A stretch of DNA of 64,000 bases from Petrosia ficiformis (taxonomy: Eukaryota > Porifera > Demospongiae > Haplosclerida > Petrosiidae), in contig OX345637.1 in NCBI GenBank assembly GCA_947044365.1, positions 15,532,916 to 15,596,915 of the forward strand, written 5' to 3'. The translations under genes were made by a program, and so were the position numbers. Shown piece after piece: positions 1 to 64,000 of this stretch. The stretch's first letter is position 1. The number at the start of each line of letters is the position of its first letter. The notes under the pieces were generated by a model, which saw nothing but the letters and a program-made list of their open reading frames with translations, had not been told where the DNA came from and made no database searches.

Positions 1-3000
1 GACACTTCTCCATGGTCTGGGGATGAGACTAATAATATATTTAACCTAGGGTAAATTATATCATTAGTCTCGTAAGACGAAGCTCAGGGTTTCCAAACTT
101 TCTGTACAAGTACATAACAACATTGGGACTTTGATCAACATACAACTGACAGACTTCAAATTATACATAGATCATAATATAAGACAAGTGTGTTCTAAAG
201 CCTTTCGGTTATAAAGTTATGACAATTTTTACAATCATGATTGCCGTTTCACAACTTTTAGAAGACTTCTGGTAGCAAAAGAAATACAACTTGTCTTATA
301 AAGGGTGTGGTCAAATTGAAACATCACTTAGTTGCACAATATAGGCCTCACATGAAACTGGACTAAAAGCGTCTGTTCAATTTACTTTTATTTATAATTT
401 CCAGCAACAAATGAATGAAATGAATAATTGCAATGCGGGGGAAGAGATAGATGGGTAAAAATGGAGGCCCCCCACTTTAGTTACTAAATAATTATGGTGT
501 ACTACATAATAATATTACCAATCTTAGAGAATCCAAATTAAGCCCAAGACCCCCCTATCCTAAGAGGGCACAGAGCATATCCTTACATATACTCCAACTG
601 TCTTCACTTCCCCTCAGGGGGCTCAGCCTCCCCAATGCAGATTTTTGGGAGGCTAGAGCCCCCTCTAGCCTCCCCTGCAATGTGGCAATTATTAAACTTC
701 GGTGCCTGGGCCCACCTACGCCACTGCTAGTGGCTGCTACAACATTGATATTTATGTTATTTTATTAAAATTAATTATTAAATATATTTTATACGTAATA
801 ATAGCTTTAATATTGTCTATGTATAATTATGCTTTTCTTTTAACTTTTCTTTATTTATATATGGGGTCCCTTAATATTAGCAATACTATAAAACATTTTG
901 TTTATTATAAAAATATAAATAATGTAATTACACACATATTGAATGGTATACTAGGTGTGCCATGCTATTTATATACAATATAATACATAATATAACCATT
1001 GCTTGTATAGAGGTCTATATACGTATAGGGTTAAATTAACCAAATTATGGATATCAAGATACAGCTATCATCTTCTAAAGATATTTATTAGAAACCAAAA
1101 ATACATAATACGGAACTAAGTTGCTTATAAGCAAATGTCTAGTGCAGCTAAAAATAAGAACAAAAATGAATAAACAATAATAAGACACTCCTTCATTGTT
1201 ATAACAATAACCAAATTGTGGTTATAACACTACAGTTGAGTTGACCCAGGGGTTAGTATCTGCTGGGATGTATAGTATATATTATTACAATAGTTATAAT
1301 AAATTATATATATATATATATTTTTTAAATATATTATTTATATAATGTATTAATTATATATATATATAATATATTTCACTGTAAAAACTAATTGGTTATT
1401 TTATTAGAGCAGTACTTGCCTCAGTTGCATGCATACAAGCTCTTGTGGATATTTGCATTTCCATGATAGTTAGGAACATGAATATGAAGATAATTAACAT
1501 TTTTTTGGTTATAATAATTTATTATAGTAAAAAGGAATGTTATATAAATATAGGTCATGGAGTCATGAATGTATACAAGCCATAATACACCCTACTATAT
1601 ACCATGAATAGGCTGCTTTAGTTGAAACACGAAAACGAGACATATTGTAGAGTTATAGTGAAAGCAACTACCCAAAATCATGTCATAATATATTACCTTT
1701 TTCTATCAATTCAAGTTGTATTATTAAATACATTTTGTTCAAATGTATTATGCGTAATACTTGATGTGTGGCTATTTTTTTATAATAAGTATATCATTAT
1801 ATATCATATATTGTATATATATGCATAAATAGCACAGCACACCTATAGTATTCATTCAGTAGGTGTGTGTATATTTCTAATGAGAGGCTATACAAATACT
1901 ACCAAGAATTACATACCAATTAACCCACATGTTATTAAGGTCACAGAATGAAGTCACCATTTAAAGAAACATGTAGCAATACCTATTGATTACCAATAAT
2001 AGTTATAGTTGTTTTCCTAGAATTGCTATAAAAATAAGTAAAGGCACATTTTAAGTGAAATGGTCTATTAGGCAGACATAAGTTATAAACATTGCTTTTA
2101 ATGACAAAGAATTAACTTCCATTGAGATAATATATACCTGTATAATTCAATTAGGATTCTAACTGCAAATGTTTTGGAAGGTGGGATGTACAAACATTTC
2201 ATGTATAATAATTATTGAAATACTGAAATATCAAAAATGAAAGCAAACATTTTCTGCTTCGGAATTTTTAGATTTACATAATAATTATTATGTATCACAC
2301 ATCAACCTTTGATTCTAGGTTATTAACACATGATGTTCCTACATCCCCTCTTTTTAATTTTGAATTTTAAGCACACTGTGACATTGATATTCTGAGTGTT
2401 AAACACCATGTTCTTTATTACCCCGCACGCGCGCATGCGCAGCAAGGGGTTAAGAGATTGGCGTCGTTTATATATGTGTACAAAAAATTTTGAAGTAATT
2501 GTTTTGCTGAACAACCACTACTTAATTTTGGAGTAAACGTATTCTGCAAGGTCTTCTAAAACCTGGGTACCTGTCACCATCGATGAAACGTCGTGGCAGC
2601 CTACGAGGCCTCCACAATCCTGAAGGCTACAAGGGCTAACTCTTATTATCAGAAGCTCCGCCTACTTAGTTAAAATATGGTATTGTACTATGAAAAGAAT
2701 AAGAAAGCCTTCCTTGAAGGTTAGAGAAAATCTAGAATTAGAAGACAAGAAAAGAACATCTACATTGCGCGGGGTATGTGTTCTGTGAGAACTCTAGTTT
2801 CATGCAGTTTTGAAGACAAATTGAAAACAAATAAAAAGCCTCCACACTGCATCAGGCTGTGCATCTATCTACAACATTAATTAATTAGTAAACATAGTTT
2901 GGGAGGATGCATGTGGTAGAACACTGCCATACCTAACTGACTTCATTGTTTATATAAATATCAGATAATCTATAAATTATAATTTGAAAGGAACTTCCCC

Positions 3001-3150
3001 TATAGTACTAGTGTTTTTACAGTCTAGCATAATACAATGGTGTGATTGTGGATAATATCTGGCCTGCCCTATGAGAAATCCAGTATAAAAATTCTTGTTT
3101 CATCTCATAAATCCAGTTCTGAGTATATTCAGCTACCTAATTGCAGTGTA
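1..3150. other. Spacer upstream of oxidase copy A
   Basis: I see no convincing gene here. The stretch is AT-rich. About 590-730 holds a C-rich segment with short inverted pieces that looks like the end of a degraded repeat. About 1290-1360 is an AT simple repeat. Roughly 950-1620 and 1850-2250 share recognisable, diverged similarity with 6200-6630 and 11500-12030, so this spacer was duplicated together with the oxidase gene. A GCGCATGCGC palindrome (NRF1-like) lies near 2430. Confidence 0.6.
2519..2630 (-). other. Possible orphan terminal exon
   Basis: Read on the minus strand, a pyrimidine-rich run ending in CAG near 2628 is followed by an open frame of about 33 residues. It contains GGLVGCHDVSS and ends EYVYSKIK at a stop near 2519. 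Its base composition is less AT-rich than the surroundings, as expected of coding sequence. I recognise no family and see no partner exon upstream or downstream, so it may be a relic exon or part of a mobile element. Confidence 0.2.
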
Positions 3151-5766
3151 ATGGAAAATACACTAAAGCAGCTGCAAAAAAGCATTGGAGATGTAAAACC
3201 AGCTTTAACACTGTACAAGTTTAAGAACTGGGGAGGTACACAAGAAGCAGAGGTTATTTTAGCTACTCCAACAAAAGTTGAAGATGTACAGAAAATTGTG
3301 AAAGCTGCAGGAAAACAACATCTGAGGGTATGCATTACTGTATAATTATAATTATAGAATGTGTGATGATAATATTATAAATCCTGTAGGTTCGTGCATA
3401 TGGTGGAACTCATAGCTGGTCTCCTTTGTTTTCTGATAATAATCAAGTTCTGATTGATTACTACACTAATGTTGAGAAGACAATGTTTGTTAATGAGCGT
3501 ATGTAGCTTCAACAAACAATAATACATTTTATTATACTTAATATTTACTTTATTCAGCTACTACTCCTGGTGGACAAAAGACAATCACAGTTTCTGCAGG
3601 TGTTACCCTTGGAGATCTCATCCCATTCTTTTGTGAACATAATATTTGTTTTCCATCAAATCCAATTCTCAGAGAAGTTACAATGGCTGGGATTGTTTCT
3701 ACTGGATGTCATGTAAGTACATGCATGATGTATAGATTTTGAATTGGAGTTATATATATGCAAAATTTAATTATAATTGTAAAAGTATGTATAACAATAA
3801 TATTGTGTGTATAGACAAGAGTATTATCTAAATAGTCAGTTTCAATTAACTTTAATAATGTGATGTTGCCATGGAAAATTCATACATTTCCATGGCAACA
3901 TTGCAGCATTGTCAATCCAGTATAAACTTCATCAAATAAACAACATATTTTCAGCTCTTAGCAAAGATCAGCAAGTGTATAAAAGGAATGTCTTTACCTC
4001 ACCTTATATACTGCTGCCGACCATTTCCCTTGTTAAGAGTTTGCAACCTCAACATACAACTGCCTATTACAGTACTACAGCATGTGAACATGCAAAAAGG
4101 GAATATCATTATTAATAACCAAAGATATTATAGTTACTCTGCAAATGAGAAATTACCAAATCATTAATTTCTGTACTAACTGTAACATGCCTTTGTTGGA
4201 AGGTATGTTTATGAGTCCTATTCTATACTACACAGGGTTTAGGATGGGATCAGCCTAGTATTTCTGATTGGATAAGATCTGTCACACTGGTTGATAGTTC
4301 TGGAAAACTGAGAACTTTCAAAGAAGGAAATCCAAAATATAATGAAGTGTTGTCTGCAATTAAGGTAAGTTTTCAAATCAAAAGATAATTTACCCAAATG
4401 GATCACCTCTTCTCCTCTCGTTTTCTTGCACAGGTCAGTCTTGGTATGTTTGGTATCATCACAGAACTGACAATCAAAGTTTCAGACATGTTCCAAGTGA
4501 TTGTTGATAATCGTTTTGAACCACTCATGAACTACTTCTTCAACCCAAGTAACTTACGTGAACTGGTTACGAAGAACTGGTCAGTTGAGTTATTCTGGTT
4601 TCCTTTTGAAAGTCTAACTCTCCTGCATGGAGGTCTTGCATCCTCCATAATTCAAGGTAAAGTGACGGATTATCATTGGAATCCCATGGTGGACAAACTC
4701 TGGATGAGAGTGATAAATCGTGTTGATTTATCAAAACCTAACATGCCACAACTTCACCTACCACCTGTAGAAGCGTACGTCACTGACTTCTTGTGTGTGT
4801 GTGAGAGAGTTCATGTTGTAATAATATTAATCATTAATTTGTTTAGTTGACCATGGGGGGAAGGAAATGTATATTTAGCTATAGTAACAGAGATAAGATA
4901 GCATCTCTTATACACTGTGTTTTCTTTTCCTTAATGATTCATTACAGTGCATTTCACAAAGGTCATGAGCTCACAGATTTTGTTTCTGATGCTCTTCTCA
5001 AGGTAGCTAGCAAAGTTCAAAGCTCAACAGAACATGACTTGGGTTGCTTGGGTAGGAAGTTAGTTCAAACATTCCACAAGCAGTTGGATCCTACCATACT
5101 CAATTCTGTTTTCAAGTTGATATCTGATGAGTATGGGCAGGAGAGAGGAATATGTCAGTATGCTCCATATGCTATACACTATCGTTCATACAAAGATCTT
5201 GTTGCTGTGTATGATATGTCTTTTGCATTTGATTGTCCTGACACTGAAGAAGGCTTTTATGAAATTTCAAAGGCCATCACCTTTATAGTAGAACGTGTAC
5301 AGTTTTATGCTAGTGAAGGTGAGTACTGTTATTATTATGTTGATGTTATGATATTAATATGATTTCATCAGGTGAATATCCACTGACTACTACAGTGGAA
5401 ATGAGATGGATTGGATACAGTGATACACTCCTTTGTCCTGCACTACTTGGAAATCCCAAGAATGGAGGTTCAGGTCACACCTTCTACCTGGAGGTACTTT
5501 CGTTTGAAGACTCTCCAAATGCTCTCAATTTCTTTCAGGATATTTTTGAATATTGGAAAGGTCTTACTAAAATCAAACCACTACCTCACTGGGGAAAAAT
5601 GTGGAGTTTTCTTAAAGGTGGTGATGAGTATGTTCGTGAGCAGTATGCAGATCGTATCAAGATATTCAATAAGATAAAAGCAGATTGTGGTGTTGATCCT
5701 AATAACATGTTCACTAACGAGAAACTTCGCTACATCTTTGATCTACCAGAAGTTCCTCAAAAGTAG
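3151..5766 (+). CDS. Aldonolactone oxidase-family flavoenzyme, copy A (7 exons)
   Basis: Predicted FAD-dependent aldonolactone oxidase of the L-gulonolactone / D-arabinono-1,4-lactone oxidase type (VAO/PCMH fold). Enzymes of this family make ascorbate or its analogues from a sugar lactone and oxygen. Exons: 3151-3327, 3390-3498, 3558-3712, 4236-4364, 4434-4774, 4948-5318, 5372-5766. All introns are GT-AG and the joined frame is 559 codons including stop. The FAD domain occupies about residues 20-200. It includes VRAYGGTHSWSP, whose His (about residue 67) is at the covalent-flavin position, and the family-like MAGIVSTGCHG. The C-terminal domain carries HWGK (about 500-503), typical of aldonolactone oxidases, and ends near GVDPNNMFTN. 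At about 558 residues it is longer than vertebrate GULO (about 440). The ATG at 3151 is chosen because copy B starts at the same place; a 5' untranslated exon upstream is likely. The exact substrate is unknown. Confidence 0.82.
3859..3905. repeat. Inverted repeat with X-box-like arms
   Basis: Within intron 3 of oxidase copy A, GTTGCCATGGAAA and its complement TTTCCATGGCAAC flank a loop of roughly ten bases, so the segment can fold into a hairpin. Each arm resembles an RFX X-box half-site pair. Copy B's shorter intron 3 (23967-24099) lacks it. Confidence 0.5.
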
Positions 5767-6629
5767 ATTGACCCTTTCGTTTGATTCCAATTACTGTTAT
5801 AACTAGATTTAGTTCTTTAAATTACTGTTAAAACTATGAAGTGTTGTTTAAAAATTGATTTGATCTAATAATGAAATTTTGTGATCTTTTAGTTATTTAA
5901 ATTGAAGTATTAACACGTATATATGGTAGCTAGGTAGATAACTACTATATAATAATTATAATACTCTGTTCCAGACTTCTAGTGCAAATATTCATGTCTG
6001 TGATTATGAGAAATAATTTGAAAATGCTTTCAAGAAAGATGATTTCATTCATGATGTGTACCTATACAGCAATTCTAGGAAACCAGTTATTGATTAGGTG
6101 TGTGTGAGTTTCTTTGAAGCATGACTTCATTTTGTGATTGTTATAATAACATGTGGCTTTAATTGATATATATTTCTATTGTAGATATTATATGTTATAT
6201 TGGAACACACCTATTAAGTAAATACTTGGTGCGTCATGCTCTCAATAGAATTCGTATTGCATAAATTGATTATATAGTAGTCTATATCACTATTTAAAGT
6301 TTAAATTAACCACATTTTGGTTATAATATTACAGTTGGAGTGATTCAAGGTTGGTATATAGATCTGTATGGATATAATATTACTGTAATAATGAATTGGT
6401 AATTGTAACAAAGCAACAATTACCACATTTGCATGCTTAGAGCCTTTTATGGATAATCGCATTTCCATGATCCATAAAATATGATGAAATTTATTTGTCG
6501 TTTTGTTATAATAATTAATAGTAAATAGGAATGTTATAAATATTTGTCATGGAGTCATGGATGTACATACCAAAATGCACCCTATAATATATACCATGAA
6601 GAGGTTGAAACATGACAAGGAGACATATT
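5767..6629. other. Spacer between oxidase copy A and Gypsy element 1
   Basis: No gene seen. The part from about 6200 to 6630 is diverged but recognisably similar to 950-1650, including a GGTCATGGAGTCATG stretch and a CCATGAA stretch found in both. It therefore belongs to the upstream region of a second oxidase duplication unit. Gypsy element 1 was inserted into it. Confidence 0.6.
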
Positions 6630-6634
6630 ATAAT

Positions 6635-6869
6635 TGTAGTAATGTTGACTGTGTTCATTATTAACAATGATTATGTTATATACTATTATACTATTAACAA
6701 TGAGTTATTGTAATGTGTATGCGTATAACCATTTATCTATATTATTGTGTCATAGTCTCATTGTCTATATATAAGGGCACCAGCCCTAGCCGCATTTTGA
6801 TTAAAGAGTTTTTAGTCCAGATTTCACTAAGGTAGTCAATCATTGCTGAAGTTACTAGAAGTTACTACA
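6635..6869 (+). repeat. 5' LTR of Gypsy element 1
   Basis: Starts TGTAGTAATG and ends TTACTACA. It holds a TATA-like TATATAAGG near 6765 and an ATTAAA poly(A)-type signal near 6800. The last bases contain a short GAAGTTACTA duplication not present in the 3' LTR. Confidence 0.92.
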
Positions 6870-6884
6870 GAATTGGCGACGAGG

Positions 6885-9416
6885 ATGGCTACCCTATTTG
6901 GACATGTTGGGGAATTCGATGATAGTAAGGAAGAATGGATACAGTATGTAGAACGACTAGACCATTTCTATGAAGCAAATGGAATTACTGAAAATGATAA
7001 GAAGAGAGCTATTCTATTGACTACAATAGGTCCCGTGACCTACAAGACACTAAGGAATGTTGTAATGCCCAGAAAACCAGGAGAGATGTCATACCAAGAC
7101 TTAGTGGCTGCTATGAAGACACACTATCGTCCAACACCATCGGAGATTGTGCAACGATTTCGATTTAATAGCAGATTCAGACATCCAGGAGAGTCAGTAT
7201 CCATGTTTGTATCGGAACTTCGTAGTTTAGCAGAACACTGTAACTTCGAGAATACGCTGGAGGTGATGCTACGTGATCGTCTCGTATGTGGAATAAACGA
7301 TCCAAATACACAACGCCGACTACTATCGGAGGTCAACTTAACCTTCCAGAAAGCTTTTGAGATAGCACAAGGACTGGAATCAGCAGTTCAGAATTTGAAA
7401 ACACTTCAGGGATCACAAGTTTTGCCTTCCGAGGAGATTCATAAGGTGGAAAAGATAGTTAGTACTCATGTATCTTGTTACCGCTGTGGGAAGAGTAACC
7501 ACTCATCATTTAATTGTCGGTTCAAGACGGCCAGATGCTATAATTGTGGAAAGTTCGGACACATAAAAGAAGTCTGTCGGGGGAAAGCAATTCCTAACAA
7601 GATCCAATATTTGCAAAAGGAGCGTTCGCAAATGGAAGTCACGGAGGACAAGGATGAATACGATCTCTTCACTATCACATCTACCCAGGCACGTAAACCT
7701 ATTTTAACAACAGTTGAAGTTTATGGGAAATCATTAACCATGGAGATTGACACTGGAGCTTCATTCTCGGTGATTTCGTACAACACATATGACAACAACT
7801 TCAAGTCTATACCCTTGGAGGATACTAAGATCAGCTTGAAAACATATTCGGGTGAGAAGCTTAAAATCCATGGGATAGTGGGGGTAGATGTACGATACGA
7901 AGAACAAGTAGCTCATTTACCTTTACTGGTCGTGGGGGTTGATGGCCCAAGTCTCATGGGTAGGGATTGGTTAGCAGTTTTCCGTCTCAACTGGAAAGAA
8001 ATTTACTATGTTGAGAACTGTTCGATACAAAGTGTTCTGCAACGATTTACGGATGTATTTAAGGAAGGACTTGGTACCTTGAAAGGTTATGAAGCCAAGA
8101 TTCACATCAATCCAGACGTCGTACCTCGTTTTTGTAAGGCTAGGACAGTACCGTATGCCTTGCGTGCTAGGGTGGAGGATGAGTTGGAGAGATTGGTGGA
8201 ACTGGGAGTAATAGAGCCAGTCCAGTTTGCAGACTGGGCAGCACCAATAGTTCCCGTCTTGAAGAGCGACAAGTCATCAATAAGGATTTGCGGGGATTTT
8301 AAAATAACGATAAATCGTGCCACAAAATTGGATCAGTACCCCATTCCAAAAATCGAGGATCTATTTGCTAAACTCTCAGGTGGAAAAATGTTCACGAAAC
8401 TTGACCTAAGCCAAGCTTATCAGCAGGTTCGATTGGATGCAGCATCAAAGGAGTTAGTGGTGATTAACACTCATCGAGGATTGTTCCGATATAATCGTCT
8501 GCCTTTTGGTGTATCCTCAGCACCAGGAATTTTTCAAAGAATGATGGAAAATCTGCTACGAGGGATTGACAAGGTGGTGGTATACCTAGATGATATTTTG
8601 ATTACCGGGACCTCTGAGGAAGATCATCTTTCTACTCTGGAGAAAGTTCTGAAGAGACTGCAAGATGCAAGACTGAGATTGAAGAGAAACAAATGTAAAT
8701 TCATGCTTCCCTCTGTGTCATACTTGGGATATCAGATTGACGCTGAAGGTCTACACCCCCTACCTGAGAAAGTTGCAGCAGTGCAGAGTGCCCCAGTGCC
8801 TAAATCAGTAACTGAGCTCAAATCATTCTTAGGATTGCTGACTTACTACAGCAAGTTTTTGCCGAATCTCTCAACAACATTGTCGCCTCTGTACGAGTTG
8901 CTTAAGTCATCCACAAAATGGTTGTGGTCTCGAAGACACTCAGAAGCTTTCCAGACAGCAAAGAATTTACTCACATCATCTAAGTTGTTGGTACATTTTG
9001 ATCCAGCTAGAGAATTGATGTTGTCTTGTGGTGCCTCTGCATATGGCATTGGGGCTGTGCTATCGCACAAATTTGCGGATGGATCTGAAAAGCCCATAGG
9101 ATTTGCATCCCGTACCCTTTCTACTGCTGAGAAGAACTATTCCCAAATAGAGAAAGAGGGACTCTCTTGTGTATTTGGAGTGAAGAGGTTTCACTCATTC
9201 CTGTATGGACACCATTTCACAATGTGTACAGATCATAAGCCTCTCCTGGGTCTGATAGGTGAGCACTGTTCAGTGCCCGCTCAAGCTTCTGCAAGGATCC
9301 AACGCTGGGCCTTGACACTCTCTATGTATAACTACACTATAAAATTCAAGCGCACAGGGGAACACAGTAATGCTGATGCACTAAGTCGATTTACCGTTAC
9401 CAGTGACCCCAGCTGA
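6885..9416 (+). CDS. Gag-protease-RT-RNase H polyprotein of Gypsy element 1
   Basis: Begins at the ATG 15 bases past the 5' LTR and runs 843 residues. The Gag region is followed by two CX2CX4HX4C zinc knuckles (from about residue 197: CYRCGKSNHSSFNC, then CYNCGKFGHIKEVC). The aspartic protease site is IDTGASFS (about 288). Reverse transcriptase shows LPFGVSSAPGIFQ and the catalytic YLDDIL (about 566). The RNase H segment keeps TDHKPL, but where the family has a catalytic Asp this copy reads CGAS (Gly codon at 9030-9032), so RNase H is probably inactive. The frame ends just after NADALSRF, the usual end of RNase H. Integrase continues in another frame, overlapping by 14 nt. Confidence 0.9.
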   Translation: MATLFGHVGEFDDSKEEWIQYVERLDHFYEANGITENDKKRAILLTTIGPVTYKTLRNVVMPRKPGEMSYQDLVAAMKTHYRPTPSEIVQRFRFNSRFRHPGESVSMFVSELRSLAEHCNFENTLEVMLRDRLVCGINDPNTQRRLLSEVNLTFQKAFEIAQGLESAVQNLKTLQGSQVLPSEEIHKVEKIVSTHVSCYRCGKSNHSSFNCRFKTARCYNCGKFGHIKEVCRGKAIPNKIQYLQKERSQMEVTEDKDEYDLFTITSTQARKPILTTVEVYGKSLTMEIDTGASFSVISYNTYDNNFKSIPLEDTKISLKTYSGEKLKIHGIVGVDVRYEEQVAHLPLLVVGVDGPSLMGRDWLAVFRLNWKEIYYVENCSIQSVLQRFTDVFKEGLGTLKGYEAKIHINPDVVPRFCKARTVPYALRARVEDELERLVELGVIEPVQFADWAAPIVPVLKSDKSSIRICGDFKITINRATKLDQYPIPKIEDLFAKLSGGKMFTKLDLSQAYQQVRLDAASKELVVINTHRGLFRYNRLPFGVSSAPGIFQRMMENLLRGIDKVVVYLDDILITGTSEEDHLSTLEKVLKRLQDARLRLKRNKCKFMLPSVSYLGYQIDAEGLHPLPEKVAAVQSAPVPKSVTELKSFLGLLTYYSKFLPNLSTTLSPLYELLKSSTKWLWSRRHSEAFQTAKNLLTSSKLLVHFDPARELMLSCGASAYGIGAVLSHKFADGSEKPIGFASRTLSTAEKNYSQIEKEGLSCVFGVKRFHSFLYGHHFTMCTDHKPLLGLIGEHCSVPAQASARIQRWALTLSMYNYTIKFKRTGEHSNADALSRFTVTSDPS

Positions 9417-10818
9417 GACACCTTTACCAGTGGAAATGATCTTATTGTTGGAGCAATTGCAAGAAAGCCCGGTGTCTGCAGAACAAATAAAGACTTGGAC
9501 TAGTCGAGATGTTCTACTGTCCCAGGTGTTGGGATATGTTTTGAGTGGATGGCCAGATACTTGTGACAATGATGTTCTGAAACCATTCTATAGTAGACGA
9601 ATGGAGCTATCAACTCAAGCTGGGTGTCTGTTATGGGGGAACAGAGTCATTGTTCCTCAGCCTGGTCGTCAACTGATCCTGGATGAACTTCATGCGGGAC
9701 ATCCTGGAGTATCAAGAATGAAAAGCCTCGCTCGTATGTTTGTGTGGTGGCCAAGATTGGACTCTGATGTGGAGGATAGGGTAAAATGCTGTTCAGATTG
9801 TCAGAGAAATCGTCCTTCACCTCCAACTGCTCCTGTTCAACCATGGAAGTGGCCGACGCGTCCATGGGCTAGAGTGCACTTAGACTATGCTGGTCCTTTC
9901 CTAGGTAGGATGTTTTTGATAGCTATTGATGCTCACTCAAAATGGATGGAGGTGGATACTATGAGTTCAACTACTTCCTTAGCTACTATACAATCTCTTC
10001 GCAACATGTTTGCTCGTTTTGGGTTACCTGAGCAGGTCGTTACTGACAATGGACGTAATTTTGTTAGTGAGGAGTTTAAAGAGTTCCTCCAAAAGAATGG
10101 GATCAAGCACACTACCTCTGCCCCATATCATCCTTCGACTAACGGATTGGCTGAATGTGCGGTTCAAACGTTCAAACAAGGTCTAACAAAACTAAAGGAA
10201 GGTACAATTAATGAACGTATATCTCGATTCCTGTTCAACTACAGAATTACCCCTCGATCAACAACAGGAACTTCTCCTGCTGAACTTTTGTTGGGAAGAA
10301 GGCCACGTTCTCGTCTGGATTTATTAAAGCCAGATCTATCTACTCGGATTGAAACAAAGCAAGCAAAGCAGTGCCTAACATCCAATAGCAGGACTGTTCC
10401 TGATTACAAACTAGGCGATGCCGTGTATGCCAGAAACTTTGGATATGGTTCCAGATGGATACCTGGATTGCTAGTGGAGAATACAGGACCACTCTCCTTC
10501 AAGATTGAATGTGAAGGAGGAAGAATCTGGTGTCGACACGTGGACCATATTAGAAGACGCCTGGATGTCGTACCTGACGTAGAAGCAATCAAACCTGACA
10601 TAGAAGCCATCAACAGGGATTTGCAAGTGGAGCCTCCTGTACCAACTGAATCTAGTACTAGCACTGAGACGGTACTACCTACTGTACTGGAGGCCGGTTC
10701 TACACCTTTTTTAACTTCTACCGAAGCTCACTCAGCAACTGACTCAGTGGAAGCACCAAGTCGTCGCTACCCTTCTCGGGACAGGAAACCACCCGACCGT
10801 TACACGTATACCTCGTAG
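9403..10818 (+). CDS. Integrase region of Gypsy element 1 (out of frame with pol)
   Basis: Open frame of about 470 residues lying +1 relative to the upstream pol frame; it opens without an ATG, so it is the continuation of pol rather than a separate gene. It has an HHCC zinc-binding domain (HAGHPG, then CCSDC). The DDE catalytic core is intact by eye: Asp in HLDYAGPF, Asp in VTDNGRNF and Glu in STNGLAEC. A C-terminal module and a proline- and serine-rich tail follow. The shift could be one indel or a programmed frameshift; elements of this type normally read through this junction, so an indel is more likely. Confidence 0.87.
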   Translation: MTPAETPLPVEMILLLEQLQESPVSAEQIKTWTSRDVLLSQVLGYVLSGWPDTCDNDVLKPFYSRRMELSTQAGCLLWGNRVIVPQPGRQLILDELHAGHPGVSRMKSLARMFVWWPRLDSDVEDRVKCCSDCQRNRPSPPTAPVQPWKWPTRPWARVHLDYAGPFLGRMFLIAIDAHSKWMEVDTMSSTTSLATIQSLRNMFARFGLPEQVVTDNGRNFVSEEFKEFLQKNGIKHTTSAPYHPSTNGLAECAVQTFKQGLTKLKEGTINERISRFLFNYRITPRSTTGTSPAELLLGRRPRSRLDLLKPDLSTRIETKQAKQCLTSNSRTVPDYKLGDAVYARNFGYGSRWIPGLLVENTGPLSFKIECEGGRIWCRHVDHIRRRLDVVPDVEAIKPDIEAINRDLQVEPPVPTESSTSTETVLPTVLEAGSTPFLTSTEAHSATDSVEAPSRRYPSRDRKPPDRYTYTS

Positions 10819-10828
10819 GAGGAAGAGA

Positions 10829-11078
10829 TGTAGTAATGTTGACTGTGTTCATTATTAACAATGATTATGTTATATACTATTATACTATTAACAATGAGTT
10901 ATTGTAATGTGTATGCGTATAACCATTTATCTATATTATTGTGTCATAGTCTCATTGTCTATATATAAGGGCACCAGCCCTAGTTTCTATATCTATATGT
11001 ATATAAGCCGCATTTTGATTAAAAGAGTGCGTAGTCCAGATTTCACTAAGGTAGTCAATCATTGCTGAAGTTACTACA
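10829..11078 (+). repeat. 3' LTR of Gypsy element 1
   Basis: Matches the 5' LTR from TGTAGTAATG to TTACTACA. It carries an extra pyrimidine/TATA-like segment of about 25 bp near 10982-11007 and lacks the short terminal duplication of the 5' copy. It is preceded by a purine-rich GGAGGAAGAGA, the expected polypurine tract. Confidence 0.92.
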
Positions 11079-11083
11079 ATAAT

Positions 11084-12079
11084 TATTTATATCATGATGA
11101 AGCCACACTTCAAAGCTTCTGACCAGGTTATACATCTGCTACAGTGATATATTAGGCTTTGATGTTGGATATAACACGGTTTGCGGTTAACACCTGTAAA
11201 TATCAGCTCTATATACCGAATGCTGCATGTACTGACAAGATTTGTAAAACATTGAGATGTACCTTAGTCTTGCGGCCTGTCCTAAAACTGACACGAACTC
11301 CCATCTTCGTAAATAATGCCTTTGATAAACTCAGAAGACGTCATCAACCGTAGCAAAGTGTATACAGCTAGACAAAGAAACCATGGCTTTCTTAGTTGGA
11401 GGTATGTTCTCTTTTTCCATTTCTAACAAGGAGGATTTCTCGTGGATATAGTTGACAAAACCAGAGAACTTTAGAGAAGCTATACGCAGCCTTATTATAA
11501 CCATTTTGCATAATACATGTACAGATGTGTGGCTATTTCTACAATATGTATATAATAATAAACTATATATATATTATAATATATAATTTAATTATGGTAT
11601 TATAACTAAATAGTATGGCACACCTAGTATTCATTCAATAGATGTGTGTACATTTCTAATGAGAGGCTATACAAATACTACCAAGAATTACTATAGAAAC
11701 ACGTACCAATTAGGCCATGTGGTATTGAGGTCACAGAATGAAGTCACTCTTTAATGGTCATGTACACCTTTTTCTTAGAATTGATATAAAACTAACATAT
11801 AGATATATAATGAATGAAATTGTCTATTAGACATTAGTCATAAATGTTGCTTTTAATGACAAAGACCTTCTAACATTATAAACCTGTATAATCCAATAAG
11901 AGTATATAGGATTTTTATTTTGGGTGGGATGCATGAATATTTAGTGTACTGTTTTAGCTGCAAAATACTGAAATAAATCAAAATTGAGTGAAAATATTTT
12001 CTGCTTTGGAATTGTGTATCTACATATCAAACTTCAACATTAGCAAGACACAATGTAGGAGGTCTGAAGGTATTGCTTT
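11084..12079. other. Spacer between Gypsy element 1 and oxidase pseudogene
   Basis: No gene seen. About 11510-12030 resembles 1745-2270 upstream of oxidase copy A, with shared phrases such as GAGAGGCTATACAAATACTA and GGTCACAGAATGAAGTCA. This is the 5' flank of the second duplication unit. Confidence 0.6.
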
Positions 12080-12925
12080 TTAACAAACAATAATACATTT
12101 ATTCTTTACTTTATTCAGCTATTTCTCATGACAAACGAAAGACAATCACAGTTTCTGCTTCCAATACTTTGATGTTTAAATTTTATTTCCATTTAAATCC
12201 AATTCTCATAAATGTTACAATGGCTGGATTACTGGATGTCATGTAAGTAGTACATGATGTGTAACTCTTATACGTATTTTGAATTCATAATTATTTTTTC
12301 ATAGCACTGTATGTAAATGATAATAATTAGCTATTATGCATGTATCATTCTAAAAACAAAATTGTTAGTTAAACTTACTAATAATAATTTATTGATGTAT
12401 GACTACCCATGGTATTGTACTACAGTGGCAACTCTCTAGTTCTGACTACTTTAATAATAATTGTGTATTGCTGTAAAATAAAGTTGTTAATTTTTTGGTT
12501 ACCTCAGTTGCAAGACATAAAATATTGTAAATTTATTTTGAAACACTTCTTTATAAGTAGGTTGCAGCTGTCTAAATTAGACCGGTGCATTATGTCCAAA
12601 CTACACAAACATGGTGTGCCCATCAAGCCACTATCTTAGAGGAGGTGGGAGATTGTATGGGATAGTGTTCATTTCGGATAGAATAGTGGAGTGGCCTCTT
12701 AAACAAGTGCAGGTGCTTATCCATCTTCAAACATGATTTACTACCTCTTTTTATCAAGTAAACATGTATAGCTACTTATCAAATATATAATATTGATATA
12801 CTGGTATATACTCAGCGATATCACATAATGTTTAGCACCACTAGTATATAGACTTCATCTCTTACCTTACTTGTTTTTCAATATTAGTAAAGATCATCAA
12901 GTGTATAAGATAATCTCATTCTATA

Positions 12926-13539
12926 CACTGTAAAAAATAATAGGTTATTTTAACCTTCAGTTGGTTACAGGAGTTTCAATGTAAATCTATTTACCTGAAT
13001 GCTGATTTGTTTTTCCTGTTAGGTAACATTTACAAGTCACAGTTCATTTGATCTTGATCTTCATAAAGTACATGTTGTAATAAGCCATATGGTAACAAAT
13101 ATATTAATATGTAGCTATATACACAACATAGTATTATAGGTGGTGTATTATATTAGTATTCCAATTCTAACATCTGCGAAAACAACAGATGTTACTTGCT
13201 CATTTCAGAGTAATTAGTACAATTATGTACATCAATTTGTAATTATAATAGTAAATAAAATCTGTTGTTCTCCACAGAAATTCGAGAAGTTGGCAGACAT
13301 TGTACGTAATTACTAAGTGATTTACATATACTATTTTTGAAGTAGATTGTATTATTTTTGGTACCATTCCATATTACGGCATATACTCTATATACTAATC
13401 AAGAAGTAAATTACTACTTGTAAACATTACCTATAATATTATAATAAGAAAAGAAATCAATATTAGTCTGAGGAGTATATTATTAATATTGTATTGAAAC
13501 TCAAATGAGTGTTAAAATAACCCATTAATTTTTACAGTG
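12926..13539. mobile_element. TA-flanked inverted-repeat MITE, copy 1
   Basis: A 614-bp element begins CACTGTAAAAA and ends TTTTTACAGTG, with further inverted matches (GGTTATTTTAAC / GTTAAAATAACC). It is flanked by TA on both sides, as for Tc1/mariner-type insertions. No transposase ORF is seen. A truncated copy in opposite orientation lies at 22156-22582. Confidence 0.75.
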
Positions 13540-14071
13540 TAATAATTATTGGAATGTTATTACTTTGTCATAAAAACTGTCTATTACAGTACTACAGCAT
13601 GTCAACATGCAAAAAGGAAATATATTATAGTTATCTGCAAATGAGAAATTACCTTTAATCATAACTGTAATAATTTTAGCTATCCTTTGCTGGAGAGTAC
13701 ATTTATTTATATATTTCACATCTTACACAGGGTTTAGGATGGGATCAGTCTAGTGTTTATGATTGGATAACATCTGTACTGGTCAATAGCTCGGGAAAAC
13801 TGAGAACTTTCAAAGAAAGAAATCAAACAGATAATGAACTGTTGTCTGCAATTATAGAAGGTTAGTTTCGAAATCAAAAGATAATTTACTGGCTATGTTG
13901 CACTCTTAGTTTCGTTTTTCTCAGATCTGCTATCACCTGTACCAGAGGTTCTTGTTGACTTTATAAAGGAAATATTTATACATTTATATCACTCAACCTT
14001 GCTGTTAGTGAGGGGCATATACCGCTCACTCAATATCATCAAAATACTATCTTATTACTATAGTATTAGTA

Positions 14072-14242
14072 TGTAACAATGGACATTGTTAGTATTATAA
14101 GTATTACATGATTATAGTTGTTCTTTTTGTAATCCTATATAATGTTGTCTGTCTAATTGTCTCATCCTGTCTGTCTATATGAACCCTTGCAAATTATTAT
14201 TAAAGAGAGTTAATATCTCCAATTCAATCAAGTCTTGTTACA
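14072..14242 (+). repeat. 5' LTR of Gypsy element 2
   Basis: 171 bp, TGTAACA to TGTTACA. The TATA-like box near 14176 reads TATATGAAC here, whereas the 3' LTR reads TATATAAAC. An ATTAAAG poly(A)-type signal follows. Confidence 0.93.
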
Positions 14243-14259
14243 TTGGTGGCAGAGGTGGG

Positions 14260-17121
14260 ATGGCAGTTCAAGCATACGTCAAAGCTCCAAAACCTTATGC
14301 TGTTGGAAGTGACTTCTCCCTCTGGGTGAAGCGGTTTGAGTCTTATGCCAAAGCTGTTAAGGTTGCAGATGAGCAGATATCAGATGCTCTGTTGTCCTTG
14401 TTAGATGATAGTGCCTTCCGGGCTTTTGACTTGCTGGGTTTAACCGAAGAACAAGTTAGGGATTATAAACAACTAGTGGGAGCACTGAAAAAACGTTTTG
14501 CCCCAACTACTGGTGAAGCTGAACTCCGCTTTCAGTTTGGACAAAGGTGCCAAAAACCTTCTGAATCATTCGATGAATTTGTTGATGCTATTGTCGATCT
14601 GGTGAACCGTGCGTATCCCGAAATGGAAGCGGGAACAAGGATGAACTTAGTCAGGGATCGCTTCATTGCGGGCGTGAGAGCTGATTTCATTCAAGAAAGA
14701 CTACTACTACAAGCCCCCGTTTCCCTAGATGAAGCACGTCGAATAGCAAAGGAGTTGTATGCTGCAAGGTCTGCTAGAAAGCGTATGCAGACTTCTGCTA
14801 CAGAAATATACAATTTATCTACGTCCAGTGACCAAGAAGAGATTAAACCAAGTGGAGTAGCAGTCATATCTACCAACGTCGAACTACAACATGCCGTCCA
14901 AAGAAATACGGAGATATTAGAACAACTGGGTAGACAGATTAAACTACTGCAGACCAATAGACCAATGGTCCCGGTGCGATATTCGGCCAAGCAAGTAAGA
15001 TGCTGGATTTGTGGCAAACTTGGACACATAAAAAGGCACTGCACAGCACGAATGACAGGAGGTAGCAACAGTATCTCTGAGGGAGCAGTTTATGTGTCAG
15101 GGATCATAAATGATAAAGAAACAAAAATACTAGTGGACACAGGATCTGCTGTTACTATTGTAAATAAATCTTTCTTGGAATTGCCCAAGGAGACTGAATT
15201 GAATCAATCGGTATCTACACCAGTCGTGGTTGCAAACGGCCAGCCTCTATCCATCCTGGGAGTAATGCCAGTAAGCATATCAATTGCTGGAATAAAATAT
15301 AACCATGAAGCAATGATCACTAATGATATTACTCATGACTGTTTATTGGGAACTGATTTCCTGATTCCACATGCTTGTACTATTGATCTAAAGCAACATC
15401 GACTTCTAATTGGTAACAAGTCAACTGAACTCATTACTACTGAACAAGCCATGCAGAGTAAAAAAAAAGTATGCCATATTTCACTTTCATCTACCACGGT
15501 AATTCGTGATAGAGAAGAAAAGCTGCTATGGGCTGAAGTTCGTCACCCTGAAGGAGAGCAAGTCAGTTATCCTGGTGTTGTAGAACCAAGGGAGGAGGTC
15601 TTAAGTAAACATCCAATAATGGTTGCTAGAGTACTAGCTATCCCAGGTGAGGATAAATTGATCCCTATTAGAATTACGAATCTAACTGTGTTACCTATTA
15701 CATTGTATAAGGGTCAGACCATTGGTAATTTTTGCCCATTTTTACATTATTCAGAGAAATCACAAGAATGTTTCTACCAGGAAGTCTGTTCTGTTGAGAC
15801 AACCAAAATCAATGTTGATCATCCACCCAAGCAACCCACACTAAAGGAACTAAAGATTCCTGTTGAAGGGCTAACGATAGATCAGATTGAAAAATTAAAA
15901 AATCTGATACGGGATTTTCCAACCATCTTTTCTCAAGGAAAACATGATCTTGGTCGAACTAACCTGACTTATCATTATATTGATACTGGCTCGGCTGCTC
16001 CTATTAAGCAGATGCCTCGTAGGTTACCATTACATAAGAAGCAAGTTGTGGGAAAGCTGATCAGTGAAATGCAAAGTCAAGGGATAATACAACCTTCAAA
16101 GTCTCCATGGGCATCTATTGTCTTAGTGAAAAAGAAGAATGGGTCTATAAGGTTCTGTATCGATTATAGGAAATTGAATAAAGAAACAAAAAAAGACTCA
16201 TATCCATTACCTCGTGTTGATGACCTGCTTGATGACCTAGCTGATGCCAAGTGGTTTTCTACAATAGACTTAGCTAGTGGATACTGGCAGGTGGAAGTCA
16301 GTCCAGAAGATCAAGAAAAAACGGCCTTCACTACTCCTCATGGGCTTTATCAGTTTAAAGTTATGCCATTTGGGCTATGTAATGCTCCCAGCACCTTCCA
16401 ACGGCTGATGGAGTTGGTTTTAGCTGGTCTACGATGGGACACGTGCTTATCATACCTAGATGATATCATTGTATTTGGTCGTACATTTCCAGAACATCTT
16501 GAACGACTTTATGAAGTATTTAGCCGACTTCAGCAAGCTAACCTTAAGATCAATTCCCAGAAGTGTCAATTTTTCAGAAAGAGTGTTACATTTCTGGGAC
16601 ATAAAGTCTCCCACGAGGGAATTAGCACTGACCCTGAAAAGACCAATTCTATCCGGAATTGGCCAATTCCAACAGATACCCATGAACTTAAAAGCTTTCT
16701 TGGGCTGGCTTCGTATTACAGGCGTTTTATACCAAATTTTGCTGAAATTACTGCGCCCATGGCTCAGTTAACTCAGAAGAAGGAAATTGTATGGACAGAA
16801 GAATGCATCCGGTCATTTGAAACTATCAAAAAGAAATTAACGAATGCCCCTGTCTTAGGATTCCCCAGTCAGTCTGAAAAATTCTACCTAGATACCGACG
16901 CCAGTAATAATTCAATAGGTGCTGTACTATCACAAATCCAGAATGGCCAGGAGAAGGTGATTGCATATGGCAGTCGTACTCTAACAAAAGCAGAGAAAAA
17001 TTATTCAGTAACAAGAAAAGAGTTGCTAGCACTAGTGTATTTTATGCAACATTTTCGTTATTATTTACTAGGAAGACCATTTGTGGCTCGTACAGACCAT
17101 GCTGCCCTACAATGGATATAA
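14260..17121 (+). CDS. Gag-protease-RT-RNase H of Gypsy element 2, ends at in-frame stop
   Basis: Starts at the ATG 18 bases past the 5' LTR and runs 953 residues. It carries a Gag capsid-like region, one zinc knuckle (CWICGKLGHIKRHC, about residue 248), an aspartic protease (LVDTGSAVT), reverse transcriptase (STIDLASGYWQVEV, MPFGLCNAPSTFQ, catalytic YLDDIIVFG) and RNase H (DTDASNNSIGAVL, ARTDHAAL). The frame stops at TAA 17119-17121, at the end of RNase H. The same frame continues open for 570 more codons with the expected sequence, so this is one nonsense change in an otherwise intact polyprotein. Confidence 0.92.
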   Translation: MAVQAYVKAPKPYAVGSDFSLWVKRFESYAKAVKVADEQISDALLSLLDDSAFRAFDLLGLTEEQVRDYKQLVGALKKRFAPTTGEAELRFQFGQRCQKPSESFDEFVDAIVDLVNRAYPEMEAGTRMNLVRDRFIAGVRADFIQERLLLQAPVSLDEARRIAKELYAARSARKRMQTSATEIYNLSTSSDQEEIKPSGVAVISTNVELQHAVQRNTEILEQLGRQIKLLQTNRPMVPVRYSAKQVRCWICGKLGHIKRHCTARMTGGSNSISEGAVYVSGIINDKETKILVDTGSAVTIVNKSFLELPKETELNQSVSTPVVVANGQPLSILGVMPVSISIAGIKYNHEAMITNDITHDCLLGTDFLIPHACTIDLKQHRLLIGNKSTELITTEQAMQSKKKVCHISLSSTTVIRDREEKLLWAEVRHPEGEQVSYPGVVEPREEVLSKHPIMVARVLAIPGEDKLIPIRITNLTVLPITLYKGQTIGNFCPFLHYSEKSQECFYQEVCSVETTKINVDHPPKQPTLKELKIPVEGLTIDQIEKLKNLIRDFPTIFSQGKHDLGRTNLTYHYIDTGSAAPIKQMPRRLPLHKKQVVGKLISEMQSQGIIQPSKSPWASIVLVKKKNGSIRFCIDYRKLNKETKKDSYPLPRVDDLLDDLADAKWFSTIDLASGYWQVEVSPEDQEKTAFTTPHGLYQFKVMPFGLCNAPSTFQRLMELVLAGLRWDTCLSYLDDIIVFGRTFPEHLERLYEVFSRLQQANLKINSQKCQFFRKSVTFLGHKVSHEGISTDPEKTNSIRNWPIPTDTHELKSFLGLASYYRRFIPNFAEITAPMAQLTQKKEIVWTEECIRSFETIKKKLTNAPVLGFPSQSEKFYLDTDASNNSIGAVLSQIQNGQEKVIAYGSRTLTKAEKNYSVTRKELLALVYFMQHFRYYLLGRPFVARTDHAALQWI

Positions 17122-18831
17122 GGGTTTAAACATCCAGAGGGACAACTAGCAAGATGGCTCGAACAGCTACAAGAATTCGAGTTCAAATGCGAATACCGTC
17201 CAGGGAAGACTCACCAAAATGCTGATGCTATGTCCAGATGTCCAGTCAACCAACAGGAAAGAGGAAGCTATCAAACAGCAAACCTACAAATCATATCATC
17301 AGTCTCTCCCATCCCTTGCTACAATCCCCCTGAGATCAGAGATGCACAGTATGCTGATCCAACATTAAGACCAGTTTTTGATTGGTTTATGTCAGGAGCA
17401 AGACCCGCAACCCCTGAGGGTCTCCCAGCACCAGTTCAAAGTCTCTGGGCAGAATGGAAGCAACTAGAGATGGATCCTAATACTGGTATCCTCTATCGCA
17501 AGTGGGAGTCGGACAACCGCGGCTTGCCCTCTCTACAGTTGATAGTACCACAACAGTGGACAGCTAAGATCATTCAGTCCTTACATAATGGTTGTGGTGG
17601 GGGACATTTGGGATTCTCCAGGACTTTATCAAAACTACAGGAAAGGTTTCATTGGTTTAAGATGAAGGATGATGTGGATAGATGGTGTAAGGAATGCCAT
17701 TTATGTGCTAGTGGGAAATCACCTCCAAAACACAGGAGAGCACCATTGAAGACTAGCAAAGTTGGAAATCCGATGGAGAGAATTGCATTAGATATACTGG
17801 GGCCTCTACCAATCACTAGAGCGGGAAACAAGTATATCTTGGTAATAAGTGACTATTTCACTTGCTGGTCAGAAGCCTATGCTATACCAAACCAAGAAGC
17901 ACCCACAGTAGCCAATAAACTGGTCAATGAATGGATCTGTCGCTATGGAGCTCCCAATTCGATCCATACAGATCAAGGGAGGAACTTTGAATCACACCTC
18001 TTTTCAGAAATATGTGATCTATTGGACATAAAGAAAACACGAACATCACCTTACCATCCCCAGTCAGATGGCCTAGTAGAAAGAATGAACAGGACAATCT
18101 TAATGATGCTAACTGTTGTATTGGAAAAGCATGAAGATTGGGAAATGTGTCTACCAACAGTCATGCTAGCATATCGAGCTAGTGTTCATGAAACTACTGG
18201 CTTCACTCCATTCAAACTCATGTTTAGCAGAGAGATCCGGCTCCCAGTGGATGTTATGTTTGGAAGACCCCCAGATCACCCTGTTGGACATTCCCATTAT
18301 GTCAATAAACTACGAGAAGGGATGGAAAGAATTTTGAGTCAAGTCCATGAAAAGACGAAAGTAGCCCAAAAGCGTCAAAAGGATCACTATGATTCTCGCG
18401 TATTTGGAGGAAGGTACAAGATTGGAGACAAAGTATGGCTATATTTACCTGTTACTTGTAAGGGTAAGTTCCTTCGTCCCTGGAAAGGACCATATACAAT
18501 TTTAGATGTTTTGTCTGATGTGACATATAGAATTCAATTAGATGAGCTAAAGGAAGGACAAAAGAAACGCCAGTCAGTTGTCCATTTTAATAGATTAAAA
18601 CCATGTTACTCAAGAAGTTCTACAAAGTCAATCGAGCACAACTCTGATGGAGGACATTACAGTGATCCAGATGACACTGATGAGGAAGTACTGGTTCCAA
18701 TCCCAGCTAGTACTGATAATGACACAAGTGCATTGACTGATCAAGTGAGAAACACAAACACTCGCGTTGGTCAATACTGGAGTGGGCGCCTCAGAAGTAA
18801 TGTACGACAACCCGATCGATTGACATTCTGA
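17122..18831 (+). CDS. Integrase part of Gypsy element 2 pol (after the stop)
   Basis: Same reading frame as the upstream polyprotein; the first ATG after the stop is at 17230. It contains the end of the RNase H tether (NADAMSRC), the HHCC integrase zinc domain (HLGFSRTL, then CKECHLC) and the DDE core (ALDILGPL, HTDQGRNF, QSDGLVERMNR). A GPY/F-type C-terminal module around WKGPYTILDVL is followed by an acidic tail. It ends at TGA 18829-18831, 29 nt before the 3' LTR. As it stands it would need stop readthrough or internal initiation to be made. Confidence 0.88.
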   Translation, partial: GFKHPEGQLARWLEQLQEFEFKCEYRPGKTHQNADAMSRCPVNQQERGSYQTANLQIISSVSPIPCYNPPEIRDAQYADPTLRPVFDWFMSGARPATPEGLPAPVQSLWAEWKQLEMDPNTGILYRKWESDNRGLPSLQLIVPQQWTAKIIQSLHNGCGGGHLGFSRTLSKLQERFHWFKMKDDVDRWCKECHLCASGKSPPKHRRAPLKTSKVGNPMERIALDILGPLPITRAGNKYILVISDYFTCWSEAYAIPNQEAPTVANKLVNEWICRYGAPNSIHTDQGRNFESHLFSEICDLLDIKKTRTSPYHPQSDGLVERMNRTILMMLTVVLEKHEDWEMCLPTVMLAYRASVHETTGFTPFKLMFSREIRLPVDVMFGRPPDHPVGHSHYVNKLREGMERILSQVHEKTKVAQKRQKDHYDSRVFGGRYKIGDKVWLYLPVTCKGKFLRPWKGPYTILDVLSDVTYRIQLDELKEGQKKRQSVVHFNRLKPCYSRSSTKSIEHNSDGGHYSDPDDTDEEVLVPIPASTDNDTSALTDQVRNTNTRVGQYWSGRLRSNVRQPDRLTF

Positions 18832-18860
18832 AAACAGTAAAGACTTTTGGAAGAGGGCAG

Positions 18861-19031
18861 TGTAACAATGGACATTGTTAGTATTATAAGTATTACATGA
18901 TTATAGTTGTTCTTTTTGTAATCCTATATAATGTTGTCTGTCTAATTGTCTCATCCTGTCTGTCTATATAAACCCTTGCAAATTATTATTAAAGAGAGTT
19001 AATATCTCCAATTCAATCAAGTCTTGTTACA
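18861..19031 (+). repeat. 3' LTR of Gypsy element 2
   Basis: 171 bp and nearly identical to the 5' LTR, with TATATAAAC as its TATA-like box. Confidence 0.93.
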
Positions 19032-19202
19032 GTATTATTATTACATTCTTACCGCAAAATTACTATAATTAATTAGTAATTATTCTTATATTTTGTATTA
19101 TTACTAGTTAAATATTATCAGATTATTATAAATAACATAACAGCGCTTTCTCACAGACAGCGACCCCAAAGACACAAATGCGCATGCGCAATTAAATTCC
19201 AT

Positions 19203-19820
19203 GTGGCTTGATAGTCTCGCGTAGCCAGACCCATCCCACTGCAAGCGAGGGGAAGGGTCTGGTAAAAGCCTGTAGTGCAACTTGTCCCCTGCACCAAGAA
19301 TTCGACGCGCCAATCAAAGATCATTGTAACCCACGCAATTTGCGGAATACTCAATACTACTATGAATGTAAGTAGAAACTGTTAAACGATGAAACTTGAT
19401 CTTCCATAAGGGCTAACAGTGGGCTGACGACAACAACTAGAGATTTGACAACACCTTGATTGTGTCCTGCCAGACGGCTGAACAACAAGGGCAAACATCC
19501 AAAGCAAATGCTTTTTCCGAAGCCAGTAGGAAAGGCAACAAATACATCCTTTTTAGAAACAAATCTCTTGATAACATTGATTTGTTCGGGCTTAAAAGAG
19601 TAGCCTAAGCATTTTCCAACATCAACGATAGTTTCCTCCATTTATTTTTGCAAACTTCGCTCGCAATTCCGCAAATTGCGTGGGTTACAATGACGTTTTG
19701 ATCTTTGATTGGCGCGTCGAATTATTGGGTGCAGGGGACAAGTTGCACTACAGGCTTTTACCAGACCCTTCCCCTCGCTTGCAGTGGGATGGGTCTGGCT
19801 ACGCGAGACTAGTGGCTTGA
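19203..19820. mobile_element. Mutator-like non-autonomous element with RecQ fragment
   Basis: A 600-bp element (19212-19811) is flanked by the perfect 9-bp target duplication GTGGCTTGA (19203-19211 and 19812-19820). Its ends are very long inverted repeats of about 130-140 bp starting TAGTCTCGCGTAGCC. Nine-base duplications with long terminal inverted repeats are the signature of the Mutator (MULE) superfamily. It encodes no transposase; the interior is a helicase gene fragment on the minus strand. Confidence 0.87.
19360..19641 (-). pseudogene. RecQ-like helicase N-terminal fragment captured in transposon
   Basis: A 93-residue minus-strand frame with a RecQ-type start: a Q-motif-like KPEQINVIKRF, Walker A FPTGFGKS (motif I) and motif Ia-like VVVVSPLLALMEDQ. 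It stops soon after (SFNSFYLHS). Motifs II (DEVH) through VI are missing, so it cannot be a working helicase. It lies wholly between the inverted repeats of the Mutator-like element, which suggests gene-fragment capture. Confidence 0.8.
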
Positions 19821-20166
19821 AGACACTTATCAAAATGGCGTCCAATTCGAGATCAAATCTCTGTAGTCGTTCAGACTCTCTTTTTTTCATAGTACCTGCA
19901 AATATTATCTCCGTACTTGTAGACAAGATGTTTACTATAAATACTACTGGAATGGTGCTAGAATCATTGTGATAGTTCGACGATTTGTCAATGATGGATG
20001 TCTGCTCAGTTGTCTTCATAGGCTCATAGCTACAGAATTCAAGGTAAAGTGACGGATTTTCGATGGTGGACAATCTCTGGATGAGAGTGATAAATCGCAT
20101 TGGTGGATCAAAACCAATGCCACAACTTCATTTGCCACCAGTAAAAGGAAAAAAGAATGGCTTCTG

Positions 20167-20547
20167 TATGTCAACTAGTCTCGCAAGCCAGACTCCTCCC
20201 CTTTTTGAGATCGGGTGGTGGGAAGGAAATCTAGTCAATCGAGTTGACTTTTCTGTCCCAGCTAAGGAATTTGGTCGCAGGTGTTGGTATGAAAATTAGA
20301 CCACATGTAAACTGTGAAATTCGTTTTTACTCGTTAGAAAATAGCGAGTGAAAGTGTAAAACTGTTGTTGTTACTCTTTTGTCTTTTTAAACTACATATG
20401 ACGTTCCTGGAAGATTATGCTATCTTAGTTTTTTAACACAGATGTAGAATAAATAATAACAACGATATTACTTGATTGATCAGACTCCCTCCCCGCCATC
20501 CGATCTCAAAAAGGGGAGGAGTCTGGCTCGCAAGACTATATGTCAAC
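20167..20547. mobile_element. Second Mutator-like non-autonomous element
   Basis: A 363-bp element (20176-20538) is flanked by the perfect 9-bp duplication TATGTCAAC (20167-20175 and 20539-20547). Inverted repeats of about 50 bp begin TAGTCTCGCAAGCCAGACTC and share the TAGTCTCGC terminus of the neighbour at 19212. Without it, the flanks rejoin to match intron 5 of oxidase copy B, which confirms the insertion. No coding capacity. Confidence 0.87.
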
Positions 20548-23129
20548 TATACAATTCCCAGTTTAGTTAACCACGGAATAAGGAAATACTATGTAACTCG
20601 ATACATTCGCCTCCTATATGCTTCTCAAGTATGGAATACTTTAGTTAACCAGGAAATAATAATTTAGTGTAACTCAATAACTTTGTATTCTTACATATCT
20701 ACTGGGGATATGGAGGAAGCAGGAAATTATAGTACTACTCCCAAACAGTATTTACAGTGATTTGCAGAACAATTGTCGCACTGCATAGAGAAATGGTGGC
20801 TGTCTAACTATGGTCCATGGAGTGCCATTTGTGCCAAAACACTGCAATACATTTTGTACATCTAAAAGTTACAAAATTTCGGATTTACTAAATCCTTTGA
20901 CGATTTGCTAACTAGTCTTAACAATTTACTAAATTGTTACAACGATTTGCTAAATCGTCTGCAGGGGATTTGTTTCCACCCCAAACTAAAATCTCTAGAT
21001 AGAACCCTGACTATAGCCTGCTTTAGTTTACCACAAAATAATGATAATTTAGTGTAATTTGATAAATTTAGTTCTTATTCTACTTCTTACAGAGGTCATG
21101 AGTTCACAGATCTTATTGCGTTGCGTTCATGAGGGGTGAACATTGCAAACAACAAACCATGAGATTAAAACTGCATTGCCAATGTAGCCATCAAAAGAAT
21201 GTCTGAGGAACATTCCTTAGAGGGACTGACTGTATAACAATAATTATCATTATACATGATTAAATTATTATTCATATGATGTGAGAATTAGTTCTTGTGT
21301 ATAATAATTATATCAATGCAAAAATTGGTCATCTCAGTTGATTACCTCAATTGCATATAGTATTCACACCCTGAATTGAATATAACTGCAATGTGTGATG
21401 TTGATGTTGATGATGTAGTTCATAATCATTAAGTAGATTCCAAAGTTATCATAGTTTACATCAGTATTTCTGTAACTAAACTGATAACAGAACATGCACA
21501 AAGCAGCCTGCAGTAGCACTTCACATCAGCAGTTAATGAAATATAGTAAATTGTATACAAGGAAATGGTTAAAAGCTCTGTATACATGCAGTGTAGTATT
21601 GTGGTGTATAGCTTTCATAAGCATTAACAAACAGTGAAGAATGATTATGGTGAGTCTGAGCAAGTGTGTTGTAGGGTGTGTGACACCTAGAAACATTATT
21701 CATGTAAGATTCTTGTATTGTTTGATTTTAATCCAATTAGTGAATGTATACACATAATATAATGCATTTTCAGAGTTGCTCCTATAGGCAGGCATACAGC
21801 TGCATACCATAAAAACAGATTGGTTCTTTATGGACTAGTTAAAGATATATATGTACCTTGTGTATGCTCTATAACTAGAGCATTGCAAAAACAAAATTAT
21901 TAACATAACTCAGATTTTTTTTTTATAGATGCAAGGTTTCTGTTGTTTACTAATTGTTAACAGTTAAAGTTAGCAGTTACATTAATTAATAAAGTTAACA
22001 TATCAACATGCCCAAATAATATTTCATATTTCGAAGAAGCTAGTATAATGTTTCTATATAGAAATACAATTAATTTGTATTTCCTTCATTATGATAGGTA
22101 GTAATTATGTGGGAACATTATGTTGATGGCTGCCCAATTAGGCAGCTAATTAAATAATACAATCTACTTCAAACACAGTATATGTAAATCACTTAGTAAT
22201 TACGTACATCTGCCAACTTCTTGAATTTCTGTGGAGTACAACAGAATTTATTTACTATTATAATTACAAATTGATGTACATAATTGTACTAATTACTCTG
22301 AAATGAGCAAGTAACATCTGTTGTTTTCACAGATGTTAGAATTGGAATACTAATATAATACACCACCTATAATACTATGTTGTGTATATAGCTATACATA
22401 TTAATATATTTGTTACCATATGGCTTATTACAACATGTACTTTATGAAGATCAAGATCAAATGAACTGTGACTTGTAAATGTTACCTAACAGGAAAAACA
22501 AATCAACATTCAGGTAAATAGATTTACATTGAAACTCCTGTAACCAACTGAAGGTTAAAATAACCTATTATTTTTTACAGTGATGATTACTTGGAGATTA
22601 GTAGTGACAGTATATATATAGAGGCTTTCCTATAGTACCTCTCTAAAGGATGTTACAGAAGGTCTCATGTCCACTATGTATTAAAGTTCAAATATATAAT
22701 TATTGATCCATTCACAGTAACTGTATATCAGAGTAGCTAGATTTAGGTGCACTAATACTGTAATCATCAAAATTGCACCCTGCAGTGATATTGGTCTCTT
22801 CTCCATTGGATAAAATTACAGATTGATATATAAAACAGATAGATGGATGGATGGATGGATGGATGGATGGATGGATATAGTTACCTTGAAATATGAATCA
22901 TTCAGAGGTTTGAAAAAGAACAACTTGAAAATTATAACAGTTACACAATTATAAATGTGATTGGAGTCACTCACCACTTACAGGGACTATATACAAGAAG
23001 GTAATAGTTGTTTGAGTGAAGCCGTATTAATTTTACTTATAAGAATTCACAGATTCACTTATAAACTGATGTTCTTTTATTACATATCCAGTTCACAGTG
23101 TAGAGCAACACACAGTGACTATACCAATA
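20548..23129. other. Spacer with decayed duplication and repeats
   Basis: No intact gene. It holds the exon 6 remnant near 21090-21120 and short degenerate repeats of ATTTGCTAAAT type at about 20880-20970. The truncated MITE copy lies at 22156-22582, and a GATG microsatellite at about 22842-22875. A 5' untranslated exon of oxidase copy B may end just before 23130. Confidence 0.6.
22156..22582. mobile_element. TA-type MITE, truncated inverted copy 2
   Basis: Reverse complement of about 12926-13353, ending ...TTTTTTACAGTG at 22582. The other terminus is missing. Similarity to copy 1 is high by eye, with scattered small changes. Confidence 0.72.
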
Positions 23130-25877
23130 ATGGAGGACACACTGAAAAGGCTGCAAAAAAACATTGGAGATGTTGTACAATTAAAAATACACAAATCCAA
23201 GTTTAAGAACTGGGCTGGTACACAAGAAGCAGAAGTTATTTTAGCTGCTCCCAAAAAAGTAGAAGATGTGCAGAAAATTGTAGAGGCTGCAGGAAAGCAA
23301 AATCTGAGGGTATGTATAATTATTGTACTATAATACTATCTATCAGGCCTAAAATATATCTGTATAAATTTGTTTTAGTTAGTTATAGTTATGGCAATAA
23401 CTTTAACTAAAAGTCACAATGCCTTGCTAGAAGAGGTTTTAGATGTTAACTAAAACAACAAATTTACCATATTTATAAGTGAAATCTAATGAGCTAATTA
23501 TATGTAATTACGTTCTTAATTGCAGGTACTATAATTATATTAACCACGTAAATGATTATAGTATTTTTTAATATAAACTTGCCAATTTGCTTTAGTAAAT
23601 ACTAATTTATAAATACTATTGATTGATATTATGAATCCTGTAGGTTCGTGCATATGGTGGAACTCATAGCTGGTCTCCTGTATTTTCTGATAATAATCAA
23701 GTTCTGATTGATTACTACGCTAATGTTGAGAAAACAATGGTTGTTAATGAACGTATGTAGCTTTAACAAACAATAATACATTTTATCATACTTAATATTT
23801 ACTTTATTCAGCTACTACTCCTGGTGGACAAAAGACAATCACAGTTTCTGCAGGTGTTACCCTTGGAGATCTCATCCCATTCTTTTGTGAACATAATATT
23901 TGTTTTCCATCAAATCCAATTCTCAGAGAAGTTACAATGGCTGGAATTGTTTCTACTGGATGTCATGTAAGTACATATAACATAAGTATCATCAACTTGG
24001 TATATATAACATTTCATTCTATACTGTACCAAAGTAATTACCACTTTGTGTCAAACATATGCATAAAATATGAACTTATGTGTGTCATATCATACACAGG
24101 GTGTAGGATGGGATCAGCCTAGTGTTTCTGATTGGATAACATCTGTCACACTGATTGATAGTTCTGGAAAATTGAGAACTTTCAAAGAAGGAAATCCAAA
24201 AGATAATGAAGTGTTGTCTGCAATTAAGGTTAGTTTCCAAGTTAAAAGATAATTTACCCAAATTGAATACCACTTTTCTCTATTTCTTGCACAGGTCAGT
24301 CTTGGTATGTTTGGTATCATTACAGAACTGACATTGAAAGTTTCAGAGATGTTTAAAGTGATGGTTGATAATCGTTTTGAACCACTCATGAACTACTTCT
24401 TTAAACCAAGTAACCTGCGTGAACTGGTTACGAAGAACTGGTCAGTCGAGTTGTTCTGGTTTCCTTTCGAAAGTCTAAGTCTTAAGAATGGAGGTCTTGT
24501 ATCCTCCATAATTCATGGTAAAGTGACGGATTATCGTTGGAATCCCATGATGGACAGACTCTGGATGAGAGTGATAAATCCCATTGATGAGTCAAAACCA
24601 ATGCCACAACTTCATTTGCCACCAGTTAAAGTGTAAGTGAATGGCTTCTGTGTGTAAACATTGGTTTACCGGTATATATATAACTACAGAATAAGGAAAT
24701 GTGATTTAGTGTAACTTATTTTAGTTCTTCTCTATTCCAGATCATTTCATGAAGGTCATGAGTTCACAGATTATGTGGCTGACTTAGGTCTCAAATTTGC
24801 TTCTGAAGTGCAAAGTGTTGTAGGTCATGGCTTGCCAGGTGGTAATTGGCTTGTCCAAAAGTTCCACAAGCACTTTGATCCTACCATACTGAATTCTGCT
24901 TTCAAGTTGATATTTGATGAGTATGGGGTGGAGAGAGAAATATGTGACAGAGCTCCATATGCTATACATTATCGTACATACAAAGATCTTGTTGCTGTGT
25001 ATGATATGTCTTTTGCATTCGACTGTCCTGACACTGAAGAAGGCTTTTACGAAATTGCAAAAGCAATTACCTTTATAATAGATCGAGTACAGTATTATGC
25101 CGGAGAAGGTGAGCAATTTTAGTAAATATGTGATTGTTTCTTTGTGTAATTATTTGCTACTAGCTATAATATATACAGAAACACTCTTATGAGCTTTGTA
25201 TGAAACTGCCATAGCAAAAATTATACTTAGGTCTGCTAAATTATACCTAGCTACATGTAGGTCTGCATCATTGCTGCCAAATTTGGACCTAGTCTCTGAA
25301 GTGTTGATTATTATAACATTACGATAATTATATAATAATTATTATAACATCACTTATAATAATTATTATAATAATGATAAATTATAATGTTGACATACAT
25401 GATCCCACTTCAATTACAAGAAGAAACACTGTATCTTTGATATTATTATTGTTGCGATCATATTATATTAATTTAAAAATATCAGGTGAATATCCACTGA
25501 CTACTACAATGGAAATGAGATGGATTGGATACAGTGATACACTTCTTTGTCCTGCACTACTTGGAAATCCCAAGAATGGAGGTTCAGGTCACACCTTCTA
25601 CCTGGAGATACTTTCGTTTGAAGACTCTCCGACAGCTATCAATTTCTTTCAGGATGTTTTTGAATATTGGAAAGGTCTTACTAAAATCAAACCACTACCT
25701 CACTGGGGAAAAATGTGGAGTTTTCTTAAAGGTGGTGATGAGTATGTTCGTGAGCAGTATGCAGATCGTATCAAGATATTCAATAAGATAAAAGCAGATT
25801 GTGGTGTTGATCCTAATAACATGTTCACTAACAAGAAACTTCGCCACATCTTTGATCTACCAGAGGAAGTGAAATAA
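23130..25877 (+). CDS. Aldonolactone oxidase-family flavoenzyme, copy B (7 exons)
   Basis: Close paralog of the gene at 3151-5766 with the same seven exons and intron phases: 23130-23309, 23644-23752, 23812-23966, 24100-24228, 24295-24632, 24741-25108, 25486-25877. The joined frame is 557 codons including stop. It keeps VRAYGGTHSWSP (covalent-FAD His), MAGIVSTGCHG and the C-terminal HWGK. Most differences from copy A lie in exons 1, 5 and 6; exon 7 is nearly identical. Intron 1 (334 nt) and intron 7 positions are longer than in copy A. The ATG at 23130 aligns with copy A's start. The gene ends only 256 bp from the stop of CFAP45 on the opposite strand. Family assignment is firm; the substrate is not. 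Confidence 0.83.
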
Positions 25878-26133
25878 CTCACTGGAATAGAAAACATTTT
25901 CAGGAACAAAAATGAACTAGTAGTTGACATCTACATTTATTAGTCACTATTTTTATTAAAATTAATTTTGGAACACTTAAAGAATGCATACATGAGTATA
26001 CTGTCCAATCTAAATATGCCTGAACTAACTCTATTCCTATAATATTAGATGTTAGAGTCTCCTATGTATCACCCCTTTATATAGACTAGAAGAATTGTGT
26101 GTTAAAATATATAATACAATGATTTGTAGCCGT

Positions 26134-29100
26134 CTAATGAGCTATAAATGATGGGGGCGGAGCAGTGATTCTTCTGCTCACTTCGGCACAGTATTTTTCG
26201 GGTATTCCAACTTGTCTTAATTCAGATAGTTTACGTTGTTTGATCCCATCAAGTTTAGCACGTCTATAATAAATGGAATTTATATATGAAAAACACATTG
26301 TAATAAATATTTACTAGATACAATAAATACATACACATGTACATATAAATACATACATTTTACATAACTTTATGTGTACACACATTACATACCACTACAT
26401 GTATATAACATACATGTACATACAAATACGTACATGTACATTAAGTTAATAACATAATATTATATGTATACATGTACATATAAAGTATTGCACATACATG
26501 TACATGTACATACATTTACATGTATGTACACATTCACATTACACAGCGCATATACATGTACATAAATGTACAGTACCTGTATATATACATACACATACAT
26601 GGGTTCGAATCCCACCTGAGGCAACTCTCATTTTTCATTTTTCCATTGTCTCAGGTGTCTGTCTTTCTTTCTTTCTTTCTTTCTTTCTTTCCTTCAGATA
26701 ACATATGTACATATAAGCTTGCTGGTAAAATTAATAGACCTTTTCCACACAAAGCAAAATATTTATGGAATGATAATTAGACTTATAATTACTATTTTAT
26801 GTCACATTCTGTTGCTTAAAAGATTCTGCAAGTTTGCTGGTGGGTGGCAAAGATATACTGTTTATTCATAATTATTAGAATACAGTGAAAATCTAGAGCC
26901 CGTGTACTGTCTAACAGTTGTTGAAGTGTAAAAATTGGTTGCATTTTGAGCGAAAACGAGGCAGTTGTAGTGAAAATGCCAGAACATACTTACCTTATTT
27001 GTGGGAACAACCCAAGTGAGGATCCTGAAGTTAGTTTTGCATCGTTTTCCAAGTGATGCTAGTAAAATATTAAAGTAGTTGTAAGTTTTATAATGTTGTA
27101 TGAACAACTGTCTTCTTCTATAAACTCTGCCATCATTCCGTTCTTGCTCAAACTACAACTAAGTTTCACAATTCAACAACAATTAGACACTACACGGGCT
27201 CTAGTTTTTCACTATATTCTAAAATAAACGGTATATCTTTGCCACTCACCAGCAAACTTCTTTCATTGACATCAATGGTTAAGAAAGCAACCGGATATTG
27301 TGTCATTACCAATCGTACTAATGAAATTCCTCAGCTCTTGCGTGCAAAAGGAGTATTAACATGGGTATGCATAGTACTTGTTCATGTGGTTCATTAAGTA
27401 TGGATCACTATATCTAGAACACAAGAGGAATTAGCGTGAGAATGAAGTAATAACTTAATATGTTATAGTTATATAATATGCACGAGGTCTATTACTGAAA
27501 TATAATCCCTAGCAACGTAAAATAGACTGGGTGTGTATTCTATAACTGCTTTATAGCCATCCACTTCGACTCAAACACTCGCCTTGCTGCTTCATCGCAA
27601 CTAACGAAGGATAATGTTGATATGTATGGCTTTTGTATAAGTTCTTCTATACATTCAAACAAGTTAGAAGCCTGTGCTGTTAAAAAAATACAGAAGTTAT
27701 GAAGCTTAGCCAGAGTGTGGGGTTTGCCTTGGACATTTCATACGCTCACCTTGGTGAACTAATGAAGATTAACACTTCAACTCTCCAGTAAAAGGAATTA
27801 GAATCTTGAATCTTGTAAAATGCAAGACTTATTGAGCTAAGAACAGTTGTTTCTGTAATGCCCCGCCGACACAATTTTCTAATTTACGCATGTGCAATCC
27901 TATTACCTTGGTTACAGCATCTTCGCATATTGGAAGTTATAAACCGGTCTATAACTTCCAATATGCGAAATATAACACATAGCAAACAACATGGTAACAG
28001 GCTATAAATTATATATAATTATCTTATCAGCTCTGTTACATTTTAGACATTCCATTTCACTTCCATTGATAATCAATTAATCAATGATGCTATACATGTA
28101 CATGTACATGTATATTGATGATTTCATATCTACATGTACATGTATATTGATGAGTTCATACGTACATGTACATGTATATTGATGACTCTACATGTACATG
28201 TACATGTATATTGATGAGTTCATACGTACACATGTACATGTACATGTATATTGATGAGTTCATACGTACATGTACATGTATATTGATGACTCTACATGTA
28301 CATGTACATGTATATTGATGAGTTCATACGTACACATGTACATGTATATTGATGACTCTACATGTACATGTACATGTATATTGATGAGTTCATACGTACA
28401 CATGTACATGTACATGTATATTGATGAGTTCATACGTACATGTACATGTATATTGATGACTCTACATGTACATGTACATGTATATTGATGAGTTCATACG
28501 TACACATGTACATGTACATGTATATTGATGATGTCATATCTACATGTACATGTATATTGATGACTCTACATGTACATGTACATGTAGTAGATGAACAAAC
28601 CTTTCTTTAGCTTCTTGATCAAGTTTAATACCTTCATCAAAGAAAGATCTTCTTGTTTTTGTCAATTCATTTTCTCTGTCTTTAATCTATTATAATTATA
28701 AATTTAATATAATTATATATAATTTATAATAATAATATAGTAACACAACATTCACACAATATGCACTCACATAACTTCACTCTTCACACGATACACGCAT
28801 CACTTCATATTTGTACAATATACACACACATTACTTCACTCTTCATATACATGTAATATATCACATCACTTCATTTATGCACTATTCACACAATTCACTC
28901 ACACATACATCATTTCATCCTCACACTCACATAATACATCATTTTCGTCTTCACACAATACATCATTTCATCTTCACACAACACTCATAAAATACAACAT
29001 TTCGTCTTCACACAATACATCATTTCATCTTCACACAATACACTCATAAATTACATAATTTCATCTTCACACAATACACTCACACAATACATCATTTCAT

Positions 29101-32100
29101 CTTCACACAAAAATCATAAAATACAACATTTCATCTTCATACAATATACTCATAAATTACATAATTTCATCTTCACACAATACATAATTTCATCTTCACA
29201 CAATACACTCATAAATTACATCATTTCATCTTCACACAATACACTCATAAAATACATCATTTCATCTTCACACAATACACTCACATAATACATCATTTCA
29301 TCTTCACACATTACATCATTTCATCTTCACACAATACACTCATACAATAAACATCACTTCACACAATACACACACATTACACTCACTTGTTTCCTGACTT
29401 CATTGACATGTGCTTTTCTTCGTAGTGCAGCATTAAGTTGATTCTGTTCATCTTGTGACATCTGATCTCGTTGCACCCTGAGGTAGAGATATAATTATTA
29501 TTATTAGTAGCTCATTATAAATACTAACTTGAGAACCCTCTCAAACTCTGTCCTTTCTCGTTGAGCCTGCACTGCAAGGAAATGTTCCTTATGTTGGACC
29601 TGATCTTCTCGTGCTTTACATAGAAGTTCTTCAGTCTCTTTTCTGCAATATTAAGAACTGTTAATAACATGTACTCTTTATTATTATTTATAACTTACTT
29701 CTTTTGTGCTTCTTCTTTCTGTTTTCTTCTCCATTCTCTTTCGAATTGTTCTTGATTTCTTTTAGCTCTGAGAGCATCCTGTAATATAATGTATATTGTA
29801 GTCCCGATAAGAAATTTTACCAATATTCCCAATAAACCAACACTGGTAATTACTTTAGATATATACCAATAACTGATACCAATATTACATGTATATCTAC
29901 CTTCTGGCTTCTGATTCCTTCATGAAAATGCTCATTTTCTCAATAATTACTAGTACATGTATCATAAAAGTGATGTTATAATCACATTATTAGCACACTT
30001 ATTACAATATTGATTACATCTTTCAGGAAAAACCAATACCAATACCAATCCAATTATTAGTGCATCTCTAATAATGTGTGACCAATACATACAAGAATAC
30101 ATGTACATACATAAATTACATGTGTATACATGTACATGTATATGTACGGGTAGCTCAGTTGGTAGAGCATCTGTCCGGAGTGCAGAGTGTCGTGGGTTCG
30201 AATCCCACCTGAGGCAACTCTCATTTTTCATTTTTCCATTGCCTCAGGTGTCTTTCTTTCTTTCTTTCTTTCTTTCATCTCAGATAACATCATGTATGTA
30301 TACACATACACACATAGAGAGACACTCAGACACACAGATACACATAGAGAGACACTCAGAGACACACAGATTCACACAGAGACAGAGACACAGACACAGT
30401 CACACATCCAGTCACACACACAGAAACACACAGAAAGAGACACACACAGATCTTATATATATATATATACATATTACATGTGTTATATCATAGACATACT
30501 CTTTCAGCTTGCTTGTCTTTAGCTTTTTCTTGTTGAGCTCTTAGACGAGCCACTTCCTTTTCTTTCTCAATTCTGAGCCTTTCTTGTTCCTTCTGTTGCT
30601 CTTCCTCTCGTTTCTGTATTAATAATGTAAGAAGAAAGAAACCATTGGAGGGAGAGACAATGGAGGAAGAGACAGTGGAAGGAGAGAAAATGGAGGGAGA
30701 GACAATGGAAGATGGAAGGAGACACAGTGGAAGGAGAGACAATGGAAGGAGAGACGATTGAAGAAGAGACAATGGAGGGAGAGGCAGTGGAAGGAGAGAC
30801 AATGGAGGGAGAGACAATGGAAGATGGAAGGAGCCACAGTGGAAGGAGAGACAATGAAAGGAGAGACAATGTAGGGAGAGACAATGAAGGGAGAGACAAA
30901 GGAAGGAGAGACAATGGAGGGAAAGACAATGGAAGGAGAGACAATGGAAGATGGAAGGAGAGACAATGGAGGGAAAGACAAAGGAAGGAGAGACAATGGA
31001 GGGAAAGACAATGGAAGACAATGGAGGGAGAGACAATGGAGGGAGAGACAAAGGAAGGAGAGACAATGGAGGGAAAGACAATGGAAGACAATGGAGGGAG
31101 AGACAATGGAGGGAAAGACAATGGAGGAGAGACAATAGAAAATGGAAGGAGAGACAATGGAGGGAAGGAAAATGGAGGAGAGACAATGGAAAATGGAAGG
31201 AGAGACAATGGAGGGAAAGAAAATGGAGGAGAGACAATGGAAAATGGAAGGAGAGACAATGGAGGGAGAGATAATGGAGGGAGAGTAGAGTTTACGAAAG
31301 AGAAGTCAAGTGATCTATTTACTTCTTTCTCTTTCAAGTAGTCTAATATTTTTAACTCTTCCAATTTCACTTGTTCTCTTTGTTGCATTTTCTGACGAGA
31401 TATCTCCTGGTAATTGAATATAATAATATAACCACTAATTAGAATATTAATTACTCACATTATTACATTGTGTAACTTCCTCCATTAAAGACTTTTGAAC
31501 TTGTCTTTTCTTTTGTAGATTATCCCAATCCTCTTGTTGTAATTTCTGCATATATCTATTTTACAGTACATGTACATACACATATGTACATGTACATGTG
31601 AATATGTACATGTACTATATTTATGCATTGTTTACATGTACATACATACACATATGTACAATGTACATGTGAATATGTACATGTACTATATTTATGCATT
31701 GTTTACATGTACATACATACACATATGTACAATGTACATGTGAATATGTACATGTACTATATTTATGCATTGTTTACATGTACATACATACACATATGTA
31801 CAATGTACATGTGAATATGTACACGTACTATATTTATGCATTATTTACATGTACATGTACATACATACACATATGTACAATGTACATGTGAATATGTACA
31901 CGTACTATATTTATGCATTATTTACATGTACATGTACATACATACACATATGTACAATGTACATGTGAATATGTACACGTACTATATTTATGCATTGTTT
32001 ACATGTACATGTACATGCCTGTATATACATGTACAGTTGTATATCATACACTGTACATCAGGTTTCATACAGGAGTTTTTGTTTAGGAGAGGAAAAAAGA

Positions 32101-35100
32101 ATCGATCGATTTTAGGCTCTCTGAGGTTGCGTCTGGTGGCTTGTGGGGTCCCAGAATGCTTGTAGTTGAGGTATTATTGCATGTTGAAATACATCTGGTC
32201 TGAAATCTAAGGGAAGGACTTAAGCTAGGGGGGATATCCCTCCTTCCCTCCCCTCTGTATGAAACCTTGTACATACATTCACAAGTATGTATGTATACAT
32301 GTATATACATGTACTATGACTGCCAACTGTGTGTGTACATTTGTATAGATATATGATCTCACTAACTTGATGAGTTGTTGAGTTTCTTGGTCTCGTCTCT
32401 CAGCTTCTAGAAGACGTTGAAACTCCCTATCTTCTATTTGTTGATGTATTACCTACAAATAGATACCAAGTACCTATATATATGCATTAGTACATACAGG
32501 TTCATTCCCTCCCTCAAAACATATGAAAGCAATATAGGTGAAAACGTTTAGATCAATTGATGATCTTCAGCTTATCCTTCATGGATTCTCTTTGTCTAAT
32601 CAAGTTGATTTGTAAGCTCAGCACTACTGGTAAACCCTAGGAAAAACCCTACATCTATCCATCCACTAGAGAGGTATTACACTATTCCCTCCCCCTAGGA
32701 AAAACCCTACATCTATCCATCCACTAGAGAGGTATTACACTATTCCCTCCCCCTAGGAAGAACCCTACATCTATCCATCCACTGGTAAATGTCACAGCTT
32801 TATGTCATTTCACCAAGGAGTGTGGAATTAATAAGATAATTGCCAGACATTTTGACCTATTGTCATCACTCTTGTCCTGCTCCCCATATACTGTATTTTG
32901 CATACAGCTCAGTTTCAATTTACCACACATTCACTAGATTTATCAGATAATATCCTGAATGACTGGCTGTTCCCCCACCACTGGTCCACCCCCTTCTGAC
33001 TGAGCTGCTCATCAAGCCTAACATGTATACTAAACAGAATGTGTGTGTGATGATACTATTACCTTTGCCCCTTGTAATCTCTGTATATTTTTCTGTTTCT
33101 CTCTCTCTTCATAATCTTGTAGAGATTTCAGTCTCTCTACTTCCATCATTAAATCCAACCGTTTCTAAAAAAATAATTAATAAATGCATGTACATGTATG
33201 TACATATGAATTAATAAATAGAAATGGATATGTATATGATTCAATTGGGATAGATAGATAGATAAATTACAGAAGAAATAAACAAAGTCATGTACATTAG
33301 AGATATAATAGATCAATAGATACATAAGCATATAGATAAATACAAGAAGAGAAATATATTTAAATAGATTAGTAGAAAGATAAACAGTTGAATAGAAAAG
33401 AAATGTACACAATATGTACATGTATGGATGATATACCTGTACATGTATGTATATATTTGTACATGTACATGCATGGATGATATACATGTACATGTACATG
33501 TATGAATCATGTATAAGTAGAGGAATGGAGGATGGATAGACAGATAGAGAATAGAATACATGCATATGTAGATTAAAGTAGATAGTACATGTACATGTAG
33601 ATACACGTACATGTTAATGTAGACATATACATGTACATGTACATGTAGATAAATACATGCACATGTAGATGGATACATGCACATGTTCATGTAAATATAT
33701 ACATGTACATGTAGATACATGTACATGTAGATACATGTATATGTATGTGTAGATAGATACATGTTCGTGTAAATAGATACATAAATGTACATGTACATGA
33801 ACATAGATTAAGGTAGATATACATGTATGTACATGTATATGGATCTGTACATGGTTAGTCTCATAAATCAGACCCTCACAGAAGGTCTGGCAATACCCAA
33901 TACTCGAATTGTGCAAGTGGAATTTAATTAAGTATTTTATGAATTTATACTTAATTTTAATGAAAACGCATTTATAAAGTCTTCAAACCACTGGTACTAT
34001 TATTACTATGTACATTGAGAAATTAATAAGTTATGTCAAATATTCGCTGTCTTGGAGGAGGAGCAGACCTATCTCAAACACCTTCAATCATTAATTTGGT
34101 CTTCATGAGCATATGCTGTTGGGTGTGGGTCACTTCGAATTCCTTTATTATAACTTCACTTCCTACACAATATAACTATTTGAAATCCTACAATCTGATT
34201 GGCTCTGTCTGCCCTCCTGTAGGGGTGGGGCTAACTTCCTTTATTATAACTTCACTGCCACAATATTTTTATTTGAAATCCTACAATCTGATTGGCTCTG
34301 TCTGTAGGAGAGCAGTGACACAACTCAGGTATTGTCACCAGACCCTCTTTCTTTTCTGCAAGGGTGTGGTTTATGAGAAAAGGACATGTTCAATACATAT
34401 AGAGATTTAGAGATGAATGGATGCGTAATTATATGAAATAGAAATATAGATAGAGATCTACATGTACATGTACATGTAGATACTAGATAGAGGAATGGAC
34501 ATAAGAGAATTAGGTGTAGATATACTTATACATGTACATGTACATGTATATAATGGTATTTCCTCACTTCCTCTTCTTCCATGAATTTCTTTATTTCATC
34601 TTTCTCTTGTAATTGTGCATCTCTTATAGCATGACACTTTGCATTCAAAATCACTTCATTTAATTGTTTAATTTCATCATCTTGTTCTTCCATTTGAACT
34701 TTAGCACGTGATACAAGTTGACTACCTTCTTTCATGGATTCCTATTTTAGGGAGAGAATGATAAGACATAATGAAGAGGAATGGTTGCAGATAGAATGAA
34801 GGATAAAATTATGATATGAAAGTGAAGTACAATGTACATAGGGAGAGAGACAGTCAGAGAGTGAGAGAGACAGACTGACAGAGATAGAAACAGATCTAGA
34901 GAGAGAAACAGAGAGACAGTGTTAAACAGAGTGGGACAGAGACAGAGAAATCAAGAATGGTGGGAAGGAAAGATTGATGGACGGAGGGAGAGTGAGACAT
35001 GAGGAGACAGATGGAAGGAAGACAGAGAGAGATGGGAGTAACGAAGGAGCTAGAGACAGAGAGGGTGATACTATGTAGGTGAAGGTAAGATCAAGCATAT

Positions 35101-36290
35101 GTTAATATAATTTAAAAACCTGTTCTAGATCAGAGGGTTTTTCATTTGTTTTTCTCTCCAGTTCAAAATCCTGCATTAGTTTTTTACGTGAGTTTGAATC
35201 TTCCATTTTCTTCAATCTATTTAGTTTAATTTCCTCTTCTAGGAACTTCTTATCTTCAGGTGATAGGACAGCTGATCTCCACTATATAATCATAATACTT
35301 ACTACATGTACACTATCCAGTACATAGCTTTATGTATTTACAAAAAAAAACATTTTTCCTAAGAAATAGTTTTTATCAAAATACTAATGATTGTGTTTAT
35401 ATTTCACTTGGAAGTTAATGAAATTGTGTGTCAAAGAAGCTTAGTAATATCTCCTCCTGTATTCCAAATTTCATTGACTTCCAGTACGAAATAGCAAAAT
35501 GGTGAATGAATGAAGGTAAGTGTTCATCAAAATGTTTTTGCAGGAAAGTGTCCTTTCAAAACTTACATCACATATAGTAATAATGTGTGTAAAAAGTGAA
35601 TAATTAATTACCACTTGTGTTTGGACATAACAATTAATTAACTATTAATATTAATTATATTTTAATTGTGGTTTATTATTAAATTCTTATTCACCTTAAT
35701 TCTGTCAAATTGATTAGTATCAAGTATAACAGACATTCCAGAAGGGTCAGGAGTTTTAGGAACTCTGTAATTAGTAAGAGATAACAAACACATAGTAAAA
35801 TTTTATTTCGCTATTACTTGAGTGTCCTGATTAAATCTTTTGTGACAACTTCTACAACTTTAGGTTGACCTGTACGATATATGATTATAATAATGATAAG
35901 ACCATTAACTATTAATTAATACAGTACTCAGGAAAAAAAGATTGATGCTCAAGTAGTAGTTTGGGAATGAGACTGTATAGTATCCTAATGAGCAAGTACA
36001 GATAGTTCATGTGTTAGTCTTATGGTATATATGTATTGCCATGTTTAAAACATCAGTGACAAGCAGAGATAGATACAGAAGAAAGACAGACAGAGAGAAA
36101 GTGCTGTCTGGAAATACTTCAGAGAGCAAAACCTACCCACAAAAAGAAACAGAATCTTTATGTTGAAAAATGAAAAGGCACCCAAATAATAATTACATGT
36201 ACAATAATTACATGTATAATAATAATTACTCAAATACAAATATTTCACACATTGAATAGGATTATGAACTACAAGTGTACAGATAATTTG

Positions 36291-36357
<67 letters not shown>

Positions 36358-36677
36358 CCTCCTTTTCTGGAGTCAGTTTTCATTCCATCATAGAAGGAGT
36401 CATTCCCTGTTGATGATGTCCATGTTCTGTTACCTGTCATCTGTTGAAGACGTGCGGGAGGTCCAAACAGAGTCTCATCCTGAAAAATAGAGAAGAGTCT
36501 CATCACTATCACACACAACACCATTATCACTTACCACTCTAAAAGACGTAGGCTTGTTATTGAGTGGTTTTGCTTTCTTTGAGAAAGAAGATCTGTTAGA
36601 ACTAGTAGAACGCATACTATTAGCCTGTAAGAAGAAGTGAATAAAAGAAAAGGCTCTGAAAAAGTTGAACATACCAT
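26134..36677 (-). CDS. CFAP45: Cilia- and flagella-associated protein 45 (17 exons)
   Basis: Axonemal coiled-coil protein of the trichohyalin-plectin-homology family, a microtubule inner protein of cilia. Exons in transcript order (plus coordinates): 36675-36677 (ATG only), 36535-36624, 36359-36479, 35818-35869, 35695-35764, 35120-35281, 34568-34741, 33063-33164, 32363-32452, 31459-31545, 31323-31406, 30500-30613, 29699-29778, 29529-29642, 29387-29477, 28601-28686, 26134-26263. All junctions are GT-AG and the frame closes at 550 codons, matching the roughly 550 residues usual for CFAP45. Diagnostic stretches are DETLFGPP near the N terminus, ILNAKCHAIRDAQ in the middle, EKEVARLRAQQEKA and the C-terminal GIPEKYCAEVSRR. 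The protein is long charged helix throughout. The introns hold several unrelated tandem-repeat arrays. It is divergently transcribed from the palmitoyltransferase gene. Confidence 0.92.
26270..26600. repeat. TACATGTA-rich simple repeat
   Basis: CFAP45 last intron. Degenerate short repeats of TACATGTACATA type run up to a truncated SINE. Confidence 0.7.
26598..26708 (+). mobile_element. tRNA-derived SINE, 5'-truncated copy
   Basis: Starts inside the B box (GGGTTCGAATCCC), followed by CACCTGAGGCAA, a T-rich spacer, the complementary TTGTCTCAGGTG and a CTTT-type repeat, ending CAGATAACAT. The same layout recurs in the longer copy at about 30141-30290. Confidence 0.7.
26829..27262. mobile_element. 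Inverted-repeat MITE in CFAP45 intron
   Basis: Begins AAGTTTGCTGGTGGGTGGCA and ends with its near complement TGCCACTCACCAGCAAACTT. The arms extend imperfectly for about 100 bp and include AGCCCGTGTA / TACACGGGCT. Inside, from ATG near 26975, is a short frame MPEHTYLICGNN... that vaguely resembles the start of a THAP domain, but it stops quickly. The superfamily is uncertain. Confidence 0.65.
27922..27969. repeat. Near-perfect 20-bp palindrome
   Basis: Arms TTCGCATATTGGAAGTTATA and its complement are separated by 8 bases containing ACCGGT. Lies in the last CFAP45 intron. Confidence 0.8.
28096..28590. repeat. Tandem array, TACATGTACATGTATATTGATGA unit
   Basis: About 14 variant copies alternate GAGTTCATACG, ACTC and ATTTCATATC-type segments between TACATGTA blocks. 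Ends 10 bp before CFAP45 exon 16. Confidence 0.85.
28740..29380. repeat. Tandem array, CATCATTTCATCTTCACACAA unit
   Basis: Degenerate repeats of about 20-40 bp fill most of the intron between CFAP45 exons 15 and 16. Confidence 0.8.
30141..30290 (+). mobile_element. tRNA-derived SINE, fuller copy
   Basis: Contains a tRNA-like head. The A box is TAGCTCAGTTGGTAGAGC, the anticodon-like stem TCTGT/GCAGA, and the B box GGTTCGAATCC with a good T stem (GTGGG/CCCAC). The acceptor stem does not pair and the base before the anticodon position is C rather than T, so it is not a working tRNA. The body is a 12-bp inverted repeat CACCTGAGGCAA...TTGCCTCAGGTG, followed by a TTTC tail and CAGATAACAT. A related truncated copy is at 26598. 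Confidence 0.78.
30308..30450. repeat. ACACAGAGAC-type simple repeat
   Basis: Low-complexity repeats with a short TATA run, between the SINE and CFAP45 exon 12. Confidence 0.7.
30635..31295. repeat. Minisatellite, GGAGAGACAATGGAGG unit
   Basis: About 40 variant copies of a 15-17-bp purine-rich unit fill the intron between CFAP45 exons 11 and 12. Strand asymmetry is strong (G/A on plus). It creates long spurious open frames on both strands, none of which is a gene. Confidence 0.9.
31565..32035. repeat. 71-bp tandem repeat, about 6 copies
   Basis: The unit includes TACTATATTTATGCATTGTT and TACATACATACACATATGTA. Copies are nearly identical except for extra TACATG steps in later ones. Intron between CFAP45 exons 9 and 10. 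Confidence 0.88.
32634..32785. repeat. 58-bp tandem repeat, 2.6 copies
   Basis: The unit contains ACCCTACATCTATCCATCCA and GAGGTATTACACTATTCCCT; the copies shown are almost identical. Intron between CFAP45 exons 8 and 9. Confidence 0.85.
33180..33860. repeat. TACATGTAGATA / TAGATA repeats
   Basis: Degenerate short repeats with many TACATGTA palindromes, in the intron between CFAP45 exons 7 and 8. Confidence 0.75.
34135..34305. repeat. Two-copy direct repeat of about 95 bp
   Basis: TTCCTTTATTATAACTTCAC through TCTGATTGGCTCTGTCTG occurs twice. Intron between CFAP45 exons 7 and 8. Confidence 0.75.
36293..36352. repeat. AT dinucleotide microsatellite
   Basis: About 28 TA repeats a few bases from the donor of CFAP45 exon 3. 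Confidence 0.95.
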
Positions 36678-36817
36678 CTTTCTCAAATGTTGTTGTTTGG
36701 TTTCAAGGTTACTATGGTAACTGTTAGTTAGTTACTATAACAACCAATTTCAGCCTCGCCTATATAACCACGCCTACTGTAGTTTGGAGGGCAATTAATT
36801 AATTAATTATAATAAAG
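36678..36817. promoter_or_regulatory. Bidirectional CFAP45 / palmitoyltransferase promoter with X-boxes
   Basis: Only 140 bp separate the two divergent start codons. The interval holds a perfect palindromic RFX X-box, GTTACTATGGTAAC (36708-36721), a second weaker one, GTTACTATAACAAC (36731-36744), and a CCAAT box directly after it. RFX factors binding X-boxes are the conserved regulators of ciliary genes in animals, which fits CFAP45. Binding is inferred from the motif. Confidence 0.75.
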
Positions 36818-39800
36818 ATGGTGGTGTTTCACAAGGATCCAGTTGGTATTGTAACCTTTGTGGGAGTTGAGATTTTGTTGTTATTTGGTGATCTAGGAGG
36901 TGTAAGTGTTGTGATTGAGTATGGAAAACATGAAGAGTAAGTACTGTACACATGTATATTACACGTGTAACATGGCACATTTTTTAATTGGTGTTCCATA
37001 GTTTGTTTTCAGGGCTAATATAATGCATATGATAGTATTATTATTAACAACTCATTGTCACTACAATGGTGTTCACATATACATACTAATCAAGGTGGAA
37101 TTTATCATGTCGTATATATTTTTTACAGGAGATGGCGGACTGTGGCTGCATTATTCCTTCATTTTTTGTATGCAATGGCTGTAATTTCACATTTGAGAGC
37201 ATCTTTCAGTAATCCAGGTCAGACATGGGGGCTGTTTCTTGATGTAACTGCCAGCAGGATTAGATAAATTTATTCTAGGTTTTATCATTATTTGAGTTGG
37301 GTGTGGTTTATTATTTATAGAACTATCGACATGGGGTCAATCACAATGCAATACATGTAAAGTATATTATTATTACTCCAGTATTACCTGAAGAATCAGT
37401 ATACTGTTATTACTATTACCTCCTAAATCATTGTACTATTACCTTAAATATGAGTAGATTATCTAAGTCAATGTAATGCATTACTATTACCTCCTATAAT
37501 CAGTAGATTATCTAAGTCAATGTAATGCATTACTATTATCTGTAGATTACAATTACTACACAAGTGATATGGAATACTATAGTATTGAGGTTTTTTTGAA
37601 ATTCTTTCATATTTTAAATTAAATGACCATTACATTTAATGTTCACAAGTTTCTCCAAAACTGAACCGTTAAGTCCACATCTTTCTGCACGAAACGTCTC
37701 TCTACTGGCACTACTATAATGAACATATTACTTAAAGTCAATTACTATTATCTCAAAATTGAGATTGTCTCAGTCTTTTTAAATTACCTATTACTATTTC
37801 CTTGAACTAGAGAATGATAATCATTTTGGGGCAAGCCTGAGAGTGAGATCACATTAAAAGATGTGGTTGTAAAACGAGGTTGTGCGCAACTGCGCATGCA
37901 TTAGGAACGCGTGCAAGTCTGTGAAAATGGCACAGAAAAGAGAATTCGATGTGTCAGACATGAAGGAGCATTCAAATGCCACAGTTCATGGAATAGTGAT
38001 GGAGGTTTCACCAATAAAAGTAAGTAAGAAAATCCTGATGTTAAATACTTTAGCGGGAAGATCACTTTGCTCAGCAGTCTCCATAGCTGTTCTGTCTCTC
38101 CCGCAGAATCTTCAATCTCTCTTCTCAGGCTTTGCTCAGCAGTCTCCACATCGCTTATCTCCACTTGTCTCTCTCGATTATGACGAGCTCTATCAGTCTC
38201 TCTTCTCTTATGTAATCTCACTTCTCTCTCCTCTTTAGTTTCTGCTGCTCGTTTAGCTCTGTCCTTTTCTCTTCTTCTCAATTTCATAACGAACAATGCA
38301 ACCACATGGCTTTCTCAAATTTTATTGATGAAATTAAATGGTAAACGAGAATTGAAGCATTTACGAAATACGTATGATGCAAACAAAAACATATACAATG
38401 CAAACTTTTCAGCTACCTCCCTAGTGTGGGGCTCACTCAGGCTTGCCCCAATTATCTATTACTATTACCTCATGTTTCAAGTTCAAGTTTTATTGTCCTA
38501 AGTTAACTTTAATTCCATATTATCATTATTATGTGATTATATGTTTGCTTTGATGGATACGTTCATTAATTAGTTCCTCTACATGTAAGTACATGTATAT
38601 ATATTTATTATTAATTGGATTCCCAAGAGAGAAAATAACATCAGTCCCAATTTCTGATACAGTAATAACATGTATTACTATGGAAGGTTGAATTTTAGTT
38701 ATGATGTCATTTATTTGTGCAAATGGAGGAGAGGTACTCCTTTTAGTTAGTACACTATAATGTAGAACCAGTTAACTAACTAAGAGTTTAATACTGTTTG
38801 GGGTCAGCTAGTGTACATATAGGTACATTAGGTGTACAAATAATGAGTGTTTATGAAGAAAACCATTTGATAATATATCCATAATGTTCACTACTCATAT
38901 TCATAATATCATTCTATTAGGGTATGTTCCTAGATCAAGAATTAAAGTAGATTTCTCATCTGATTTAGATAATAAAGAACGACCAAAACGTAAGAAGGTG
39001 AGTTTTACAAGATTGCATATATACTAACATGTAGTATTTGAATATGTGTCAATATATCATAAGATTAGGATTGTGATTCAAATATTACCCTCATTACAAA
39101 GTGTAGGCTAAAGGGTATGGTAATGATTTGTGTGTGTCTGTTCACAACATTGTGTTGAAAACTATAAATATTGATGACTTGAATGAGCTTCTCGCAGACT
39201 TCAAATTATAAAGGAACAAGAGGCTTTTGCTAAAACCTAATTATAAAGTTATGAAAATTTACACAAATGGATGTTACTGTTTCTTGACTCCATCTACAAG
39301 TCATGTGCTGGTCACATGATTCAAGCATGCTGTACATTCAAAGGAGCTTGTTCTTGTACTTTTTGAGGGTGCAAACACTAAGATGTAAGATATATTAGCT
39401 TATAATATACTAATTATTATAATAATTATAAGCTGAGATGTCTTACATCTTAGTGTATGCTTTATGTTGAGCTCTATTGGCTACTGATGTAATGAATAGT
39501 TGTTTGTATGGGTCTGAGTCATAGTCTGTTGAGAGATGAAATAAAATGATAATTCTGTGAAATTTAATAACAAGATCCAAATAAATGAAACATGTAGACC
39601 ATGTAGGACCCTTTGCTGTTGAGACTATACATGCACTATGAATAATTACATGTAGTATATGTATATTTTACGGTGTCCCAATGGCAAGGGTCCTACACAG
39701 TCCATGTTCATACATGTACATGTATAATCATATGGTTATAGTATGCCTGGTTTCTCAAACATTTAGTTTAGTTATAGTTTAATTAACTAAAACAATATTA

Positions 39801-42766
39801 GGCTTACTAAAAGGGTTTTAGTTTTAGTTAACTAACTAAAAGTGCCCATTATTGGCCAATTTTCATTTTAGTTAGTTATAGTTATTACAGTACACTTAGT
39901 AATTTAGTTATAGTTTCATCAACTAAAAGTCATAATCCGTTACTAAAAAGGGTTTTAGTTATAGTTAACTAAAGCAACACAAATGATAATATACCTACAT
40001 GTAAAGGTGTGTAGGGAATTGATGTACTGGTGTAACTCTACAGTTTTAGGTTTAATTATATCTTTTCATCTCCTAGGAGCCTCCAGGAATAGATCAATGG
40101 ACTGTGTGTACTAAATGTGAGACATATAGACCTCCAAGATCACACCACTGCAGGTAAGTACATAAAACAGTTTATAATTTCAATTTTACTTTTTTACTAT
40201 ATAATTAGAATATGTGGTAGATGTGTAAGAAGAATGGATCATCATTGTCCCTGGTAAGCCCCTATAATTATATTATTATTAAATATTAATTATCATATTC
40301 ATAGGATTAATAATTGTGTTGGTGAACTCAATTACAAATACTTTTTTTTATTTATTGCTTATGTTGGTGAGTTAGTATACTAATAATATCCTGGAAATAT
40401 ACTAACAATACACAATATGGAGACTGTTCATCATGATTCATTCATTCATTAATGATATGATCATGATGATATTCTCATTAGTGCTGATAAGTAAATTGAT
40501 AATCAATATCAGCCATTATTGGGAACACAGAAGCCCATAACAATGTTGACCAGAAATATGTTTTTTGGCTTCTCAGTTCAAAGCATGCTCTCACTTTCCT
40601 GATAGTAGGTGACTCCATTTCTGCCTCCAGACATGTTCATTTACTAGCTAACCTTGGAGATCTTCAAGGTGTAGACGCCATATTTAACGAAGGCGTGTAC
40701 ACATGTAGATTCTAAAAATAGTAACAAACTGTGAGACAGATAGTTTGACCAATGTAAATAAATGCATGGTCATCTGCAACTCCTACTCTTACACTTTCTA
40801 GTTCTGGTCAATGTCATTATGAGCTCCTGTTGACCATTATTATTAGTATAGTTATAAACAAAATTGATGTTTGAAATTCAAATTTTCACTGATATTCAGA
40901 TATCAATATTGAAATTTGAAAGGGCCATGGCCATAATACATGTTTAATAAGCTGTTGTTGACCTTTCTTTGCTGTTTCTTAAAACCTTAAATTTATACAA
41001 CATAGAATACAACTTTAATGTATTGTAACTGCAAGTAGAATAATACATGTAGTCCAAGATAGGCTGTTTAAGAGATCATAATAACAAATAAGTTTGGGGG
41101 TGTTTGAGATATGGTACCTCCTAAGGCTATGATTAATGAGTGGGTGACAGAGCGATATACAGGTGTAACTGGGCTGTATTTAGGGGGGGGGGGGGGGGTG
41201 GGGGGGAGGATTGGCCCCCCCTTATCGATATTTTGCCCCCCCTTGAACATTGACAAATAATAATTAATGATTTAGCAGTACACTGTGCAGTCAGCAAAAA
41301 TAACAGTCCTTACACCTACTGTATATAGAGTAACAATTAGCCTAAGAATGCATGTAAAGTGAGCTTTGAGCCTCTACTATATGTAAAATTTTCTTCCAAA
41401 CCCCCCTAGCTTTACACGTGCTTACACACAAACTGGGGGGCAAAGCCCCCCCCCCTTCATTCCCAGACACACATATTTGTCCCCCCCTTTTGAAGAATCC
41501 TAAATACAGCAACTGTTCTTAATTTATATTTATTAATTAATACCAGATGTAATGTGTGGTTATGGACTCATTCTCATACTGATGGACTGGATCCAGAACT
41601 GGCATATTGATCAAGGACCAATGGACAGGTAAGTGATGTAATTAATACATTATCAAATTAGAATACATATACTGGGGGGTATTATTATTAGATGATAAAT
41701 GATATTAGTAGTTATTGTTTATCTGCCTGCAATGGCCAGGATTACAAGGCCAATAATCAATGTATATTAATATACAACACTAATTATAATTACATAATTA
41801 TACATTTTAATTAAATCATTCCTTCGGCTTTAATATGTGTGGGTGTGTAATGAGAAAGAAACTAAGAAATAATATTGTAGTATATATTATTATTATTATA
41901 TATTATATTTTTATAGAATACTAACTATTTTATTATTTTTTTGTGCTATCATATTTGGAATGTTTGTTGGTGGAATGGTACTAGCTCAGGTGAGTTATAG
42001 TATACTAATAATATACTAATAATATACTAATAATATACTGAATTGATACTGGATATGATAATAATTAACAACTTGTAGTAATGTGCGTGTGCAATTTAAT
42101 GAAGACTAATTGATAAATGTTACTGACAGCTCCAGGTTTAACTGTTGTTAGAAAATTAAAAAAAAAACTGATTAGTAATTAAGAACCTAACAGGAGCCCA
42201 TAATGAAAAAATAGAGGATAGAGGTAGGAGCGTGAAATGACTACACACTTGAGTTAAATGTGTGATAGAGCTGTCGAGAGTTGTGTTACTATTTTTAACT
42301 ACATAAAATAGTAATAATTTTATTATAATTACTAGGGTGGGACCACACAAGTTGGTATGGCTGCTAAAGTACATGGGCAAGACTAAGTTCTCTATAGGTG
42401 AAAGTAGAAACATCATGCCTTATCAACACCCACCCAGTGAATATATATAATTAGTTTTATTAATAATAATGAATAACAATTAGTTTAAAAATAGTAACAC
42501 AACTCCCAACAGCTCCATCGGACATTTAAATCAATTGTGTGTTCATTTCACGCTCCTACCTCTTCCACTATTCATCCATTATTGGTTCCTGGTTCAATAC
42601 TGATGTGTACTGAACATAATAATCCATAGTAGGTTTGTAAAGTAACAGGAAACACTAAAATAATGTTAAGTTGTCATATCATGGTCCAATCATAGCTGTA
42701 TTTAATATTTGTAGTATTTTGTGGTTACTATTAACTAAAGAGAAATCCCCTACATGTACATGTATG

Positions 42767-42798
<32 letters not shown>

Positions 42799-43988
42799 AT
42801 AGACCAGACTGTACTGTATTCATTTATATCTGATATATATACATGTATTTCCCTAACATACAAAGTGCAGGTATTATAATGTACATGTACATATACATGT
42901 ACATGTACATGTTTTAACACTACTAATAATTGATCCTTCTCAATTTTCAGTTTAGTGTCCATTATTGAAAAATAACCGTATATTTCAAGAATAGCTAACT
43001 ACATGTAATTATAAAATAATATGATTGACTCAATAGTTGTATTACTATACAACACACTAAAATATAAATAACATATTCTCTAATACATAATGTGTATTAT
43101 TTGGGTGAGCCTGAGTGAGTGTATGTAGTCAACTAAATGGACAAATGAATGAACATTGTTTGTACCCATTGGAGTTGAGTATTATTATTACAGTATTATA
43201 TTATCAATAGGTTATGTCTGTGTTATGTAATAGAAGTGCTATTGAAATCAGACGATATGGTAGACCAATGGGATTCCCCACCACACCCAAACTAATGTTA
43301 ATAGCAGGTGTATGTGGAAGAGGTATAATCAATCATATTTTCATATACATGTACATGTACGTACTAGTCACCTGATCATTTTGTATGTACAATAAGAATA
43401 CATTAATTACTTAAACCATAGCTACAACATGTACCTATGAAAATACAAATATAATTATGATCATCATACATGTACATGTACATGTAGATATACTAAATCA
43501 TTTTTTATGGTGCATTAAGCATTGTACATGTATGTGACATGATGATGAAAGTTCAATAATGCCTTCACTTCACTCATGTATTTTAGCCCACTAAAGTCCC
43601 ACATTAACTACACAGTAGATTATAGTCTGTTAAGGGTTATGACACAATGTGGGTGGGGTTTATTAAAGGTTGAGATTTCAAGTAGTGAGTTTAGACATTT
43701 AATGATGTGCCTGAGTTCCCATTATGAATACAGAATTAGTGTCCATCATTTGATATTTCTAGTGTACAAGATCACATTATCACAGGTAACATAGTTAATG
43801 CATTCCTAAGTGTGATTATAGTACAAAATCAGGTGACTGGTATATGAAAGCGGCTCAATGTCATGTGATATATACCTTATTTCTCTATAGGGTCTAAGCT
43901 ATTCTGGATTTTTCCATGTATCAAAGCTCAAATACCAGATCCTGTTCCTCCTAATGACAAATTTAATGATATAAATCAGTTTGTATAA
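36818..43988 (+). CDS. DHHC-type palmitoyltransferase, ZDHHC3/7-like (10 exons)
   Basis: Membrane S-acyltransferase that attaches palmitate to protein cysteines, likely in the Golgi or ER. Exons: 36818-36936, 37129-37217, 38921-38997, 40077-40153, 40209-40253, 40305-40366, 41547-41628, 41917-41989, 43211-43322, 43891-43988. The frame closes at 278 codons. Four membrane segments are expected at about residues 8-35, 44-63, 147-170 and 186-207. The zinc-binding cysteine-rich domain lies between the second and third, with CTKCETYRPPRSHHC, CGRCVRRM and the catalytic DHHC at about 131-134, followed by PWINNCVGELN. ASFSNPG after the second helix corresponds to the DPG motif, with Asn for Asp. The introns are loaded with inverted-repeat elements. 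The stop lies 102 bp from the convergent TMEM147 stop. Confidence 0.9.
37826..38451. mobile_element. Inverted-repeat element with OB-fold and coiled-coil ORF pieces
   Basis: Bounded by TTGGGGCAAGCCTGAG and its complement, in intron 2 of the palmitoyltransferase gene. Inside are two divergent exon-like fragments. The plus-strand one (37927-38019, start ATG, good GTAAGT donor) has VHGIVMEVSPIK, which resembles the start of RPA-like OB-fold proteins found in transposons. The minus-strand one (38305 down to about 38030) begins with an Arg/Glu-rich RRREKDRAKRAAETKEEREV helix of the kind seen at the N terminus of Helitron-type helicase ORFs. Both are truncated. It looks like a composite of captured 5' ends. 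Confidence 0.55.
39376..39455. repeat. Hairpin-forming inverted repeat
   Basis: CACTAAGATGTAAGA at one end and TCTTACATCTTAGTG at the other, with the arms continuing through AGCTTATAAT / ATTATAAGCT. In intron 3 of the palmitoyltransferase gene. Confidence 0.75.
39596..39708. repeat. Short inverted repeat
   Basis: Imperfect arms around TAGGACCCTTTGC and GCAAGGGTCCTA, about 110 bp overall. In palmitoyltransferase intron 3. Confidence 0.6.
41174..41509. mobile_element. Inverted-repeat element with poly-G tract
   Basis: Starts CTGTATTTAGG and ends CCTAAATACAG. Just inside are long G runs and, at the other end, C-rich runs (GCCCCCCC blocks). In intron 6 of the palmitoyltransferase gene; no ORF. 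The same kind of C-rich, CCCCCC-containing sequence appears near 590-670. Confidence 0.65.
42183..42592. mobile_element. Fold-back MITE
   Basis: Inverted arms of about 110 bp: GAGGTAGGAGCGTGAAATGA pairs with TCATTTCACGCTCCTACCTC, and AGTTGTGTTACTATTTTTAA with its complement. In intron 8 of the palmitoyltransferase gene. Confidence 0.75.
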
Positions 43989-44090
43989 TACCCTTTTCTT
44001 ATGATGATCGAGATTTTATAATAATTTATAACATTATTTTAGTAATAATTATTAACATTAATCATTAATTAATTTCGTTATTAATTAATT

Positions 44091-47000
44091 TCATTTACTA
44101 GACATGCCTGAATATAACAAAAGTGCTATGAATCCTGTTACCATGGCAACAATAGTTTTAAATAGAAGTAGCCCCCATCCTTTAATACCAATTATATGAT
44201 AAATGAAGTGGAATAATAGTGGTCTATAACACAGGAACATTAGAAGAACTCCTACAAGAACAGTAATAGTTCGGTTGAGATCATTACGACTCCATAACCA
44301 TAAATATGTACAAACAGACACTAGAAAAACCTGTATTTGAAATAGATATAATGATTACGTCAATATACATACAATACACAAGCTTACTAAATTAATGTTT
44401 GCATCAAAACTCGATTGAATATATTTCCAGTCAAATTCAGTAGATCTTGCACCAAACCACAATGGTAGGAGTCGAGTTGATATCAATTCAGCTAAACCCC
44501 AACCTATAGTAATATATATATACTATACAGTAAACTCCTATAGTAATGAATACACTACATGTACTGTCCTGTTAAACAAAAGAGGTGTATTATATTGACA
44601 CTATGAGATAAACTATTGTTAAAAGTGTTGTGTTAGTTAAGGTGGTGTTACAGTGATGTTAATGAATTCATAGTTCAAAAGTTTTTATTATTATTATGGC
44701 CCGTAGGGCCATCCCTATGATTGCTTTCCCACGGGTTCGATGTATGTTTATATAAATTATATATATATAATATATTCTTGTGTCACTTGCGCGACTATGC
44801 GTTGTATACGTAGTTAAGGAAGTTGCGTCATTCCCGGGGGCTCGGTCAATTAATGGGCGTGGCGCGTAAAAGAACGCGCGTTTGAGCTACAGACCAGCCA
44901 GGAAGATTCAGAAAGGATGTAAAACTGCTAATAACTGTTGTATATAGCAGAGAAACAGTATAGATATTATGCAAGAATCTTTAACAAGTAAGTATGATAA
45001 GTTGTTGAGTTTCAAACACGAGGAAGTCATCATTTAGAACCTTGAAGGAGTACCTCAGTCAGTTCATCAGACATCTGTGTATTTAGACTGCAATTAGGCT
45101 TACACTTACGTATTCAGGCCCCAGGAGTACACAGAAAGGTAGAGACACCAGTGCCATCAGCAATGCTTAATACATAGTCATCACAAAGCAAATATAGGGA
45201 TGTTTTTTTCTCTATATACACTTGTTATTTTTCATTATTTTGTTTTATAATTTAATAATTTAATAATTAACATTACCTTACTTGTCATTTATTGATGGTG
45301 AAAATTTCAAGTTGTTCCCTTGTTGCATTCAAGAGTTACGAGCATGAAAAAGCCCATCACAAAAGTACATTTTTAATACAAAGTACTCAACATAGAGAAT
45401 GGAAAGTCGCTGTACATGTATAACTTACTAGGATCTACAGTTCTATGAAGGTATTTTTGATATCTCTTCCTGTTCCAAAGATATTATACATAGTCAACAC
45501 GTATCTCCACATATCTCCAGAGAACGTACTTCATAGAATTGTTCGCCCACATGTTTTGGTTCTCTGATTGATTTTTCATAGCTGTACGAATTATTAGAGC
45601 TGTGAAAAATGTATCTCAGTACAACCCACTGATTTTGATTCATTATAGCAGAGATAATACCACAGGAATGTATATTTAACGCAGTTATGTATGCCCATAG
45701 TATTGTACTGCAACCACAAAATGAATATCATGAAATATAATTAACGGGCAATTGTATGGTTTCTTGCTTCCGCTGTAACACCACCTTAAGTAATGACAGG
45801 TCTACTAACTTATATACAAGTAGAAATTAGTGAATTGGTACTTACTAAAAGTAATATCTACAAACCAGATATAGTGTATATACACTGATCATAAACAAGA
45901 GGAAAGGTCATTCACTAATCACATTATTAATATAATTATTAACATACCTACACTTGTAACAAGAACCTTCATTTCACCTTTACCAAGTAATCTTGTCAAG
46001 ACAAGATATAAACCAAGAAAATCAATAATATCTACCATACACTTTACTGATTCCTATTAATAATATTAATAATATAATTATATTGAGGGGAAATCCCTAT
46101 TACTTACTGTTAATGGATCTATACCATCCTCTAATTCATTAACTGGAAAGAAGGTTGCTAATAGTAACATCTAAAATGATGGATTAGTAACAAATATTAC
46201 ATGAGAACATTATGGTTATGAGTTCTTCATACTAACTAACATATAATATGATAAAGAGAATATAATATCATTTGATACCACAGAAATATTCATAACTTTA
46301 GTTCGGAATAAGCAATAATATTTTCATACAACTATCATTCCTGCACTTTTTGTGTATGTCAAATTTCAAATGTTAATCCATTGCTTCATTACAGTACTAT
46401 GGTTTCATTACAGTACTAGGGTTTCATTTAGGGGAAATATTTCCCCTCTCAACAAATTTAAAATGAAACCCTGAGTTAGGCTGAGTACAACCATGTATTA
46501 ACCTTATGACATTAAACTATACATGTATTACATAATACATATAAACACATAATTTGAATGTGAACCGATCATCCTTATGTTCATTCCCAGATATCTTATT
46601 GTATAATGAACATGGATTGGAATTTAACATTAGAAATAGAGAGCTTTTTTAACAGGATTATGATGTACAAATAATGAAGTAAAATGAGATGTATCATAAC
46701 ACCTCTCGAAAATATAATTTTCACTGATATGTATTGAATTAGCCCCACTATAATCTTATTCAATCACATTCCCCAGTGACTATATATGACTATTATGTAT
46801 ATCAGTACAAAATAAAGGAGGATAGGATCATTTTCGACTCCCAAAATGTCTATTCCCAAAAGTTCAACTTCCAAAAGGTCAATTCCCAGAATGTCAATGT
46901 TACAAAATGTCAAATATTATAATAATGACCATGTACATGTCATGAGGTCAGTGGGTGTGGTTTAGGTTCTCTGTCTAGTATGTAAGTCTCTCTACAATAT

Positions 47001-47268
47001 AATCAATATTCCATTGTACCTTGATAATCTGGGTCATGAAATATGCACCACCAGCTTTAATACATCTCCAGAATGCTCCTAATTCTAACCTGTAAGTGAA
47101 TCACGTGATAACACATGTTCCAATATATTATATATTTCCATAGTGTCTACATCCCTTCATAATTACAAAACTTATTAAGAGAGTAACTTACAGTCCAGAA
47201 TATCTGTAAGTAATAATGTATGGAGCAGCAGCGAGAGCCACACAATTCACAAAATGTAAGAGAGTCAT
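44091..47268 (-). CDS. TMEM147: Transmembrane protein 147 (6 exons)
   Basis: Multi-pass ER membrane protein; in other animals it joins nicalin and NOMO in the BOS complex attached to the Sec61 translocon. Exons in transcript order (plus coordinates): 47192-47268, 47020-47089, 46108-46170, 45948-46053, 44388-44503, 44091-44330. The frame closes at 224 codons, essentially the usual length of the family. Recognition rests on the N-terminal [42 protein letters not shown], the [17 protein letters not shown] core and the near-invariant [20 protein letters not shown]. At least six hydrophobic segments are visible. Intron 4 contains a TTAA-flanked MITE. The start codon faces the Roco gene; the stop faces the palmitoyltransferase stop. 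Confidence 0.93.
44637..45789. mobile_element. TTAA-flanked inverted-repeat element (piggyBac/Kolobok-like)
   Basis: A 1145-bp interior (44641-45785) starts GGTGGTGTTACAG, ends CTGTAACACCACC and is bordered by TTAA on both sides. TTAA target duplication is typical of piggyBac and Kolobok superfamilies. No transposase frame is seen. It lies in the intron between TMEM147 exons 4 and 5. Confidence 0.8.
46829..46912. repeat. Short degenerate repeat, TTCCCAAAATGTC-type
   Basis: About five diverged 14-18-bp copies (CCCAAAATGTC, CCCAAAAGTTC, CCAAAAGGTC, CCCAGAATGTC, ACAAAATGTC) in TMEM147 intron 2. Confidence 0.65.
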
Positions 47269-48560
47269 TAATAAAAATAATTTTTTTTTAAAACACTAGA
47301 ACCAGTGTCAGTGTGCGAATGTTTTTACCTCAAGAGGACCTATGTCGCCGACGACAGTGAACTGCGATGAAAAAAATTGTTCGCAACAAAGGAGGCAGAG
47401 GAGGCTCTAGCTGATTTTAGCTCTCAAATAGAAATAGTAATATTGCGCTCCATACTACGGCCCATAAAGTAGTAATATTGTAGTGTTTGGCGCTCCATAC
47501 TACAGCCCATAAAGTAATAGAAATTGTGCTGGAAAATGAAATGACCTTGAATATATATAGCGCTTGAGTTTCTCCATTCGAGTTTCCCGCTCTTGAGTAA
47601 ACTGACCAATAATAACATACTGTACGTTTGGCCTCTAAGGAAGTGCATTCTTGTTGGATTACCCACGCATTCTAGTTGAAGTAAGAGTGTATCCCTGAGA
47701 AGGATAAGTGTCTACAGTCGTTTGGTTGTTTCTGGAATTTCACAGGTATAATAATTATAATATTTAGTTAAGGATTAAATTTTTCTCGTTGGTAAAATTT
47801 TGTATAATTATAATAAAATTATAATAATAAATAATATGTTGTGTGTGAGTGGATTTGGTTTGTAGTCTCATTATTCAACCAGGACTCCATTAATTGCTTA
47901 AAATTCATTTCAATGCATTATACAAACCACAAAGATATATCTTGTGTTGTGTTGTGTTGTGGCTATAGTCTGGCATAGCCACACCCTTCACTTGGAGGAG
48001 AAATCATCTGATAAGACTTGTACTCTGCAACTGAAATATGTTGACCCAATCTGATTGCATGAAAGTTAATTTAATGCATTCTTGTTACATGAAGTCAAGA
48101 AAGAAAATGGGTTAGGGAGAGAATGTTATGCTAACATTCATTCCCTAGCCTTGCTTGTTAACTACATCAACTTTAACCCTAACAGCAAATATCGGCTAAA
48201 ATATGGAGATATTCATGATGCTAATGTTATCTAGTGTTGAACTTGTAAGACATGCTATTTCACTATGGTATAAATGTTTTAAGAATGAGTAGACTATAGT
48301 ATATAGTGTCTAGTTTTGAGCATGAAAATGTAGTGATGTCGGTAAAAGAACTGGCAGTTAATCTTTCATTTATTGTATAAACAAACACTTATCTCAATAT
48401 CTTCTTACACATAGTAAAGAATGATTTGTGTAATTTTTATTATCTCTTCAGCGATAAGTTAAAATCATGAGCTGTTTTAAATATTTGTACAATATAGTAA
48501 CTACAATTACCTCACCTATTATAATTAATTCATTATAATATCATTCTTTATTCATTCCAG
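47269..48560. promoter_or_regulatory. Divergent TMEM147 / Roco upstream region
   Basis: Sequence between the TMEM147 ATG and the first Roco exon I can support. A 27-bp near-identical direct repeat (GCGCTCCATACTAC, then GCCCATAAAGTA) occurs at 47455-47481 and 47490-47516. A CCAAT lies near 47605. A plausible untranslated first-exon donor (CACAG|GTATAA) is at 47746/47747. An inverted repeat TAGGGAGAGAATG / CATTCATTCCCTA sits near 48113-48150. No coding sequence was recognised. Confidence 0.5.
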
Positions 48561-51500
48561 ACTAAATCAAGTAGTTAATATATTATATTTGATATACTGT
48601 TCAGTTCCTTACCATATGGTGAGTATAATATATATTAATATAATCAATTATTAACTCTCAAATTAAATCCTTTATAATGATTGATAAATGATTTGTGATA
48701 TACCACATGTAGGATGAGGTTAGTATATAGTATACAAGTAATAGACATTATAATGAATATATCTCATTTACATTAACTGTACCTGAGGGCTGTAGGGTCA
48801 AGAGAAAGGTTACTGTAAATCAGATATATCCCAACTAGAGGTGTTATCAACTGAGTTGTTTATATTGAGTGGGTGTATTTGGAACAACTCTATCTAAACT
48901 AATTAGTTGCTTAAAATTCATTTGAGTTTTGCAGGTAACTATAAAACCATGGTGATACAATGAAACAGGATAATATAACTCATTAGAAGTTCTTCTGATA
49001 CACCCACTCAACATTGTACAATAGTATTGTGAATTATCATTTTATTTCCTCTTTTTCATATCTTTGTCTATATTCTAATTACGGCACATCTTTTCATTTC
49101 TTAATAACACATCATTGTGGATCCACTAGTGGGTGAGTCTAATCAAACCTAATATATACAATAGTATTTTGAATTATCATTTTATTTCCTCTTTTTCATA
49201 TCTTTGTCTATATTCTAATTACGGCACATCTTTTCATTTCTTAATAACACATCATTGTGGATCCACTAGGACGTGAGTCTAATCAAACCTAATATATACA
49301 ATAGTATTTTGAATTATCATTTTATTTCCTCTTTTTCATATCTTTCTCTATATTCTAATTACGGCACATCTTTTCATTTCTTAATAACACATCATTGTGG
49401 ATCCACTAGCTGGTGAGTCTAATCAAACCTAATATATACAATAGTATTTTGAATTATCATTTTATTTCCTCTTTTTCATATCTTTCTCTATATTCTAATT
49501 ACGGCACATCTTTTCATTTCTTAATAACACATCATTGTGGATCCACTAGCTGGTGAGTCTAATCAAACCTAATATATACAATAGTATTTTGAATTATCAT
49601 TTTATTTCCTCTTTTTCATATCTTTGTCTATATTCTAATTACGGCACATCTTTTCATTTCTTAATAACACATCATTGTGGATCCACTAGGAGGTGAGTCT
49701 AATCAAACCTAATATATACAATAGTATTTTGAATTATCATTTTATTTCCTCTTTTTCATATCTTTGTCTATATTCTAATTACGGCACATCTTTTCATTTC
49801 TTAATAACACATCATTGTGGATCCACTAGCTGGTGAGTCTAATCAAACCTAATATATACAATAGTATTTTGAATTATCATTTTATTTCCTCTTTTTCATA
49901 TCTTTGTCTATATTCTAATTACGGCACATCTTTTCATTTCTTAATAACACATCATTGTGGATCCACTAGGACGTGAGTCTAATCAAACCTAATATATACA
50001 ATAGTATTTTGAATTATCATTTTATTTCCTCTTTTTCATATCTTTCTCTATATTCTAATTACGGCACATCTTTTCATTTCTTAATAACACATCATTGTGG
50101 ATCCACTAGGTGGTGAGTCTAATCAAACCTAATATATACAATAGTATTTTGAATTATCATTTTATTTCCTCTTTTTCATATCTTTCTCTATATTCTATTT
50201 ACGGCACATCTTTTCATTTCTTAATAACACATCATTGTGGATCCACTAGCTGGTGAGTCTAATCAAACCTAATATATACAATAGTATTTTGAATTATCAT
50301 TTTATTTCCTCTTTTTCATATCTTTGTCTATATTCTAATTACGGCACATCTTTTCATTTCTTAATAACACATCATTGTGGATCCACTAGGACGTGAGTCT
50401 AATCAAACCTAATATATACAATAGTATTTTGAATTATCATTTTATTTCCTCTTTTTCATATCTTTGTCTATATTCTAATTACGGCACATCTTTTCATTTC
50501 TTAATAACACATCATTGTGAATCCACTAGTTGGTGAGTCTAATCAAACCTAATGTATACAATAGTATTTTGAATTATCATTTTATTTCCTCTTTTTCATA
50601 TCTTTGTCTATATTCTAATTACGGCACATCTTTTCATTTCTTAATAACACATCATTGTGGATCCACTAGTCGGTGAGTCTAATCAAACCTAATATATACA
50701 ATAGTATTTTGAATTATCATTTTATTTCCTCTTTTTCATATCTTTCTCTATATTCTAATTACGGCACATCTTTTCATTTCTTAATAACACATCATTGTGG
50801 ATCCACTAGCTGGTGAGTCTAATCAAACCTAATATATACAATAGTATTTTGAATTATCATTTTATTTCCTCTTTTTCATATCTTTGTCTATATTCTAATT
50901 ACGGCACATCTTTTCATTTCTTAATAACACATCATTGTGGATCCACTAGTCGGTGAGTCTAATCAAACCTAATATATACAATAGTATTTTGAATTATCAT
51001 TTTATTTCCTCTTTTTCATATCTTTGTCTATATTCTAATTACGGCACATCTTTTCATTTCTTAATAACACATCATTGCGGATCCACTAGTGGGTGAGTCT
51101 AATCAAACCTAATGTATACAATAGTATTTTGAATTATCATTTTATTTCCTCTTTTTCATATCTTTGTCTATATTCTAATTACGGCACATCTTTTCATTTC
51201 TTAATAACACATCATTGTGGATCCACTAGTCGGTGAGTCTAATCAAACCTAATATATACAATAGTATTTTGAATTATCATTTTATTTCCTCTTTTTCATA
51301 TCTTTGTCTATATTCTAATTACGGCACATCTTTTCATTTCTTAATAACACATCATTGCGGATCCACTAGTGGGTGAGTCTAATCAAACCTAATGTATACA
51401 ATAGTATTTTGAATTATCATTTTATTTCCTCTTTTTCATATCTTTGTCTATATTCTAATTACGGCACATCTTTTCATTTCTTAATAACACATCATTGTGG

Positions 51501-54500
51501 ATCCACTAGCTGGTGAGTCTAATCAAACCTAATATATACAATAGTATTTTGAATTATCATTTTATTTCCTCTTTTTCATATCTTTGTCTATATTCTAATT
51601 ACGGCACATCTTTTCATTTCTTAATAACACATCATTGTGGATCCACTAGCCGGTGAGTCTAATCAAACCTAATATATACAATAGTATTTTGAATTATCAT
51701 TTTATTTCCTCTTTTTCATATCTTTGTCTATATTCTAATTACGGCACATCTTTTCATTTCTTAATAACACATCATTGTGGATCCACTAGGAGGTGAGTCT
51801 AATCAAACCTAATATATACATGTACAATAGTATTTTGAATTATCATTTTATTTCCTCTTTTTCATATCTTTGTCTATATTCTAATTACGGCACATCTTTT
51901 CATTTCTTAATAACACATCATTGCGGATCCACTAGTGGGTGAGTCTAATCAAACCTAATGTATACAATAGTATTTTGAATTATCATTTTATTTCCTCTTT
52001 TTCATATCTTTGTCTATATTCTAATTACGGCACATCTTTTCATTTCTTAATAACACATCATTGTGGATCCACTAGCTGGTGAGTCTAATCAAACCTAATA
52101 TATACAATAGTATTTTGAATTATCATTTTATTTCCTCTTTTTCATATCTTTGTCTATATTCTAATTACGGCACATCTTTTCATTTCTTAATAACACATCA
52201 TTGTGGATCCACTAGCCGGTGAGTCTAATCAAACCTAATATATACAATAGTATTTTGAATTATCATTTTATTTCCTCTTTTTCATATCTTTGTCTATATT
52301 CTAATTACGGCACATCTTTTCATTTCTTAATAACACATCATTGTGGATCCACTAGGAGGTGAGTCTAATCAAACCTAATATATACATGTACAATAGTATT
52401 TTGAATTATCATTTTATTTCCTCTTTTTCATATCTTTGTCTATATTCTAATTACGGCACATCTTTTCATTTCTTAATAACACATCATTGTGGATCCACTA
52501 GCCGGTGAGTCTAATCAAACCTAATATATACAATAGTATTTTGAATTATCATTTTATTTCCTCTTTTTCATATCTTTGTCTATATTCTAATTACGGCACA
52601 TCTTTTCATTTCTTAATAACACATCATTGTGGATCCACTAGCCGGTGAGTCTAATCAAACCTAATATATACAATAGTATTTTGAATTATCATTTTATTTC
52701 CTCTTTTTCATATCTTTGTCTATATTCTAATTACGGCACATCTTTTCATTTCTTAATAACACATCATTGTGGATCCACTAGGTGGTGAGTCTAATCAAAC
52801 CTAATATATACAATAGTATTTTGAATTATCATTTTATTTCCTCTTTTTCATATCTTTGTCTATATTCTAATTATGGCACATCTTTTCATTTCTTAATAAC
52901 ACATCATTGTGGATCCACTAGGAGGTGAGTCTAATCAAACCTAATATATACATGTACAATAGTATTTTGAATTATCATTTTATTTCCTCTTTTTCATATC
53001 TTTGTCTATATTCTAATTACGGCACATCTTTTCATTTCTTAATAACACATCATTGTGGATCCACTAGGAGGTGAGTCTAATCAAACTAATATATACAATA
53101 GTATTTTGAATTATCATTTTATTTCCTCTTTTTCACATCTTTGTCTATATTCTAATTACGGCACATCTTTTCATTTCTTAATAACACATCATTGTGGATC
53201 CACTAGGATGTGAGTCTAATCAAACCTAATATATACAATAGTATTTTGAATTATCCTCTTTTTCATATCTTTGTCTATATTCTAATATCGACACTTCTTT
53301 TCATCTGATAATAACATATCATTTAATCTACTTCAGTATTTCCATTTTCCATTTTTATATACTTATTTTGTTTAACACAGCCTACACATAGAGCAACAGA
53401 ATATAGATGTAAGTTCTCAGTTATATCAATTGTTATTGTAATGTCATACATGTACTACTCCATTTTGCTTGTTCAAAATTAATATAATTAAAGAAACTGG
53501 AATTTTACAAAAGTATAGTAATTACTGTAAGTGTTTGATATCAGGTGTACAAGAAATCAATGAATTATTCATCTTAAACCAATATCATTATCTGACTAGT
53601 GTGTGATACCCATATTCTTTACTTGGTGTATGAAGGGTCTGGGGATAATATCTTGTTCTGTTCAAATGTTTAACTATCTTATATCAGGAGTGCATGAATT
53701 TTTTGGCGGGGTTCATGTGCTCCTGCTTATATACATAAAGGAAGTGGTTGTTGTTTGTGTTGTGTTTCAGTCTCAGTCCTCTAGTTTTCCTTTCTTCAGT
53801 AGTCTGGTATGTTTGGTAACTATTGCTACACACTTGTCAAATATCTATTATCATAATATGTTTTGAGTTCTACACAATATATAGTTACAATGTGTATTGC
53901 ACAAATCACGTACTAACCAGGTAATCAGTCATGTAGAAATCACCTCCTACACTGATAAAGTGGTGCTTGATCAGGCTCACTCAATTACTAGTTAACATGA
54001 ATACATGTATTCATGTGGTGATATGTATTTTAATTATAATTGTGTTGAGCTGAAACTGATCTCATCATGAATTCATAGTTTTAAATATAATTATACTTGT
54101 GTGTGTATTATAATCATTATAGTAATCACATATTGAGTGCATTTTAGAAAGTGAGTTTGATTTGCACAACATATTTAACCCCTACGCAGTTTGGAGTGTG
54201 TTCCTAGCATTATGAAGCACTCCAAATTGGTGTCAGGAATAGATAAGCCCATAAAAATGGGTTTAAAAGTTGATGTTTTTTCGGCTGCCCTTTGCCCTAA
54301 ACATCAAGTATGGGAAGATTATAAAGGGTTGGTGTACCCCCGTTAATGGGGTTTGGAGTGGGTCAGCCATCGCCGCCCACACAATTTGGAGATTCAGTGA
54401 CCCCACCCACCAGCACAATCTGGTGTGTAGCTGAGACATTTCCTTTGCTGTGAAACCCGATATCGCATCATAATGTAGCTTATGCCAATATGTAGTGTGG

Positions 54501-57500
54501 TAGTTTTGTTTGTCCCAGGTGCAGTCGAAAGAGGGAGAACACTACATTTGAATAGATTAAGATTATATGTATATATTTGACATAAATATACACATTTACT
54601 TTGTTATAGATTTATATTTTCATCTTCTCTCCTTATGTATCTAAATCATTCTTTAGCTTATACAAATGCTCTCAAAGAAGGAGAGTTAGATGTTGCCTAT
54701 TCTCGTATAATGTTAATTGGATCAGCTGGTGTTGGGAAGAGTAGTCTAAAACGTGGACTAATGAGCTTACCATTTGATGTTAACATCAACAGCACCATTG
54801 TTGCTGATGTTCAATCCGTACGACCCGATATTCTATCACTACAACCAAATATATCTTCAGTACAACCTGTTCTTCCTCCGTTACGACCGAATATTCCATC
54901 ATTACAGCCTGATATTTCATCAATACAACCCTTATTACGACCAGTGTGTTTGGAGTGGGCAATGCCAGGAGATGAATCTACTATAGAATGGACGGAGGTG
55001 ACCACAGAGCATGAAGTAGAGGAAATAGCTCAATTAGTTACCATTGTCCACAAGCAACAAGAGGGTCATGGTACTTCTACAGCTACTGCCAATTTTCCAC
55101 AAACCAAGCCACGTACGTCAACCCCACCAGAGTATAATACAAGAATATACCAGATAATTAAATCAGAAATTCTTACTCCTGCCTTCAACACAGCCTATGA
55201 GATGCGCCACAATGATATTGAACACGTAAAACTTCAGTCTTTCTATCATATTTGGGATTGTGGTGGTCAGCCAGTATTTCAGGAGGTATTGCCAGCATTT
55301 CTCACTTCACGTACCATGTTCCTTCTCCTCTTTGATGCCTCTATAGATTTCAATACTAGATTGAAAGCTATACAGTATCAACAAGGGCAAATGATTGAAG
55401 AAGGGGAAGTCAACATGACGACACTTGAGCTTATGGAGGGGTGGATGTCAAATATTCATGGCCATCTTGTGAAGTATGATGACAAGGGTGGTTTATTAGA
55501 GTATCCTAGAATTATTGCAGTTGGATCTCGAGGGGATAAATTGACAGAACAGGAGAAGATTGAAGTCAAGGCAAAGCTGGATAAGTGTCTAAGAGACACT
55601 TCACATGATCAGAAAGACAAACAATATCTACAAATATTAAAGGAAATTGTCATTATTGATAATACCACATCAGGAAAGGGAAGTGAAGAAGATATAGGAT
55701 ACAAGTATTTACGAAAGGAGATTTATGATTTCACAAGCAAGAAGCTCGTTGTTAGAACACCAATTAGATGGGTTCTTTTTCGTAAGGTTTTGCAATCGTT
55801 AGTGAAGAAATCAGAAAATATCATTACCATGAGGGAGGCATGTGCTATTGGTGTTGCCTGTAACATACACCCTAAAGATGTTCCCAGTGTCCTCAAGTTC
55901 TATCATGAGCTAGGTGTGGTATTATTCTACTCTCGTATCAAGGGCCTTCAAGAGAAAGTCATTCTGAATCCAAAATGGTTTGTCGAATGTCTTGGAAAGA
56001 TTCTCACACTTCCAGGTAGGGAAGGGTTTGAGAAAAGAGAGATGTGGACTCTTCTACGTCAAAAGGGCATTCTTGTACAGCCTCTGTATGTAGCTGTTTG
56101 GAAAGAATGCGAGGGGATTGATCCCGAGGATATGATCCAGCTTTTAGTAAATTTTCATTTGGCAGCTGAAGTCCAGACAGATGAGTTTGGTCAACGAAGA
56201 TCAAAACAGTTTTTCGTACCCGCAGTACTTCCAACAGGAGATCCATCATCAGCTCTGCCTTCTGGATATCAGCTTAGAGCTAGTCCACTACACATCACAT
56301 TTGGAACAGGTTATGTCATACCAGGCTTTTTTACACGTCTTGTCACCTCCATGGCTGAATCATCTCAATGCTCACTTTACTTCCGTGATGGTATTTTCCG
56401 AAACAGAGTGACATTTAAATTTGCCGATATCAATCGCGTGACTCTTACTCAGCTTTCTAACGCAATACAAGTTGATATGTTACGTTATATTCCCAATTCC
56501 CCTGCCCTAACACCTTTCCAAATAAGTTGTAAAGATTTACAGGTATCTCATTATGTATAATAATTACTTGTATTTGTATGACATACTGAATCAATAGATT
56601 TATCATTATATACATAATTAAGGTATTCTCTGATGATTCATAATTCCCATTTATTAATAAGATGAGTAATACAGTATTATTAAACTGTATATATAATCTA
56701 AGTGTGGTTTATATAATGAAATATTAATGTGTTACTTTTCATCCAGTGTCTTCTGAAGATCTGTTCTCAGAAGGTAGAAGATAGTCTACAGTCTACTAAT
56801 ATCTATACTGATGATCAACAAGTGACTGTTTCTGATATTACAAGAGAAGTCAAGTTCATATGTCAAGGGTTGGAATGTAATTCTTCTTCTGATCCTCATT
56901 ATCTACTTCCTATAGCTTCTCAAACATGTGAGATACCAGTTGAATGTGATAGAAGCAGAGTTTATAGGAAACTTACTCGTGATGAATCATACTGGTTTCC
57001 TGGAAATATTGAAGGTGAAATTAAATGCTTAAGACACTTGTATTGTAAATTACTTGTTGTTTTATTTATTATCATCAATCCCGCACTTACATAACTAAGT
57101 ACATACATCTATATACATGATGTTGATAATCTGTTCTACAAGTAGTCAAATATTATTCACATAACTCATAATTCTTTTACTAACTCTTGTTCCTTTGTTC
57201 ATGGAGATGGATTCAAGGGTTGCTGTAATTTGTTTCTCTCTGAGAACATTACAATGACATTTTGAATCCACTACTAGCAAAATTATACAAGGAAAATATA
57301 ATAGTGGCCTTTTCTTCTTGTTTGTAAAGATATGATTATTGTTTCGTTGAGAGGACTTCTGTTAGCAAAATGAATAGATAGAAACAAACGACATAATTCT
57401 ACTCAGTGTTTTGCCCACACTGGTTGGCACTTGTCAGGATTAACCACCTCTCAGATATATCAACCATCTCTCAGATAATACATATATAGGCTACTGAGAC

Positions 57501-58465
57501 AGAATTAAGTATATACTGGATAAACAGCACTAAATGTAATGTAGAATCCAACCACCACTCTAACTATCCTGAGCAGAACACTGTATAATAATATATATTT
57601 TATGTGTTCTAATTATTTCTTAATCATTGGAATAATTATGAGAGCATGTTTTATACTCAATGAAATGATTATAATATTATACTTGTAATGAAGGGTTGTA
57701 CTTTATGTTATATAATAATTAATAGTGTGTAATATATAACGAGTTGTGTGAGAAAAACACTTATAAAACCAGCTATCTATATCTCATATTCAGACACTAC
57801 AGTATCATCTCCCTTTGTTGTTAATACATCATCTCAACTAGTAGATAATACTCCAGTATCTGATATACCATCACAAACATCTACTATTAACAAAGGTAAT
57901 GAATGAAGTTCATAAAATACACAACTAACATTCTTATTGAATTGTAACTGATGATAATGATTATATATAATTCTCTCATTGTACATTTGGAATCAATTGT
58001 AATGTCAGTATAATACACATTCATGATATCACAATATTGTATATATGAGTTACATGTAATTACACTTCATATAATACTAATCCCAATATAGAATCTTTCA
58101 TCAAGACACCTGTCAAGTCTACTACACTCGCTGGACACCATACATCACAAACCACTAAGCTTTCTTCTCCATACGATATACTGAAGAAGCACACACCAGA
58201 GTTATTAGGTGCATTACCTGGACCTGATAAACTAGCTAATGATCTCTCATCAGTTGATCTAGTATCAGATCATGTTAAAGATGATGTATTGACAACTTTA
58301 GGAATCCCTCGTTATGTGAAATGTAGCAAGCTATTAAACGAAATTCAAAGATCTCTCCGAGCCTTCAATGAAGAAGAAAGATTAAAATTATTTTGTGATG
58401 TATTGAAACAACAAAATGACTGGACACTATCAAAAATATCTGATAACATGTTGAAAGAGTTATAA
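48561..58465 (+). CDS. Roco-type GTPase with microexon-array N terminus and CARD-like C terminus
   Basis: Predicted Roc-COR GTPase with a death-fold tail. Exons: 48561-48618 (ATG 48616-48618 directly before GTGAGT), 48713-48718, thirty 3-nt microexons at 49130-53209, 53381-53408, 54657-56542, 56747-57014, 57794-57895, 58092-58465. Joined, the frame closes at 919 codons. The Roc domain starts at ALKEGELDVAYSRIMLIG, with P-loop GSAGVGKSS (about residues 64-72), switch II WDCGGQ and a base-recognition-like GSRGDK. COR follows from about PIRWVLFRKVL, including PKWFVECLGK. After a Ser/Thr-rich linker the last exon has a helical CARD-like domain (LLGALPGPDKLANDL ... LFCDVLKQQNDW). No leucine-rich repeats are seen. 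An internal 7-residue repeat interrupts the Roc domain. Microexon inclusion is inferred; an alternative start is ATG 54635, inside the last large intron. Confidence 0.78.
49012..53330 (+). repeat. 140-bp tandem array of 30 one-codon microexon units
   Basis: Thirty units repeat every 140 bp, or 146 where ATGTAC-type bases are inserted, with partial units at both edges. Each reads GTGAGTCTAATCAAACC ... a long T-rich tract, TATTCTAATTAC (branch-point-like), TCTTTTCATTTCTTAATAAC ... GGATCCACTAG, then three variable bases, then GTGAGT. Triplets start at 49130 + 140n for units 1-20, then 51936, 52076, 52216, 52356, 52502, 52642, 52782, 52922, 53068 and 53207. Codons by unit: TGG 1,15,17,21; GAC 2,7,10; CTG 3,4,6,9,13,18,22; GAG 5,20,24,28,29; GTG 8,27; TTG 11; TCG 12,14,16; CCG 19,23,25,26; GAT 30. 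The rest of the unit is almost invariant. Each intron would be about 137 nt. Confidence 0.93.
53381..53408 (+). other. 28-nt exon after the microexon array
   Basis: Preceded by TTTAACACAG and followed by GTAAGTTC, both strong splice sites. In phase 0 it encodes PTHRATEYR plus one base. That base joins the exon at 54657 to give the codon before YTNALKEGE. Other phases hit stops or the wrong Roc frame, so this exon supports the phase-0 reading of the array. Confidence 0.75.
53409..54656. other. Large Roco intron
   Basis: No gene seen. About 54180-54480 is less AT-rich and has repeated TTTGGAGTG and CACAATTTGGAG phrases, probably a repeat fragment. The 3' end has a strong pyrimidine tract ending TTCTTTAG at 54656. 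Confidence 0.6.
54793..54948 (+). repeat. Coding 7-residue repeat inside the Roc domain
   Basis: Between the P-loop and switch II the protein has about seven imperfect copies of a 7-residue motif, variants of LQPNISS (VRPDILS, LQPNISS, VQPVLPP, LRPNIPS, LQPDISS, IQPLLRP). The underlying 21-bp repeat is visible as CAACC/CGACC every 21 bases. This region is variable in length in Roc domains, so the repeat probably forms a disordered Pro-rich loop. Confidence 0.85.
57015..57793. other. Roco intron
   Basis: No gene or clear repeat seen; AT-rich intron between the exons ending 57014 and starting 57794. Confidence 0.6.
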
Positions 58466-59230
58466 GGTCACATAACATTATTATAATGAAGTATTTGTTT
58501 TATAAATATTTCATTAGCTGCCCCATTTTGTATTGTATAATTGAAACAATACAATATTCTATATAATTATTAGCTATAGTGTATGAAATGTAACTCCTGA
58601 TCTCATTGTTTTTTCTTTTAATTTCTTTCGTTATAATAATTTGATTATTTAAATCCTGATTTGCTACTAATGAGTTAGACTATTAATAATTTTATTGTCA
58701 TGAATATAATTATCTCTGTTTAATAATAAAATATGTATCATTGATATTTGCAGTAAAAGAATGACACACACATTTAGTATTGTCAATGTGAGGCAAGATT
58801 AGCAAAGTGTTAGCATTGTATGGCTTTACTCCTGATGAATTTATGTTTCCAATCAGAGTTCTGACAGCACATACATAATGACTGCCTGGTTTCGTAACTG
58901 AAGCATTCAGTACCACTCAGGAAGTATGTATATATGAAGTGCTGATGGTTGTCATAGCTCTGTGGTGAGAGGCTCAGTGAAACCACTGGTAGCTAAAGTC
59001 AGTAGCCCTGAATTCAATTCCCTGGCATTTTTTTCACTTTACTTTGTTCATGAATGTGAACAGACTTTAGATAATCACCTGAATTAGATACAGCATTAGT
59101 ATGAATCATGATTAACTATTAATCATGATTCATACTAAGGCAATTGAACACAATAAAATTATCATTTTACATCTACCTTATTAATAATGAATTATTCATT
59201 ATTAATAATAATAAATAATATTTCCTGCAC

Positions 59231-59277
<47 letters not shown>

Positions 59278-59339
59278 TGATAATAAATATTAAACAGAGA
59301 TATAGTGTATTATATATTATGATTAGTCTACTGTAGCTT
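58466..59339. other. Convergent intergenic region, Roco / ATP1A
   Basis: Holds an AATAAA-type signal near 58723, plausible for Roco polyadenylation. About 58955-59035 has a weak tRNA-like segment (A-box-like TAGCTCTGTGG, B-box-like GAATTCAATTCC), possibly a decayed SINE. A perfect hairpin GAATCATGATTAA / TTAATCATGATTC lies near 59093-59130. An AAT microsatellite spans about 59229-59275. Confidence 0.55.
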
Positions 59340-62300
59340 TTAATAGTAAGTCTCTCTCTCAACCCAACCTAAAGAGTAATATTATAATAATAATTAAATA
59401 ATAATATTACAGGATACATACCTCCTGGTCTCCTTCGTATGATAAGTTTTCTTATCTCATCGTACACAAAGATAAGAATAGAGAAACTTATGGGTGTACA
59501 CCACCATTCTAATCTTAATCCATGCATACGTAATGCTGTATCTAACCATGGACAGTAAGCTAGGAATACAGCTAGAGCTGTCTCAAATATTAGACCAAAT
59601 ATAAGATAATAGTTCCTAATAAATAAATAAATACATGTATAGATAATATAATGACTATATGAATGATGAATGGTGGATGGATGAATAGATGGATGCATGG
59701 ATGAATAGATGGATGGATGATACATGATGGACGGATAGATAAATGTATGATAAATGAATGACTGGATGTATGATGGGTGATGATGAATGGATGGTTCCTA
59801 ATGATTAAAGAAATATACATTATAGAATGATAAATGAATGGTGAGGCTAAATTTAAGTACATGAATGAATGGATACAATATCCATGATCCATCCATTCAT
59901 CCATCTGTCTTTTATTCATCCGTCCTCCATCCATTCATCCATTCATCCATCCATCCATCCATCCATCCATCCATCCTCCGACCATTCAATCCATTCATCC
60001 ATTCATTCATTAATCCATCCATCCCTTCATCCATCCATTCATCTATCCATCCATATATACAGAGATTACAGACAACTGGAAGTATATATAATTATGATTA
60101 TGATTAATGAATAAATATTCAATCATACTTGAATCCCTGTCTAAATAGAGAGTTCAGTCGTGTTTTACATATTATCAGATCAGCCCACTGTACTACAACA
60201 ATACTGATAAAGAATCCAGTGTGACATGTAAACTCCAGTGTTTTACGATTATCATAATTCTGTATATATACACATGTATAATGAATGGATGGATGATGGA
60301 TTAATGGATCATTAAAATTAATGGATAAATGGAGGGTGCATGAATGGGCCAGTGAGCAGATATATGATGGGATGAATGTACAGTACATACCAGCACATGT
60401 ATGTACATGTATCTATCTACATGTAAGCACATGTACAAATAGAAAGTATGTATATAATAAAACACAAGGAATAATTATTACATTACATGTACATGTATGT
60501 GAGGTACGTGATATATACATATATCTCATAATGAGATTCATAGCCCATACATTTCTATGGGGCGTGTAAGTTTATATTTCTCATATAAACCTCAAAATAG
60601 GTTGATATTTTAAAATATCAACCTTGTGAAACTCGATGGCGATTTCTTACGGACTCAATGACAATCTCTTGCAGGACAATCCAAGGTATGAATCTCATTC
60701 TAAAATATATCAGATATAACATGTTTCATCTGTCTATATGCGTTATATAAACCTGCCAACTCGGATGATATCACCCTCGGGCTACGCCCTCGGGTGATAT
60801 CTTACCTCGTGGTAGGTTTATATAACGCATATAGACCTCTGAAACATGATATATATAACACATAAATTATATACATGTATGTGAGGTGATATAATACATG
60901 TATACATGTATGTGAGGTGATATATACATGTATACATGTATGTGAGGTGATATATACATGTATACATGTATGTGAGGTGATATATACATATATACATGTA
61001 TGTGAGGTGATATATACATGTACACATGTATGTGAGGTGATATATACATATATACATGTATGTGAGGTGATATAATACATGTATACATGTATGTGAAGTG
61101 ATATATACATGTACATGTATACATGTATGTGAGGTGATATATACATGTACATGTATACATGTATGTCAAGTGATATATACATGTATACATGTATGTGAGG
61201 TGATATAATACATGTATACATGTATGTGAAGTGATATATACATGTACATGTATACATGTATGTGAAGTGATATATACATATATACATGTATGTGAAGTGA
61301 TATATACATGTATATATGTATGTGAGGTGATATATACATATATACATGTATGTGAGGTGATATAATACATGTATACATGTATATGAAGTGATATATACAT
61401 GTACATGTATACATGTATGTGAGGTGATATATACATATATACATGTACATGTATGTGAAGTGATATAATACATGTATACATGTATATGAAGTGATATATA
61501 CATGTATACATGTATATGAAGTGATATATACATGTACATATATACATGTATGTGAAGTGATATATACATATATGTGAAGTGATATATACATGTATACATG
61601 TATGTGAGGTGATATATACATGTATATGTATGTGAGGTGATATATACATATATACATGTATGTGAGGTGATATATACATGTACATGTATACATGTATGTG
61701 AAGTGATATATACATGTATACATGTATGTGAGGTGATATATACATGTATATATGTATGTGAGGTGATATATACATATATACATGCATGTGAGGTGATATA
61801 ATACATGTATACATGTATGTGAGGTGATATATACATATATACATGTATGCGAGGTGATATATACATATATACATGTATGTGAGGTGATATAATACATGTA
61901 TATATGTATGTAAGGTGATATATACATGTATATATGTATGTGAGGTGATATATACATGTATATATGTATGTGAGGTGATATAATACATGTATACATGTAT
62001 GTGAAGTGATATATACATGTATACATGTATGTGAAGTGATATAATACATTTATACATGTATGTGAGGTGATATATACATGTATACATGTATGTGAGGTGA
62101 TATATACATATATACATGTATGTGAGGTGATATAATACATGTATACATGTATGTGAAGTGATATATACATGTACATGTATACATGTACATGTATACATGT
62201 ATGTGAGGTGATATATACATGTACATGTATACATGTATGTCAAGTGATATATACATGTATACATGTATGTGAGGTGATATAATACATGTATACATGTATG

Positions 62301-63497
62301 TGAAGTGATATATACATATATCAGTATACATGTATGTGAACTGATATATACATATATACATGTATGTGAAGTGATATATACATATATACATGTATGTGAA
62401 GTGATATATACATGTATACATGTATGTGAGGTGATATATACATGTATATATGTATGTGAGGTGATATATACATATATACATGTATGTGAAGTGATATATA
62501 CATGTACATGTATACATGTATGTGAAGTGATATATACATGTATACATGTATGTGAGGTGATATAATACATGTATACATGTATGTGAAGTGATATATACAT
62601 GTACATGTATATATGTATGTGAGGTGATATATACATATATACATGTATGTGAGGTGATATATACATGTACATGTATACATGTATGTGAAGTGATATATAC
62701 ATGTATACATGTATGTGAGGTGATATAATACATGTATACATGTATGTGAAGTGATATATACATGTACATGTATACATGTATGTGAAGTGATATATACATA
62801 TATACATGTATGTGAAGTGATATATACATGTATACATGTATGTGAGGTGATATATACATGTATATATGTATGTGAGGTGATATATACATATATACATGTA
62901 TGTGAGGTGATATAATACATGTATACATGTATATGAAGTGATATATACATGTACATGTATACATGTATGTGAGGTGATATATACATATATACATGTGCAT
63001 GTATGTGAAGTGATATAATACATGTATACATGTATATGAAGTGATATATACATGTATACATGTATATGAAGTGATACATGTATATACATGTACATATATA
63101 CATGTATGTGAAGTGATATATACATGTACATGTACACATGTATGTGAGGTGATATATACATATATACATGTACATGTATGTGAGGCGATATATACATATA
63201 TACATGTATGTGAGGTGATATATACATATACATGTACATTGTATTATGACGTATAAGAAAGTTAAATGAGGAATCAAGCTACTTCTAACTCTCTCAACAT
63301 GTTATAATAATACTCATCAACTCACCCATTCTTGTCCAAAGCTATCTGTTACATAACCATTTTTATTATCCCAGTCTTTCCTCAGTCCCAGGAGTGTCCA
63401 AGGCAGAAACCCATTCTCACCCATTATCACAAAGTATGTAAAGAACCCAGCCATTGCCTGTATGATACCAATCTGACCATATGTCATACTAATTAAC
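59340..63497 (-). CDS. ATP1A: Na+/K+-ATPase alpha subunit, last four exons in window
   Basis: C-terminal part of the P-type sodium pump catalytic subunit, which exports 3 Na+ and imports 2 K+ at the plasma membrane. Exons in transcript order: 63326-63497, 60129-60259, 59422-59615, 59340-59368. Junction phases agree and the frame ends in TAA. This covers roughly transmembrane helices M7 to M10: [20 protein letters not shown], the extracellular SFGQ (family SYGQ, which contacts the beta subunit), [20 protein letters not shown], the [13 protein letters not shown] segment and [20 protein letters not shown]. It keeps the C-terminal Tyr-Tyr that is important for sodium binding in animal pumps. The 29-nt terminal exon encodes only GWVERETYY. 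The upstream exons with the phosphorylation site lie beyond the window. A satellite array fills the intron between the first two exons. Confidence 0.93.
59640..60060. repeat. GATG / CATC tetranucleotide-type repeats, inverted
   Basis: TGGATGGATGAATAGATGGA-like repeats (about 59665-59790) are followed by the complementary CATCCATCCATTCATCC block (about 59885-60055), so the intron can form a long imperfect hairpin. ATP1A intron. Confidence 0.85.
60600..60623. repeat. Perfect 24-bp palindrome
   Basis: GGTTGATATTTT followed by its exact complement AAAATATCAACC. Lies in the ATP1A intron. Confidence 0.8.
60719..60849. repeat. Fold-back element
   Basis: Imperfect arms ATGTTTCA...TATATGCGTTATATAAACC and the complementary GGTTTATATAACGCATATA...TGAAACAT surround a second palindrome, GATATCACCCTCGGGC / GCCCTCGGGTGATATC. 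Lies next to the satellite in the ATP1A intron. Confidence 0.8.
60870..63235. repeat. About 2.4-kb satellite, TACATGTATGTGAGGTGATATA unit
   Basis: More than 75 copies of a 28-36-bp unit built from a constant TATGTGAGGTGATATA or TATGTGAAGTGATATA core and a variable number of TACATG/TATACATG steps. It gives long spurious frames (repeats of ITSHTC on the minus strand). Lies wholly inside an ATP1A intron of 3.07 kb. Confidence 0.92.
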
Positions 63498-64000
63498 CTG
63501 TTGTGATGAAATGATTCATTTAATTAATGTGATCAACACATGATTACTGTTCATTGTGTACACAAATCAATTTAGTAACTAAGAAACATATAGTCTCATC
63601 CCCAGCCACACCACTATGTGATAAGCCTCTGGTGACTTTCTAGTAATATCTTGGTTGTGCTGACTCAGCATGTCATGTGATTATTTAGCACAGAATGTAT
63701 ATAAAATAGTGTGTTGCCAAGGTGAAATATCATAGATGGTTGTTATCCTATTATCACATAGGCTCTTTTCTGAGTTGCACATACAAACCTTTCCAAACAT
63801 TCATCCTGTGTCTCAGTAGTATAGATCTACTTTCATAGCTAAACATTGCAACTTAATAAATAATGGTATGTAGCCATTAGCAAAATAATAGCTTATCTTT
63901 AATAATCACCAGAAATAAACATTCCTTTGACATTTTCACACACGCGTCACATGATATTTGTCAATTACTGTATAGCCCTAAATTTTCAAATTTTGGCGAT
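63498..64000. other. Upstream ATP1A intron, runs off the window
   Basis: No exon recognised; AT-rich intron sequence preceding (on the minus strand) the exon at 63326-63497. Confidence 0.6.

Follow-up and report, generated by a model that had tools for sequence, protein, structure and literature searches.

An array of predicted one-codon microexons at the start of a Roco gene in the sponge Petrosia ficiformis

The window, a 64,000-nucleotide stretch of Petrosia ficiformis chromosome 2, carries a predicted Roco gene on the forward strand, in which 30 repeat units, each with the motif CACTAG-NNN-GTGAGT, sit downstream of an exon predicted to hold the start codon and upstream of the Roc exon. 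Predicted exon 1 (48561-48618) ends in the start codon ATG (48616-48618), runs into GTGAGT and shows 97.1-98.6% identity across six paralogues. It is followed by a predicted 6-nt exon, GATGAG (Asp-Glu; 48713-48718), whose flanking 35-40 nt show 88.6-100% identity in six paralogues. On the 3' side of the array lie a predicted 28-nt exon encoding PTHRATEYR plus one base (53381-53408; a 75-nt region with 84-88% identity in six paralogues) and the predicted main exon (54657-56542), in which Pfam recognizes a Roc GTPase domain, with the P-loop GSAGVGKS, and COR-A. The joined reading frame places two further Roco exons at 56747-57014 and 57794-57895 and a last coding exon with TAA at its end at 58092-58465.

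The array spans 49017-53323 on the forward strand, as delimited by Tandem Repeats Finder (period 140, 30.7 copies, 96% matches, score 7899) and characterized by a regular-expression search, intron lengths and the HMM gap test given below. Exactly 30 CACTAG-NNN-GTGAGT sites were found within this span, in agreement with the preliminary description of 30 near-identical units of about 140 bp. The predicted microexons located by this search are, in order, TGG (W, 49130-49132), GAC (D, 49270-49272), CTG (L, 49410-49412), CTG (L, 49550-49552), GAG (E, 49690-49692), CTG (L, 49830-49832), GAC (D, 49970-49972), GTG (V, 50110-50112), CTG (L, 50250-50252), GAC (D, 50390-50392), TTG (L, 50530-50532), TCG (S, 50670-50672), CTG (L, 50810-50812), TCG (S, 50950-50952), TGG (W, 51090-51092), TCG (S, 51230-51232), TGG (W, 51370-51372), CTG (L, 51510-51512), CCG (P, 51650-51652), GAG (E, 51790-51792), TGG (W, 51936-51938), CTG (L, 52076-52078), CCG (P, 52216-52218), GAG (E, 52356-52358), CCG (P, 52502-52504), CCG (P, 52642-52644), GTG (V, 52782-52784), GAG (E, 52922-52924), GAG (E, 53068-53070) and GAT (D, 53207-53209). 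As had been claimed, none of these 30 triplets is a stop codon. The intron length of 137 nt given earlier holds for 25 of the 29 intervening introns, but three are 143 nt and one is 136 nt. One unit in the window carries TTCTATTT in place of TTCTAATT. The assignment of the branch-point-like motif is ambiguous, with CTAAT (51 nt from the intron end), TTCAT (33 nt) and TTAAT (25 nt) as candidates.

Joining of ATG, GATGAG, the 30 triplets, the 28-nt exon, the Roc exon and the three later exons yielded 2757 nt, or 918 residues and a stop, which confirms the earlier statement that all exons share one frame in a coding sequence of 919 codons. The predicted product begins MDEWDLLELD and matched Pfam Roc (E=1.5e-10; 41.8 bits versus a cut-off of 27) and COR-A (E=6.5e-16; 59 bits versus a cut-off of 35.3); the host gene thereby shows the succession of Roc GTPase domain and COR that marks the Roco family. 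A search of 5.8 billion predicted proteins returned 616 homologues of the 918-residue product. No array-like N-terminal peptide was seen by eye among the 120 of these that were listed, which look like single-exon open reading frame calls, some running into intron-like sequence.

A second type of host gene was also identified. It carries a ZU5-like domain and a Death domain and holds one array in frame, with a downstream exon that is open in phase 0 only. Pfam and PDB sequence searches with the sponge segments did not name the ZU5-like domain. A search of the 5.8 billion predicted proteins with the ZU5-like exon gave 26 relatives, of which three matched Pfam ZU5 (best E=5.4e-4), and the predicted model of one relative, P0121 (mean pLDDT 81), matched ankyrin ZU5 chains (E=1.6e-5), followed by adhesion-GPCR GAIN domains. 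The putative domain is named ZU5-like through these relatives, by sequence match and modeled fold. The ZU5-type homologues inspected (8 of 26) also had starts resembling single-exon open reading frames and no array-like peptide. Because the homologue starts in both families look like single-exon reading frames, they are neutral, neither for nor against splicing.

In total, 22 arrays were read in the P. ficiformis genome, the window array and 21 more, with introns that differ in sequence and length. The pattern CACTAGNNNGTGAGT gave 337+89 matches in the 191-Mb genome, compared with 15+7 for the reversed control. A paired-unit pattern gave 353 and 690 genome matches in two spacing classes (reversed controls, 11 and 11), and with a 4-nt gap gave a single match in one spacing class, compared with 92 for its own reversed control. 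Array introns were 70-164 nt in 17 arrays and 136-143 nt in the window, and four additional arrays had units of roughly 81-142 bp. The triplet counts (491 and 624) accept a site when exactly 3 nt separate yAG from GTRAG[TCA] and a neighbor lies within 320 nt; units whose donor differs, including the TCG-GTAGGT units of the C1:13.1-Mb array, are left out, as are unread arrays, such as C2:11.47-11.52 Mb, and L012, an array of two units at C1:17.79 Mb. According to the excerpted text of the genome report, the primary assembly was built from PacBio HiFi libraries with a QV of 62.8, and RNA reads from the same specimen were published as ERR10378034 (PMC12648040). As units of dissimilar sequence share the design, an assembly artefact seems unlikely. 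Elsewhere in the genome, two 56-57-bp repeats read CTAG-TGG-GTAAGT, with an identical triplet in every listed row.

The gap between the splice-like words was found to be constant. Across loci L009-L037 and the window, CACTAG and GTGAGT were 3 nt apart 284 times and were never separated by 1, 2 or 4-12 nt, and the looser pair yAG and GTRAGT gave 510 matches at a gap of 3 nt and 3-18 at each other size. Intron HMMs for 17 arrays scored gaps of 3 nt in 422 of 422 cases, counting pairs with complete intron ends and using models trained on motif-cut introns. Looser scanning returned six non-3-nt matches (5 + 1), positioned at or outside array edges. The C6:1.90-Mb array is headed by a 6-nt AAGAAA that could be a real small exon. 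When introns in the 22 arrays were located by their interior alone, yAG-NNN-GTRAG joined 604 of 645 neighboring pairs; the motif was missing at 41, and 13 of the 31 listed among these were without an intact AG-NNN-GT. A branch-like yTnAy was absent from 2 of 17 consensus introns.

The three bases within this gap behaved differently from the rest of the unit. In the window, the triplet positions differ in 0.68, 0.75 and 0.25 of unit pairs, compared with 0.007 per site (0.7%) in the introns, so that the triplets are near-saturated with differences and about 100 times more variable than the rest of the unit; the constancy of the splice sites in this comparison is partly built in, since units were picked by motif. 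Among 74 pairs of window units identical over 100 nt on both sides, the triplet differs in 58, and in 12 of these all three bases do. Differing pairs of this kind in the seven-array cluster numbered 296 nonsynonymous and 3 synonymous. None of 624 triplets in the 22 arrays was a stop, where column composition predicts 39 (39.2). The 178 distinct array-triplets likewise contained no stops, compared with a shuffled mean of 10.6, and zero was reached in 0 of 2000 shuffles. TAG is both a stop and an acceptor, and its absence therefore has two readings; for TAA and TGA alone, the depletion among distinct triplets was not significant (0 versus 2.2 expected; 241 of 3000 shuffles).

Codon choice was most informative in the C2 cluster of seven arrays, to which the window array belongs. 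All 45 four-fold-box triplets in this cluster end in G, 42 of the 45 triplets with another third base specify D, F or N, amino acids without an NNG codon, and a G third base is used wherever the amino acid allows it in 125 of 128 cases. Across the 17 arrays covered by this third-base test, as opposed to the 22 covered by the stop, triplet-depletion and junction counts, the result was strong for the C2 cluster; the other arrays gave weak, mixed or uninformative outcomes. The p-values of this test overstate independence in that units are copies of each other. GAG was the commonest triplet in the 22 arrays (67 occurrences). CAG and AAG together were absent (21.8 expected), as were GTA, GTT and GTC (23.0 expected), depletions that were noticed only after counting. 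The absence of CAG and AAG fits avoidance of an acceptor set against the donor. However, triplets that pose no splice problem were also depleted (GGG, 2 versus 19.5 expected; GCG, 1 versus 15.6; CAA, 1 versus 12.6), and amino-acid preference may therefore explain part of the CAG/AAG and GTN deficits.

On these data, the arrays are best read as coding microexons, one codon each, that serve to diversify a peptide at a terminus or in a linker. For the window, we estimate a probability of roughly 0.86, from sequence evidence, that the array consists of 30 predicted one-codon exons, likely spliced into the start of the Roco message to encode a hypervariable N-terminal peptide. The preliminary description had proposed 3-nt coding exons in phase 0; at the sequence level this is supported by the constant gap amid dissimilar introns, the lack of stops, the junctions recovered from intron interiors, a frame that fits on both sides, also in the ZU5-like gene, the third bases of the C2 cluster and the lack of triplets that would form a competing acceptor, although amino-acid avoidance may contribute to the last. 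Because two splicing complexes could not fit on a 3-nt exon together, the introns, mostly about 80-160 nt, would be excised singly, through intron definition. To excise dozens of introns in tandem would be an unusual task for the splicing machinery, which counts against the microexon reading. Blocks of several units were found duplicated with their triplets, consistent with growth by tandem duplication; tandem and block duplication would multiply units while keeping introns alike, and selection on the amino acid would keep codons different between units. The hosts identified carry Roc-COR, or ZU5-like and Death domains, so the peptide probably serves signaling proteins of immune type as a variable segment for bait or recognition.

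A skipped unit would leave the frame intact, so that variable inclusion, with many isoforms per gene, is likely under the microexon reading. Whether the arrays act together as a codon-level diversity generator, in which dozens of sponge immune-type genes with 13 to 67 interchangeable one-codon exons splice variable subsets and unequal intron exchange reshuffles single codons over generations, we regard as evenly balanced. Were it so, introns would be the means by which a recognition peptide evolves residue by residue. A plausible though somewhat less favored alternative is that all one-codon exons are always included in order, giving one fixed peptide per gene and diversity only between paralogues or alleles; the preliminary description allowed for both a fixed segment and many variants. 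The splice sites look strong and do not differ among the 30 window units, as constant inclusion would have it, and two paralogue arrays share the ordered peptide portion DNWWDLSDE[W/L]ESDE[W/L]ESD, which suggests either that order matters or that the copies are recent. Nevertheless, with equivalent splice sites and frame-safe skips, inclusion of all 13-67 exons would need unusual fidelity.

Two further explanations accept the splice sites or the introns but give the triplets another role. The sites could be used as stepping stones of recursive splicing, with the triplets spliced out again from one long intron and never translated. An acceptor beside a donor does resemble the ratchet points outlined in the excerpted text of PMC8605326, where such sites allow stepwise removal. 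Those sites are juxtaposed, zero-length and set in long introns, whereas three coding-like bases intervene in the Petrosia units, and nothing in a noncoding waypoint would favor a lack of stops, lengths in multiples of three or third bases led by the amino acid; we consider this explanation improbable. Slightly less probable still is the insertion of introners, or mobile introns, between every codon of an older ordinary exon of which the triplets are remnants. Introners are similar introns dispersed over many genes, with transposon ends or target duplications. Similarity can be detected among the consensus introns from several arrays of different genes (chromosome 17 versus window array, 72.7% identity over 139 nt; C1:13.1-Mb versus window array, 78.8% over 52 nt), but dozens of insertions placed exactly at every codon boundary are implausible, the multi-unit blocks duplicated with their triplets indicate tandem growth, and the G-ending codons of the C2 cluster would be unlike ordinary exons of an AT-rich genome. 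An ordinary intronic minisatellite with splice-like words at unit ends by chance is very improbable: the repeat is clean and tandem, and the two 56-57-bp repeats show that such words occur in plain satellites, but the three bases should then vary like the rest, and the 3-nt spacing recurs with dissimilar units and in frame. A plain minisatellite, with equal variation and no coding constraint, was rejected on triplet diversity, the lack of stops and the 604 of 645 junctions.

Comparison with known systems revealed partial likenesses. The alternative exons of Dscam are full-size. Fungal NLR-type incompatibility proteins contain high-identity repeats with hypervariable codons, and NLRP1 and CARD8 have rapidly evolving bait tails beside ZU5/FIIND and death-fold domains. 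The likeness to these, a constant scaffold with a few diversifying codons or a variable tail, is one of analogy, and no homology is claimed; in the fungal repeats the constant part is protein, whereas in Petrosia the constant part, as intron, would be removed, leaving the variable codon alone to be translated. Dscam-type tandem exon arrays generate combinatorial protein diversity, as summarized in the excerpt of PMC1397879, through mutually exclusive exons, whereas the Petrosia exons are 3 nt, any subset stays in frame, and the intron is the repeated constant part. Schistosome micro-exon genes, as described in the excerpted text of PMC10526429, resemble the arrays in having many tiny exons (3-81 bp), whose duplication and alternative splicing are believed to diversify proteins. 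Their exons vary in size, long introns of up to 5 kb separate them and the secreted products carry an N-terminal signal peptide, whereas the Petrosia arrays have one codon each and near-identical short introns (70-164 nt), in Roc or ZU5-like genes. Exons of 1-6 nt can be spliced, including a 1-nt exon of Arabidopsis APC11 and 3-nt alternative exons (PMC4674806, in excerpt), but these are isolated, neither arrayed nor hypervariable. No described case of microexon arrays or sponge microexons like these was found among the papers listed by searches of open-licence PubMed Central.

Confirmation in RNA would mean that the spliceosome handles dozens of consecutive 3-nt exons, at odds with the notion that very small exons are difficult to recognize. 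If the microexon reading is true, it would add a protein-diversifying architecture in which the repeat is removed and one hypervariable codon per repeat retained, and the Roc-COR, ZU5-like and Death-domain setting would point to a way in which sponges, animals without adaptive immunity, could build large recognition repertoires. Ordinary aligners have difficulty with 3-nt exons, so standard annotation may miss where these genes start. The chromosome 17 array was found to contain decayed units.

Petrosia ficiformis is a haplosclerid demosponge. The preliminary description had placed 30 units of about 140 bp, with 137-nt introns, upstream of a Roco GTPase exon in the window, and counting by motif returned exactly 30 sites. 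The array spans positions 49017-53323 as delimited by TRF, and its introns measured 137 nt (25 introns), 143 nt (3) or 136 nt (1). Joining the predicted exons, whose triplet strings would continue downstream into CCTACACATAGAG, gave the single-frame coding sequence that had been proposed (2757 nt, or 918 residues and a stop), and the predicted protein carried Roc and COR-A domains, both above the Pfam cut-offs, in keeping with its assignment as a Roco protein. The further claim that the three bases between CACTAG and GTGAGT are one-codon exons was borne out at the sequence level, since gap size, absence of stops and frame agree.

To examine recurrence, the genome was searched as 29 contigs totaling 191,215,263 bases, with the window at C2:15532916-15596915. 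The published odPetFici3.1 assembly is given as 191.25 Mb in 35 scaffolds, so slightly larger than the copy searched, and its chromosome 2 as 16.0 Mb, which the window's contig C2 fits (PMC12648040). Genome matches to CACTAGNNNGTGAGT numbered 426, compared with 22 for the reversed control. When neighboring 3-nt unit pairs were sought, requiring a CTAG acceptor in the first unit, 353 matches were found with spacers of 72-102 and 690 with spacers of 103-133, against 11 in each class for the reversed controls. A search for pairs with 4-nt gaps, at the shorter spacer only, gave one match, inside a simple repeat, while its own reversed control gave 92. Twenty-two arrays were examined, some partially: eight on chromosome 2 (15.58-15.80 Mb) and the rest on C1, C3, C4, C6, C16 and C17. 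The shortest common unit size was about 81 bp (C3:0.746 Mb, an array of 50 units) and the longest about 161 bp (C1:35.3 Mb); 67 units were counted in the C6:1.90 Mb array. Further arrays exist beyond these 22, among them a cluster at C2:11471386-11515337 whose paired 3-nt units, spaced mostly about 119 bp, fall into several blocks. Repeats of 56-57 bp carrying CTAG/TGG/GTAAGT occur at C1:40309190 and C2:10293707; every listed triplet there is TGG, which makes these repeats a natural foil for arrays whose triplets vary.

The gap was predominantly of three bases. In loci L009-L037 and the window, the strict flanks CACTAG and GTGAGT enclosed three bases in 284 cases, with none for gaps of 1, 2 or 4-12; looser flanks enclosed three bases 510 times and each other size 3-18 times. 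Intron profile HMMs from 17 arrays scored 422 gaps, all of 3 nt, a result that is not wholly independent because the HMMs had been built from introns cut at the motif. A fairer check was therefore made by searching all 22 arrays with intron interiors, from which the first and last 12 bases had been removed. The pattern yAG/NNN/GTRAG[TCA] was present between 604 of 645 neighboring interiors, including 30/30 in the window, and absent in 41. Among the 31 exceptions listed, 18 still had an AG and a GT three bases apart, but with a different donor (for example TCG/GTAGGT in the C1:13.1-Mb array) or an AAG acceptor. The junction was not intact in the other 13, which fell at C1:35.3 Mb (5), C6:1.93 Mb (3) and the C17 array (5). 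Three of the listed junctions at C1:35.3 Mb (L013, L015 and L016) read CACTAGATAGACTTGAG, an acceptor followed by no GT donor, which seems to be a recurrent unit that has lost its exon. At the downstream end of the C17 array (L034 3600-5000, C17:2.366 Mb), some units have lost a donor or acceptor and one stretch is inverted, which looks like decay, and therefore not all arrays need be functional.

The triplets also bore a coding signature. None of the 624 counted was TAA, TAG or TGA, compared with 39.2 expected from within-array column composition. When only distinct triplets per array were considered (n=178), stops numbered 0 against a shuffled mean of 10.6, and zero was reached in 0/2000 shuffles; the deficit was due mostly to TAG, with TAA and TGA alone too few for a test. 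The choice of third base provides a test independent of stops, applied to 17 of the 22 arrays. In the C2 cluster, the window's own, all 45 four-fold-box triplets of seven arrays ended in G, which is favored ahead of GT, whereas among 125 split-box triplets 45 did not (Fisher p=8e-8 for all units, 0.0019 for distinct triplets). Forty-two of these 45 encoded Asp, Phe or Asn, for which NNG codons do not exist, and an NNG codon was chosen at 125 of the 128 amino acids possessing one. In the C6:1.9-Mb arrays the default third base was T, and the exceptions were 12 GAG in split boxes (Glu has no T-ending codon) and two in four-fold boxes, a weak contrast (p=0.042 for all units, 1 for distinct). Results elsewhere were mixed: p=0.0036 at C1:13.1 and 0.0011 at C1:35.3 for all units, with neither significant on distinct triplets and AGA an exception to the pattern at C1:35.3. 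The test was non-significant at C17 and uninformative at C1:10.87, C6:7.69 and C16.

Deficits related to splicing were spotted post hoc, once the triplets had been counted. CAG and AAG, which would make an acceptor flush with the donor, were never found (21.8 expected; 8.6 for distinct triplets, 0/3000 shuffles), and neither were GTA, GTT and GTC (23.0 expected), which would make a donor at the acceptor. GAG, a poor acceptor, was the commonest triplet (67 against 34.9 expected). Part of these deficits may stem from the residues Gln, Val, Ala and Gly being avoided, because GGG, GCG and CAA were also rare across the 22 arrays without any splice conflict. AGG was likewise absent among the 624 triplets. 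Splice sites were near-constant in the C1:10.87 Mb and C17 arrays, where introns differ by 28%, in a comparison of units selected by the splice motifs themselves; the intron-interior search found full-motif junctions at 22/27 and 24/31, respectively. Of the 17 consensus introns, 15 contain a branch-point-like motif. These consensus introns showed partial similarity across arrays of different gene families, hinting at a shared origin or at cassette transfer between genes.

Variation was concentrated in the triplet. Window unit pairs differed at its three positions in 68%, 75% and 25% of cases and in introns at 0.7% per site, and 0 of 137 intron columns were as variable as the triplet mean. Among 74 window pairs with identical 100 nt on either side, 58 differed in the triplet, 12 of them at all three bases. 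Across the seven C2-cluster arrays, 299 of 489 flank-identical pairs differed, 296 nonsynonymously. Whole multi-unit blocks have also been copied, as in the repeated S-D-E-W-E of one paralogue. Mutation falling evenly during copying would not suffice as the source of this variation. Triplet-targeted mutation, or strong selection for codon difference together with intron homogenization, could produce it, and we favor selection.

An independent gene was also compatible with phase 0. At C1 13.10 Mb, where exons were positioned by eye, an array built in the same way is flanked on one side by three exons ending in phase 0 (366 nt, MADDAIRK...) and on the other by a 64-nt exon that is open in phase 0 only, after which come a ZU5-like exon and a Death domain (Pfam E=1.2e-5, above cut-off). 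Among 26 relatives of the ZU5-like exon, three match Pfam ZU5, and the predicted structure model of one relative matches ankyrin ZU5 (E=1.6e-5). Exons after the C16 and C6:1.90 Mb arrays show 37% and 22% identity to the ZU5-like exon, the latter a weak link. A Roc-type exon lies downstream of 12 of the 22 arrays; at C6:7.69 Mb, the first unit is ATG, and phase 0 is possible through the array and a 79-nt exon into Roc. On C16, the reverse strand of L035 (3547-3759) contains an ORF with a long polyglutamine run.

The best reading of these sequences is that the triplets are coding one-codon exons, likely spliced in as their introns are removed singly by intron definition. Variable inclusion of units is likely, because any skip keeps frame and splice sites within an array are alike. 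In the course of generations, codons would be reshuffled as units duplicate and as near-identical introns exchange with one another. The predicted peptides draw on narrow alphabets (in the C2 cluster, acidic and aromatic residues; at C3:0.93 Mb, a Glu/Arg-rich set), with Lys (2/624) and Gln (1/624) nearly absent across the 22 arrays. Given the neighboring domains, they may serve as a variable recognition or bait segment of immune-type signaling proteins. Splicing of single 1-6-nt exons has been documented (PMC4674806), and schistosome micro-exon genes have exons of 3-81 bp and long introns (PMC10526429); neither account describes one-codon exons arrayed in tandem, and searches limited to open-licence PubMed Central turned up no such case.

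Other repeats were observed in the window and in homologues of the Roco protein. A 21-bp coding repeat (SLQP-type) lies within the Roc exon at 54828-54930, and much longer, proline-rich versions occur in the Roco homologues P0006, P0007, P0008 and P0018 (IPLQPAVSSLPPH...), making it a second length-varying repeat of these proteins. A 30-bp unit repeated in tandem about 76 times (score 2844), in which ATACATGTAT-like words are abundant, occupies 60870-63236, and other minisatellite-like arrays with nested periods lie at 28094-29370 and 30646-31285.
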